Assembly (NCBI GenBank): GCA_030605345.1
Contig: JAUWIN010000010.1
Location: forward strand, 1-42,807
Source of the DNA: Candidatus Brocadiia bacterium
Lineage (GTDB): Bacteria > Planctomycetota > PUPC01
Direction: 5' to 3'
DNA length: 42,807 bases
Both the position numbers and the translations under genes were made by a program. This document shows, in pieces, positions 1 through 42,807 of the stretch (within the stretch, counting starts at the first letter, position 1; each line of letters opens with the position of its first letter). Below the pieces are notes generated by a model. That model did no database searches, was not told the origin of the DNA, and saw nothing but the letters and a program-made list of their open reading frames with translations.

Positions 1-1
1 C

Positions 2-205
2 GGCGGCCGCCTGCTGGTGGTCGAGGACCACTACCCCGCTGGCGGGATCGGCGAAGCCGCCGCGAGTGCGTTGGGGTCAGAAGACATCAGGGTCTATTCG
101 CTCGCGGTGAATAAACTTCCGCGCTCGGGCAAGCGCGACGAATTGTTCGATTACTGCGGCATTGGCGCCGCCGCCATATGCGAAAAAGTAAACCACATAG
201 TCTAA
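2..205 (+). CDS. Transketolase C-terminal end (partial, 5' end outside window)
   Basis: Only the last 67 residues are present, and the frame is open at the left edge. They match the C-terminal domain of transketolase-family enzymes: a VVEDHYPAGGIGEA segment (residues 6-19 of the fragment) followed by the LPRSGK motif and a closing GIGAAAI stretch. In the family this domain helps form the dimer and the thiamine diphosphate-dependent enzyme moves two-carbon ketol units in the non-oxidative pentose phosphate pathway. Whether the full gene is a single-chain transketolase or the C-terminal subunit of a split enzyme cannot be seen. A weak stem (214-230, arms CCGGT/ACCGG) lies just past the stop. 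Assignment to the family is firm; the exact subtype is not. Confidence 0.85.
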   Translation, partial: GGRLLVVEDHYPAGGIGEAAASALGSEDIRVYSLAVNKLPRSGKRDELFDYCGIGAAAICEKVNHIV

Positions 206-240
206 AACTCAACCCGGTGTTCTGAACCGGTAAGCTGACT

Positions 241-270
241 TTGACATTTTCCGGTTGAATGGCGTAGAAT
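241..270 (+). promoter_or_regulatory. Consensus promoter of larE-cysE; transcript may be leaderless
   Basis: TTGACA at 241-246 and TAGAAT at 265-270 are separated by 18 nt, a near-perfect housekeeping promoter. The expected transcription start, about 7 nt past the -10 box, falls at roughly 276-279, on the ATG at 278. Inverted halves AACCGG (225-230) and CCGGTT (251-256) flank the -35 box and could be an operator. Confidence 0.7.
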
Positions 271-271
271 C

Positions 272-1129
272 TTGGAAATGCTGGCGGAGAAGTTAAACGC
301 GAAGCACGAATCACTGCGGCAGGCGCTGCGCCGCCTCGGTTCCGTCGCCGTCGCGTTCTCCGGCGGGGCCGACAGCACTTTCCTGCTCAAAACCGCGCAC
401 GACGTCCTCGGCGGCGGGGTATTGGCAGTTACCGCGGCCTCCCCTATCCACCCAGCCGAAGAACTGCGGCCCGCTCGCGCCTTCGCCGCCGACATCGGCG
501 TGCCGCACGTGGTCATCGAGACGGACGAGCTCGAAGACGATGCTTTCAGGAACAATCGTCCAGACAGATGCTACCACTGCAAACGCGAGCTCCTTCGTAA
601 AATCCTCGAGGCGGCCGAAGAGCACGGCGCCGGAAATGTCGCTGACGGCAGCAACGCGGACGACCTACACGACTTCCGTCCCGGCGCCAGGGCCGCGGAA
701 GAGTTGGGCGTACTGACGCCGCTTCGCGATGCCGGGCTGGCGAAGCAGGACATCCGCACGCTGTCGCGCCGGGCTGGCCTTCGGACCTGGGACAAGCCGC
801 AGGGCGCGTGTCTGGCGTCCCGGTTTCCCTACGGTACGGAGATTATGCCGGACAGGCTGGAGATGGTCGAGCGGGCGGAGGCGCTGCTGCACCAGCTTGG
901 ATTCCGCCACTGCCGGGTGCGGTGGCACGGTGAGACGGCCGGCGTGGTCGCTCGTATCGAGGTGCCGCAGCCGCGGGTGGAAGAACTGGCCTCGCCGGAA
1001 ACGGCGAAAGTGCTGGTGGGTGACCTGAAGAAGTTGGGTTTCCGGTACGTGGCGCTGGACCTCGAAGGCTATCGAACGGGCAGTATGAACGAGGCCCTGG
1101 CGGTTGCGGGAGAAAGTAATGATCGTTGA
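272..1129 (+). CDS. larE: LarE-like ATP-dependent sulfur transferase
   Basis: A 285-residue PP-loop protein with SGGADS at residues 30-35 (numbered from the TTG at 272), the family's ATP pyrophosphatase loop. LarE adenylates and then sulfurates the pyridinium dicarboxylate precursor of the nickel-pincer nucleotide cofactor of lactate racemase. Three cysteines stand where the family keeps them: C100 and C103 in RCYHCK and C180 in GACLASR. A three-cysteine set is known for members that carry an iron-sulfur cluster, whereas single-cysteine members sacrifice that cysteine. The start is either TTG 272 or ATG 278; no clear ribosome-binding site precedes either, and the promoter is so close that the message may be leaderless. 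The 3' end overlaps cysE by 11 nt. No larA, larB or larC is in the window, so the client pathway is unknown. Confidence 0.85.
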   Translation: MEMLAEKLNAKHESLRQALRRLGSVAVAFSGGADSTFLLKTAHDVLGGGVLAVTAASPIHPAEELRPARAFAADIGVPHVVIETDELEDDAFRNNRPDRCYHCKRELLRKILEAAEEHGAGNVADGSNADDLHDFRPGARAAEELGVLTPLRDAGLAKQDIRTLSRRAGLRTWDKPQGACLASRFPYGTEIMPDRLEMVERAEALLHQLGFRHCRVRWHGETAGVVARIEVPQPRVEELASPETAKVLVGDLKKLGFRYVALDLEGYRTGSMNEALAVAGESNDR

Positions 1130-2093
1130 TAGGGTCAAGGCGGCGCTCGACCGCGATCCGGCGGCGCACGGGTTCTGGGGCGCCCTCGAAGTGGTGTTCA
1201 CCTATGCCGGGTTCCACGCTCTGCTCCTGCACGACGTGGCCCATCTGCTGAACAAACTGCACCTGCCTCTGGTGCCCCGGCTGGTCTCGCAGGTCTCACG
1301 GTTCCTGACCGGCATAGAGATTCACCCCGGCGCGACAATCGGCAGGGACGTGTTCATCGACCACGGGATGGGCGTGGTGATTGGCGAGACCACCGAAGTG
1401 GGGGATGGGGCCACCATCTTCCAGGGGGTGACGCTCGGTGGGACGGGCAAAAAATCCGGCAAGCGGCACCCGACAATCGGCAAGAACGTCGTGATAGGGG
1501 TCGGCGCTTCCATCCTTGGCGATGTGAAGGTGGGCGATGGCAGTTACGTTGGCGCCGGAGCGGTGGTGCTGAAGGATGTGCCGCCCAATTCGACCGCCGT
1601 TGGCGTGCCCGCACGGACGGTCAGGATGGAGGGACGAAAGGTCATCGGCGCAACACTCGACCATACCAGCCTGCCTGACCCTGTGCTGGACCGCCTCCAG
1701 GCGCTCCAGGATGAACTTGAACGCACCGAGCGGATGATGGAGGTGGAGGCGTCCCTGCCGCACGCCTTGCTTGCGGTCTCGACGCTCGATCAAAAACAGG
1801 CGAGGGAGAAAATCGAGTCCATCCTCGATGCCCGGCATACCTCCTACTCCGCACGTGAGTCGGACGGGCAATTGCGATTGACATGCATGATATGCGAACG
1901 GGATTACGCGCGCCTGCTTGTCGAGATCGAGAAGTGCGATGACCTGGCCGTTGCGTCGGAGGGACGCGAGCCGAATCTGCGCGGGGAAGACGAACGCCCA
2001 CCTCTACAGGAGGGCGAAGCCCGTCACGACGGACGAGTAATGAAGCTAGTCATCGTTCTTACTGAGGAACACGGGCAAATGCCCGGCGTCTGA
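1119..2093 (+). CDS. cysE: Serine O-acetyltransferase with extra C-terminal domain
   Basis: A 324-residue protein. Residues about 65-165 are a left-handed beta-helix of hexapeptide repeats with the DHGMGVVIGETTEVGD block (catalytic-type D81/H82) and a GGTGK-RHPTIG segment, as in serine acetyltransferase, which makes O-acetylserine for cysteine synthesis. The start at ATG 1119 has GGGAG upstream and overlaps larE by 11 nt, so translation is probably coupled. Beyond the normal end of the fold (about residue 170) lies a short coiled-coil-like stretch (186-208) and then residues 213-280, whose predicted order is strand-helix-strand-strand-helix-strand, resembling ACT or NIL ligand-binding domains. 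That reading is inference. The final 45 residues are charged and look disordered. The gene end overlaps the convergent gene at 2059-3207 by 35 nt. Confidence 0.88.
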   Translation: MIVDRVKAALDRDPAAHGFWGALEVVFTYAGFHALLLHDVAHLLNKLHLPLVPRLVSQVSRFLTGIEIHPGATIGRDVFIDHGMGVVIGETTEVGDGATIFQGVTLGGTGKKSGKRHPTIGKNVVIGVGASILGDVKVGDGSYVGAGAVVLKDVPPNSTAVGVPARTVRMEGRKVIGATLDHTSLPDPVLDRLQALQDELERTERMMEVEASLPHALLAVSTLDQKQAREKIESILDARHTSYSARESDGQLRLTCMICERDYARLLVEIEKCDDLAVASEGREPNLRGEDERPPLQEGEARHDGRVMKLVIVLTEEHGQMPGV

Positions 2094-3207
2094 GGTACTC
2101 GCCGACACCCGATATGATAACGCGAAACTGCAGGTCGTCCGGGCGCAAGTCCGGCAAGAATTGCACGTCGATAGGCGGTGGAGGACACCATGCCTTGAAA
2201 GCGTCCCCCAGCGCGGAACACACCCGCAGCGCTGACCAGTAGTTTGTGTACATCAGTCGGACAGTGAACACGACCCGCCCCGGGCGGCGAACGTCAGCCA
2301 GGAAACTTATCTGTTTGATGGTGGCCAGGTCTGCGAAACCGTCATCCGACCTGACCCATGGGGCCAGTTCCCGGGCCTCAATAAGTTCCCCTACCATATC
2401 CAGGAGGCAAGCCAGTTCGCCGCGGCGGTTGAGCAGGGCGCCTCTCATATCGACGTCTTCGGCCGCCTTCGGAATCACCGCGTTGATGAGGGCAGGTTCC
2501 GGGGATGATGCATTTGCGTAAATCGCCTTCAATTGGTCCAGGGCCAGCGAGAGCGACTCGGCCCGGCGTGAGAGGATGATGGTGTTGCCGACCATCGTCC
2601 AGCACGCTTGGGAGAATGCGTCAGGCGGCAACACCGCCTTCACGTCGCGCTTATCAAGATAAGGCGCAGGCGGACCTGCTTTGTTCTCCGGTACGAAAAA
2701 GGTCTCGTCGCTGTGGGTTCGCCGACCGTATTTCCGCGCTACGCCAGGCGCAAACAGCGAGAGGTGGCCTGCCAGGTTGCGCCCCAGCGCCGCCAGGCCC
2801 GAAACACTGCATGCTGCATAAGTATGGAACTCCGCCTTTTGCGGGTCGTATCGGACAATCAAGGCATACTCGGCCGGCAGCGGGCGCGTGATAAGGTCCG
2901 AAGCCCGGCTGAACCCCAACACAAAATAAGCCATCCTTTCCCAGGCCCCGGCCGACTTTTCCCTCGCCTTGTCATACGCCTCGGCCAGCTTGTTCGACAG
3001 GTCAAGGACACCCTTGTCGGCGGGCCGCCACTTTACCAGCATGGCGAAACAAGTGTCGGCTGTGACGAAGCGCAGACCCTCCACAGGAATACTGCGCCGC
3101 GACGCCAGTGAGTGGATATAAAGAAGGGACACCACCGAGGCGATGGCAACGAGCACGAGCAGCGCAGCGCCGCCGGCGAGAACGCTCTTGATAATCCGGC
3201 CTTTCAA
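2059..3207 (-). CDS. Membrane-anchored protein of unknown function
   Basis: A 382-residue protein with one N-terminal transmembrane segment (about residues 7-29, AGGAALLVLVAIASVVSLLY) and a long soluble part presumed to be outside the cytoplasm. I recognise no family or catalytic motif. The TTG at 3207 is chosen as start because AGGAGGG lies 8 nt upstream; a frame 13 codons longer would overlap the preceding gene and lacks such a site. It follows the O-antigen-ligase-like gene by 20 nt and is the last gene of the minus-strand string, so a role with envelope polysaccharide is possible but unproven. Its 3' end overlaps the convergent cysE gene by 35 nt. Confidence 0.7.
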   Translation of the reverse strand: MKGRIIKSVLAGGAALLVLVAIASVVSLLYIHSLASRRSIPVEGLRFVTADTCFAMLVKWRPADKGVLDLSNKLAEAYDKAREKSAGAWERMAYFVLGFSRASDLITRPLPAEYALIVRYDPQKAEFHTYAACSVSGLAALGRNLAGHLSLFAPGVARKYGRRTHSDETFFVPENKAGPPAPYLDKRDVKAVLPPDAFSQACWTMVGNTIILSRRAESLSLALDQLKAIYANASSPEPALINAVIPKAAEDVDMRGALLNRRGELACLLDMVGELIEARELAPWVRSDDGFADLATIKQISFLADVRRPGRVVFTVRLMYTNYWSALRVCSALGDAFKAWCPPPPIDVQFLPDLRPDDLQFRVIISGVGEYLRRRAFARVPQ

Positions 3208-3227
3208 ATCAGTTTCCCTCCTGTGAC

Positions 3228-5180
3228 TTACCGGAACGTCAGCCAAAATAGCACGCCCACTGCGGCAAACGAGACCAACGCAATCGCGAGCAGAACCACT
3301 CGCTCATGCCCGGCCGAGGGGTCGGAGCGGCCTGGCAGCCGTTCTCCGCGATTTTCCTTGCGCCGTGCCGTGCCTTCGGCACGTCCTCGCCGCACTGCAC
3401 AAACCGAAGCAGAGACCAAACCCAGAGTGTACCACAGGAACGGCTGCATCGACGACCCGGCCAGGGTAGGCCACGCCATACCTTGTAATATTGCGGCGAG
3501 AACGCCAGCCGTCGCACCCACGGCAACCCCGAAGACCAGCGGTTCGCGCGTCCGCATCGCCCCGGCCCAGCCACATGCCAGGATGCCCAAAACAGCCACG
3601 ACCGCAAGCGCTGTCCCTGGTATCCCGTAATTGATTGCATGAGCGTGGTGGAGCGTGTGCGGTGTTTTGCCCGTTTGGCCCAGGAAAGGAGAGGCCGTAA
3701 TGATCTTGCCGCTGCGGTATAACGTCCTCGCCCTCGCCTTCTGATAGCTACGGGGGTCAAACGCCGAGACGGCCTCCCGCACGAAGTGGGATTTGAACGG
3801 ACCCTGCTCTCCGCCCTTCGCCTCCGCCTGCCTTATGCTCCACGTAAGCATGGCAACTGCAAAAGCAATCCCCGCAACCGAAGCGACACACAAAACCCAG
3901 TCCCGCCGCAAGAGGAATATGACCAGGAGCAACGCCAGTGCACACGCAGAGGCCACCCAGCAAGCCCTGACACACACCAGCCCGATGGTTGCCAACCCGA
4001 CGGCGGCGCACAGGCAGAACAGCAGCCGCGGTCGAGCCCCACCGGAAAGGCAAAGCGACAAAAGAAAAGGCCAGATGAGCGACAGGTACACACTGAACAC
4101 CGGCGCGCTGCCGAAAACAGAGCCCGGCACTACCTCGGGCCTGAACGGCCTGACACCAAACTCGACCACGCCGGCTGAGGCGAGAAGAAGGAACACCACA
4201 CCGAGCAGAACGAGTGCGCGCCTGATGAGGCGAAGGTCGCAAAGTAAATCCCTGGCCAGAAAATAAACCGCCAGACCTACCACCGGTGGCACCAGCCAGT
4301 AAGTCCGGCTGAGCGTCCAGCCGAGCCGAAAGCAGTTGAGCATGACGATGGCGCACGCGTATGCGGCGTAGATTACCACCAGCCAATCGGCGCGCTGGAA
4401 AAACAACCGGCGTCTTTTGCTCTTGAGGCGGCGGACCACATCACAGCAGGCCAGAGCAAGGATGAGCGTGTTGACCAGGCTCAGAGCGTCGTCAGCCGTG
4501 TGGACCTGAATCCACTTGGCGAAAGGCAACACGGGTATCAACACCAGGAGCGTGTGCGCCGTCCCGAAAAAGGCACAGCAGGCAACCACCGCGGCTGCGC
4601 CGATTACGTGCGGCAGAAGGGACAGATATCCCCGGCCCGAAACGAACCCGGCAAGTTCGAATCCGACAAAGACCGCTGCGGAAATGGCCAGGATGGCGCC
4701 GAACATAACTCCGCGAACAATCGGCGGCAACTCCGCGGGCCTCAGCTCCGGCAGTGGCGCGGCGCGGGTTTTCGGCGGCCGCGCCCGCCAGCGGCTGCCC
4801 AGCATCGCGGCGAGAAGAACGGCCGCACCAAGCCCGAGCGCTCCCGCCGCCACGTCCCACACGGTATCAATAGTTATGACCATCGGCTCGGCTGGCCGAA
4901 GCAGCCCGAGTTTGAGCGGAACATCAACGATCTCTTTCAGCAGTATGGCCGCCAGCGTGACCAGCGCCGCCTTCCACCTGGCCATCAGCCGGACCGCGAT
5001 GAGAAAGAGCGCGGCAGCGAGGGCGAAGTGAATCAAACGGTCGGCGGGCAGGCCTGCGATACGATAATCTTTCAGCGAGTTGAAAAGATTAAGGATGGGA
5101 CGGAGCACGACCTTGGTGTCGTGCCACACGCAGTCGATCTCGCTGTGGAAGGACAGGGCCAACGTGCCGCCCCTCGCCAT
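3228..5180 (-). CDS. Polytopic membrane protein: VanZ-like N-terminus plus O-antigen-ligase-like domain
   Basis: A 650-residue membrane protein with many hydrophobic segments. The first 140 residues have four of them and polar landmarks (DRLIHF, KEIVD, DTVWDVAAGALGL) that resemble VanZ-family proteins. The rest resembles O-antigen ligase/Wzy polymerases: serial membrane helices and a large loop near residues 460-510 with the VREAVSAF and FLGQTG segments before a HHAHAI motif, the usual position of the Wzy_C loop. Such enzymes transfer or polymerise undecaprenyl-linked glycans on the outer face of the inner membrane. The ATG at 5180 overlaps the preceding gene by 12 nt and has no strong ribosome-binding site, so a later start is possible. 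An antisense open frame across this gene is not regarded as real. Confidence 0.7.
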   Translation of the reverse strand: MARGGTLALSFHSEIDCVWHDTKVVLRPILNLFNSLKDYRIAGLPADRLIHFALAAALFLIAVRLMARWKAALVTLAAILLKEIVDVPLKLGLLRPAEPMVITIDTVWDVAAGALGLGAAVLLAAMLGSRWRARPPKTRAAPLPELRPAELPPIVRGVMFGAILAISAAVFVGFELAGFVSGRGYLSLLPHVIGAAAVVACCAFFGTAHTLLVLIPVLPFAKWIQVHTADDALSLVNTLILALACCDVVRRLKSKRRRLFFQRADWLVVIYAAYACAIVMLNCFRLGWTLSRTYWLVPPVVGLAVYFLARDLLCDLRLIRRALVLLGVVFLLLASAGVVEFGVRPFRPEVVPGSVFGSAPVFSVYLSLIWPFLLSLCLSGGARPRLLFCLCAAVGLATIGLVCVRACWVASACALALLLVIFLLRRDWVLCVASVAGIAFAVAMLTWSIRQAEAKGGEQGPFKSHFVREAVSAFDPRSYQKARARTLYRSGKIITASPFLGQTGKTPHTLHHAHAINYGIPGTALAVVAVLGILACGWAGAMRTREPLVFGVAVGATAGVLAAILQGMAWPTLAGSSMQPFLWYTLGLVSASVCAVRRGRAEGTARRKENRGERLPGRSDPSAGHERVVLLAIALVSFAAVGVLFWLTFR

Positions 5181-5192
5181 GAAAATTGCGGG

Positions 5193-5966
5193 TCAGCGCA
5201 GTTTGTTCTCCCCACTGGGGGAGACAAAGGGCGGCTCGCCGTGGATGCAGTTCGCCAGTTCGGCCACTTGTTCGATCTGTTCCCTCGATCCTCGCATGAC
5301 CAGCCTGACTGCGCCCTCGGCGCCGGCCAGCCCGCCCGCCGCCGAGTGCATCGCGTCCACACCGGTAAGGATTTTCAGAGCCTCGATCTCCGTGATTATC
5401 TCACCGTCGAGCGGCCAGACCGAAGGCACGGAGTTTCCGCCCTCAGAATCCGCTCTGATGAAGGCGGAAACGTCTTCGATCGGTTCGGCGACGCACTTCT
5501 CGAGGCCCACCGGTATGACCAGCCTGATCCGCCGGGCAATTATGGTGCCGATGACTGCGCCGACTGTGCCGCCGGTTGGATGGCCTGTCAGCACACCGGC
5601 CCGGCTGGTCTCATAGTGGAGCGCGTTGGCGCCCTTGATGAACACGTCCCCGGCGCCCATGTGCTTGACGGCCTCAGCTGCGGAGGCGTTCTCGGCGGGC
5701 TGGCCGTGCTTGAGTACCACGTCGGGCAGCTGGCGCGAGAGCAGTCCCTCGCGGCTGACGCCCGAAGGCAGCGTCGCCCCGGTCATATACTTGGTCTTCT
5801 CGATGTGGGAACCGGTGATTTCTTCAACTACGTATGCGTTCGTGCTCCCCGTCGCTATGGCAACTGTGCCCCCTGCCAGCGCTTTCTTCACCGCTGGCAT
5901 CGAGGCTACGCCCTTTGCGATCAAACGCTTGGATTCTGATACGGTCAATACAATCTCGGACAGCAT
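5193..5966 (-). CDS. Conserved-looking protein of unknown function, NagB/RpiA-like in outline
   Basis: A 257-residue soluble protein. The ATG at 5966 is chosen because the longer open frame upstream is low-complexity, runs into the flavoprotein gene and has no ribosome-binding site, while GGGGCGG precedes this ATG. I do not recognise a named family. The pattern GGTVAIATGSTNAYV (residues about 33-47) and DVFIKGANALH (about 107-117) resembles the substrate loops of the NagB/RpiA/CoA-transferase fold, and the middle GHPTGGTVGAVIGTIIA is glycine-rich. That fold call is inference. It lies 56 nt downstream of the fumarate-reductase-like flavoprotein and probably works with it. Confidence 0.6.
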   Translation of the reverse strand: MLSEIVLTVSESKRLIAKGVASMPAVKKALAGGTVAIATGSTNAYVVEEITGSHIEKTKYMTGATLPSGVSREGLLSRQLPDVVLKHGQPAENASAAEAVKHMGAGDVFIKGANALHYETSRAGVLTGHPTGGTVGAVIGTIIARRIRLVIPVGLEKCVAEPIEDVSAFIRADSEGGNSVPSVWPLDGEIITEIEALKILTGVDAMHSAAGGLAGAEGAVRLVMRGSREQIEQVAELANCIHGEPPFVSPSGENKLR

Positions 5967-6022
5967 AAGCCGCCCCTTTTTCTGTCGGTTTTGGTGTTGC
6001 GGGTTATTCCTTCGGCTGTTCC

Positions 6023-7978
6023 TCAGGGAGCAGCGGGCGTCTGAAGACGGAGCATTCCTTCTGGTACGGGGCGCAGGGGCGCCGCCCGGACCTCGAACTG
6101 AGTGTCTTCTATGAGGGTGGTCTCGAGGGTGTGGTTTCGGAGCCCCATGTTTTCGTTGCGGTGGCGGAGTTCGGAGCCGCGCTTGCTGAGCACGTTGGCG
6201 TCGCCGTGCTCGTCGAGGATCAGGTAGGCGCCGCGGCTGCCGCCGCCCAGTTCGATGCACCGCTTTATCGTCTCGAAGAAGGCGATCTGCGCCAGGCACA
6301 ACAGTTCGTTGTTCACTGCGGCCACAAACTGGTTCGCCCTGGACAACTGTTGTCCGTCGGTCTTAAGTGAATCGTAGAGGTTTCGCGCCTGTTGCGTCGC
6401 CTCGGTCAGCGCTTTTACGCTCCGTATCATCGCGCCGCACGAGCTGGTACGGTTCTGGATTTCGTTCCGCACTGCTTTGACCGAAGGTGCCTCTATGGGG
6501 CCGTAAACGTATCGTTGCATGTTGGCAATTTCGGCCTCGAGCTCCGGTTGTGCGGCCACCATAAACGAGTCCACCGGTCTTGGCGCCTGGTCGTAGTTAT
6601 TGGCAATGTATTCCGCTGCTCGGAGGCCGCCGACCTGGCCGGCGTTGAGTTCGGCTCCCTCGGGCGGGTTGCCGTGGGTGCAGGCCAAGTCTCCGACGGC
6701 GAACAGGTGCGGCACAGTGGTCTCCCACCAGATGTTGACGCTGAGCCCGCCGAACGTATCTTCGGCGCAAATGGTGATTTCCTGTGGCTCCCGCAGGTCG
6801 GTCCCGTGGTCGATCAGGGTGTCGATTTTCTCCGGGTCGAGTCGGTGGAGCCGGTCGAACGGGGTGAACTCCTGTGCGGTGTTCTTTTCGAGGAACTCAC
6901 GGGCCTCGGGCTCCAGTTGCGAGATGTTAAACTGGCCAATTTTTTCGCCCTTGACGTTCTGTGAGAAGTCAACAAACACCCGCCGCCCGGCGGCCGTCTC
7001 GTTATATACAGCGATGTCGATGAGCGATGGGCCCATGTTCTGGAGCTGCGGCGCGGAGAACGCCCAATGTTTTCCCTTCAAGAAGATGGCCGACGCGATT
7101 TGCTTGGTAGCGTGGAAGTAGTCGGCCAAAAAAGCCTTCCGGTCCCGGCCACCCTGGCTGCCGCTGTAATAGCAGGGGATGACGAACTGGTAATTTCCCC
7201 GGAGCGGTTTCCGGGTCTTGGTCAGTGCAAGCCCAAAACGCGTCTCGGTGAGGTTCGATGCCGCGGCGCCCGCCTTGAGCGCGATAGCATGGCTGCACGG
7301 GCAATTGGTCGGATACAGGCTGTGCTTGAACAATGCCTGCGGCCCGCCGGTCGCCATGATGATGTTGCGGCAGTTAAACACCACCAGTGCTTCGGCAGGG
7401 TTTGACGTTTTCAGGAGGTCAACTGCCAGCGCCCCGACCACGGTTCGGTTTTCGTCCTCACTGTCCACCAGCAGCGCTACGACTTGGTGTCGATTGAATA
7501 TCTTCGCCTTGTTTTGTTTCACCCGCCGCAGCGATGTTTCCGCCATCAGGGCGGAGGTCTGCGGGCCAGCTGAGGCCAGACGGTTCTTCTCGCCGTTGGC
7601 TACGTAACGGCCGTATTTGTCGCGGGGAAACGGGACACCGTTGCGAACCAGGTGGAGGAATTCGGGAATGGAGTTGACCGCTTCCACGTAGGCCAGGTCG
7701 CCGTGTGTCATTCCGCCTTCGGCGAGGGTGTCGGCGAAGGCTGTGGGTGAGTCCGGCCGGTCCCACCACATGCCCATGCGGTAGTAAGCTGATTTAGCCG
7801 ATGCAGGGTCGGCGGACGCTCCCCCGGTCGAATCCGTGACGATGGCGAAATCCTCGTGCCCCAACTCGTGAAGGTGTTCGGCTGCGTTCAACCCGGCGGC
7901 GCCGGCGCCGATGATGATGGTTTTCACAGAGTGGACAGTCAGTTCCACGCCGCCAACGGTTCGTTTGGATGTCTCCAT
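6023..7978 (-). CDS. FAD-dependent fumarate reductase/succinate dehydrogenase-like flavoprotein
   Basis: A 651-residue protein with the dinucleotide-binding fingerprint IIIGAGAAGLNAAEHL near residues 21-36, a second FAD-contact segment IIMATGGPQALF in the middle, and the FAVGDLACTHGNPPEGAELNAGQVGG block near residue 450 that is typical of the fumarate reductase/aspartate oxidase/adenylylsulfate reductase flavoprotein superfamily. The C-terminal third is helical, as the capping part of that superfamily is. No iron-sulfur partner subunit is adjacent, so the electron partner and substrate are unknown. Start: ATG 7978 with GAGGAG 5 nt upstream. The 118-nt gap before it (7979-8096) holds no gene; a poor TTGACG/TACTGT pair with a 19-nt spacer is the only promoter-like feature there. 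Confidence 0.8.
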   Translation of the reverse strand: METSKRTVGGVELTVHSVKTIIIGAGAAGLNAAEHLHELGHEDFAIVTDSTGGASADPASAKSAYYRMGMWWDRPDSPTAFADTLAEGGMTHGDLAYVEAVNSIPEFLHLVRNGVPFPRDKYGRYVANGEKNRLASAGPQTSALMAETSLRRVKQNKAKIFNRHQVVALLVDSEDENRTVVGALAVDLLKTSNPAEALVVFNCRNIIMATGGPQALFKHSLYPTNCPCSHAIALKAGAAASNLTETRFGLALTKTRKPLRGNYQFVIPCYYSGSQGGRDRKAFLADYFHATKQIASAIFLKGKHWAFSAPQLQNMGPSLIDIAVYNETAAGRRVFVDFSQNVKGEKIGQFNISQLEPEAREFLEKNTAQEFTPFDRLHRLDPEKIDTLIDHGTDLREPQEITICAEDTFGGLSVNIWWETTVPHLFAVGDLACTHGNPPEGAELNAGQVGGLRAAEYIANNYDQAPRPVDSFMVAAQPELEAEIANMQRYVYGPIEAPSVKAVRNEIQNRTSSCGAMIRSVKALTEATQQARNLYDSLKTDGQQLSRANQFVAAVNNELLCLAQIAFFETIKRCIELGGGSRGAYLILDEHGDANVLSKRGSELRHRNENMGLRNHTLETTLIEDTQFEVRAAPLRPVPEGMLRLQTPAAP

Positions 7979-8096
7979 GCAAACTCCTCAGCTCAGCGCA
8001 AAGTACCCGGCAGGAGGCAGGCCAGCGCCAGCACAGTATGCACCAGCCCGGCGGCGCCGTCAAGGAGCCTGCGTGGTCGCGTTGGGAAGTATCTTC

Positions 8097-8897
8097 TTAC
8101 TTGCCGAACAGGCCGTCGGGAACCGTTGCGTCCCATCCGCGGGGAGCCGGCAGGCCCAGTGCCCGGGCGACAACGGCGGCGGTGTCGGTAATCTCGATGG
8201 CGTTATTCAGTTCAGCTCCTCGGGCGATTCCCGGCCCACGGCAGCCCCAGAATGTGGTGATGCAGTCCGGGTGGTCGCTACCGTGCGACGTGCCCTCGCC
8301 GCCGTGGTCGGAGAGCAGAACTATCAAGCTTTCATCGAACACGCCGGCGGCCCGGATTGCATCCAATACAACGCCCACGTGGCGGTCGGTCTCTGCAATC
8401 TGGTCAAGATATTCCTGCGACCTGTATCCGTGCGTATGCCCCGCTCCATCAATGAAGTCCAGCTGCATGAAGTAGAGATCCGGCGGGTCGGTGCGGATGT
8501 AATCGGACGCTGCCGCCACCAGCTCCGGGTCGGGCATTGAGGCGAGGTAGCATCCGCACGACGGCTCGATGACGTGGGTGTTTATCGGCTCCCAACAGCT
8601 GAACGACGCACATTTGATGTCGGGGCGCTGCTCGCGGGCAAGTTTCATAAACGATGGCCAGGGAGCGTCCTCTTCTGCGGGGTGGTCGCCGCCGATCCGG
8701 TGTTTCTCGGGGCCGACGCCGTGGAACATCGAGCCCCATGCCGGGAAACTACTGGTAGGCATCACTGTCTTTGCGCCATACGACACCGCGCCATCTGATA
8801 GCGCGGAGTCGATGTTTGGCGTTGACGCCTGATGCACGGCACCTCCTCTGGCGCCGTCCAGCCCTATGATAAAGGCCCGTTTACATTGTTCTGACAT
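8097..8897 (-). CDS. Type I phosphodiesterase/alkaline-phosphatase superfamily enzyme
   Basis: A 266-residue protein matching the alkaline phosphatase superfamily: IIGLDGARG near residue 10 (first metal aspartate), MPTSSFPAWGSMFHGVGPEKHRIGG near residues 46-70 (nucleophile serine/threonine), QLDFIDGAGHTHG near 143 (metal D and H) and LLSDHGG near 190 (D and H), with a final H in TSHGSDHPD. The set is complete, so it is probably an active metal-dependent phosphodiesterase or phosphatase. There is no signal peptide, so the enzyme is predicted cytoplasmic. GGAGTAGAAG precedes the ATG at 8897. It follows the cupin gene by 29 nt in the same transcription unit. Confidence 0.85.
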   Translation of the reverse strand: MSEQCKRAFIIGLDGARGGAVHQASTPNIDSALSDGAVSYGAKTVMPTSSFPAWGSMFHGVGPEKHRIGGDHPAEEDAPWPSFMKLAREQRPDIKCASFSCWEPINTHVIEPSCGCYLASMPDPELVAAASDYIRTDPPDLYFMQLDFIDGAGHTHGYRSQEYLDQIAETDRHVGVVLDAIRAAGVFDESLIVLLSDHGGEGTSHGSDHPDCITTFWGCRGPGIARGAELNNAIEITDTAAVVARALGLPAPRGWDATVPDGLFGK

Positions 8898-8926
8898 CTT
8901 CTACTCCAGTTGTCGTGGCAGACTGC

Positions 8927-9268
8927 TCAGTCAAACCATTCGTCGTTTGGGTCGAAGGCAGGAATCGGGACAACGATAATCCTGCACCCGCCAAGCGCGC
9001 GGTGGCGGCAACCCGGCTTAATCAGGACGGCGGTCATCGGCTTGACAGGAATGAGGTCACCGTCAAGCTCGATGTGACTCTCGCCCTGGATGACGAGGTA
9101 AATCTCCGTTAGTTTTTTGTGATAATGGGTGCGCCCAGGCTCTTTCACATCCAGCAGGTGCATCGAGGCGACCCGGCCCTCGTCGTTGACAAAGGCCCGC
9201 CGCGAAAAGCCGCAGGGGCACTTCACCGGCTCTATGTCGTCCAACTGAGCAATTGTGTAGTTGTTCAT
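8927..9268 (-). CDS. Small single-domain cupin protein
   Basis: A 113-residue protein with the two cupin motifs: GRTHYHKKLTEIYLVIQGE (residues 45-63, metal ligands H48, H50 and E55) and the second motif PVKPMTAVLIKPGCRHRALG (about 73-92, H89). It has a CPCG pair near the N-terminus that could bind metal. The ATG overlaps the stop of the esterase gene in an ATGA junction (9265-9268), so translation is coupled. Small cupins of this type are often sugar isomerases, lyases or dioxygenases; the substrate cannot be told. Confidence 0.8.
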   Translation of the reverse strand: MNNYTIAQLDDIEPVKCPCGFSRRAFVNDEGRVASMHLLDVKEPGRTHYHKKLTEIYLVIQGESHIELDGDLIPVKPMTAVLIKPGCRHRALGGCRIIVVPIPAFDPNDEWFD

Positions 9269-9996
9269 TGCAAGATTCTTGCCATTTCCACGGCGTACCG
9301 CCTGCCCAGCTCCCGCTGGGCTTCGGAGGTAAAGTGCACCTCATCCTGGTTTTTCAACCCCTTTGAGTAGGCACAGCCGGTGAACGGGACCAGTTCCGGG
9401 ATGTGCTCAATCTCTTGGTTTACTCTTTCGGCGAAGGAGCAGTTCTGAGCTGACTGAACAAAGTCGCCGAGTGTCCCGACAACCACCGGGAGGTCAGGAA
9501 CGGTAAGTTCCTCGCGTAAATCCGCTATCATCTGTTTGAACCGTGAGCCGTAGGTCGCTGCGGCTTCCTCACTGCCGGAGTCGGACTCGCCTTGGTGCCA
9601 CAGGACACCTTTCATTGTACCCGACTTCATCGCTTCCCTGGCGCGGGCGACCGCATTGTTGTAGAGCTCCTGCCCCTTTTTCCACTGTTCCAGCGCCGTT
9701 CCCCCGACTGCACAGGGAATGAGCCCGATAGTTACCGCCTCGTTCTCCTTCACCATCGTTTTGGCGAAACTGAGGCCGGGACCGACTCCGCGACCTTCCA
9801 CCTCGAAGTGCAATGGCTCGACGGCCGGAACCCACCGGCCGTCGTGGTCTAACCGAAGTATCCGCGGGGGCGACACTTTGTCTTCACCTTCTACTGTGCC
9901 GCAGCCGGACATGTTGGACTGGCCCATTAGAAGGTAAAGGTGGAAACGCTCTTTTGGCGGCAATTTCGCCTCCCTTCGTTGACCTGCTTGTGTCAT
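9265..9996 (-). CDS. Sialate O-acetylesterase-like SGNH esterase
   Basis: A 243-residue SGNH hydrolase of the sialate O-acetylesterase (SASA, CE6-like) family. Visible motifs are LMGQSNMSG (nucleophile serine, residues 23-31), GGTALEQW (oxyanion glycine), VLWHQGESD (block III, near 131) and DEVHF (catalytic Asp-His, near 219). The family removes acetyl groups from sialic acid or xylan. No signal peptide is present, which suggests an intracellular substrate that has already been imported. The start lies 15 nt after the stop of the PLP enzyme gene; a small CCCC-GAA-GGGG stem (10001-10011) sits in that gap and its G run may serve as ribosome-binding site. The 3' end overlaps the cupin gene by 4 nt. 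Confidence 0.85.
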   Translation of the reverse strand: MTQAGQRREAKLPPKERFHLYLLMGQSNMSGCGTVEGEDKVSPPRILRLDHDGRWVPAVEPLHFEVEGRGVGPGLSFAKTMVKENEAVTIGLIPCAVGGTALEQWKKGQELYNNAVARAREAMKSGTMKGVLWHQGESDSGSEEAAATYGSRFKQMIADLREELTVPDLPVVVGTLGDFVQSAQNCSFAERVNQEIEHIPELVPFTGCAYSKGLKNQDEVHFTSEAQRELGRRYAVEMARILQ

Positions 9997-10011
9997 TTTA
10001 CCCCGAAGGGG

Positions 10012-11115
10012 CTATTGCAGAAGCGCCTGGTCCAGGTCGGAGATAATGTCCTCGACGTTCTCCAGTCCAATCGAGAGCCGGATGTATCCCGGCGGTATAT
10101 CGCGCTCAGGACCAGAGTAATCTTTGACGTACCACGCGGCGATGGTGCCCGCATCACCCAGGCTTCCTGCGTACCTGCACATTTGTAGCGCCCTGCCGAA
10201 ACGTTCGGCGGAATCGGCGTCGGCGACCTCCATGCCGACCATGCCGCCGAAGTTAGCCCACTGCTTCGACGCCGTCGTGTGGCCCGGGTCGGAAGGCTGG
10301 CCCGGGTAACGAACTGACCTGACCTTGGGATGTGTCTGGAGAAACTCTGCGACCCGGCGCGCATTCTCGCAATGCCGGTCCATTCGGACGTGCAGGGTCT
10401 TCAAGCCGCGCAAAATAAGAAAGGTATTTAGAGGGCTGATGATCCCGCCGTGCTGACACCTCTGTGAGGTGATCCGGCGCAGCAGGTCATCGTCCCTGAC
10501 GGTCACAATCCCGGCGAGCGTGTCGCCGTGCCCGCAGAGATACTTCGTTGCGCTGTGCAGCACAACGTCGGCGCCCAGTTCCAGCGGCCGAAGCAGGTAT
10601 GGCGTTAGGAAGGTATTGTCAACCACCACGGTCGCCCCGACATCGTGGGCAATTTCCACCACAGCTTGAACGTCAATCACCTCCAACGAAGGGTTCGCCA
10701 GAGGCTCGAAATAGACCAGACGCGTTTCCTTTTTCACCGCGGACCGTACTGCGTCGAGGTCACAGAAGTTAATAAGTTCCGCCTGGACGTTCAGACGCGG
10801 CATTGTTTTTGTCAGCAGGTCGGCGGTCGCGGGATAGACTGTGTGGTGTGAGACTACTCGGTCGCCGGCGCTGAGGAGGGCGAAAAGCGTCTGGCTGACC
10901 GACGCCATGCCGCAGGCGGTCGCAATTGCGTCGCCCCCGCCTTCCAAGCTTGCCATTCGTTGTTCCAGCGCCCGGGTGGTCGGCGTCTGAGTGCGGGCGT
11001 ATCCGTCCTGCGACCAGGCGACTTGATATATCGGCATGGACGAGCACTCCCGCGGTTCGCCGAGGTGAATCGCCCGGCTGCCGAAACCCGACTCCTTCGT
11101 CGGCTTATCACTCAC
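10012..11115 (-). CDS. PLP-dependent trans-sulfuration-family enzyme (cystathionine gamma-synthase/lyase type)
   Basis: About 367 residues of the Cys/Met metabolism PLP enzyme family. The internal PLP lysine is in [21 protein letters not shown] holds the cofactor-binding aspartate; [20 protein letters not shown] is the usual N-terminal PLP-phosphate region and [16 protein letters not shown] the C-terminal signature. Members include cystathionine gamma-synthase, cystathionine beta/gamma-lyase, methionine gamma-lyase and O-acetylhomoserine sulfhydrylase, and sequence reading alone does not separate them. GTG 11115 is preferred because GGAAAGGG lies 6 nt upstream; a GTG at 11145 gives 10 more residues without such a site. 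First gene of the long minus-strand string. Confidence 0.85.
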
Positions 11116-11182
11116 AATGTGCCCTTTCCAACTAAAATCCGTCACCTAAGTCTGACTGCTGGCCCTGCGGTCATGATGCCGG

Positions 11183-11213
11183 AGTGTATCTTCTGTTGAC
11201 CTGTTGTCAACAG
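11183..11213 (-). promoter_or_regulatory. Promoter with overlapping operator-like inverted repeat, PLP enzyme operon
   Basis: On the minus strand, TTGACA (11210-11205) and TACACT (11188-11183) are 16 nt apart. A perfect inverted repeat CTGTTGAC-N5-GTCAACAG at 11193-11213 covers the -35 box. This is the arrangement expected of a repressor operator. The predicted RNA start is about 60 nt upstream of the GTG at 11115. The rest of the gap up to 11332 holds no gene that I can see. Confidence 0.65.
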
Positions 11214-11332
11214 CGAAAACCAGCAGGATAGTATGTTGATTTCGAGCGGGGTGCTCTTGCGCCGCTGGCGCAAATTAGGTCAGGGGTAAGCGAGGTCACG
11301 TTGTGTAGTGCTTCACAGTGCTGGTGGGGGTT

Positions 11333-11692
11333 TCAGGATTTTTCTTTTTCGTCTTCGTCGAGTTTGTATGCTGGAACTTCCTGCCCTTCCTCTTGCGTAT
11401 CGGCCGTCCCCAGCGAGCTCCCCCTCGATCTGGCGTAGGAATAAGCGGTGTTGCGCTCGGTGCAGGCGGCGCAGATGCGGTTCCACGGCCCCTCAGACAG
11501 AAAAGATGCCCCGCAGGACAGGCAGTTCCGGGGGGAATATTTCACCAGCCGCTCCCGCCGATACGTCTGTGCCCTGAGCCGCGACTGTTCCGTAGCGCTG
11601 CGCCGGTTAACAATCTTGCTGCATTCGACAGAGCAGTACTTTCTCCGACCGGGTGGTACCGGCCTGCTGCAACCTTCCCGTTGGCATATCAT
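11333..11692 (-). CDS. Small double zinc-ribbon/zinc-finger protein
   Basis: A 119-residue basic protein with two cysteine clusters. The first, near residues 3-24, is CQREGCSRPVPPGRRKYCSVEC, a CxxxxC plus CxxxC arrangement with the KYCSxEC pattern common in phage and mobile-element zinc fingers. The second, near 55-73, is NCLSCGASF followed by RICAAC. Between them is an Arg-rich helix, and the last 25 residues are acidic. A nucleic-acid-binding role is likely; nothing more specific can be said. The ATG at 11692 is chosen because GGGAGAG lies just upstream; a longer frame to 11749 has no such site. It stands alone, transcribed away from the PHP gene. Confidence 0.65.
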   Translation of the reverse strand: MICQREGCSRPVPPGRRKYCSVECSKIVNRRSATEQSRLRAQTYRRERLVKYSPRNCLSCGASFLSEGPWNRICAACTERNTAYSYARSRGSSLGTADTQEEGQEVPAYKLDEDEKEKS

Positions 11693-11719
11693 TGTTCTCT
11701 CTCCCGAAATGATGCGACA

Positions 11720-11738
11720 GGCCCGCTCCAGTCGGGCC
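11720..11738. other. GC-rich hairpin upstream of the zinc-finger gene
   Basis: GGCCCG-CTCCAGT-CGGGCC forms a 6-bp stem with a 7-nt loop about 30 nt upstream of the zinc-finger gene start, inside its likely 5' leader. The remaining stretch up to 12037 is comparatively AT-rich; apart from the promoter at 11949-11977 and a TCGAC-T6-GTCGA stem at 11802-11817, I see nothing in it. Confidence 0.4.
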
Positions 11739-11948
11739 AGCCGTGCCAAGGAGCGAAATTACGTCGTCCAGCCGCTCAAATGCCCCCTTACTTATTATGT
11801 ATCGACTTTTTTGTCGAAAAACTTAAACCCTAATTCTGGTGTGGTTGCACGTCAAAGGGTTGCCCCGATGAGGCACCGGAAGGAAGGGCGGCCTAAGCGC
11901 GGTCGCCAATGTTAAGGAGATCAGCATAAAAGTCGACGCGAAACGTCT

Positions 11949-11977
11949 TTGATTTTGCCAGGCCTCTGCGATAGGAT
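11949..11977 (+). promoter_or_regulatory. Probable promoter of the PHP-domain gene
   Basis: TTGATT (11949-11954) and TAGGAT (11972-11977) are separated by 17 nt. The predicted start near 11984 gives a leader of about 54 nt to the TTG start at 12038. This is weaker than the other promoters noted here. Confidence 0.4.
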
Positions 11978-12037
11978 TGCCAGCTATCGAGATGTCATAG
12001 TTGTCCAATCTTTGAGTATCACAAAAGGAGTTTTACG

Positions 12038-13075
12038 TTGAGAGCCGCCGCGGAACAGCAATTCAGACTCCATCGCCTTCACCGTCTCGCAAATGAGGTC
12101 CGGTGGATCAAGCGCGACCTGGCCCAGCGCTTGAAAGAGACCAGGCGGCTGTTCGGGCGCCATGTCCACCCCGTTGATATCCATACACACTCAATTCACA
12201 GCGATGGATTAGGGGCGGTTGCAGACAACTGCGAGTTCGCAATGAAGGCACGGCTCGATTTCCTTTTCGTAACCGACCATTACAGCACTGGCCAGAAGCG
12301 CGCCCTGCGCAGGTGGGCAAACGCATCGTGGGGCCAGGAACCGCCCGCTTCCCATCATCATCTTGGCCTGCTGTGCAACAGCCGGCTGTTCAAGCCTAAG
12401 TGTGACAGCATCGCGGCGGATTTTGGAAGGGCGAAGAAAATCGCTCCCTTCGTCTGGATCCCGCATCCCACCGGATGGTACCCGGACACGTGGTACACCC
12501 AGGACCAGATTAATTCGCTCTGGACCCTCGGCGAGTCGTTCGCCATGGAGGTCATCAACGGCGCCAACAAGGCGCTCCGCGCCTACGACAAGCTCGACGA
12601 GCGAACCATCTTGGTCTGGGATCGTTTGCTGTGCGACGGCCGGAAGGTCGCGGCGATAGGCGGCAGCGACGCGCACAGCCCCGAGGACATCGGCTGCACC
12701 TGGACCGGTGTCTTCTCGCCAAGCCCTACGCCGGGCGCTATCATCAAGGCGCTCAATCAGAACCGTTGCTTCGCCAGCGAGGCCACTTTGATGGATTTTT
12801 CTTGTGACGGACAGCCAATGGGTTCGACCACTACGAAGGCCAAAAACGCAAGCGTAGCTCTGAACTTCCGGGTAGCCGACGCCGCCGGGCTGCAATCCGT
12901 CCGAATCATCTCGCAGGGCAAAGTCACCAAAGAGATTTGGGCAAGGGGTGAGAAGCTGGTACAAGGCACGCTCGAACGTAAATGCAAGCCGAAGCCGACG
13001 TACTATAGACTGGAGAGCACAGCAGTTGATGGCCGCCGAGCCTTCTCGACGCCCATTTACAGTGTCGCTCGATGA
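12038..13075 (+). CDS. PHP-domain metal-dependent phosphoesterase
   Basis: A 345-residue protein. DIHTHSIHSDG (residues 47-57) is the first PHP metal motif, FVTDHYS (about 77-83) the second, WIPHPTGWYP (near 138) the histidine of the third, and GGSDAHSPEDIG (about 208-219) the final Asp-His motif, so the metal site looks complete. The last 90 residues look beta-rich and may be a small Ig-like domain. PHP enzymes include histidinol-phosphatase and nucleotide or RNA phosphoesterases; the substrate here is unknown. The TTG start is well supported by AAAGGAG 7 nt upstream. It reads into the sugar kinase and glycosyltransferase genes, although the 106-nt gap to the next gene may hold a separate promoter. 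Confidence 0.8.
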   Translation: MRAAAEQQFRLHRLHRLANEVRWIKRDLAQRLKETRRLFGRHVHPVDIHTHSIHSDGLGAVADNCEFAMKARLDFLFVTDHYSTGQKRALRRWANASWGQEPPASHHHLGLLCNSRLFKPKCDSIAADFGRAKKIAPFVWIPHPTGWYPDTWYTQDQINSLWTLGESFAMEVINGANKALRAYDKLDERTILVWDRLLCDGRKVAAIGGSDAHSPEDIGCTWTGVFSPSPTPGAIIKALNQNRCFASEATLMDFSCDGQPMGSTTTKAKNASVALNFRVADAAGLQSVRIISQGKVTKEIWARGEKLVQGTLERKCKPKPTYYRLESTAVDGRRAFSTPIYSVAR

Positions 13076-13153
13076 TTAGGGAAAATCGGAGGTGTTGAGC
13101 TCGCCGAGGACGGGCGGTATTCGCTCTGCCGGTGCCGCCGCCCCGGGGTTGTG

Positions 13154-13168
13154 AAGTTGTGACAACTT
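13154..13168. promoter_or_regulatory. Perfect inverted repeat upstream of the sugar kinase (operator-like)
   Basis: AAGTTGT-G-ACAACTT is a 15-bp perfect palindrome with a single central base, 13 nt before the TTG at 13182. The arms are as long as those of typical one-turn repressor sites. No good -35/-10 pair is visible next to it. Confidence 0.45.
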
Positions 13169-13181
13169 TCTAACAGGGCCT

Positions 13182-14225
13182 TTGAGACAGCGAATTATGG
13201 AAGACCGTTGCGGCATTACATCCGGCGGAATCTGGGTTGTTGACCGCGTGAAAACGGTGGACCGGCTGCCGAGCCGGGGAATGCTGGCTAACATTCGGTC
13301 TGAACAGGCATCGACCGGCGGGGGGCCAGCAAACGTGTTGTTCGACTTGGCACGCATGGGCGCCGCCTTGCCACTTGCGGGCGTGGGCGGCGTCGGCGCC
13401 GACGAGGGCGGTCGCCTCGTGCTCGAGAAGGCCCGCGAGCACAATGTCGATGCCTCTTACATCGCACAAACATCGGACGCGCTCACATCATATACCGACG
13501 TGATGACTGAGGAGGGCACCGGCGAGCGGGCATTCTTTCATCACCGCGGGGCCAACGTGCTGTTCGGGCCGGAGCACTTGCCGGTCAATAAACTCTCCTG
13601 CCGAATTTTTCACCTCGGCTACCTCCTGATCCTCGACCGGTTGGACGAAGCCGACGCGGACTATGGCACGGTAGCCGCTCGCCTGCTGCACGAGTTGCGC
13701 CGGCGCGGAATCAAGACCAGCGTCGATGTGGTGAGCGAGGAGAGCGACCGATACAGGACGATAGTGCCGCCGTCGCTTCGGCACACGGACTACCTTATCC
13801 TCAACGAGTTTGAAGCCTGCAAAATCGTCGGGCGGGCGGCGAGAAAAAAAGATGGCGCGCTGGACGCAAGAGAGGTCTCCAAAGCCGCGGATGAACTGCT
13901 CGAACTCGGTGGGATGGAACTGGTCGCGGTGCACATGCCGGAAGGATTTTACGTGCTGGAGCGCACAGGTAAACGGTGCTCCCGCGGGTCACTGGTGCTG
14001 CCGGACGGCTTCATCCGTGGCTCGGTCGGCGCGGGCGACGCGTTCTGCGCAGGGATGTTGTATGGCCTTCACGAAGGGTGGGCGCCCGCCGACGCCGGCT
14101 GGCTGGGCACGTGCTGTGCCGCGGCTTGCCTGTCCTGCGCCACCGCCACTGACGGCGTGGGGCCACTGGACGGCCTGCTGGAACTTGGCAGGACTTTTCC
14201 CGAAAGGCCGCCGCCATTAGGATAG
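13182..14225 (+). CDS. PfkB-family carbohydrate kinase
   Basis: A 347-residue ribokinase/PfkB-family kinase. GGIWVVDRVKTVDRLP (residues about 15-30) is the first strand and substrate region, STGGGPANVLFDLARMG (about 44-60) the first PfkB signature, and GSVGAGDAFCAGMLYGL (about 282-298) the second signature with the catalytic aspartate in GAGD. The family phosphorylates sugars or nucleosides at the expense of ATP in the cytoplasm; the substrate is not evident. The start is TTG 13182 or ATG 13197, neither with a strong ribosome-binding site. It is followed 37 nt later by a glycosyltransferase, so sugar activation for glycan synthesis is a reasonable guess. Confidence 0.85.
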   Translation: MRQRIMEDRCGITSGGIWVVDRVKTVDRLPSRGMLANIRSEQASTGGGPANVLFDLARMGAALPLAGVGGVGADEGGRLVLEKAREHNVDASYIAQTSDALTSYTDVMTEEGTGERAFFHHRGANVLFGPEHLPVNKLSCRIFHLGYLLILDRLDEADADYGTVAARLLHELRRRGIKTSVDVVSEESDRYRTIVPPSLRHTDYLILNEFEACKIVGRAARKKDGALDAREVSKAADELLELGGMELVAVHMPEGFYVLERTGKRCSRGSLVLPDGFIRGSVGAGDAFCAGMLYGLHEGWAPADAGWLGTCCAAACLSCATATDGVGPLDGLLELGRTFPERPPPLG

Positions 14226-14262
14226 ATGTAACCGTTCACCGGAATCTGTCGCGAGGCCCAGC

Positions 14263-15441
14263 ATGAGCGTGGCTCCTGATCCGCTCAAGGTTATGCACGT
14301 CATCACGCGGTTCATCCGCGGCGGAGCTCAGGAAAATACGCTGCTGACCGTCGCCGGTCTCGCCAAAATGCCCGGCTACGAAACCGCGCTGGTCACCGGG
14401 CCGGGCTTGGGGCCGGAAGGCGATCTGGTGCAAGAGGCAAGGAAGGCGGGCGTCCGCGTCATCTTGATTGATTACCTCCGCCGGCCTATCAACCCCTGGC
14501 GCGACTGGATGAGCTATGTGGCGCTGCGCCGCTGGATGCGGAAACTGCGGCCGGACGTAGTCCATACCCACAGTTCAAAAGCCGGCATCATCGGACGAAA
14601 AGCGGCAAAGGCCGAAAAGGTACCCAAGATCGTCCACACCATCCACGGCCTGCCGTTCCACCATTACGAGAACCCGCTGCTGAACAAGCTGTACATCGGG
14701 CTGGAGCGCAACGCTGCGAGATACACTGATCTTATCATCAGCGTGGCTGACGCGATGACGGAGAAAGCGGTCGCCGCTGGCGTCGCCCGGCGGCAGAAGT
14801 TCGTCACAATATACAGCGGGATGGATGTCGAGCCGTTTGTCAGTGGGGGGCACGACCGGGCGGCGGTTCGGCGCGCGCTCGGCATCGGGGAGAACTCGCC
14901 GGTGGTCGGTGTGATCGCGCGGATTAGCCCGCTGAAGGGGCACCAGTTCATTATTCGCGCCGCCCCCCAGATCGCTGCCCGGAACCCTGACGTAAAGTTC
15001 CTGTTTGTCGGCGACGGGCATATCCGCCGGCAGATGGGAAAACTCGCTCATAAACAAGGGGTGCGCGACCGCGTCGTATTCGCCGGGTTGCGGGATTACG
15101 GAGAAATCCCCGCGTTGATTGCGGCGATGGACCTCGTCGTTCACACCTCGCTGAGGGAAGGGCTCGCAAGGGTCCTGCCGCAGGCGTTCCTGTCCGGCGT
15201 GCCGGTGGTCTCGTATGACGTGGATGGCGCCCGCGAGGTGGTCATCAACGGCAAGACCGGCTGGCTGGTGGAGCCGGAGTCGATAGACGGGCTGGCGGCG
15301 GCAGTGTGCGAGGCGCTCGGCGACCTCGATGCTGCCCGGGCAATGGCGCTGGCCGGCCGTGAAATCTGCGAGCGGTGGTTTTCGGCCGATGTCATGGTGC
15401 GGGCCATCGCGAATCAGTATCAGAACCTGTTTGAACCCTGA
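14263..15441 (+). CDS. Glycosyltransferase family 4 (GT-B fold)
   Basis: A 392-residue GT4-type glycosyltransferase. The N-terminal half has the FIRGGAQENTLL loop (residues 18-29), the acceptor-side glycine-rich motif, and DVVHTHSSKAGIIGRKAAK. The C-terminal half has VGVIARISPLKGHQF, LFVGDGHIR and the donor-binding series EGLARVLPQAFLSGVPVVSYDVDG (near 300), where the usual E-x7-E pair reads E-x7-Q. The change at the second position is a substitution worth noting but also occurs within the family. Such enzymes transfer sugars from nucleotide donors at the inner membrane face. GCGAGG precedes the ATG. Confidence 0.85.
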   Translation: MSVAPDPLKVMHVITRFIRGGAQENTLLTVAGLAKMPGYETALVTGPGLGPEGDLVQEARKAGVRVILIDYLRRPINPWRDWMSYVALRRWMRKLRPDVVHTHSSKAGIIGRKAAKAEKVPKIVHTIHGLPFHHYENPLLNKLYIGLERNAARYTDLIISVADAMTEKAVAAGVARRQKFVTIYSGMDVEPFVSGGHDRAAVRRALGIGENSPVVGVIARISPLKGHQFIIRAAPQIAARNPDVKFLFVGDGHIRRQMGKLAHKQGVRDRVVFAGLRDYGEIPALIAAMDLVVHTSLREGLARVLPQAFLSGVPVVSYDVDGAREVVINGKTGWLVEPESIDGLAAAVCEALGDLDAARAMALAGREICERWFSADVMVRAIANQYQNLFEP

Positions 15442-15459
15442 GCAGCGGCGCTGCCGGAT

Positions 15460-15987
15460 ATGACGATGAAGATTGCCGTCCCCAGTTTGTCGCCGGGTAG
15501 TCAGGTTTTGACCTCCGTTTCGCCACCGGCGGAGTATGGCAGGCCTGCTGCGATGTCCGGCCTGGATTTCTGCGGAACCATTGATGTAAGAGCGGCGGTG
15601 AACAAGATGGGTGAGGAGCTCTTCGTGAGCGCCACGGTGAACGCCACGGTGAGGATGGAGTGCGCCCGGTGCCTGGAGCAGTTCGAAATGCCGCTCACGG
15701 CGAGTTTCGAGGCCCTGTATGCCCCTGATTCCGGGCAGGGTGCGGCCGCTCAGCTGTCGCGCCGCACCGGCCGCGAGGACGAGAAGGTCATCTACTACCA
15801 AAGCGGCATAGTGGACCTTGCGGAGCAGGTTATCGAGGCGGCCTTGCTGGCCGCGCCGATGAAGCCGCTCTGCCGGCCGGACTGCAGGGGCATCTGCCCA
15901 ACCTGCGGCAAGAACCTCAACCGGGGTTCCTGTGACTGCGAAAGCGGCCGAGATTTCAACAGGCCGTTCAAGGGGCTGTTCGGGTAA
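15460..15987 (+). CDS. YceD/DUF177-family protein
   Basis: A 175-residue DUF177 protein. It has the central MECARCLEQFEMPL segment (residues about 66-79) and a C-terminal cysteine cluster CRPDCRGICPTCGKNLNRG-CDC, typical of the family, which in many bacteria sits directly before rpmF (ribosomal protein L32) and is tied to rRNA synthesis. Here no rpmF follows. The last codons (15952-15983) are repeated exactly at 19229-19260, where they would read on to end in GLFGGGG rather than the present GLFG. So the present stop is supplied by inserted DNA. Start: ATG 15460 or 15466; the ribosome-binding site is weak. It lies 18 nt after the glycosyltransferase. Confidence 0.85.
   Translation: MTMKIAVPSLSPGSQVLTSVSPPAEYGRPAAMSGLDFCGTIDVRAAVNKMGEELFVSATVNATVRMECARCLEQFEMPLTASFEALYAPDSGQGAAAQLSRRTGREDEKVIYYQSGIVDLAEQVIEAALLAAPMKPLCRPDCRGICPTCGKNLNRGSCDCESGRDFNRPFKGLFG
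15952..15983 (+). repeat. Left 32-nt direct repeat (attL-like)
   Basis: A 32-nt sequence at the 3' end of yceD is identical to 19229-19260. Flanking bases differ at once on both sides (A against C before, G against A after), so the match is sharply bounded. It is proposed as one of the two junctions of an inserted element. Confidence 0.85.
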
Positions 15988-16160
15988 TTCGGGGGACGCA
16001 TGCGTATTTATTGTTTGACAGTGCCGTCTGTGTTTGACGGGGTTGTTTGTGGAGGTATAATTTCGTCATGCTAATGACTTGTTCGCGCCGTCATGACTGA
16101 TGCCACACTTCCTGTGTTACAGTTCTGAGCTCAGCCGAACGGAAAACTGCATAATAGACA
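15988..16160 (+). repeat. Island edge repeat A, carrying the kinase promoter
   Basis: This region is an imperfect direct copy of 19014-19190. Shared landmarks in order are a TTCGGGG-ACGCA start, CGTATTT, TTTGAC, a TATA-box hexamer, CGTCATGC and CTCAGCCGAACGG near the end. Over the core promoter part about 31 of 39 positions agree. Copy A has about 20 extra bases with a second TTGAC and a perfect palindrome ACGCATGCGT at 15996-16005. Confidence 0.6.
16034..16061 (+). promoter_or_regulatory. Promoter of the island kinase operon
   Basis: TTGACG (16034-16039) and TATAAT (16056-16061) are 16 nt apart, almost consensus. Another TTGACA is at 16015-16020. The predicted leader to the kinase ATG at 16194 is about 125 nt, long for this genome, and contains the CTCAGCCGAACGG block shared with the other island edge. 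Confidence 0.7.
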
Positions 16161-16193
16161 CATCTTGAGAAGGAGATTTGCAGGAATTGCTCG

Positions 16194-17072
16194 ATGAAAA
16201 ATAAACCCGATCTTTCTAAAGTCGCTGCCCTTATTCCCAAGGCAATCAACCTACAAGAGATTGCTTTTGGCGGATTCAAGGTGGTCTATAGAGCGCAGAT
16301 TGATGAGACGACCGAGGCCATCAAACTGGTTCGCCTCCCGAACGACACGGAAGAAATCAGGGATGAAAGCCTGCGGCGCATTCAGCGGGAAATCAACATC
16401 TTGCGAGAGTGCGATACGCCTTGTCTTGTGAAACTCGGAAGCATTGCTCCGGGATCTCACGTTATCGGTGATGATACCTACGTCCTGTATTCTGAAGAGT
16501 ACCTTCCGGGAGTATCACTGCGTGAGAGAGTCATTGAGGGCTGTCGGCCCTCTGCCGCGGAACTTGCCGAAGTCGGTCTTTGCATTCTGAGCGCAATCAC
16601 GGAGTTGACCCGAAAGGGCGTGATTCATCGCGACATTAAACCTGACAATGTTATGCAAACCGGGCTGCGGGACCGGCCATACGTGCTATTGGATTTGGGC
16701 ATTGCTTTTCAGGTCGGTGGAACACCGCTCACGCGCGATTCCGCGCATATACCCGGCACACTTTACTATATTGCCCCAGAGATGCTCGATACTGGTTTTC
16801 GCCATAATCTTGACAGTCGGGCTGATCTTTACACTTTGGGGCTTACGCTTTATGAGTATGCCTCAGGCAAGAACCCGTTCAAGGATCGGTCTGATCCGCA
16901 GTTCACAACGCTTTATCGTATCAAAACCATAACGCCAGAGTCGCTGCGCAAACTCCGGTCAGACCTGCCAAAGGAATTCTGCGATCTTGTCGATCAACTG
17001 ATGAAAAAACTGCCTGCCCTACGACCATCGAACATGGCGGTGTTAGCCAAGCGCTTGGAGAGATTGAAATGA
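16194..17072 (+). CDS. Hanks-type serine/threonine protein kinase (island cargo)
   Basis: A 292-residue, single-domain soluble kinase with all main catalytic elements. AIK puts the ATP-anchoring lysine at K44 with E66 in the following helix; HRDIKPDN spans 145-152 with catalytic D147 and N152; the magnesium motif reads DLG (167-169) rather than DFG; IAPE is at 193-196 and DLYTLG at 211-216. The glycine-rich loop is short and unusual (AFGGFKVVY, 24-32). No membrane segment, sensor or PASTA domain is present, so it is probably cytoplasmic and controlled by a partner. GAGAAGGAG at 16167-16175 is 18 nt from the ATG, rather far. It overlaps the next gene in an ATGA junction (17069-17072), which argues for a joint function. 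Confidence 0.9.
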   Translation: MKNKPDLSKVAALIPKAINLQEIAFGGFKVVYRAQIDETTEAIKLVRLPNDTEEIRDESLRRIQREINILRECDTPCLVKLGSIAPGSHVIGDDTYVLYSEEYLPGVSLRERVIEGCRPSAAELAEVGLCILSAITELTRKGVIHRDIKPDNVMQTGLRDRPYVLLDLGIAFQVGGTPLTRDSAHIPGTLYYIAPEMLDTGFRHNLDSRADLYTLGLTLYEYASGKNPFKDRSDPQFTTLYRIKTITPESLRKLRSDLPKEFCDLVDQLMKKLPALRPSNMAVLAKRLERLK

Positions 17073-18250
17073 GACTTTACGCTCAAGTTGGTTTCGGCTT
17101 GGGAGACAAGCTCAACAAGGGATTCAAGGAAAACCTCATCGACGGCGCAATCTTTAGCCCAAAGGATCTCAAACGAGATACGATGAAAGATAAGATTGCC
17201 GAGATACGCAAAGGCTTCCCCAAAGCTGATATTCTGATAGACCCGCAGTTCTATGTTAGCCTGTTTTCCGGGTCTCCCAGTGTTAGCCTGGGACGACTCA
17301 CGGAATGGAATTATTTTCGCAAGTATCGAAAGGGAGATTTAGAGCAGGCGAAGAATGTCCGCGAAGTTCTAAGGAGGTGCCTCCAAGGTATGGCGGAACT
17401 GGATGTCACCGGTCTTATCTCTCCGAACATTTACATCTCTCAATCCTTTGATTCGCGTGAGGCCGTAATTGCCAAGACCTTCCTGCGTGAGGCGGCTGAT
17501 GTTTACGCTGGTCTTGGCGAGGAAAGGCCTCTGTACGCCAGCTTGGTAATTTGTCGTGAGGCATTACAGGATCGTCGGGAGTTTGAGGAATTCATCAACG
17601 ACATTACTATGCTGGATTCTCCGCCGGACGGTATCTACCTCGTTATTGCAGGTCGCGCGTCTGAGGCCAGGTCCGATTTTTTCCACACCGATGTTTTGGC
17701 AAACTGGATGCTCCTCAACCTGTCTCTTTCAATCAATGGGCTAAAGGTAATCAACGGTTATTCGGATATCGTGACACCGCTTCTTGGCGTGGCGGGAGGC
17801 GCGGCTGGGGCCACGGGCTGGTGGTCGAATCTGCGCATGTTTTCGATGGACAGGTTTTTCCCGGGAGAAGGGGGAAGGCAGCCGATAACACGCTACCTCA
17901 GCAATCTTCTTTTGAACCGAATTGCCTGTTCCGAGAAGGACGCTAGCCCTCCATTTGTGCCCGGAATCATCAATAAGTTGTCTCATGATACCGACTACGA
18001 TCCGGAGCCGGAGCGGGCAATCGAAGTCTTGCAGTCATGGCAAGCACTTCGAGCTCTGAACGCGCAAATCGTCACAGAGGACATGGCCGAGGGAATGGGC
18101 AGATTCCGGCAGGCGATCGAACAAGCCAGGCAAGCCTATGCGTCCATTGCTGCCGAAGGCCTGCAATTGGACCCAAAATCCAGGGACGACCACCTCGCGC
18201 CTTTGGCGGAAGCGCTACGTCAATTCGAAGAACGGGCGGAACTATCGTGA
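17069..18250 (+). CDS. Unknown 393-aa protein coupled to the island kinase
   Basis: I recognise no family. The protein is soluble, without signal peptide, membrane segment or cysteine cluster. An N-terminal part (residues 1-60) begins RLYAQVGFGLGD and has IDGAIFSPKDL and ADILIDPQFY, followed by alternating strand-helix units up to about residue 270, which could be a TIM-barrel-like fold (DGIYLVIAG, GLKVINGY, PLLGVAGGAAGATGWWSNLR). The glycine-rich GVAGGAAGATGWW near 235 is the best candidate active-site or ligand loop. The last 100 residues are helical and charged. The start overlaps the kinase stop, so the two are co-translated; it may be the kinase's substrate or sensor. Its 3' end overlaps the convergent nuclease gene by 9 nt. 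Confidence 0.75.
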   Translation: MRLYAQVGFGLGDKLNKGFKENLIDGAIFSPKDLKRDTMKDKIAEIRKGFPKADILIDPQFYVSLFSGSPSVSLGRLTEWNYFRKYRKGDLEQAKNVREVLRRCLQGMAELDVTGLISPNIYISQSFDSREAVIAKTFLREAADVYAGLGEERPLYASLVICREALQDRREFEEFINDITMLDSPPDGIYLVIAGRASEARSDFFHTDVLANWMLLNLSLSINGLKVINGYSDIVTPLLGVAGGAAGATGWWSNLRMFSMDRFFPGEGGRQPITRYLSNLLLNRIACSEKDASPPFVPGIINKLSHDTDYDPEPERAIEVLQSWQALRALNAQIVTEDMAEGMGRFRQAIEQARQAYASIAAEGLQLDPKSRDDHLAPLAEALRQFEERAELS

Positions 18251-18820
18251 GGCAGCATGGGCAACAGTTGCAAGTGCGCGCTCACTGTATTTGGCGATCA
18301 TCTGACGGCGCGGACGGGGAGTGTAGATACTCTTGACAGTTCCGGTAGTGAAATCAAATCCCCAAAGTCCGACGCGAAGTGTCTGAAAGAGATCGAGGTG
18401 CTCTCTAATGACTTTTAACTTGGCTTGGGGCACGACTAAGACAGCGACATGAGAGAAATATTTGTATCGATGGGCTTGCATCAGGCCTCCGCGCCAATTG
18501 GAGAGCTTGACCTCAAAAGCACGGATAATGGGCTTCGCCTGCGTGAGATCAAAATTGGCCTTGTTCCGAGGGGCTTTGCCACGGGCCCAGTTCAAGACGA
18601 CCAGGTCGGCAATACCGTTGCCATGGACACGTACTTCACGAACGAATAGTGTCTGTTCCCGGGTCGTTCCTGAATGGATTTGGCAAAAACGTTGCTGATA
18701 GGATCGGGAAAATTTGTCGGTAAATTCAGCTTCTGGTGCAGAAATATGGCTGCCAGAGGTCTGGAGGTTTTGCTGAGGATGGTGCAAGTCGCAGGTGTGA
18801 ATCGACGCCGTATCCAACAT
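18242..18820 (-). CDS. PD-(D/E)XK superfamily nuclease-like protein (island cargo)
   Basis: A 192-residue protein from the ATG at 18820, which has AGAAGGAG 10 nt upstream; a longer frame to 18913 lacks this. Residues 70-75 GIADLV give the motif aspartate D72, and AFEVK at 101-105 gives E103 and K105, the D...ExK core. QAHRY at 115-119 supplies the Q-x3-Y element common in RecB-like nucleases. An N-terminal region of about 55 residues has no recognised domain. The residues needed for metal-dependent cleavage are present, so an active DNA or RNA nuclease is likely. It faces the kinase operon tail to tail with a 9-nt overlap, and follows a small frame by 5 nt. Confidence 0.75.
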   Translation of the reverse strand: MLDTASIHTCDLHHPQQNLQTSGSHISAPEAEFTDKFSRSYQQRFCQIHSGTTREQTLFVREVRVHGNGIADLVVLNWARGKAPRNKANFDLTQAKPIIRAFEVKLSNWRGGLMQAHRYKYFSHVAVLVVPQAKLKVIREHLDLFQTLRVGLWGFDFTTGTVKSIYTPRPRRQMIAKYSERALATVAHAASR

Positions 18821-18825
18821 TTGGT

Positions 18826-19119
18826 TTATTCTCCTTCTGGTTTTCTCAATATAAACATCATAAGGATCCGCGTTGGGTATTGCAACAATGATGGCTCTTC
18901 GTAATCGTTCCAAAGATTGTGTGATATTTTTTCAAGCACAAGCGGTTTGGCAACTTCAAAGCGTTCGCCGAAACTCAGACGGCTGCCATCAAGCCGATAA
19001 CCCTGATCTTCCTGTTCGGGGAGACGCAATACGTATTTGGTTTTTGACAGGGCTGTACGTGGGGGTATAGTATCGTCATGCCGAGCTTTGCTCGAGTCGT
19101 GAGGCCGGATGTTCCTCAC
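18826..19119 (-). CDS. Small frame coupled to the nuclease; possibly a 5'-truncated gene
   Basis: An open frame of up to 97 codons ends 5 nt before the nuclease ATG, and its last codons contain the nuclease ribosome-binding site, which is the usual geometry of a real upstream gene. The plausible coding part is the C-terminal 70 residues (from about YVLRLPEQED onward); no family is recognised. The N-terminal third lies inside edge repeat B (19014-19190), starts with GTG and has no ribosome-binding site, so the natural 5' end may have been cut off when the repeat was joined. The nuclease would then lack its original promoter. It may instead be non-coding. Confidence 0.4.
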   Translation of the reverse strand: MRNIRPHDSSKARHDDTIPPRTALSKTKYVLRLPEQEDQGYRLDGSRLSFGERFEVAKPLVLEKISHNLWNDYEEPSLLQYPTRILMMFILRKPEGE

Positions 19120-19190
19120 CCCCTTACCCAGCGGGCCTCGGCCATGAGCTCGCAGCCGAATGGCTCAGCCGAACGGGAAACCGCCGATCT
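19014..19190 (+). repeat. Island edge repeat B, promoter-bearing and facing groEL
   Basis: This is the second, diverged copy of the 15988-16160 region in the same orientation. It keeps TTCGGGG-ACGCA, CGTATTT, TTTGACA, TATAGT, CGTCATGC and CTCAGCCGAACGG in the same order. The core pair TTGACA (19044-19049) and TATAGT (19066-19071), spaced 16 nt, is a good promoter pointing out of the island toward groEL. Downstream of this repeat to 19200 I see no gene. Confidence 0.6.
19044..19071 (+). promoter_or_regulatory. Outward-facing promoter at the right island edge
   Basis: TTGACA (19044-19049), a 16-nt spacer and TATAGT (19066-19071). No island gene lies downstream on this strand, so a transcript from here would cross the right repeat and run toward groEL at 19627, unless stopped by the hairpin at 19201-19227. 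Confidence 0.55.
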
Positions 19191-19200
19191 GAGTTAAGTA

Positions 19201-19227
19201 TTGCCTCCTCGGATAAACGAGAGGCAA
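19201..19227. other. Strong hairpin adjoining the right direct repeat
   Basis: TTGCCT-C-CTCG pairs with CGAG-AGGCAA around a GATAAA loop: ten base pairs with one bulged C. It ends 1 nt before the 32-nt repeat. There is no T-run after it, so it is not a standard terminator; it may be a recombination or processing structure. Confidence 0.55.
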
Positions 19228-19228
19228 C

Positions 19229-19260
19229 GATTTCAACAGGCCGTTCAAGGGGCTGTTCGG
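19229..19260 (+). repeat. Right 32-nt direct repeat (attR-like)
   Basis: Identical to 15952-15983. In the yceD frame the copy reads D-F-N-R-P-F-K-G-L-F-G and continues G-G-G to a TGA, which is probably the original end of yceD before the island entered. Confidence 0.85.
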
Positions 19261-19364
19261 AGGCGGCGGCTGACGAAACATCCCCACGCCAGTATCCAGG
19301 CGCGCAGCAGCGAGAGGCTGGTGGTCAGCTGGCGTTCTGTCATAATGGCGCCGGTTTGGTCGGC

Positions 19365-19554
19365 TTTGACTGTCAAAGTGACATAAGTTTTCGCCCGGGA
19401 ACGCAACACGGCAAGAAAAGAGCCTTCATAACCTCTGGGCTGACAAGGGCTTACAAATTCTTCTAAAAAGTCGTCGGATTATTCACCCGACGGGCACGGT
19501 ATTTGTATAATGGGCTCAGTAAGAGTATAATCCTGACCCCGCGCAAAACGCGGG
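19365..19554 (+). promoter_or_regulatory. groEL upstream region: inverted repeats and tandem TATAAT boxes
   Basis: The 366-nt gap between the island and groEL has no gene. TTTGAC-T-GTCAAA is a small palindrome at 19365-19377. CGTCGG-N9-CCGACG (19472-19492) is a second one, overlapping the likely -35 area (TTCACC at 19483-19488) of the first of two TATAAT hexamers (19506-19511 and 19526-19531). A CCCGCG-N5-CGCGGG stem (19538-19554) lies in the leader. The standard CIRCE element is absent, so heat-shock control, if any, uses another operator. Confidence 0.5.
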
Positions 19555-19626
19555 CCCGCGTCTTCGTAGCGTGACAGGGCGAAGTTAGTCCATTGGGAAT
19601 GTTTCTCTGAGGAGGATATCGTTCAA

Positions 19627-21315
19627 ATGGCGAAGCAAATGGCGTTCGAGATGGAGGCCCGACAGGCGCTGCGGGACGGCGTCACCAAGTTGGCCCGAGC
19701 CGTCAAGACCACCCTGGGGCCGCGCGGCCGCAACGCAATTCTCCAGAAAAGCTGGGGCAGCCCCACAGTCACCAAAGACGGCGTTACTGTGGCTGAAGAG
19801 ATTGAACTCCAGGACAAGTATCAGAACCTGGCCGTCCAGATGGTCAAGGAGGCGGCATCGAAGACCAGTGACGTCGCAGGGGACGGCACCACCACCGCGA
19901 CGGTCCTGGCGGAAGCTATGTTCCTCGAGGGACTGAAAAACACCATCGCGGGGGCTAACGCGCTTGAACTCTCGCGCGGCATGCAGCAAGCCGTTGAGGC
20001 AGTGGTTGACGAGCTAAAGAAGCTCGCCAAACCCCTGAAGGGCAAGCCCGACGTGGCAAAGGTCGCCACCATCGCCGCGAACAACGACGCCGAAGTCGGC
20101 AAGATGATTTCCTCCGCCTTCGACAAGGTCGGCAAGGACGGCGTCATAACCGTGGAGGAAGGGAAGTCCTCTGAAACCGACGTAGAGGTCGTGGAGGGGA
20201 TGCAGTGCGACCGCGGCTATCTCTCGCCTCGTTTCGTTACCAACCAGGAATCGATGGAGGTTGACCTCCGCGAGCCGTTCGTCCTGATCTACGAGGACAA
20301 GATTGCGGCGGCGCGGGACCTTGTGCCAGTGATGGAGAAGATAAGCCAGGCGGGCAAGCCGCTGGTCATCATCGCCGAGACCGTGGAGGGCGACGCACTC
20401 GCCACACTGGTGGTCAACAAACTGCGCGGCGTTCTCCAGTGCGCCGCCGTCAAGGCGCCCGGCTACGGTGACCGACGCAAGGCCATGCTGGGCGACAGCG
20501 CCGCGCGCACCGGCGGCAGGGCGATCTACAAGGACCTCGGCATCAAGCTCGAGAGCATCTCACTCGATGACTTCGGCCGGGCGAAACGCGTGCTCATCGA
20601 CAAGGACAACACCACCATCGTCGAAGGAGCCGGTGACTCCGCCGAGATAAGCGGCCGGGCCAAGCAAATCCGCTCTGAAATGGAAACCACCACCAGCGAC
20701 TACGACAAGGAGAAACTCCAAGAGCGCCTGGCCAAAATCGCGGGCGGCGTGGCGCAGGTCAATGTCGGCGCCGCCACCGAAAGTGAAATGAAGGAGAAAA
20801 AGGCACGGGTCGAGGACGCTATCCACGCTACCCGAGCCGCTGTGGAGGAAGGGATTGTACCGGGCGGCGGCGTCGCACTTATCCGCGCCGCATCGGCGCT
20901 GGATTCGCTGAAACTTACCGGCGATGCAGCCACAGGAGCAGAAATCGTCAGGAAAGCCCTCTCCCGCCCGCTGTATTACATTGCCGAAAACGCCGGCAAA
21001 GCCGGCAGCATCGTCGTTGATAAGGTGACGAAGGCCAAGGGCGCAAACGGCTACGATGCAACCGCCGGAAAATACTGCGACCTGGTCGAAGAGGGAATAG
21101 TGGACCCAGCCAAGGTCGTCCGATCGGCACTGCAGAACGCCGTCAGCGTGGCGACCGTCCTCGTCCTCAGCGACTGCCTGATTACCGAGAAACCCAAGGA
21201 GGAAGAGGAAGAACCCGCTCCCGGCGCCGGCGGCATGGGCGGCATGGGTGGCGGCATGCCCGGCGGTGGCATGGGTGGCATGGGCGGCATGGGCGGCATG
21301 GGTGGCATGATGTAA
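19627..21315 (+). CDS. groEL: Chaperonin GroEL, copy 1 (with GGM tail)
   Basis: A 562-residue chaperonin, slightly longer than the usual 545. ATP-binding motifs [11 protein letters not shown] (residues 28-38) and [12 protein letters not shown] are present, as are the [16 protein letters not shown] and [10 protein letters not shown]-terminal segments. It ends in a long Gly-Gly-Met repeat tail, the flexible tail that lines the folding chamber in canonical GroEL. The N-terminus [12 protein letters not shown] is a little divergent. GAGGAGG precedes the ATG with an 11-nt spacing. It is the first gene of the chaperone string and lies upstream of groES, the reverse of the usual order. With its tail it is likely to be the main housekeeping copy, which is inference. 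Confidence 0.95.
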
Positions 21316-21370
21316 GCGCTGAATAACTTTCGGTGTTCGAAATATCTGGGAAACAGGAGGATAGCGAAAC

Positions 21371-21658
21371 ATGACAGTAAAACCGCTCGATGACAGGGTG
21401 TTGATCGAGGTGTTGGAGGCGGAGTCGAAGACCGCAGGCGGAATCGTCCTGCCGGACACCGCCAAGGAGAAGCCCCAGAAGGGCAAGGTAATCGCTGTCG
21501 GGCCGGGCCGGCCGCTCGAATCAGGTAAGCGCGCCAAACCCGAGATGAAGAAGGGCGACATTGTGTTGTTTTCCAAATACGGCGGCGACGAGGTCGAGGT
21601 GGGCGAAAAGGACTGTCGAATTATCAAAGAAAACGACATACTCGCAATCCTGGAATAA
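21371..21658 (+). CDS. groES: Co-chaperonin GroES
   Basis: A 95-residue GroES of normal length with the N-terminal signature [26 protein letters not shown] (residues 3-28), where residues about 17-32 form the mobile loop that docks on GroEL, and the closing [21 protein letters not shown] lies 9 nt before the ATG. It sits between two groEL genes, 55 nt after the first and 17 nt before the second, so one GroES probably serves both rings. Confidence 0.96.
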
Positions 21659-21675
21659 GAAGGAGGCACCTCTAA

Positions 21676-23292
21676 ATGGCCAACGCGAAACAATTGATGT
21701 ATGACGACGAGGCCCGCCGCCAGATCCTGACCGGTGTGGAGAAGCTCGCCAGAGCAGTCAAGGTCACGCTGGGTCCTACCGGCGGCAACGTCATTTTGGA
21801 CAAGAGTTGGGGCTCCCCCAAGGTCACGAAGGACGGCGTCACCGTGGCCAAAGACATCGAACTCGAAGGCCCTTTCGAGAGCATGGGCGCCAAGCTCCTG
21901 CAGGAGGCGGCGAACAAGACCAGCGACGATGCCGGCGACGGCACCACCACGGCAACCGTCCTCGCCGAGGCCATTTTCAAGGAAGGCTTGAAGATGGTTA
22001 CCGCTGGCGCTGACCCCATGGCCCTGAAGCGCGGCATTGACAAGGCCGTCGAGGCCGCCCAAACGGCCGTCACCGACGCCGCAACCCCGGTCAAGGACAG
22101 GGAGCGCACCGTACAGGTGGGCGCCGTCTCCGCCAACAACGACCCATTCATCGGCGGCCTCATCGCCGACGCCATGGAGAAGGTGGGCAAGGACGGCGTG
22201 GTCACGGTCGAGGAAGGCAAGACCATGGAAACCACGCTGGATGTGGTGGAAGGAATGCGCTTCGACAAGGGCTACGTATCGCCCTACTTCATCACCAACG
22301 TCGAGACACTCGAAGCCGTCCTCGAAGAACCCCTCATCCTGCTGCACGAGAAGAAGATCAGCAACCTCCGCGAGTTCGTCCCGCTGCTGGAAAAGGTGGT
22401 GAACGCGGGCAAGTCGCTGCTCATAATTGCGGAAGACCTCGAGGGCGAAGCGCTTGCAGGACTCGTGGTTAACAAACTCCGCGGCGTCTGCAAATCCTGC
22501 GCCGTCAAGGCCCCCGGCTTCGGCGACCGGAGGAAGGCCATGCTCGAGGACCTCGCCATCGTGACCAACGGCTCCGTCATCTCTGAGGACCTGGGCATCA
22601 AGCTCGACTCCGTGACGCTCGACCAGTTGGGAACCGCCGAGAAAGTCACCGTCACCAAGGACCACACCACGGTGGTGAAGGGCGCCGGGAAGAAGTCCGC
22701 CATCCGGGCTCGCTGTGACCTGATCCGCCAGCACATTGAAACCACCACCTCGGACTACGACCGTGAGAAGCTCGAGGAGCGGCTCGCCAAGTTGACTGGT
22801 GGCGTGGCAGTGATCAACGTCGGCGCCGCCACAGAAACCGAGATGAAAGAGCAGAAAGCGCTGGTCGATGACGCGATGCACGCCACAAAGGCCGCGGTGG
22901 AGGAAGGCGTCGTCCCGGGTGGAGGCCTGGGGTGTCTCCGCTCCGTTCGCGCCGTCGAAGCGGCCAGGGACAATCTCCGCGGCGAGGAGAAGCTCGGTGC
23001 GGACATCGTCGCCCGCGCCCTCACGGCGCCCCTGCGACAAATTGCCGCTAACTCCGGGCTCGACGGCGATGTGGTCGTCGCTGAGGTCGAGGAAAAAGGC
23101 AAAAATGTCGGGCTCAACGCCCTCACCGGCGAGTATGTTGACCTGGTCAAGGCAGGCGTCATCGACCCGGCGAAGGTGGTCAAGACGGCCCTGGCCAACG
23201 CAGCCAGCGTTGCCGGACTGCTCCTGACAACCAACACTATGGTCGCCGAGATCAAAGGGAAAGAAGAACCAGTAGCAGAAAGCGTCTCCTGA
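21676..23292 (+). CDS. groEL: Chaperonin GroEL, copy 2 (no GGM tail)
   Basis: A 538-residue GroEL with the same ATP-site motifs ([26 protein letters not shown]) and [17 protein letters not shown]. It differs from copy 1 in its C-terminus, which ends in [12 protein letters not shown] with no Gly-Gly-Met repeats, and in many apical-domain residues. Tail loss is known in specialised GroEL paralogues, so a narrower client range is plausible. GGAGG lies 9 nt upstream of the ATG. It is followed after about 57 nt by the HEAT-repeat gene. Confidence 0.95.
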
Positions 23293-23349
23293 CCAGCGGA
23301 AGGGATGGACAAGGCAAGGGCGCCGAACGCCGACCGAAAGGGAGCGGGC

Positions 23350-24474
23350 ATGACGCCAAAGATCAGTTTAGCATTGCTTACGGTGCTTCTCGTCGTGGGA
23401 TTTGCGCCTTGCGGCCAGAGCGCCGACGTTGATGAGCTCATCTGGGCCATTGAAACGCCGAAACCACCTGCCGAACGGCCGACAGGGCCGCTTGGCGGCA
23501 TCGGCGTGCGAGACTGGGAGAAAAAGAGGCACGAAGCCTGGTCCCGCTTGCGAGTGAAGGCCCGCGAAGAATTGACCAACGCCGGGGGAAAGGCTGTTCA
23601 GCCCCTGCTCGAACTGATCAACCGCACCCAGGACGACTCGGTCAAGATCGTTGCTCTCACCGCTCTCAGCCTGATGGGACCCGGCAACTTGCCTCCGGCG
23701 CGGGCCGTCATGGTTACCCTCTTGAGTGATGATAACCCCGCAGTCCGGTACCTGGCGGCAAAGACCCTCGGCGTGATGAAATCCCGCCAGGCACTTTCCG
23801 AACTCTACAAACTGGCCAAGGATGATGAGGAGACGGTCCGCCTGATTACGGCGGACGCGCTGGGGCAGATCGGTGATTCCAAGAGCGCCAACGTCCTGGT
23901 GGCCCTCTTGGCCGACGATAAAAAGGCGGTCAGGCTGCACGCCATCGGTGCCCTCGGCAAGCTGGGTTTTTCGCCCGGTGTTGTGCGGGAACTCATCAAC
24001 AAACTTCGCAGCGAAGACATCAACGAATGCCATGCCTCGGCCGAAGCCATCAAGGGCCTAGTGTATTACGACCTGGCTGCCGACCCCCAGTGGCATATTG
24101 CCCGCACCGCCGAGAAGCGCAAGCCCATAATAAACAAACTCGAGAGTTGGTGGGACAAGACGCTCGGGCGTCGAACGTTTCACATTCCGGACAGCCCGGA
24201 GCTCACGCTCCGCGTCAATATGATGCTCCAGAAGTGGCAGACGAAAGCCGTCAGGCTCAGAGCGGTTGAGAGGATTCGAGAAGTTAGCGGCACTAAGGCG
24301 GTGGACTACCTCATTCTCGCTTTCCCCGAAAAGGACAAAGACATTCGCAAGGCCGTGGCGGCGGCGGCGACGGAACTTTCCGGCATCAGCATCAAGTACC
24401 GGCCCACTGACACTGAGGCCGAGTGGATCGACAAAATCCAGGATTTTACTCGCCGCTGGAAATATCGCAAATGA
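23350..24474 (+). CDS. Exported HEAT-repeat protein in the chaperone operon
   Basis: A 374-residue protein from the ATG at 23350, chosen because GGGAG precedes it and because it begins with a clear signal peptide (PKISLALLTVLLVVGF, then a small-residue region ending near QSA). A frame starting 15 codons earlier would put a charged extension before the signal. Residues about 85-230 contain four to five HEAT/PBS-lyase-type helical repeats (for example VRYLAAKTLGVM, VRLITADALGQIGD and VRLHAIGALGKLG), which act as protein-binding scaffolds. The C-terminal 130 residues are helical without known motif. An exported scaffold between cytoplasmic groEL and dnaJ is unexpected. Confidence 0.75.
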   Translation: MTPKISLALLTVLLVVGFAPCGQSADVDELIWAIETPKPPAERPTGPLGGIGVRDWEKKRHEAWSRLRVKAREELTNAGGKAVQPLLELINRTQDDSVKIVALTALSLMGPGNLPPARAVMVTLLSDDNPAVRYLAAKTLGVMKSRQALSELYKLAKDDEETVRLITADALGQIGDSKSANVLVALLADDKKAVRLHAIGALGKLGFSPGVVRELINKLRSEDINECHASAEAIKGLVYYDLAADPQWHIARTAEKRKPIINKLESWWDKTLGRRTFHIPDSPELTLRVNMMLQKWQTKAVRLRAVERIREVSGTKAVDYLILAFPEKDKDIRKAVAAAATELSGISIKYRPTDTEAEWIDKIQDFTRRWKYRK

Positions 24475-24529
24475 CGACCAAGAGTGTGCCCGCTGTTCGG
24501 CGCACATGGCCAGGGCGAGTTTGTGATTT

Positions 24530-25672
24530 ATGGCCAAACGCGATTATTACGATGTCCTTGGCATACCGAAGACCGCTTCGGACGGTGAGATAAAGCAGGC
24601 GTTCCGCAAACTCGCCGCCAAATACCACCCGGACAAGAACCCCGACAATAAACAGCAAGCCGAGAAGAAGTTCAAGCAGGTCGCCGAAGCATACGAAGTC
24701 CTCTCCGACCCCGAAAAGCGCCAGCGCTACGACCGGTTCGGCGACGAAGGTCTCCGCGGCACCACCATGCACTCTTATCAGGGGGCAAGTTTCGACGATA
24801 TACTCCGGGAATTCGGCTTCGGCGGAGGGGGCTTCGGCGGCGACCTGTTCGAGGGCTTGTTTGGCCGGGCCACACGCGAAAGACGCGGGCCGCGGCGCGG
24901 CGTCTCGCTCGAACGCGGCCTTACCCTCGAGTTTGAAGAAGCTGCTTTTGGATGCAAAAAGTCCGTTGAAATCTCGCGACACGAGACCTGCCCAGCCTGC
25001 CACGGCAGCGGCGCCGAGCCAGGATCGGCGCCAGTCCAGTGCCCCATGTGCCGTGGCCGGGGCGAAGTTCAGCAGGCAAGGGGCTTCTTTACCATGCGCA
25101 CCACCTGTCCACGCTGCCGGGGCAAGGGCACGACTATCGAGAACGCCTGCACCAAGTGCAACGGGACCGGGCGAAAGACCTGGAGCGGCACGGTTGACGT
25201 GACCATCCCCGCAGGCGTCGAAGACGGCCAGTCTCTCAGGCTGGAAGGAGAAGGCGAACCGGGTGACCCCGGCGCACCACGCGGCGACCTGTACCTCCAC
25301 ATCCGGGTCAAACCACACCCCATCTTCGAGCGTCACGGGGCCGATCTGGTGATGCAGCGCGCCATCTCGTTCAGCCAGGCGGCTCTCGGCGCCAGAATCC
25401 AGATCCCGCTCCTCAACAGAAAGACCGCAGCGCTCAAAATCGAGCCGGGCACCCAGTCAGGACAGGTATATGACCTGCGCGGCCAAGGCATCAAAAGGCT
25501 CCGCGGCGCCGGGAAGGGCGACGTCCTGGTCAAAATTATCGTTCGCACCCCTAAAAAACTCTCCTCGGACCAGGAAGGACTGTTCCGCAAACTGACACAA
25601 CTCGAGAGCACAGACGTGAACCCCCATAAAAAAGGATTCTTCGACCGGCTTAAGGGCAAGTTTGTAGAATAA
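24530..25672 (+). CDS. dnaJ: Chaperone protein DnaJ
   Basis: A full-length (380 residues) type I DnaJ. The J domain (1-70) has the HPD motif in KYHPDKNP; a Gly/Phe-rich linker follows ([10 protein letters not shown]); four zinc-binding repeats [24 protein letters not shown] and CTKCNGTG lie at about 160-220; the C-terminal substrate domains complete it. It delivers unfolded clients to DnaK and stimulates its ATPase. The gene starts 55 nt after the HEAT-repeat gene and is followed by grpE after 11-17 nt. No dnaK is in the window, so its DnaK is encoded elsewhere. Confidence 0.96.
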
Positions 25673-25689
25673 CTGGGGTCAGAGTGAAA

Positions 25690-26322
25690 ATGGATGATGA
25701 CAATACCAACCAGCAGCCGGAAACTAATGGCGCCGAAAAACACCAGGACGAAGTGAACGAAGCACAGCAAAAACAGGAAGCGAAACAGCCACAACACGCC
25801 CAAGATAACGAGCAAGCACTGGAGGCCGAAAAAACCGAGCAGGAACAGAAACTTGCGGAACTCGAAGACAAGTATCGCCGCGCCGTCGCGGACCTGGCCA
25901 ACGCGCACAAGCGGTTCCAGAAAGAGCGCCACGGCACGAGCAAGCTGGTCATTGCCGCGTTTGTAAAAAAACTCCTGCCATTGGTCGACAACATGTCCCA
26001 CTCCCTCAAGTCTGCTGAGAACTCGCACGACGCCACCGCGCTGATTGAAGGGTTCGACCTCATCGAATCGCAGATGCTCCAGATATTCTCCGACAGCGGG
26101 GTCGAGCCCATTAAGTCTGTCGGCGAGCGTTTCGATCCCGAAGTCCACCACGCGGTCGCAACCGAAATTACGGACGAGGTCGCACCAGGGACGGTCACCG
26201 AAGAGCTCGGTCGCGGGTTCGTTATAGGGGACTTCGTAATCCGTCCCGCCCAGGTCAAGGTGGCCGCGGCGCCGCCCGCTGAAAACGAGGAGAAACAGCC
26301 GGAAAAGGAAACTGAGGAATAA
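25690..26322 (+). CDS. grpE: Nucleotide exchange factor GrpE
   Basis: A 210-residue GrpE. The first 45 residues are Gln/Glu-rich and disordered; a long coiled coil follows (about 45-85, KLAELEDKYRRAVADLANAHKRFQKE) and then the C-terminal beta domain with the signature region FDPEVHHAVATE and GFVIGDFVIRPAQVKVA. GrpE releases ADP from DnaK. The ATG at 25690 is used; a GTG two codons earlier (25684) is equally possible, and the ribosome-binding site is poor, so coupling with dnaJ is likely. Confidence 0.92.
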   Translation: MDDDNTNQQPETNGAEKHQDEVNEAQQKQEAKQPQHAQDNEQALEAEKTEQEQKLAELEDKYRRAVADLANAHKRFQKERHGTSKLVIAAFVKKLLPLVDNMSHSLKSAENSHDATALIEGFDLIESQMLQIFSDSGVEPIKSVGERFDPEVHHAVATEITDEVAPGTVTEELGRGFVIGDFVIRPAQVKVAAAPPAENEEKQPEKETEE

Positions 26323-26331
26323 GGAGCTACG

Positions 26332-26604
26332 ATGCCAACCTACGAATATGAATGCACCGCCTGCTCGCACGCGTTCGAAAAGTTCCAGCACATCACCGCG
26401 AAACCCTTGCGCAAGTGCCCGGTTTGCGGCGGAAGACTCCGCAGGCTGATTGGCGCAGGCGCCGGAGTAATCTTCAGGGGCAGTGGATTCTACGAAACCG
26501 ACTACAAGCGGAAAAGGTCAGAGAACACCAAAAGCGCCGAAGAATCCGCCGGCGCAAATACGGACAAAACGGGAAAGAAACCGCCCAAACAAAATGAAGA
26601 ATAA
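26332..26604 (+). CDS. FmdB-family zinc-ribbon protein
   Basis: A 90-residue protein with the FmdB/CxxC zinc ribbon: MPTYEYECTACSHAFEKFQ followed by RKCPVCGG, giving two CxxC pairs, then GSGFYETDYK and a charged, low-complexity tail. The family is thought to be regulatory, but its role is not defined. AAGGAG precedes the ATG. Its 3' end overlaps yacG by 11 nt. Confidence 0.85.
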   Translation: MPTYEYECTACSHAFEKFQHITAKPLRKCPVCGGRLRRLIGAGAGVIFRGSGFYETDYKRKRSENTKSAEESAGANTDKTGKKPPKQNEE

Positions 26605-26782
26605 AACGCGCATTTACCGCACCGCCTGCCCCGTCTGTAAGGCAAAGGTCGAAACTTGCGACATCGCCGCCGACAAAAACTTCCCCTTTTGCAGCAGGCG
26701 ATGCAAATTCGTCGACCTGGGCAGGTGGTTTAAAGGCGAGCACCGTATTATGGAGTCCCTAGAGAAAGGGGAGCAAGAATGA
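26594..26782 (+). CDS. yacG: YacG-like zinc-binding protein (DNA gyrase inhibitor family)
   Basis: A 62-residue protein starting at ATG 26594 inside the end of the preceding gene. CPVC (residues about 11-14) and CSRRCKFVDLGRWF (about 33-46) form the four-cysteine zinc site and the following helix of the YacG family; in E. coli YacG binds and inhibits DNA gyrase. The overlap with the FmdB-like gene (11 nt) and an ATGA overlap with pdxA (26779-26782) show a tightly coupled trio. Confidence 0.85.
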   Translation: MKNKTRIYRTACPVCKAKVETCDIAADKNFPFCSRRCKFVDLGRWFKGEHRIMESLEKGEQE

Positions 26783-27795
26783 ACCGCCCGTGTATTGCGA
26801 TCACCATGGGAGACCCTGCCGGGGTAGGCCCCGAAGTCTGCCTGAGGGCCTTGAACGACCCCAACGTCCTCCGTGTGTGTACGCCGGTTGTGGTAGGAAA
26901 CTCCGACGTACTCGGCACGATCGCCCGCCGCATCGGTGTCCCATTTGCGGCGGACAAGGCCCACCCTGATGACGTGGGCGAAGGGTTCAACCCCGCCGGC
27001 CCGACCGTCGTTGACATGCACGTCACCGCGCTAGACCACATTACCCCCGGCCGGGTGAGTCCCACCTGCGGCCACGCAGCATACGGCTACATTACCTTCG
27101 TCGTCGACTGCATGATGGCCGGTTACTTCGACGCAATGACGACCGCGCCGATATGCAAGGAGGCCCTGCACCAGGCGGGTATTGACTTCCCGGGCCACAC
27201 CGAAATCCTCGAACGCCTCACGCGACCGTCCATCGACAGAACCCGATCACACCCGGCGGTGATGATGCTCTACAGCCCGTGGGTGGCTGTGTCGCTGGTC
27301 ACAACGCACACCGCACTGAAGAACGTCCCAGGGGCGCTCAGCCGGGAACGCATCGTGCACGTAATCAAACTCACCTACCAGGCCATGAAGCGGCTCCGGG
27401 GTCGGGCGCCTCGTGTTGCCGTCCTAGGGCTCAACTGCCACGCGGGCGAGGGGGGCGCGTTCGGCGATGAAGAGCAGAGAATCATCGCACCCGCCATCGC
27501 CGAAGCGCGCTCCGAGGGATTTCAGGTTGATGGCCCGCTCCCGCCTGATACCGCATTCACCAAGCGCACACTCGAAACCTTCGACGCGCATGTCTGCATG
27601 TATCACGACCAAGGGCTCATCCCGTTCAAGACCCTCAGTTTCAGGGAAGGTGTGAACATCACCCTCGGCATCCCCATTGTGCGGACCAGCGTGGACCACG
27701 GCACCGCGTTCGACATCGCCTGGCAGGGCAAGGCGGACCACACCAGCTTGGTTTCTGCCGTTGTCCTCGCTTCCAAATTGGCAACGAAGAAATAG
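26779..27795 (+). CDS. pdxA: 4-hydroxythreonine-4-phosphate dehydrogenase PdxA
   Basis: A 338-residue PdxA of normal length. ITMGDPAGVGPEV (residues 8-20) is the N-terminal signature; the metal-binding histidines are in FPGHTEILERL, LNCHAGEGGAFGDEE and MYHDQGLIPFK; SVDHGTAFDIAWQGKAD is the closing signature. It oxidises 4-phosphohydroxy-L-threonine in the DXP-dependent pathway to pyridoxal phosphate. GAGCAAG precedes the ATG, which overlaps yacG by 4 nt. A stem with arms GGGGAAA/TTTCCCC follows 11 nt after the stop. PdxA2-type paralogues act on other substrates and cannot be fully excluded. Confidence 0.92.
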   Translation: MNRPCIAITMGDPAGVGPEVCLRALNDPNVLRVCTPVVVGNSDVLGTIARRIGVPFAADKAHPDDVGEGFNPAGPTVVDMHVTALDHITPGRVSPTCGHAAYGYITFVVDCMMAGYFDAMTTAPICKEALHQAGIDFPGHTEILERLTRPSIDRTRSHPAVMMLYSPWVAVSLVTTHTALKNVPGALSRERIVHVIKLTYQAMKRLRGRAPRVAVLGLNCHAGEGGAFGDEEQRIIAPAIAEARSEGFQVDGPLPPDTAFTKRTLETFDAHVCMYHDQGLIPFKTLSFREGVNITLGIPIVRTSVDHGTAFDIAWQGKADHTSLVSAVVLASKLATKK

Positions 27796-27806
27796 AAAAC
27801 AAGGGC

Positions 27807-27825
27807 GGGGAAACGGCCTTTCCCC
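27807..27825. terminator. Probable bidirectional terminator between pdxA and ppdK
   Basis: GGGGAAA-CGGCC-TTTCCCC is a perfect 7-bp stem with a 5-nt loop placed exactly between two convergent gene ends (27795 and 27838). There is no T-run on either side, so it may rely on pausing or Rho rather than being a classic intrinsic terminator. Confidence 0.55.
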
Positions 27826-27837
27826 TCAAACGCTCCG

Positions 27838-30612
<2,775 letters not shown>

Positions 30613-30655
30613 TGTGAACCTCCTGGTTAGGTTTTCATGCCACAAGCAAAACAGA

Positions 30656-30684
30656 AGTCTATCAGTGCTGTCTAAGGCTGTCAA
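30656..30684 (-). promoter_or_regulatory. Promoter of ppdK
   Basis: On the minus strand TTGACA (30684-30679) and TAGACT (30661-30656) are 17 nt apart, with TGA directly before the -10 as an extended element. The leader to GTG 30612 is about 37 nt. It is divergent from the promoter at 30737-30764. Confidence 0.75.
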
Positions 30685-30736
30685 TTGCGGGCGCCGCTTC
30701 CGTCCACCAGTGGACCTGAGCCGGGGTGTTTTGCGA

Positions 30737-30764
30737 TTGAATAACACGGGGACTTTGCTAAAAT
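30737..30764 (+). promoter_or_regulatory. Promoter of the DUF401 membrane protein gene
   Basis: TTGAAT (30737-30742), a 16-nt spacer and TAAAAT (30759-30764), with an extended -10 (TGC). The predicted start is about 20 nt before the ATG at 30794, which has only a weak ribosome-binding site. Confidence 0.65.
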
Positions 30765-30793
30765 TTGCCATCTGTCTTTGTGCGAGTGCGAAG

Positions 30794-32200
30794 ATGCTGG
30801 CAGTGGTTCAGGATGCAGCTCAGTATGGCCCACAGGCGGGGATGTGGGCATTGGTGAAGGTTGCGTCGGTCTTCGCCGTGATGGTGTTGTTGATGCGGCG
30901 GGGCGTGGCGATCGGGTATGTGCTTTTGATGGCGGGAGTGATGCTGGGGTTTGCGCTGGGTGTCGGGTTTTCGGAGGCAACTGGGTCCGGGCTGGAATGG
31001 GCCCTGAGCGGAACGTGGAATCTTCTGGTCGAGATGGTCCGCGCGGCGACCCTGCCGGAATCCTTGCGTCTGCTGTGCCTTGTTCTCACCATCACTGTAT
31101 TTGGTGCTGCAATGAAGCACGTGGAGAAGCTGCGTGCCCTGGCGGATTCGCTTCTTGCGCTGCTTCGTGACCGCCGGTGGGCGATGGGGTCGCTTGCGTC
31201 ATTGATCGGCCTGCTCCCGATGCCGGGGGGAGCGATGGTCTCGGCGCCGATGGTGGGCGAGGTCGCCCGAGACCTCGACCTGACGCGCGAGGACAAGACC
31301 GCAATCAACCACTGGATGCGGCACGTGTGGGAATACGTGGACCCGCTGTATCCGGGCCTGCTGGCGGCTTCTGCGATATTTGCCGTGCCGGTGACCGGGT
31401 TGATGCTGGTGCAGTCTCCGCTGTGTATCGCCGCTATCGTGGGTGGAGTGGTGTTTCTGCTGCGGCGCGTGCCACGCCACCAGCGGAGGGTAGGCGAGGA
31501 CGCGGGGGCGCGATCGGTGATGCCTGTGGTAAAGGCGATTGCGCCGGTGCTGGCTGTAATACTGGCAGCTGCCATCCCCCAGATGCTGGCTATGGTCGCC
31601 AAAAACTTTCCGCAGGCCGCCCACATTTTGCCGTTTGGTTCGTGGTGGGGTGACAAGGATTTTATTCGCTTGGCCACGGAAACGTCCATGCTCGCCGCGT
31701 TGTTCTGTGTTATCTACGTGTTGTTCAAGGCCAACCACATCAGGCGGCGCGAGGGTTGGCAGATTCTCCGGCAGGGTGTTACCCTACAAATGACCGCGCT
31801 GGTAGTGAGTGTCTGTGTGCTGAAAGGCGTGATAGAGTCCTCGGGGATGATTGAGCCGATTGCCATCTTTCTGCGGTTAACGGGCCTCCCAGAATACGTG
31901 GTCATCGGCAGCGTGGTGTTTGTTGTTGGAGTCCTCCTCGGTTATACCTTCGGTTTTGTCGCCAGCTGTTACCCCATACTTGAGGGGATGCTAAGGCTGC
32001 CGGGCGGGGAGCTCAACTATCCGCTGGCGGCGTTCGCATTTGCGATGGGGTTCCTCGGCGTGCTTATATCGCCCGTCCACCTGTGCCTGGTGCTGGCGCG
32101 TGAACACTTTGATGCTGAGTGGCGAGGCATCTACAAGGCCCTGCTCCCGCCCTGCGCGCTGGTCTTCCTGACCGCCGTGCTGATGCTGCTTTGGGCATAG
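30794..32200 (+). CDS. DUF401-family integral membrane protein (probable transporter)
   Basis: About 468 residues with ten or more hydrophobic segments. The middle LIGLLPMPGGAMVSAPMVGEVARD and NHWMRHVWEYVDPLYPG are conserved landmarks of the DUF401 family, related in outline to GntP/ion-transporter-type permeases with a re-entrant proline-glycine loop; a second such loop may be FGFVASCYPILEGML near residue 400. The substrate is unknown; organic anions are a guess from the fold relatives. The ATG at 30794 is used; an upstream extension crosses the promoter and the divergent ppdK gene. ATG 30842 is another possibility. It stands alone, with etfB having its own promoter downstream. Confidence 0.75.
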   Translation: MLAVVQDAAQYGPQAGMWALVKVASVFAVMVLLMRRGVAIGYVLLMAGVMLGFALGVGFSEATGSGLEWALSGTWNLLVEMVRAATLPESLRLLCLVLTITVFGAAMKHVEKLRALADSLLALLRDRRWAMGSLASLIGLLPMPGGAMVSAPMVGEVARDLDLTREDKTAINHWMRHVWEYVDPLYPGLLAASAIFAVPVTGLMLVQSPLCIAAIVGGVVFLLRRVPRHQRRVGEDAGARSVMPVVKAIAPVLAVILAAAIPQMLAMVAKNFPQAAHILPFGSWWGDKDFIRLATETSMLAALFCVIYVLFKANHIRRREGWQILRQGVTLQMTALVVSVCVLKGVIESSGMIEPIAIFLRLTGLPEYVVIGSVVFVVGVLLGYTFGFVASCYPILEGMLRLPGGELNYPLAAFAFAMGFLGVLISPVHLCLVLAREHFDAEWRGIYKALLPPCALVFLTAVLMLLWA

Positions 32201-32206
32201 TAAACG

Positions 32207-32235
32207 TTGACGGCAAAAGGCCGGTTTGCTAAACT
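32207..32235 (+). promoter_or_regulatory. Promoter of the etfB-etfA-acyl-CoA dehydrogenase operon
   Basis: TTGACG (32207-32212), a 17-nt spacer and TAAACT (32230-32235), with TGC before the -10. It starts 6 nt after the stop of the DUF401 gene. The leader to GTG 32290 is about 48 nt. Confidence 0.7.
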
Positions 32236-32289
32236 TTTGCATTGCGCTGAACGTGGCCAACGTGTTGCGGAAACTGATGCGAGGCTGTC

Positions 32290-33201
32290 GTGCCCTACAA
32301 CATTTTCGTCTGCGCCAAGCAGGTTCCAGACACAGCTGACATCACCGGCGAGGCGATGAAGGCGGACGGGACAATCAACCGTGCCGCTCTGCCCGCCATT
32401 TTTAACCCCGACGACCACAACGCGCTGGAGCTCGGGCTGTCGCTGCGTGACAGGTACGGCGGCGAAGTAACCGTTATCACCATGGGCCCGCCACGCGCCG
32501 CCGACATCCTCCGCGATTCGCTGCAGCGCGGGGCCGACGGCGTCGTCCTCCTCACCGACCGGGGCTTTGCCGTCGCAGATACCTTGGCGACGTCGTACAC
32601 CCTCGCCAAGGCCATCGAGCGTGCTGGCGGGGCCGACGTCGTTCTCTGCGGCAGGCAGGCGATTGACGGCGATACCGCACAGATCGGCCCCCAACTCGCC
32701 GGCCGGCTGGGCATCGGACAAATTACTTATGTCACGGAAGTGCTCAGCTTGGGCAATGGCAGGGTCCAAGCCAGGCGACTCATCCAGGGCGGAGTCGAGA
32801 CGGTGGAAGCGTGCCTGCCCGTCCTGATGACCGTGACCTCCGAGGCCAACGAGCCGCGTCCGCCCCGGGCTAAACTGCTGATGAAGTACAAAAAGGCGAA
32901 GGCCCCGTCCGAACTGGCTCGCGAACTCGCCACCCGCAAGGACCTTCCCGCGGAAGATGCCGAACGCAAACTGAACGACATGCAGCGCCAACTGGCCCAG
33001 GCCGGGCTGCTGATTGCAGAATGGGACGGCGCCTCCATCGGAGCGGACATGGAGCGATGCGGATACGTCGGCTCCCCAACCCGGGTGATGAAGGTGGAAA
33101 GCGCCCTGCTCAAGCAGGCGAACCAGAAGAGCGTCGCACCCTCCGATGAAGGCCTCCAGCAACTGGTTCACGAACTGACCAAAGACCACATCCTTGGCTA
33201 G
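32290..33201 (+). CDS. etfB: Electron transfer flavoprotein beta subunit
   Basis: A 303-residue EtfB, longer than the roughly 250-residue respiratory type. AKQVPDT (residues 9-15), NPDDHNALE (39-47), LTDRGFAVADTLATSYTL (88-105) and DGDTAQIGP (126-134) are visible. The DR-F-x-ADTLATSYTL stretch and the DGDTAQ-GP AMP/FAD loop resemble the Etf subgroup in anaerobes that includes electron-bifurcating members; that is a suggestion, not proof. The C-terminal extension (about 245-303) is helical. The start is GTG with GAGG just upstream. It is the first gene of an etfB-etfA-dehydrogenase operon. Confidence 0.92.
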   Translation: MPYNIFVCAKQVPDTADITGEAMKADGTINRAALPAIFNPDDHNALELGLSLRDRYGGEVTVITMGPPRAADILRDSLQRGADGVVLLTDRGFAVADTLATSYTLAKAIERAGGADVVLCGRQAIDGDTAQIGPQLAGRLGIGQITYVTEVLSLGNGRVQARRLIQGGVETVEACLPVLMTVTSEANEPRPPRAKLLMKYKKAKAPSELARELATRKDLPAEDAERKLNDMQRQLAQAGLLIAEWDGASIGADMERCGYVGSPTRVMKVESALLKQANQKSVAPSDEGLQQLVHELTKDHILG

Positions 33202-33284
33202 CGACTTCGCCTGGATGACGAGCGACCAATGAGGAATGAATGGCGGCCGAATTTGTTTTACGTACTTCAACAGACGGAGACAGG

Positions 33285-34310
33285 ATGCAGAGCAACGAAC
33301 AGCACTTAGTCTGGGTGGTTGCGGAACAGGACTCCGGAGAACTGGCCGACGTGGGCCTCGAGCTCCTGAACCACGCCCAAACCTTGGCAAAGGATGTCGG
33401 CGGAGAACCGTGCGCGGTGGTGGCCGGACACCACACCGCCGGCCTGGAGAAGGTGCTCATTGCTCACGGCGCAAAAAAGGTATATTTGATCCAGGATGAG
33501 CGGCTCGCTGACTATACTACCCTCCCGTACGCAAAGTGCATCGCCGACCTGGCGAGGGAGCAGAAGCCCGAGATCGTGCTGTTCGGTGCGACGATGCTCG
33601 GCCGCGACCTGGCACCGCGGGTGGCCTCGATATTGCGCTGCGGCCTTACCGCCGATTGCACCGACCTCAGGATCGGCGACTATACCGACCCGAAAACCAG
33701 CGAAAAATACAGAAACATCCTCTATCAAATCAGGCCGGCGTTCGGCGGCAACATCATCGCCACCATCGTCTCGCCCGAACATCGCCCGCAAATGGCGACC
33801 GTCCGCGAGGGTGTCTTCCCCGTGGGCGAGCCGGACGACTCGCGGACCGGCGAGGTCGTCGAAGTCGAACCAGCCCTCACACAGGACGAAATGATTGTGA
33901 CGGTGGTTGACCGTGTCAAGGCGGCGAAAAAGGTCAACCTGAAAGGGGCGCAAATTGTCGTTTCCGGCGGGGCTGGCGTGGGCAGCGCCGAAAACTTCAA
34001 GTTGATTCGCCAGTTGGCCGACGCAATCGGCGGCGTGGTCGGCGCCTCGCGCGCCGCAGTGGACGCCGGCTTCATCGAACACGACCACCAAGTCGGCCAA
34101 ACGGGCACCACCGTCCGGCCCAAGCTCTACGTCGCTTGTGGCATATCCGGGCAGGTCCAGCACCGCGCCGGCATGCAGGGCTCCGGCACCATCGTGGCAA
34201 TCAACAACGACCCCGATGCCCCCGTTTTCAGTATCGCACACTACGGAATCGTAGGCGACCTCAACCAGGTCGTCCCAAAGTTGATCAAGGCGTATAAGTC
34301 GAAAGAATGA
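33285..34310 (+). CDS. etfA: Electron transfer flavoprotein alpha subunit
   Basis: A 341-residue EtfA. The C-terminal FAD-binding domain is clear: [43 protein letters not shown] and [18 protein letters not shown], followed by [20 protein letters not shown]. The ATG at 33285 is preferred because GGAGACAGG lies directly upstream; an in-frame ATG at 33240 gives 15 extra residues with no such site. EtfAB moves electrons between an acyl-CoA dehydrogenase and a quinone or ferredoxin partner in the cytoplasm. It lies between etfB (83 nt) and the dehydrogenase (8 nt). Confidence 0.93.
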
Positions 34311-34318
34311 GGAACTGA

Positions 34319-36055
34319 ATGCCCAATTTTTTTGACCAGAACGAAGACTTGAAGTTCAGCTTGAGGTGGCTCGACCTCGCAGATGTCGTCGCACTTCGCG
34401 AAGACGGCTTCGCCGAATCTGGCGAATACGATTACGCCCCCGTGGACCTCGAGGACGCGCTCGACAGTTATCGCCGCGTGCTCAGGCTCGTGGGCGACAT
34501 CTCGGCCAATTTCATTGAGCCGCGCGCCGAGGACGTCGATATCGAAGAAGCCCAGTTCAAGGACGGCGAGGTCAAATATCCGAAAGGTACCGCCGAGGCA
34601 ATCGAACGACTGGCAGCGGCCGACCTGATGGGCTTCACCCTTCCCAGGAAATACGGCGGGTTGAACATGCCCACCGTTACCTACGGCATGGCCATCGAAA
34701 TGGTCAGCCGCGCCGACGCCGGCCTGATGACCATATTCGGCCTCCAGAACATTGCCGAGACCATCAACGACTTCGCCGACGAAGAAAGCAAGATGGAGTA
34801 CCTCCCGAAATTCGCCGCTGGCGAGGTTACCGGCGCGATGGTCCTGACTGAGCCCGACGCCGGCAGCGACTTACAGGCCGTGGCGACCAGCGCCACCCCG
34901 CCCGCCGAGGGCGACGACGCAGGCGTCTGGCGAATCAATGGCGTCAAGCGGTTCATCACCAACGGCTGCGGAGACGTATTGCTCGTCTTGGCGCGCTCGG
35001 AGCACGGCACCACAGACGGCCGCGGCCTCTCGCTCTTCCTTGTGGAGAAAGGCGAAGGCGTCCGCGTCCGCCGCATCGAAGAGAAGCTTGGCATCCACGG
35101 CGCGCCCACCTGCGAGATACAATTCACCAACGCACCAGCCCGCCTCATCGGCAAGCGGAGGCGCGGCCTGACGACTTATGTGATGTCGCTGATGAACGGA
35201 GCGCGGGTCGCCATCGCGGCCCAGGCGCTCGGCATTGCCGAGGCCGCTTATCGCGCCGCGCTCGAATTCGCCAGGGAGCGCGAACAGTTCGGCAGCGCCA
35301 TCATCGAGTTCCCGGCAGTCTATGAGATGCTGACTGGCATGCAGACAAACATCGAAGCGGCGAGGGCGCTCGTGTGCCACGCGAGCGTAATCACAGACCT
35401 CGAGCATCTGCTCGGCAGGAAGGTGGAAACTCTCGACCGCAGTGCCCCGGAATACAGTGGGCTCCGCGCCGAGCACCGAGACCGGGCCAAACTCGCGGGC
35501 GTTCTCACCCCGATGTCAAAACTCTTCGCCTGCGAAATGGCCAACCAAGTCACGTCCGACGCCATTCAGGTACACGGCGGCTCCGGATATATGCGCGACT
35601 ATCCCGTGGAGCGACATTTCCGCGACGCCCGGATTACCTCCATTTACGAAGGCACCACACAGCTCCAAGTCGTCGGCGCGGTCGGGGCTGTGCTCGCTGG
35701 CGACCTCGACGGGCAGTTCGCCCAGTTCAAGGGACGTGACTACGAAAAGCCCCTGGGCACGCTCGCAGGAAAACTGGAACGGATGCTTGACCGGCTGCAC
35801 AAGTGCACCGCGTACGTGAAGAAGAAAAACGAGCGAGAATACACCAATCTGCACGCACGGCGGATTGTGGAGCTGGCGGCCGACGCCTACATTGGCTACC
35901 TCCTGCTCGATCAGGCGAAGGTGAAGAAGGAAAAGCAGTACACCGCCAGGAACTTTATCCTTCGGGCCGCGGCGCGCGCCGAGGGCAACACAAAGCTCGT
36001 CACCTCCGGCGACCAGACACTGCCACGCAGGCACAAGGTGATGCTGGGGATTTAG
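34319..36055 (+). CDS. Acyl-CoA dehydrogenase, long (578-aa) form
   Basis: A 578-residue acyl-CoA dehydrogenase, larger than the 380-residue basic type. FTLPRKYGGLNMP, GAMVLTEPDAGSDLQAV (FAD and substrate), KRFITNG and the C-terminal QVHGGSGYMRDYPVERHFRDARITSIYEGTTQLQ are all present. The N-terminal 90 residues and the 110-residue helical C-terminal extension resemble the long-form acyl-CoA dehydrogenases (VLCAD-like or DmdC-like groups). It oxidises an acyl-CoA to the enoyl-CoA and passes electrons to EtfAB, encoded directly upstream. The acyl chain specificity cannot be read. AGGAA precedes the ATG, 8 nt after etfA. Confidence 0.92.
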   Translation: MPNFFDQNEDLKFSLRWLDLADVVALREDGFAESGEYDYAPVDLEDALDSYRRVLRLVGDISANFIEPRAEDVDIEEAQFKDGEVKYPKGTAEAIERLAAADLMGFTLPRKYGGLNMPTVTYGMAIEMVSRADAGLMTIFGLQNIAETINDFADEESKMEYLPKFAAGEVTGAMVLTEPDAGSDLQAVATSATPPAEGDDAGVWRINGVKRFITNGCGDVLLVLARSEHGTTDGRGLSLFLVEKGEGVRVRRIEEKLGIHGAPTCEIQFTNAPARLIGKRRRGLTTYVMSLMNGARVAIAAQALGIAEAAYRAALEFAREREQFGSAIIEFPAVYEMLTGMQTNIEAARALVCHASVITDLEHLLGRKVETLDRSAPEYSGLRAEHRDRAKLAGVLTPMSKLFACEMANQVTSDAIQVHGGSGYMRDYPVERHFRDARITSIYEGTTQLQVVGAVGAVLAGDLDGQFAQFKGRDYEKPLGTLAGKLERMLDRLHKCTAYVKKKNEREYTNLHARRIVELAADAYIGYLLLDQAKVKKEKQYTARNFILRAAARAEGNTKLVTSGDQTLPRRHKVMLGI

Positions 36056-36083
36056 GCACGGCCCTCCACGCACGCGAAAAACT

Positions 36084-36111
36084 TTGACTGCCCGGCGCGC
36101 CCTGCTAAAAT
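36084..36111 (+). promoter_or_regulatory. Promoter of the ruvCAB genes
   Basis: TTGACT (36084-36089), a 16-nt spacer and TAAAAT (36106-36111), with TGC before the -10. The leader to the TTG start of ruvC is about 38 nt. No SOS-box (LexA site) of a known type is visible next to it. Confidence 0.7.
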
Positions 36112-36156
36112 GTTTTCGGTTATTGCTTCCTTCAACGACGTGTGGAGGGATGTTGC

Positions 36157-36660
36157 TTGCGGGTCGTCGGCATCGATCCCGGCCTCAAAACAACCGGCTA
36201 CGGCGTTGTGGCTGTCGGCGGCGGTGCCTTGTCGCTGGGCGAGATGGGCATTGTTTCAACCAGACAGCGCGACCCGCTGCCAGACCGTATCCAAAAGATA
36301 TATAAGGACATTCTGGCGTTGCTTGAGGAAACCGGGCCTGAGGTCGCAGCCGTTGAGAAGTTGTATTCACACTACGCGCACCCACGGACTGCGATACTGA
36401 TGGCGCACGCGAGAGGGGCTGTTATGCTGGCCGCCGCGAACTACGGCATCCCGGTTGCAAGTTATTCGGCCACCATGGTCAAACGGTCGCTCACGGGTAA
36501 CGGACACGCCTCGAAGGGCCAGGTCCAACGGATGGTCGAGGCGGTGCTTGGTTTGAAGAACCCGCCTGAGCCTGACGATGTGGCGGATGCGTTGGCTGTG
36601 GCGCTTTGCCACTTGAATGCGGCCGAGAGGCCCGCCGTCGCGGGCAGGAGAGGCAAGTGA
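36157..36660 (+). CDS. ruvC: Holliday junction resolvase RuvC
   Basis: A 167-residue RuvC of normal length. The TTG at 36157 is chosen because GGAGG lies 8 nt upstream and the product then starts MRVVGIDPGLKTTGYGVV, the family N-terminus; an open frame from GTG 36142 adds five residues and would bury the ribosome-binding site. Catalytic acids are in GIDPG (D7), AVEKLYSH (E about 67) and PDDVADALAVALCH (D pair near 140). It cuts Holliday junctions held by RuvAB. The TGA overlaps the GTG of ruvA. Confidence 0.95.
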   Translation: MRVVGIDPGLKTTGYGVVAVGGGALSLGEMGIVSTRQRDPLPDRIQKIYKDILALLEETGPEVAAVEKLYSHYAHPRTAILMAHARGAVMLAAANYGIPVASYSATMVKRSLTGNGHASKGQVQRMVEAVLGLKNPPEPDDVADALAVALCHLNAAERPAVAGRRGK

Positions 36661-37301
36661 TATCGAAGGTAACGGGCATCGTTTCTGAGATCCGGGAAGG
36701 CGCGGTTACACTGGATGTGGGCGGACTGGGCTACGAGGTGCTCGTCCCCAGCGGCCTGGCGCAGAAGCTCCGACGGCGCGGAGCAACCGGGACCGAGATG
36801 ACGTTTCACACGCTGGAATACATAGAAGGCAGTTCCGCCGGTGCGTCGATGATACCGAGGCTTCTCGGCTTTGTGGACGGGATGGACCGCGAGTTCTTCC
36901 GCCTCCTCATCAGTGTCAAGGGCTTCGGGCCAAGAAAAGCGCTGAAGTCGCTTACTATCCCTACCAGGCGGTTCGCCATGGCAATCGAGGAGGGCGACCG
37001 CGCGGCGCTGTCCGAACTCCCGGAAATCGGGCGTCGCAGCGCCGAAAAGATGGTGGCGGAGCTGCGCGGCAAATGTCAAAAGTTCGCCCTGATGCGCGAG
37101 GGCGAACCGCTCGAAGCGGGACCATCCGAGGAAGTTGAACCGGACGTCCGGTCTGAGACCATGCAGGTTCTGGTCGGTCAGCTCCAGTACTCGCCCGTGG
37201 AGGCTGAACGGATGATCAGCAAAGCCATGGCCTCCGGCACGAAATTCGAATCGTCACAGGAATTGATAAGCCAGATTTTTAAGCTGCTGTCAGGGAACTA
37301 A
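36657..37301 (+). CDS. ruvA: Holliday junction DNA helicase subunit RuvA
   Basis: A 214-residue RuvA. The N-terminal OB-fold part begins ISKVTGIVSEIREG and has VGGLGYEVLVPSG; the helix-hairpin-helix regions are FFRLLISVKGFGPRKALKSL and LSELPEIGRRSAEKMVAELRGK; the C-terminal RuvB-binding helices close the protein. RuvA binds the four-way junction and loads RuvB. The start is GTG overlapping the ruvC stop (36657-36660), with AGGAG upstream. Confidence 0.93.
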   Translation: MISKVTGIVSEIREGAVTLDVGGLGYEVLVPSGLAQKLRRRGATGTEMTFHTLEYIEGSSAGASMIPRLLGFVDGMDREFFRLLISVKGFGPRKALKSLTIPTRRFAMAIEEGDRAALSELPEIGRRSAEKMVAELRGKCQKFALMREGEPLEAGPSEEVEPDVRSETMQVLVGQLQYSPVEAERMISKAMASGTKFESSQELISQIFKLLSGN

Positions 37302-37316
37302 AAACCGAGTTTCTGG

Positions 37317-37333
37317 CTCCAGAACCGTTGGAG
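37317..37333 (+). terminator. Weak hairpin with T-run between ruvA and ruvB
   Basis: CTCCA-GAACCGT-TGGAG (5-bp stem) is followed by TTTT. It lies in the 64-nt gap between ruvA and ruvB and could reduce read-through or simply be chance. Confidence 0.3.
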
Positions 37334-37365
37334 TTTTACCAGGAATCTCGAAACGGGAGATACAA

Positions 37366-38391
37366 ATGCGACAGCGAATTGTTGACCCAAGGCCGTTGTC
37401 CGACGAGGACGAGCGGTTCAACCTGACGCGGCGCCCGCGCACACTTGACGAAATGATTGGGCTGTCGCACCAACTCGAGCCGCTTCGTATCGCGCTCACG
37501 GCGGCGATGGAACGGGATGAGCCACTCGAACACGCCCTCCTCGACGGCCCCCCTGGCCTTGGCAAGACCACCATAGCGCACGCTATAGCAAATGAGATGG
37601 GCGCCAAACTGGTGCAGTCTTCAGGGCCGGCGCTGACCAAGACGGGCGACCTGATGGGGATATTGACGAGCCTTGGAAACAGGGACGTGCTGCTCATCGA
37701 CGAGATACACCGGATGCCCGTGGCGGTCGAGGAGTTCATCTATCCCGCAATGGAAGAGCGCAAGGTACAGTTCGTGGTGGACCGCGGCGCCTTCGCAAAA
37801 ACCATTGAGGTGCCGCTGAAGGGATTTACCCTCATCGGCGCAACAACAAAGGCAGGGTTGCTATCCAAACCGCTGCGCGAGCGGTTCTCCATCTTCCACC
37901 ACGTCGAGTTTTACAAGCCTGAACACCTCAACGCCATTGTATTACGTTCGGCCAAACTGCTCGAGGTGCCCATCGACGACGCAGCGGCAGCAGAGATCGC
38001 CCGGCGCTCGCGCGGGACGCCGCGCATCACCAACAACTACCTCAAGCGCGTTCGCGATTTCGCACAGGTCAAGGGCGACGGGCGGGTCACGCTGGACGTC
38101 GCCACCAAAGCTCTCGACATGCTGGGCGTTGACAAAGCCGGGCTGGACGAGCTCGACCGACGGTTCCTGCGCGCCATCGCCGATTTCTATGACGGCGGAC
38201 CGGTCGGCATCGAGACGCTGGCTGCAACGCTGAATGAAGACCGCGGCACACTGGAGGACGTGGTGGAACCGTACCTGCTGCGCATCGGGCTGCTCAACCG
38301 CACCAGTAAAGGCCGCTGTGCTACCAGGCGGTCGTACGAGCACCTCGGCCTCGAAATCCCCCAATCCGCGCAGAGAGGACTTTTTGTATAG
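37366..38391 (+). CDS. ruvB: Holliday junction ATP-dependent helicase RuvB
   Basis: A 341-residue AAA+ motor. GPPGLGKTT (Walker A, about 62-70), LLIDEIHRM (Walker B), IGATTKAGLLSKPLRERF (sensor 1 and arginine finger) and the winged-helix C-terminus with RIGLLNRTSKGRCAT are visible. It forms the hexameric ring that drives branch migration of Holliday junctions with RuvA. CGGGAG lies upstream of the ATG. The order ruvC-ruvA-ruvB is common, and the 64-nt gap is the only loose joint in the set. Downstream the deoxyhypusine-synthase-like gene converges, 35 nt away. Confidence 0.96.
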   Translation: MRQRIVDPRPLSDEDERFNLTRRPRTLDEMIGLSHQLEPLRIALTAAMERDEPLEHALLDGPPGLGKTTIAHAIANEMGAKLVQSSGPALTKTGDLMGILTSLGNRDVLLIDEIHRMPVAVEEFIYPAMEERKVQFVVDRGAFAKTIEVPLKGFTLIGATTKAGLLSKPLRERFSIFHHVEFYKPEHLNAIVLRSAKLLEVPIDDAAAAEIARRSRGTPRITNNYLKRVRDFAQVKGDGRVTLDVATKALDMLGVDKAGLDELDRRFLRAIADFYDGGPVGIETLAATLNEDRGTLEDVVEPYLLRIGLLNRTSKGRCATRRSYEHLGLEIPQSAQRGLFV

Positions 38392-38426
38392 GCTTTCGGG
38401 GGAAGAACGCTCGAAGGCTCCGCCCG

Positions 38427-39419
38427 TCAGATTTTGACCAGATTCCTGTACAGCGCGGGGAGGGTCTGCTTGAAGTTGCCACAGACGTGGTAGCCTTTTC
38501 CGCCGAAGGCCGCGGGGATTCTGGTAGCCACGTTTTTGTTGGCGCGGAAGTAATAGGTCGGTTTGTCTTCGTCGTCCTCGTCATCGGGCACGACGGGCCG
38601 CAGGTCGAAGTTTGCGGTAACGACCCCACGCGGGGGCTTGCCGACGTTGGCGGCCATGGAGACGGCTTTCAGCAGCACCTCCGGCCCGGTGACGGCCGAG
38701 CCGACGTTGAGCACCACCCCACCGTCGCTCAGTTTCGCAACGCTGGCCACGTACACCGCGAAATCAAAGCCACTGGTGCCCCCCTTCGCGGCGCCGTCAA
38801 AGCCGGCATGCTGGGCAGTGCTGTCGGTGCCGATGCCGGCGTGAATGGTGACGGGAACGCCGAGCCGGACGCTTGCGGCCAGGATGCTCACCTCGGGATG
38901 CTTGAACCGAACTTCTTGGGGCATCGGCTCGCCAAGGATGAGCCGGCCGAGCGACTCGCCGAAACCCAGCCCGCGGCGAAATCCCTCAGCCAGTGCGGCG
39001 TTGATGTATTCTCCGGTCTCACGGGCCATGCCGAACTTGCCCTGCGGCAGCGCCCCGGGCACGTCCTCGCTGGTCTCGCCTATCAGCGCCAGTTCGAAAT
39101 CGTGTATGGCCGTGGCACAGGTTCCGGCAACGTGGGTCAGGAGGCCGCGCCGCATCAGGGCAATGACGATGGGCGAGAGGCCGAGCTTGACCGGATGGGC
39201 GCCGACGAACCAGATGACCGGGTAGCGATTGGCCCGCGCCCACTCGATTGCCTCCGCAACTGCGACCACCGCCTCGTTGCGCAGCCACGTTTCTTCCACC
39301 GGTAAGTTGGCGAGGTCGGGCAGGACGTTCAGGGTGACTTTGTTCCGGCGCTCGGCGATGGGATAGGTGCTGATGGCGGAAAAGTCAAACAACTCGTATG
39401 AACCCTTGTACTTGGTCAC
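38427..39419 (-). CDS. Deoxyhypusine-synthase-like protein
   Basis: A 330-residue protein. VIWFVGAHPVKLGLSPIVIALMRRGLLTHVAGTCATAIHDFELAL (residues about 68-112) is strongly like the first NAD-binding region of deoxyhypusine synthase, including the H-K-G-L-S-P and the AIHDFELA stretch. GFDGAAKGGTSGFDFAVYVASVAKLSDGGVVLNVGSAV gives the second nucleotide-binding part. The C-terminal region ends without the WGKI lysine motif used by deoxyhypusine and homospermidine synthases, so its chemistry is uncertain. Bacterial relatives have been linked to polyamine metabolism. Start is GTG with GGAGGAG upstream, 15 nt after the SGNH gene. Confidence 0.6.
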   Translation of the reverse strand: MTKYKGSYELFDFSAISTYPIAERRNKVTLNVLPDLANLPVEETWLRNEAVVAVAEAIEWARANRYPVIWFVGAHPVKLGLSPIVIALMRRGLLTHVAGTCATAIHDFELALIGETSEDVPGALPQGKFGMARETGEYINAALAEGFRRGLGFGESLGRLILGEPMPQEVRFKHPEVSILAASVRLGVPVTIHAGIGTDSTAQHAGFDGAAKGGTSGFDFAVYVASVAKLSDGGVVLNVGSAVTGPEVLLKAVSMAANVGKPPRGVVTANFDLRPVVPDDEDDEDKPTYYFRANKNVATRIPAAFGGKGYHVCGNFKQTLPALYRNLVKI

Positions 39420-39434
39420 AGACTCCTCCGGATT

Positions 39435-41681
39435 CTATTCTACGGCGTCCAGAATCGCCTCCGCAAGTTTTTCGTGCGTGCTTGGGTTCGGATAGAGGTA
39501 ATAGACTTCGTCGTTCGCCCCTTGTTTGTACAGGTTTTTCCAGTTGTCCTGCGAGGTGATAAGCGAGTGCAAGCCCACGAAGCGGACGTGATGCTGCCGG
39601 GCGACGGTCTCGACGGCCGTGGCGAGTGCCGCAGACCTCCGGGGGTTGCTGACGAGCGGCGGGGGTGAAACCAGCACCACTTCGGCGGGGTGTTCCTGCG
39701 AGCGGGCAAGATCGATGAAAACGTCGAGCGCCCGCGCCAATTGCCGCCGCGCCACGCCCTTGAGGGCGTCGCGGCTGCCGGGCGAGACGACCACGAGGTC
39801 TGGCGAATGTTCTGCCAGGGCCGAGGCGAATGTGGGAATGTCGGCGATACAGGGAATTACCGCGTCCTGGTTGCTCTGCACGAAGGTGACGGTGACGCCG
39901 GCCGCGCCGAGTTGTGTTTTGAGCCTCTTGACGTATCCCCCAGAGCCGTCCCGACCGCTTATGTTGACCATCGGGTCGCCGAAGATGAGGATCTTTTTCG
40001 GGCTTTTGGCGAAGAGCCGCGCCAGCCATTTCAGCACCGCCCAGCGTCTGTACTCGTTTTCGTCCTCCAGTCTGGTGGCGATTATCACCCGGCGGCCCTT
40101 GTGGTCGACGAGGTGTCCGAGCTTCGGTTTCAGGCGGGCGAGATGGGGGCCGGGCCGGACCAGATGCACGGTCTCCTCTTCCAGCAGTGAGCCGGCGAGC
40201 CATAATCGGTACCTGACCAGGCCGGAGGAATCTTCTGGCGGCGGGGACACCAAGTCGATGTCGAGAGACCGCTCGCCGCCGGGCGGGACCTCGATGTCTT
40301 TAGAGGCGGCTTTATCTTTCGGGGCGGCCCGCTCGAAGCGGACGGGAACAGCGCATTCCGACGAGTTGGATATCTTGAACGTGAGTCTTGCTTCCTCGGT
40401 GTCGTACACCACGTTAGGACAGCGGACAAGTTCGAGCGCGGCTTCGACTCCCACGTGTGGGAGCACGGCGAGGTTCACCGTGCGCTCGTAGGTGCCAAAC
40501 GACTCCCCGTCCTTTGAAACTTCGAGGAGCACCTTGTACTTCTTGTCCGCCTCGAGGAAGCACATCGGCGAGCACCCGGTGAAGGATTGGTTGCCGACGT
40601 TCCACTTGCATCTCCACCGGTCGCCAGGGGTAAGGTTCTGGAGCTTGAGGGCCGCCATGGCCTTGCCGCCGCCGACCTTGAAGGCGGCGTCGGAGCGTTC
40701 GAAGGTGAAAAATGGGTTGACCGCCTTGCTCAGCTTTCCGAAGCCAATTACTTCCGCCGGGGCGTAGCTGCCCCGCGCGAACGCATCTCCTGTGACCAGC
40801 GAAAATTGCCGGTCGCCCGGCTGGCGCCAGGCGACGCGTATGCCTTGCGTGGTGGTCGTCTCGCCGTGTAGTATCGTGCAGGTGTGTAGGCCGCGGTCGA
40901 GTGCTGCCGACACCTTTTTCCCCCACGCCCCCGCGGGCCGTGGTCCGCCGCGGACGGTCAGCAGCAGCGAACCGTCGATCAGGAGGTGTGCGGTGCCGCC
41001 AACGTCCAGTGCGAACTGGTATGTGCCAGCTTCCGGGGCATAGAGCAGGCCGGAGTAGAGTGTGATGTAATGTGCCCCGGCTTTCAGCCTGAAGGGGTTT
41101 CCGGAAAATTGCACGGTGTGAGTTTTGGTCTTGCCGACTTGCTGTTCGGCCTGAAGCACCGCTCTGGCGGCCCGGGCCGGGGTTTCGATGTCTTCCGGGC
41201 TGGCGACTGCGACCGTCACCATCATGAGCGGAAAGGCGTCCCTGCGCCAGTTGTGCCCTGCTGGTTTGGCCTTCGGATTGGCGTAGTAGATGTAGTAATC
41301 TGCCGTCTTCGGTTCGGCTCTGAACATCACCGTGGCGCGGTGCCTCAACGCTCCGGCGTAGGCGCGACAGGGGAGAACTTTTCCTTCCGAGTCGGTGACC
41401 ACAATGCCTTCGGTGGACGGAGAGTTTTTGCTTTCGAGCGTGATTACCGCTTTGCCCGTCAGGAATCTCCTGCCCAGGAGCGTCGAGGGCTTGAAAAAGT
41501 CAATTGAGAGATCATTGCCCCGACGGGGGAAGTTTACGCGGACGATTTTGCGATACTTCCACGCCTTGTTCCACCATGCCGCTGCGTGGGGCTGCCCGGC
41601 GCGAACTGCCGCAGGCGCGGTGATGGCGAATGTCAGCGCCGCGGTTGCCACAACTGCCGAGAACGGTCGTCGAATGGTCAT
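39435..41681 (-). CDS. Exported multidomain protein ending in an SGNH-like domain
   Basis: A 748-residue protein. Residues 1-28 are a signal peptide ending in AAVRA. WWNKAWKYRKIVRV (36-49) is the DUF2341-like start of a beta-sandwich; AGTYQFALDVGGTAHLLIDGSLLLT (about 222-246) resembles a PA14-type carbohydrate-binding domain; residues 320-530 look like Ig-like/CARDB sandwiches. The last 210 residues have the alpha/beta layout of an SGNH esterase, but the catalytic signatures are altered: the GDS box reads GDPMV, block III reads SPGSRD, and the final box is YYLYPN rather than D-x-x-H. So it may be a binding protein, not an enzyme. Its ATG overlaps the glycosyltransferase stop by 4 nt. Confidence 0.7.
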   Translation of the reverse strand: MTIRRPFSAVVATAALTFAITAPAAVRAGQPHAAAWWNKAWKYRKIVRVNFPRRGNDLSIDFFKPSTLLGRRFLTGKAVITLESKNSPSTEGIVVTDSEGKVLPCRAYAGALRHRATVMFRAEPKTADYYIYYANPKAKPAGHNWRRDAFPLMMVTVAVASPEDIETPARAARAVLQAEQQVGKTKTHTVQFSGNPFRLKAGAHYITLYSGLLYAPEAGTYQFALDVGGTAHLLIDGSLLLTVRGGPRPAGAWGKKVSAALDRGLHTCTILHGETTTTQGIRVAWRQPGDRQFSLVTGDAFARGSYAPAEVIGFGKLSKAVNPFFTFERSDAAFKVGGGKAMAALKLQNLTPGDRWRCKWNVGNQSFTGCSPMCFLEADKKYKVLLEVSKDGESFGTYERTVNLAVLPHVGVEAALELVRCPNVVYDTEEARLTFKISNSSECAVPVRFERAAPKDKAASKDIEVPPGGERSLDIDLVSPPPEDSSGLVRYRLWLAGSLLEEETVHLVRPGPHLARLKPKLGHLVDHKGRRVIIATRLEDENEYRRWAVLKWLARLFAKSPKKILIFGDPMVNISGRDGSGGYVKRLKTQLGAAGVTVTFVQSNQDAVIPCIADIPTFASALAEHSPDLVVVSPGSRDALKGVARRQLARALDVFIDLARSQEHPAEVVLVSPPPLVSNPRRSAALATAVETVARQHHVRFVGLHSLITSQDNWKNLYKQGANDEVYYLYPNPSTHEKLAEAILDAVE

Positions 41682-42807
41682 ATCTGGTGCGCCGTTTCCA
41701 CGTCAAGCCCGTGGCGTGTTTTTTCCCAGTAGAACGGTCTGCGGAACAACTGGAGGAATCCTTTCCACGCCCCCAGGCTGATGAGGACCCAGTATAAGGG
41801 AATTATGAGGGCGTATGGGATCATGCGCGGGATGCCGGCCCGCAGGCACGCGACCACGTGGATGAATACGAACAGAAAGTTGCCAACCGCCAGCGTCACA
41901 GTGAAGGCGAAAAAGATGACGGAGACTCTGTTCCAGAAGTGAAAGCCGGAATGCCCGTTCCAAGCTTCCGACCAGGTGCAGCGCCAGTCCTCCTTGATTG
42001 TTATCCAGAGTTTTTGCGTCCACCGGGCATCCCGGTCTATGGTGTCGGGCATGGAGCCGCAAATCATGGGCCACGCCCAGCGGTCAGGGTGAGGGATGCG
42101 CACGGTTCGGTCGAGCCGGACGCGGTCGGTGGCGTCGCTGATTGCCTGGTTAACGCCGAGGGCCTTCTCGAGCGAGTATTCGTGCTGATGCAGGTCGGCG
42201 GCGAAAAGGCCGACGTAGAGAAGCGAACTCGCCCAGAAGATAGGGTTTAGCAGGAGCATTATGGACAGCCCGCCAACGGCGTTGAGGAAGTTAAACATGC
42301 CCCATGGCCGCAGCCCCAGGAGTGTGCGGAACGGATGGCGCATGTGGGTGAGGTGGGTCTGAGTGTATCCTTTGACCCATCGGGACCGCTGGCGCAGCCA
42401 GTTGCCCAGATTCGAGTTGGCCTCTTCCCAGGTGGTTGTATCGAGCACTTCCGTCCGGTAGCCGAGTTTGTGGATACGTATGCCCAGGTCGCAGTCTTCG
42501 GCGACGTTGAACGGGTCCCACCCGCCGATTTCACGCAGCACGTTGGTGCGGAAGTGGTTGGAGGTCCCTCCCAGCGGTATGGGCGCCCGCAGCGCGTGCA
42601 GCCCGGGAAGATAAAGGTGGAACCAGGTGGAGTATTCTACCATGAACCATCTTGTGAGCAGATTTTGCCGAGGGTTGTAGTAGTTGAGTTTTGCCTGGAG
42701 GCAGACCGTGCGTGCGCTGTCGGTCCGCTGGAATGGGTTGATTCGCCTCAGCCAGCGACGCTTTTCCCAGCGAGCGTCGGTTACGGCTTGAGCGATTCTG
42801 CCATCGA
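41678..42807 (-). CDS. GT2 cellulose-synthase-like glycosyltransferase (partial, 5' end outside window)
   Basis: The frame is open to the right edge, so only the C-terminal 375 or so residues are visible. GGTSNHFRTNVLREIGGWDPFNVAEDCDLGIRIHKLGY supplies the TED-like acceptor region of processive GT2 enzymes (here AEDCD), and the RQRSRWVKGYTQT stretch is the QxxRW motif (QRSRW). Four hydrophobic segments in the C-terminal half form the membrane part. Such enzymes extrude polysaccharide from the cytoplasm. The stop overlaps the exported SGNH-like gene in an ATGA junction, which suggests that the secreted protein binds or modifies the glycan made here. Confidence 0.85.
   Translation of the reverse strand, partial: DGRIAQAVTDARWEKRRWLRRINPFQRTDSARTVCLQAKLNYYNPRQNLLTRWFMVEYSTWFHLYLPGLHALRAPIPLGGTSNHFRTNVLREIGGWDPFNVAEDCDLGIRIHKLGYRTEVLDTTTWEEANSNLGNWLRQRSRWVKGYTQTHLTHMRHPFRTLLGLRPWGMFNFLNAVGGLSIMLLLNPIFWASSLLYVGLFAADLHQHEYSLEKALGVNQAISDATDRVRLDRTVRIPHPDRWAWPMICGSMPDTIDRDARWTQKLWITIKEDWRCTWSEAWNGHSGFHFWNRVSVIFFAFTVTLAVGNFLFVFIHVVACLRAGIPRMIPYALIIPLYWVLISLGAWKGFLQLFRRPFYWEKTRHGLDVETAHQI

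What the first reader, a model, noticed from the sequence alone, without database searches (positions are those of the whole stretch)
15952..19260. Compact kinase + unknown protein + PD-(D/E)XK nuclease island: candidate undescribed defence or stress module
Within 3.3 kb of lower-GC DNA, bounded by perfect direct repeats, sit an intact Hanks kinase (K44, D147, DLG 167-169), a 393-aa protein of no recognised family co-translated with it through an ATGA overlap, and a convergent nuclease-like gene with the D72/E103-K105/Q115 core. Kinase-nuclease cargo with no housekeeping role at an integration site is the pattern of known defence cassettes. Sensor, kinase relay and nuclease effector is a natural reading; the functional claim is inference, the gene content is seen.
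Basis: partly seen in the sequence, partly recalled or inferred. Interest (0 to 1): 0.85.

Follow-up and report, generated by a model that had tools for sequence, protein, structure and literature searches.

The report
Undescribed kinase–TIM-protein–nuclease defence module
A small gene island in a planctomycete-type bacterium carries three genes (a protein kinase, a protein of no known family and a DNA-cutting-type enzyme) that travel together across bacteria and even archaea, often inside known antivirus gene clusters, so they very probably form an antivirus system that has no name in the libraries and papers searched here.

Summary
A 3.2-kb low-GC insert (51% against 60.5%) at the 3' end of yceD, bounded by a perfect 32-bp direct repeat, carries an intact Hanks kinase, a 393-aa protein of no known family and a convergent PD-(D/E)XK nuclease (really 192 aa, from ATG 18820).

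22 loci with a homologue of the 393-aa protein were found in Planctomycetota, the phylum of a Desulfobacterales genome, Cloacimonadota, a betaproteobacterial plasmid and a haloarchaeal plasmid. All 22 have the nuclease adjacent and 21 have kinase sequence; 17 have all three genes intact. Distances of the three proteins between loci correlate (r = 0.89-0.92). Many copies sit inside or beside defence operons: between hsdS and hsdR of type I restriction systems, between pglXI and brxHII of type 3 BREX, or next to CBASS.

The 393-aa protein is probably a TIM barrel (low-confidence model). A sister system keeps this protein and the nuclease but replaces the kinase with a Panacea-antitoxin-like protein, suggesting a core pair plus an exchangeable switch.

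No Pfam, NCBIfam, PADLOC or PHROGs family covers it, and no paper describing it was found. Mechanism and antiphage activity are inferred, not shown.

The parts
15952..15983 (+). left copy of the 32-bp perfect direct repeat, at the 3' end of yceD
   Evidence: 0 expected in shuffles
16030..16150 (+). left border module M with promoter-like TTGACG-N16-TATAAT; likely promoter of the kinase operon
   Evidence: second diverged copy at 19040-19184
16194..17072 (+). Hanks-type Ser/Thr protein kinase, 292 aa, no extra domain
   Evidence: Pfam Pkinase E 8e-33; all catalytic residues invariant in 14 homologues
17069..18250 (+). 393-aa protein of unknown family, probable TIM barrel; ATGA overlap with the kinase
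   Evidence: no Pfam/NCBIfam/PADLOC/PHROGs family; model and Foldseek; homologues in 22 loci
18242..18820 (-). PD-(D/E)XK nuclease-like protein, 192 aa, convergent with a 9-bp 3' overlap
   Evidence: E30, E62, D72, E103, K105 invariant in 18 homologues; model closest to XisH/AF2093/YaeQ-type folds
19040..19184 (+). right border module M', diverged copy of M with promoter-like TTGACA-N16-TATAGT
19229..19260 (+). right copy of the 32-bp direct repeat; reads in frame into the likely native yceD end (GLFGGGG stop)

Best explanation
The island is a horizontally acquired, conserved three-gene antiphage-type defence module. Shown: the three genes form an evolutionarily linked unit with intact catalytic residues and purifying selection, often embedded in defence operons. 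Inferred: the TIM-barrel-like protein and the PD-(D/E)XK nuclease are the effector core. The TIM protein binds a ligand or an infection-altered partner through its conserved DPQFY/GW pocket and holds the nuclease. The kinase phosphorylates one of the two on infection, or when a partner restriction/BREX system fails, and so releases DNA cleavage. The module would thus be a phosphorylation-gated nuclease that works alone or as a back-up to RM/BREX. My split: defence-associated functional unit about 0.85; kinase as regulator with nuclease as effector about 0.55; TIM protein as sensor rather than enzyme about 0.5.
For: 22 loci, 17 intact triplets, nuclease in 22/22 and kinase sequence in 21/22. 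Pairwise distances correlate at r = 0.92, 0.92 and 0.89, none of 5000 permutations reaching them. dN/dS is 0.12-0.17 for all three genes between L007 and L008. Context: hsdM-hsdS-[module]-hsdR in L007, L008 and L049; HsdM/HsdS beside L006 and L020; HKD-SNF2 helicase plus HsdS-like protein beside L005; pglXI-[module]-brxHII-pglZ-brxA in L053 by PADLOC, and the same order by likeness in L022; CBASS phospholipase and cyclase beside L021; DrmMI/type IIG-like enzyme upstream on the haloarchaeal plasmid L026. In the sister system the distant TIM protein (hhalign 98.8%) and nuclease (98.8%) are kept and the kinase is replaced by a SocA/Panacea-like protein.
Against: No functional data. The TIM fold rests on a model of pLDDT 59 with Foldseek E no better than 0.002. 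No phage or IMG/VR homologue was found, so mobility on phages is not supported. Several copies, including the one in the window and L009, sit among housekeeping genes with no other defence gene near. Permutation tests of distance correlation do not fully exclude shared vertical descent as the cause.
Confidence: 0.6

Rival explanations
1. It is an accessory of restriction or BREX systems rather than a free-standing defence: the kinase phosphorylates host or RM proteins to control restriction, and the nuclease is a back-up cutter if modification is blocked.
For: Module lies between hsdS and hsdR in L007, L008 and L049 and between pglXI and brxHII in L053, with the same order in L022.
Against: Window, L009, L023, L050 and L052 copies have no recognisable RM or BREX gene next to them; the partner systems are unrelated to each other.
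Confidence: 0.25
2. It is a toxin-antitoxin-type addiction or stress module: the nuclease (perhaps with the TIM protein) is toxic and the kinase neutralises or times it, without a specific antiphage role.
For: Sister loci carry a SocA/Panacea-like protein in place of the kinase (Pfam E 0.002-0.007, below the curated cut-off); Panacea domains neutralise many toxins (PMC8832971).
Against: Repeated insertion into RM/BREX operons is more than TA modules need; the regulator is a catalytically intact kinase, not a binding antitoxin.
Confidence: 0.2
3. The 393-aa protein is an enzyme that modifies a nucleotide, base or sugar, and the nuclease cuts unmodified DNA: a modification-restriction pair governed by a kinase.
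For: TIM barrels are mostly enzymes; invariant D58, P59, Y62, P119, G250 and F258 suggest a pocket.
Against: No TIM-enzyme family matches by sequence; the few strictly invariant polar residues (D58, Y62) are thin for a catalytic centre.
Confidence: 0.12
4. Three unrelated genes that happen to share an integration site.
For: Kinases and PD-(D/E)XK proteins are common.
Against: Same trio in 22 loci over several phyla and one archaeal plasmid, with correlated distances.
Confidence: 0.02

Closest known systems
[quoted passage not shown]
   Same: A PD-(D/E)XK-type nuclease domain combined with a Ser/Thr kinase inside a modification-based defence system.
   Different: There both domains are in one large protein with tandem pseudo-kinase and kinase and no TIM protein; here three separate small proteins and a single active kinase; the nuclease showed no PADLOC match.
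TerY-P triads (vWA, PP2C phosphatase, Ser/Thr kinase) described with CoCoNuT and other restriction systems (PMC11090510)
   Same: A portable kinase-based three-gene unit that attaches to varied restriction systems.
   Different: No vWA or phosphatase here; a nuclease and a TIM-like protein instead.
PD-T4-6 and MAD6 (MADS) kinases
   Same: Hanks kinase fold; best PADLOC scores for the kinase (MAD6 E 3e-40, PD-T4-6 E 9e-38).
   Different: MAD6 profile is matched only over its kinase part and scores 70 against a 460-bit NCBIfam cut-off; PD-T4-6 is, from my own knowledge, a single-gene system.
CapK-CapS (PMC13373217)
   Same: A kinase next to immune operons as regulator.
   [quoted passage not shown] neither is present.
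Panacea toxin-antitoxin modules (PMC8832971)
   Same: Sister loci of this module have a Panacea-like protein with the TIM protein and nuclease.
   Different: The window module has a kinase in that place.

Membership tests
Hanks-type Ser/Thr protein kinase (window kinase) | Lys of the N lobe, HRD Asp, Asn, DxG Asp | tested here: met
   K44, D147, N152, D167 invariant in 14 homologues; Pfam E 8e-33
PD-(D/E)XK nuclease superfamily (window nuclease) | D ... (D/E)xK catalytic residues | tested here: met
   D72, E103, K105 invariant in 18 homologues, Q115 nearly so
PD-(D/E)XK nuclease superfamily (window nuclease) | alpha-beta core fold of the superfamily | tested here: inconclusive
   Model pLDDT 71; leading Foldseek matches are XisH/fdxN-factor, AF2093 and YaeQ folds, E 0.005 at best
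TIM barrel (393-aa protein) | eight beta-alpha repeats | tested here: inconclusive
   Strand-helix order fits and most leading Foldseek matches are TIM barrels, but pLDDT 59 and E 0.002 at best
MADS (MAD6 kinase) | MAD6 equivalog score above cut-off | tested here: not met
   70 bits against cut-off 460
BREX type 2 PglW | NERD nuclease plus kinase in one large protein | tested here: not met
   64 bits against cut-off 990; separate 292-aa kinase
PD-T4-6 | single kinase gene sufficient for defence | not testable with these tools
   PADLOC hits are to the kinase fold; gene context here is multi-gene
Type I restriction-modification system | HsdR, HsdM and HsdS present | tested here: not met
   Not among the genes beside the window copy, present beside L007 and L008
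Panacea toxin-antitoxin (sister loci) | Panacea domain above curated cut-off | tested here: inconclusive
   19.7 and 17.7 bits against cut-off 25.7
Antiphage defence system | measurable protection against phage | not testable with these tools
   needs an experiment

The most novel reading that the evidence does not exclude
A previously unnamed prokaryotic immune system whose core is a new TIM-barrel family paired with a PD-(D/E)XK nuclease and gated by exchangeable switches: a Hanks kinase in one branch, a Panacea-like antitoxin in another. It is shared between bacteria and archaea and plugs into type I RM, type 3 BREX or acts alone.
Probability: 0.45. Interest if true: 0.85.

Novelty: new variant of a known kind. 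Interest (0 to 1): 0.72.

Why it matters
It would add a defence-associated system with a protein family that no library searched here names. It gives a clear, testable case of protein phosphorylation controlling a nuclease in prokaryotic immunity, a theme known from PglW and DndF but poorly understood. The kinase-for-Panacea exchange between sister systems would show how the same effector core can be put under different switches.

Tried and rejected
Chance association of three genes: rejected by 22 co-occurrences. The 97-aa ORF upstream of the nuclease as a fourth gene: no match in related loci. TTG 18913 as nuclease start: homologues start at the ATG corresponding to 18820. Spread on phages or IMG/VR viral contigs: no homologue found; the wide alignment was too diverse for the IMG/VR scan. 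Other copies of the border modules in the genome: only weak short matches. Searches by sequence for solved relatives of the 393-aa protein or the nuclease: none meaningful. Fold search of the 393-aa model against viral structures: nothing at E <= 0.001. Papers on TIM barrel plus kinase in defence, kinase beside hsdS and three-gene kinase-nuclease systems: none describing this trio. BREX, Dnd, CoCoNuT and DefensePredictor papers were searched inside for kinase and TIM terms (only part of the passages shown): no match to this trio.

Full report
What is there. The window lies in a 2.28-Mb draft genome; its class-mate G003 matches at the same level as locus L006, whose record is titled Planctomycetota, so the host is taken to be planctomycetotal. 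Between yceD and groEL sits an insert of 51% GC in a 60.5% GC neighbourhood. It is bounded by a perfect 32-bp direct repeat (15952-15983 and 19229-19260). Read across the right copy, the frame gives DFNRPFKGLFGGGG-stop, so the insert lies at the very 3' end of yceD. Just inside the repeats are two diverged copies of a segment of 120-145 bp with a promoter-like TTGAC-N16-TATA(A/G)T. No integrase gene was found on this contig; the genome's two clear tyrosine recombinases lie on other contigs. The integration history is therefore inference.

The three genes. The kinase (292 aa) has every catalytic residue, conserved in 14 homologues. The second protein (393 aa) starts inside the kinase stop codon (ATGA) and belongs to no family of Pfam, NCBIfam, PADLOC or PHROGs. 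Its six-sequence AlphaFold model is weak (pLDDT 59) but the strand-helix order and most of the leading Foldseek matches are TIM barrels. D58, P59, Y62, P119, G250 and F258 are invariant in 15 diverse members. The nuclease (192 aa from ATG 18820) has E30, E62, D72, E103 and K105 invariant over 18 members; several relatives carry a winged-helix-like insert between D72 and E103. Its model is closest to XisH, AF2093 and YaeQ; that these are PD-(D/E)XK folds is from my own knowledge.

Do they belong together? A scan of 84,980 species genomes with the 393-aa protein gave five loci, and all five have the kinase and nuclease in the same order and orientation. Profile searches of 392 genomes of the host phylum, 297 of the Desulfobacterales phylum, 125 of the Cloacimonadota phylum and of plasmids brought the total to 22 loci (read). 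Seventeen have three intact genes. Five are imperfect: L019 lacks the kinase, L024 keeps only a kinase fragment, L021 is cut by the contig end, and L020 and L050 have broken reading frames. The nuclease is present in all. Members include a Polaromonas plasmid, where the annotation names only 'serine/threonine-protein kinase' and 'hypothetical protein', and a Natribaculum plasmid (archaeon). Pairwise distances of the three proteins across 16 loci correlate at r = 0.92, 0.92 and 0.89. All three genes are under purifying selection between L007 and L008 (dN/dS 0.12-0.17).

Where do they sit? L007, L008 and L049: between hsdS and hsdR of a type I restriction system. L006 and L020: beside HsdM and HsdS. 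L005: after an HKD-SNF2 helicase and an HsdS-like protein. L053: between PglXI and BrxHII, followed by PglZ and BrxA, a type 3 BREX by PADLOC; L022 has the same gene order by likeness, its neighbours not scored. L021: followed by a CBASS phospholipase and cyclase. L026: downstream of a DrmMI/type IIG-like enzyme. L051: after a helicase with an MTES_1575 nuclease domain. Others, such as the window and L009, are alone among housekeeping genes. Those context labels that were not scored against a library (HsdS, some HsdM) are by likeness of sequence and gene order.

A sister system. Searches with the wide profiles found distant versions of the 393-aa protein and the nuclease side by side, without kinase, in L093, L094, L095, L098 and L100. 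Profile comparison supports homology of both (hhalign 98.8% each; these pairwise E-values are not database-wide). In the place of the kinase is a protein with a sub-threshold SocA/Panacea match in two of four scanned, and in L094, L095, L098 and L100 also a small protein with hydrophobic stretches. I read this as core pair plus exchangeable switch. That is an inference from gene order.

Likely mechanism. Best reading: a phosphorylation-gated nuclease. The TIM-like protein binds a ligand or partner and holds the nuclease; the kinase, activated by infection or by failure of a partner RM/BREX system, phosphorylates one of them and releases DNA cleavage. Only the gene linkage, the catalytic residues, the selection and the defence context are shown; every step of the mechanism is inferred.

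What is known. The nearest described arrangements are PglW and DndF (nuclease and kinase fused; PMC12839542, PMC10853773), TerY-P triads (kinase-based units attached to restriction systems; PMC11090510) and CapK-CapS (PMC13373217). None has this composition. PADLOC hits of the kinase to MAD6 and PD-T4-6 reflect the kinase fold; the MAD6 and PglW cut-offs in NCBIfam are missed by far. I found no paper on this trio, but the paper library is open-access only and PADLOC is of 2023, so prior description elsewhere is possible.

Noticed in passing
L093, L094, L095, L098, L100 (genomes G094, G339, G358, G122, G384): Sister operon: Panacea-like protein, (in four of five) a small hydrophobic protein, PD-(D/E)XK nuclease and a distant version of the 393-aa protein, with no kinase.
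   Followed up: partly
window 16030-16150 and 19040-19184: Two diverged copies of a promoter-bearing segment just inside the 32-bp repeats (order repeat-M-cargo-M'-repeat), hinting at a composite cassette; origin unexplained.
   Followed up: partly
window 19627-23292: Two groEL paralogues flank one groES; one has a GGM-rich tail, the other has none.
   Followed up: no
L099 6063-7594: A DNA methyltransferase-like gene directly followed by a winged-helix PD-(D/E)XK relative of the module's nuclease: perhaps a stand-alone restriction-modification pair.
   Followed up: no
L057 6685-7194 (Polaromonas pPNAP03): The nuclease gene of the trio is not listed in the PLSDB gene table.
   Followed up: yes
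L019 5574-8149 and L024 2051-4566: Two loci where the kinase is missing or reduced to a fragment fused to a neighbour; deletion or assembly error not distinguished.
   Followed up: partly
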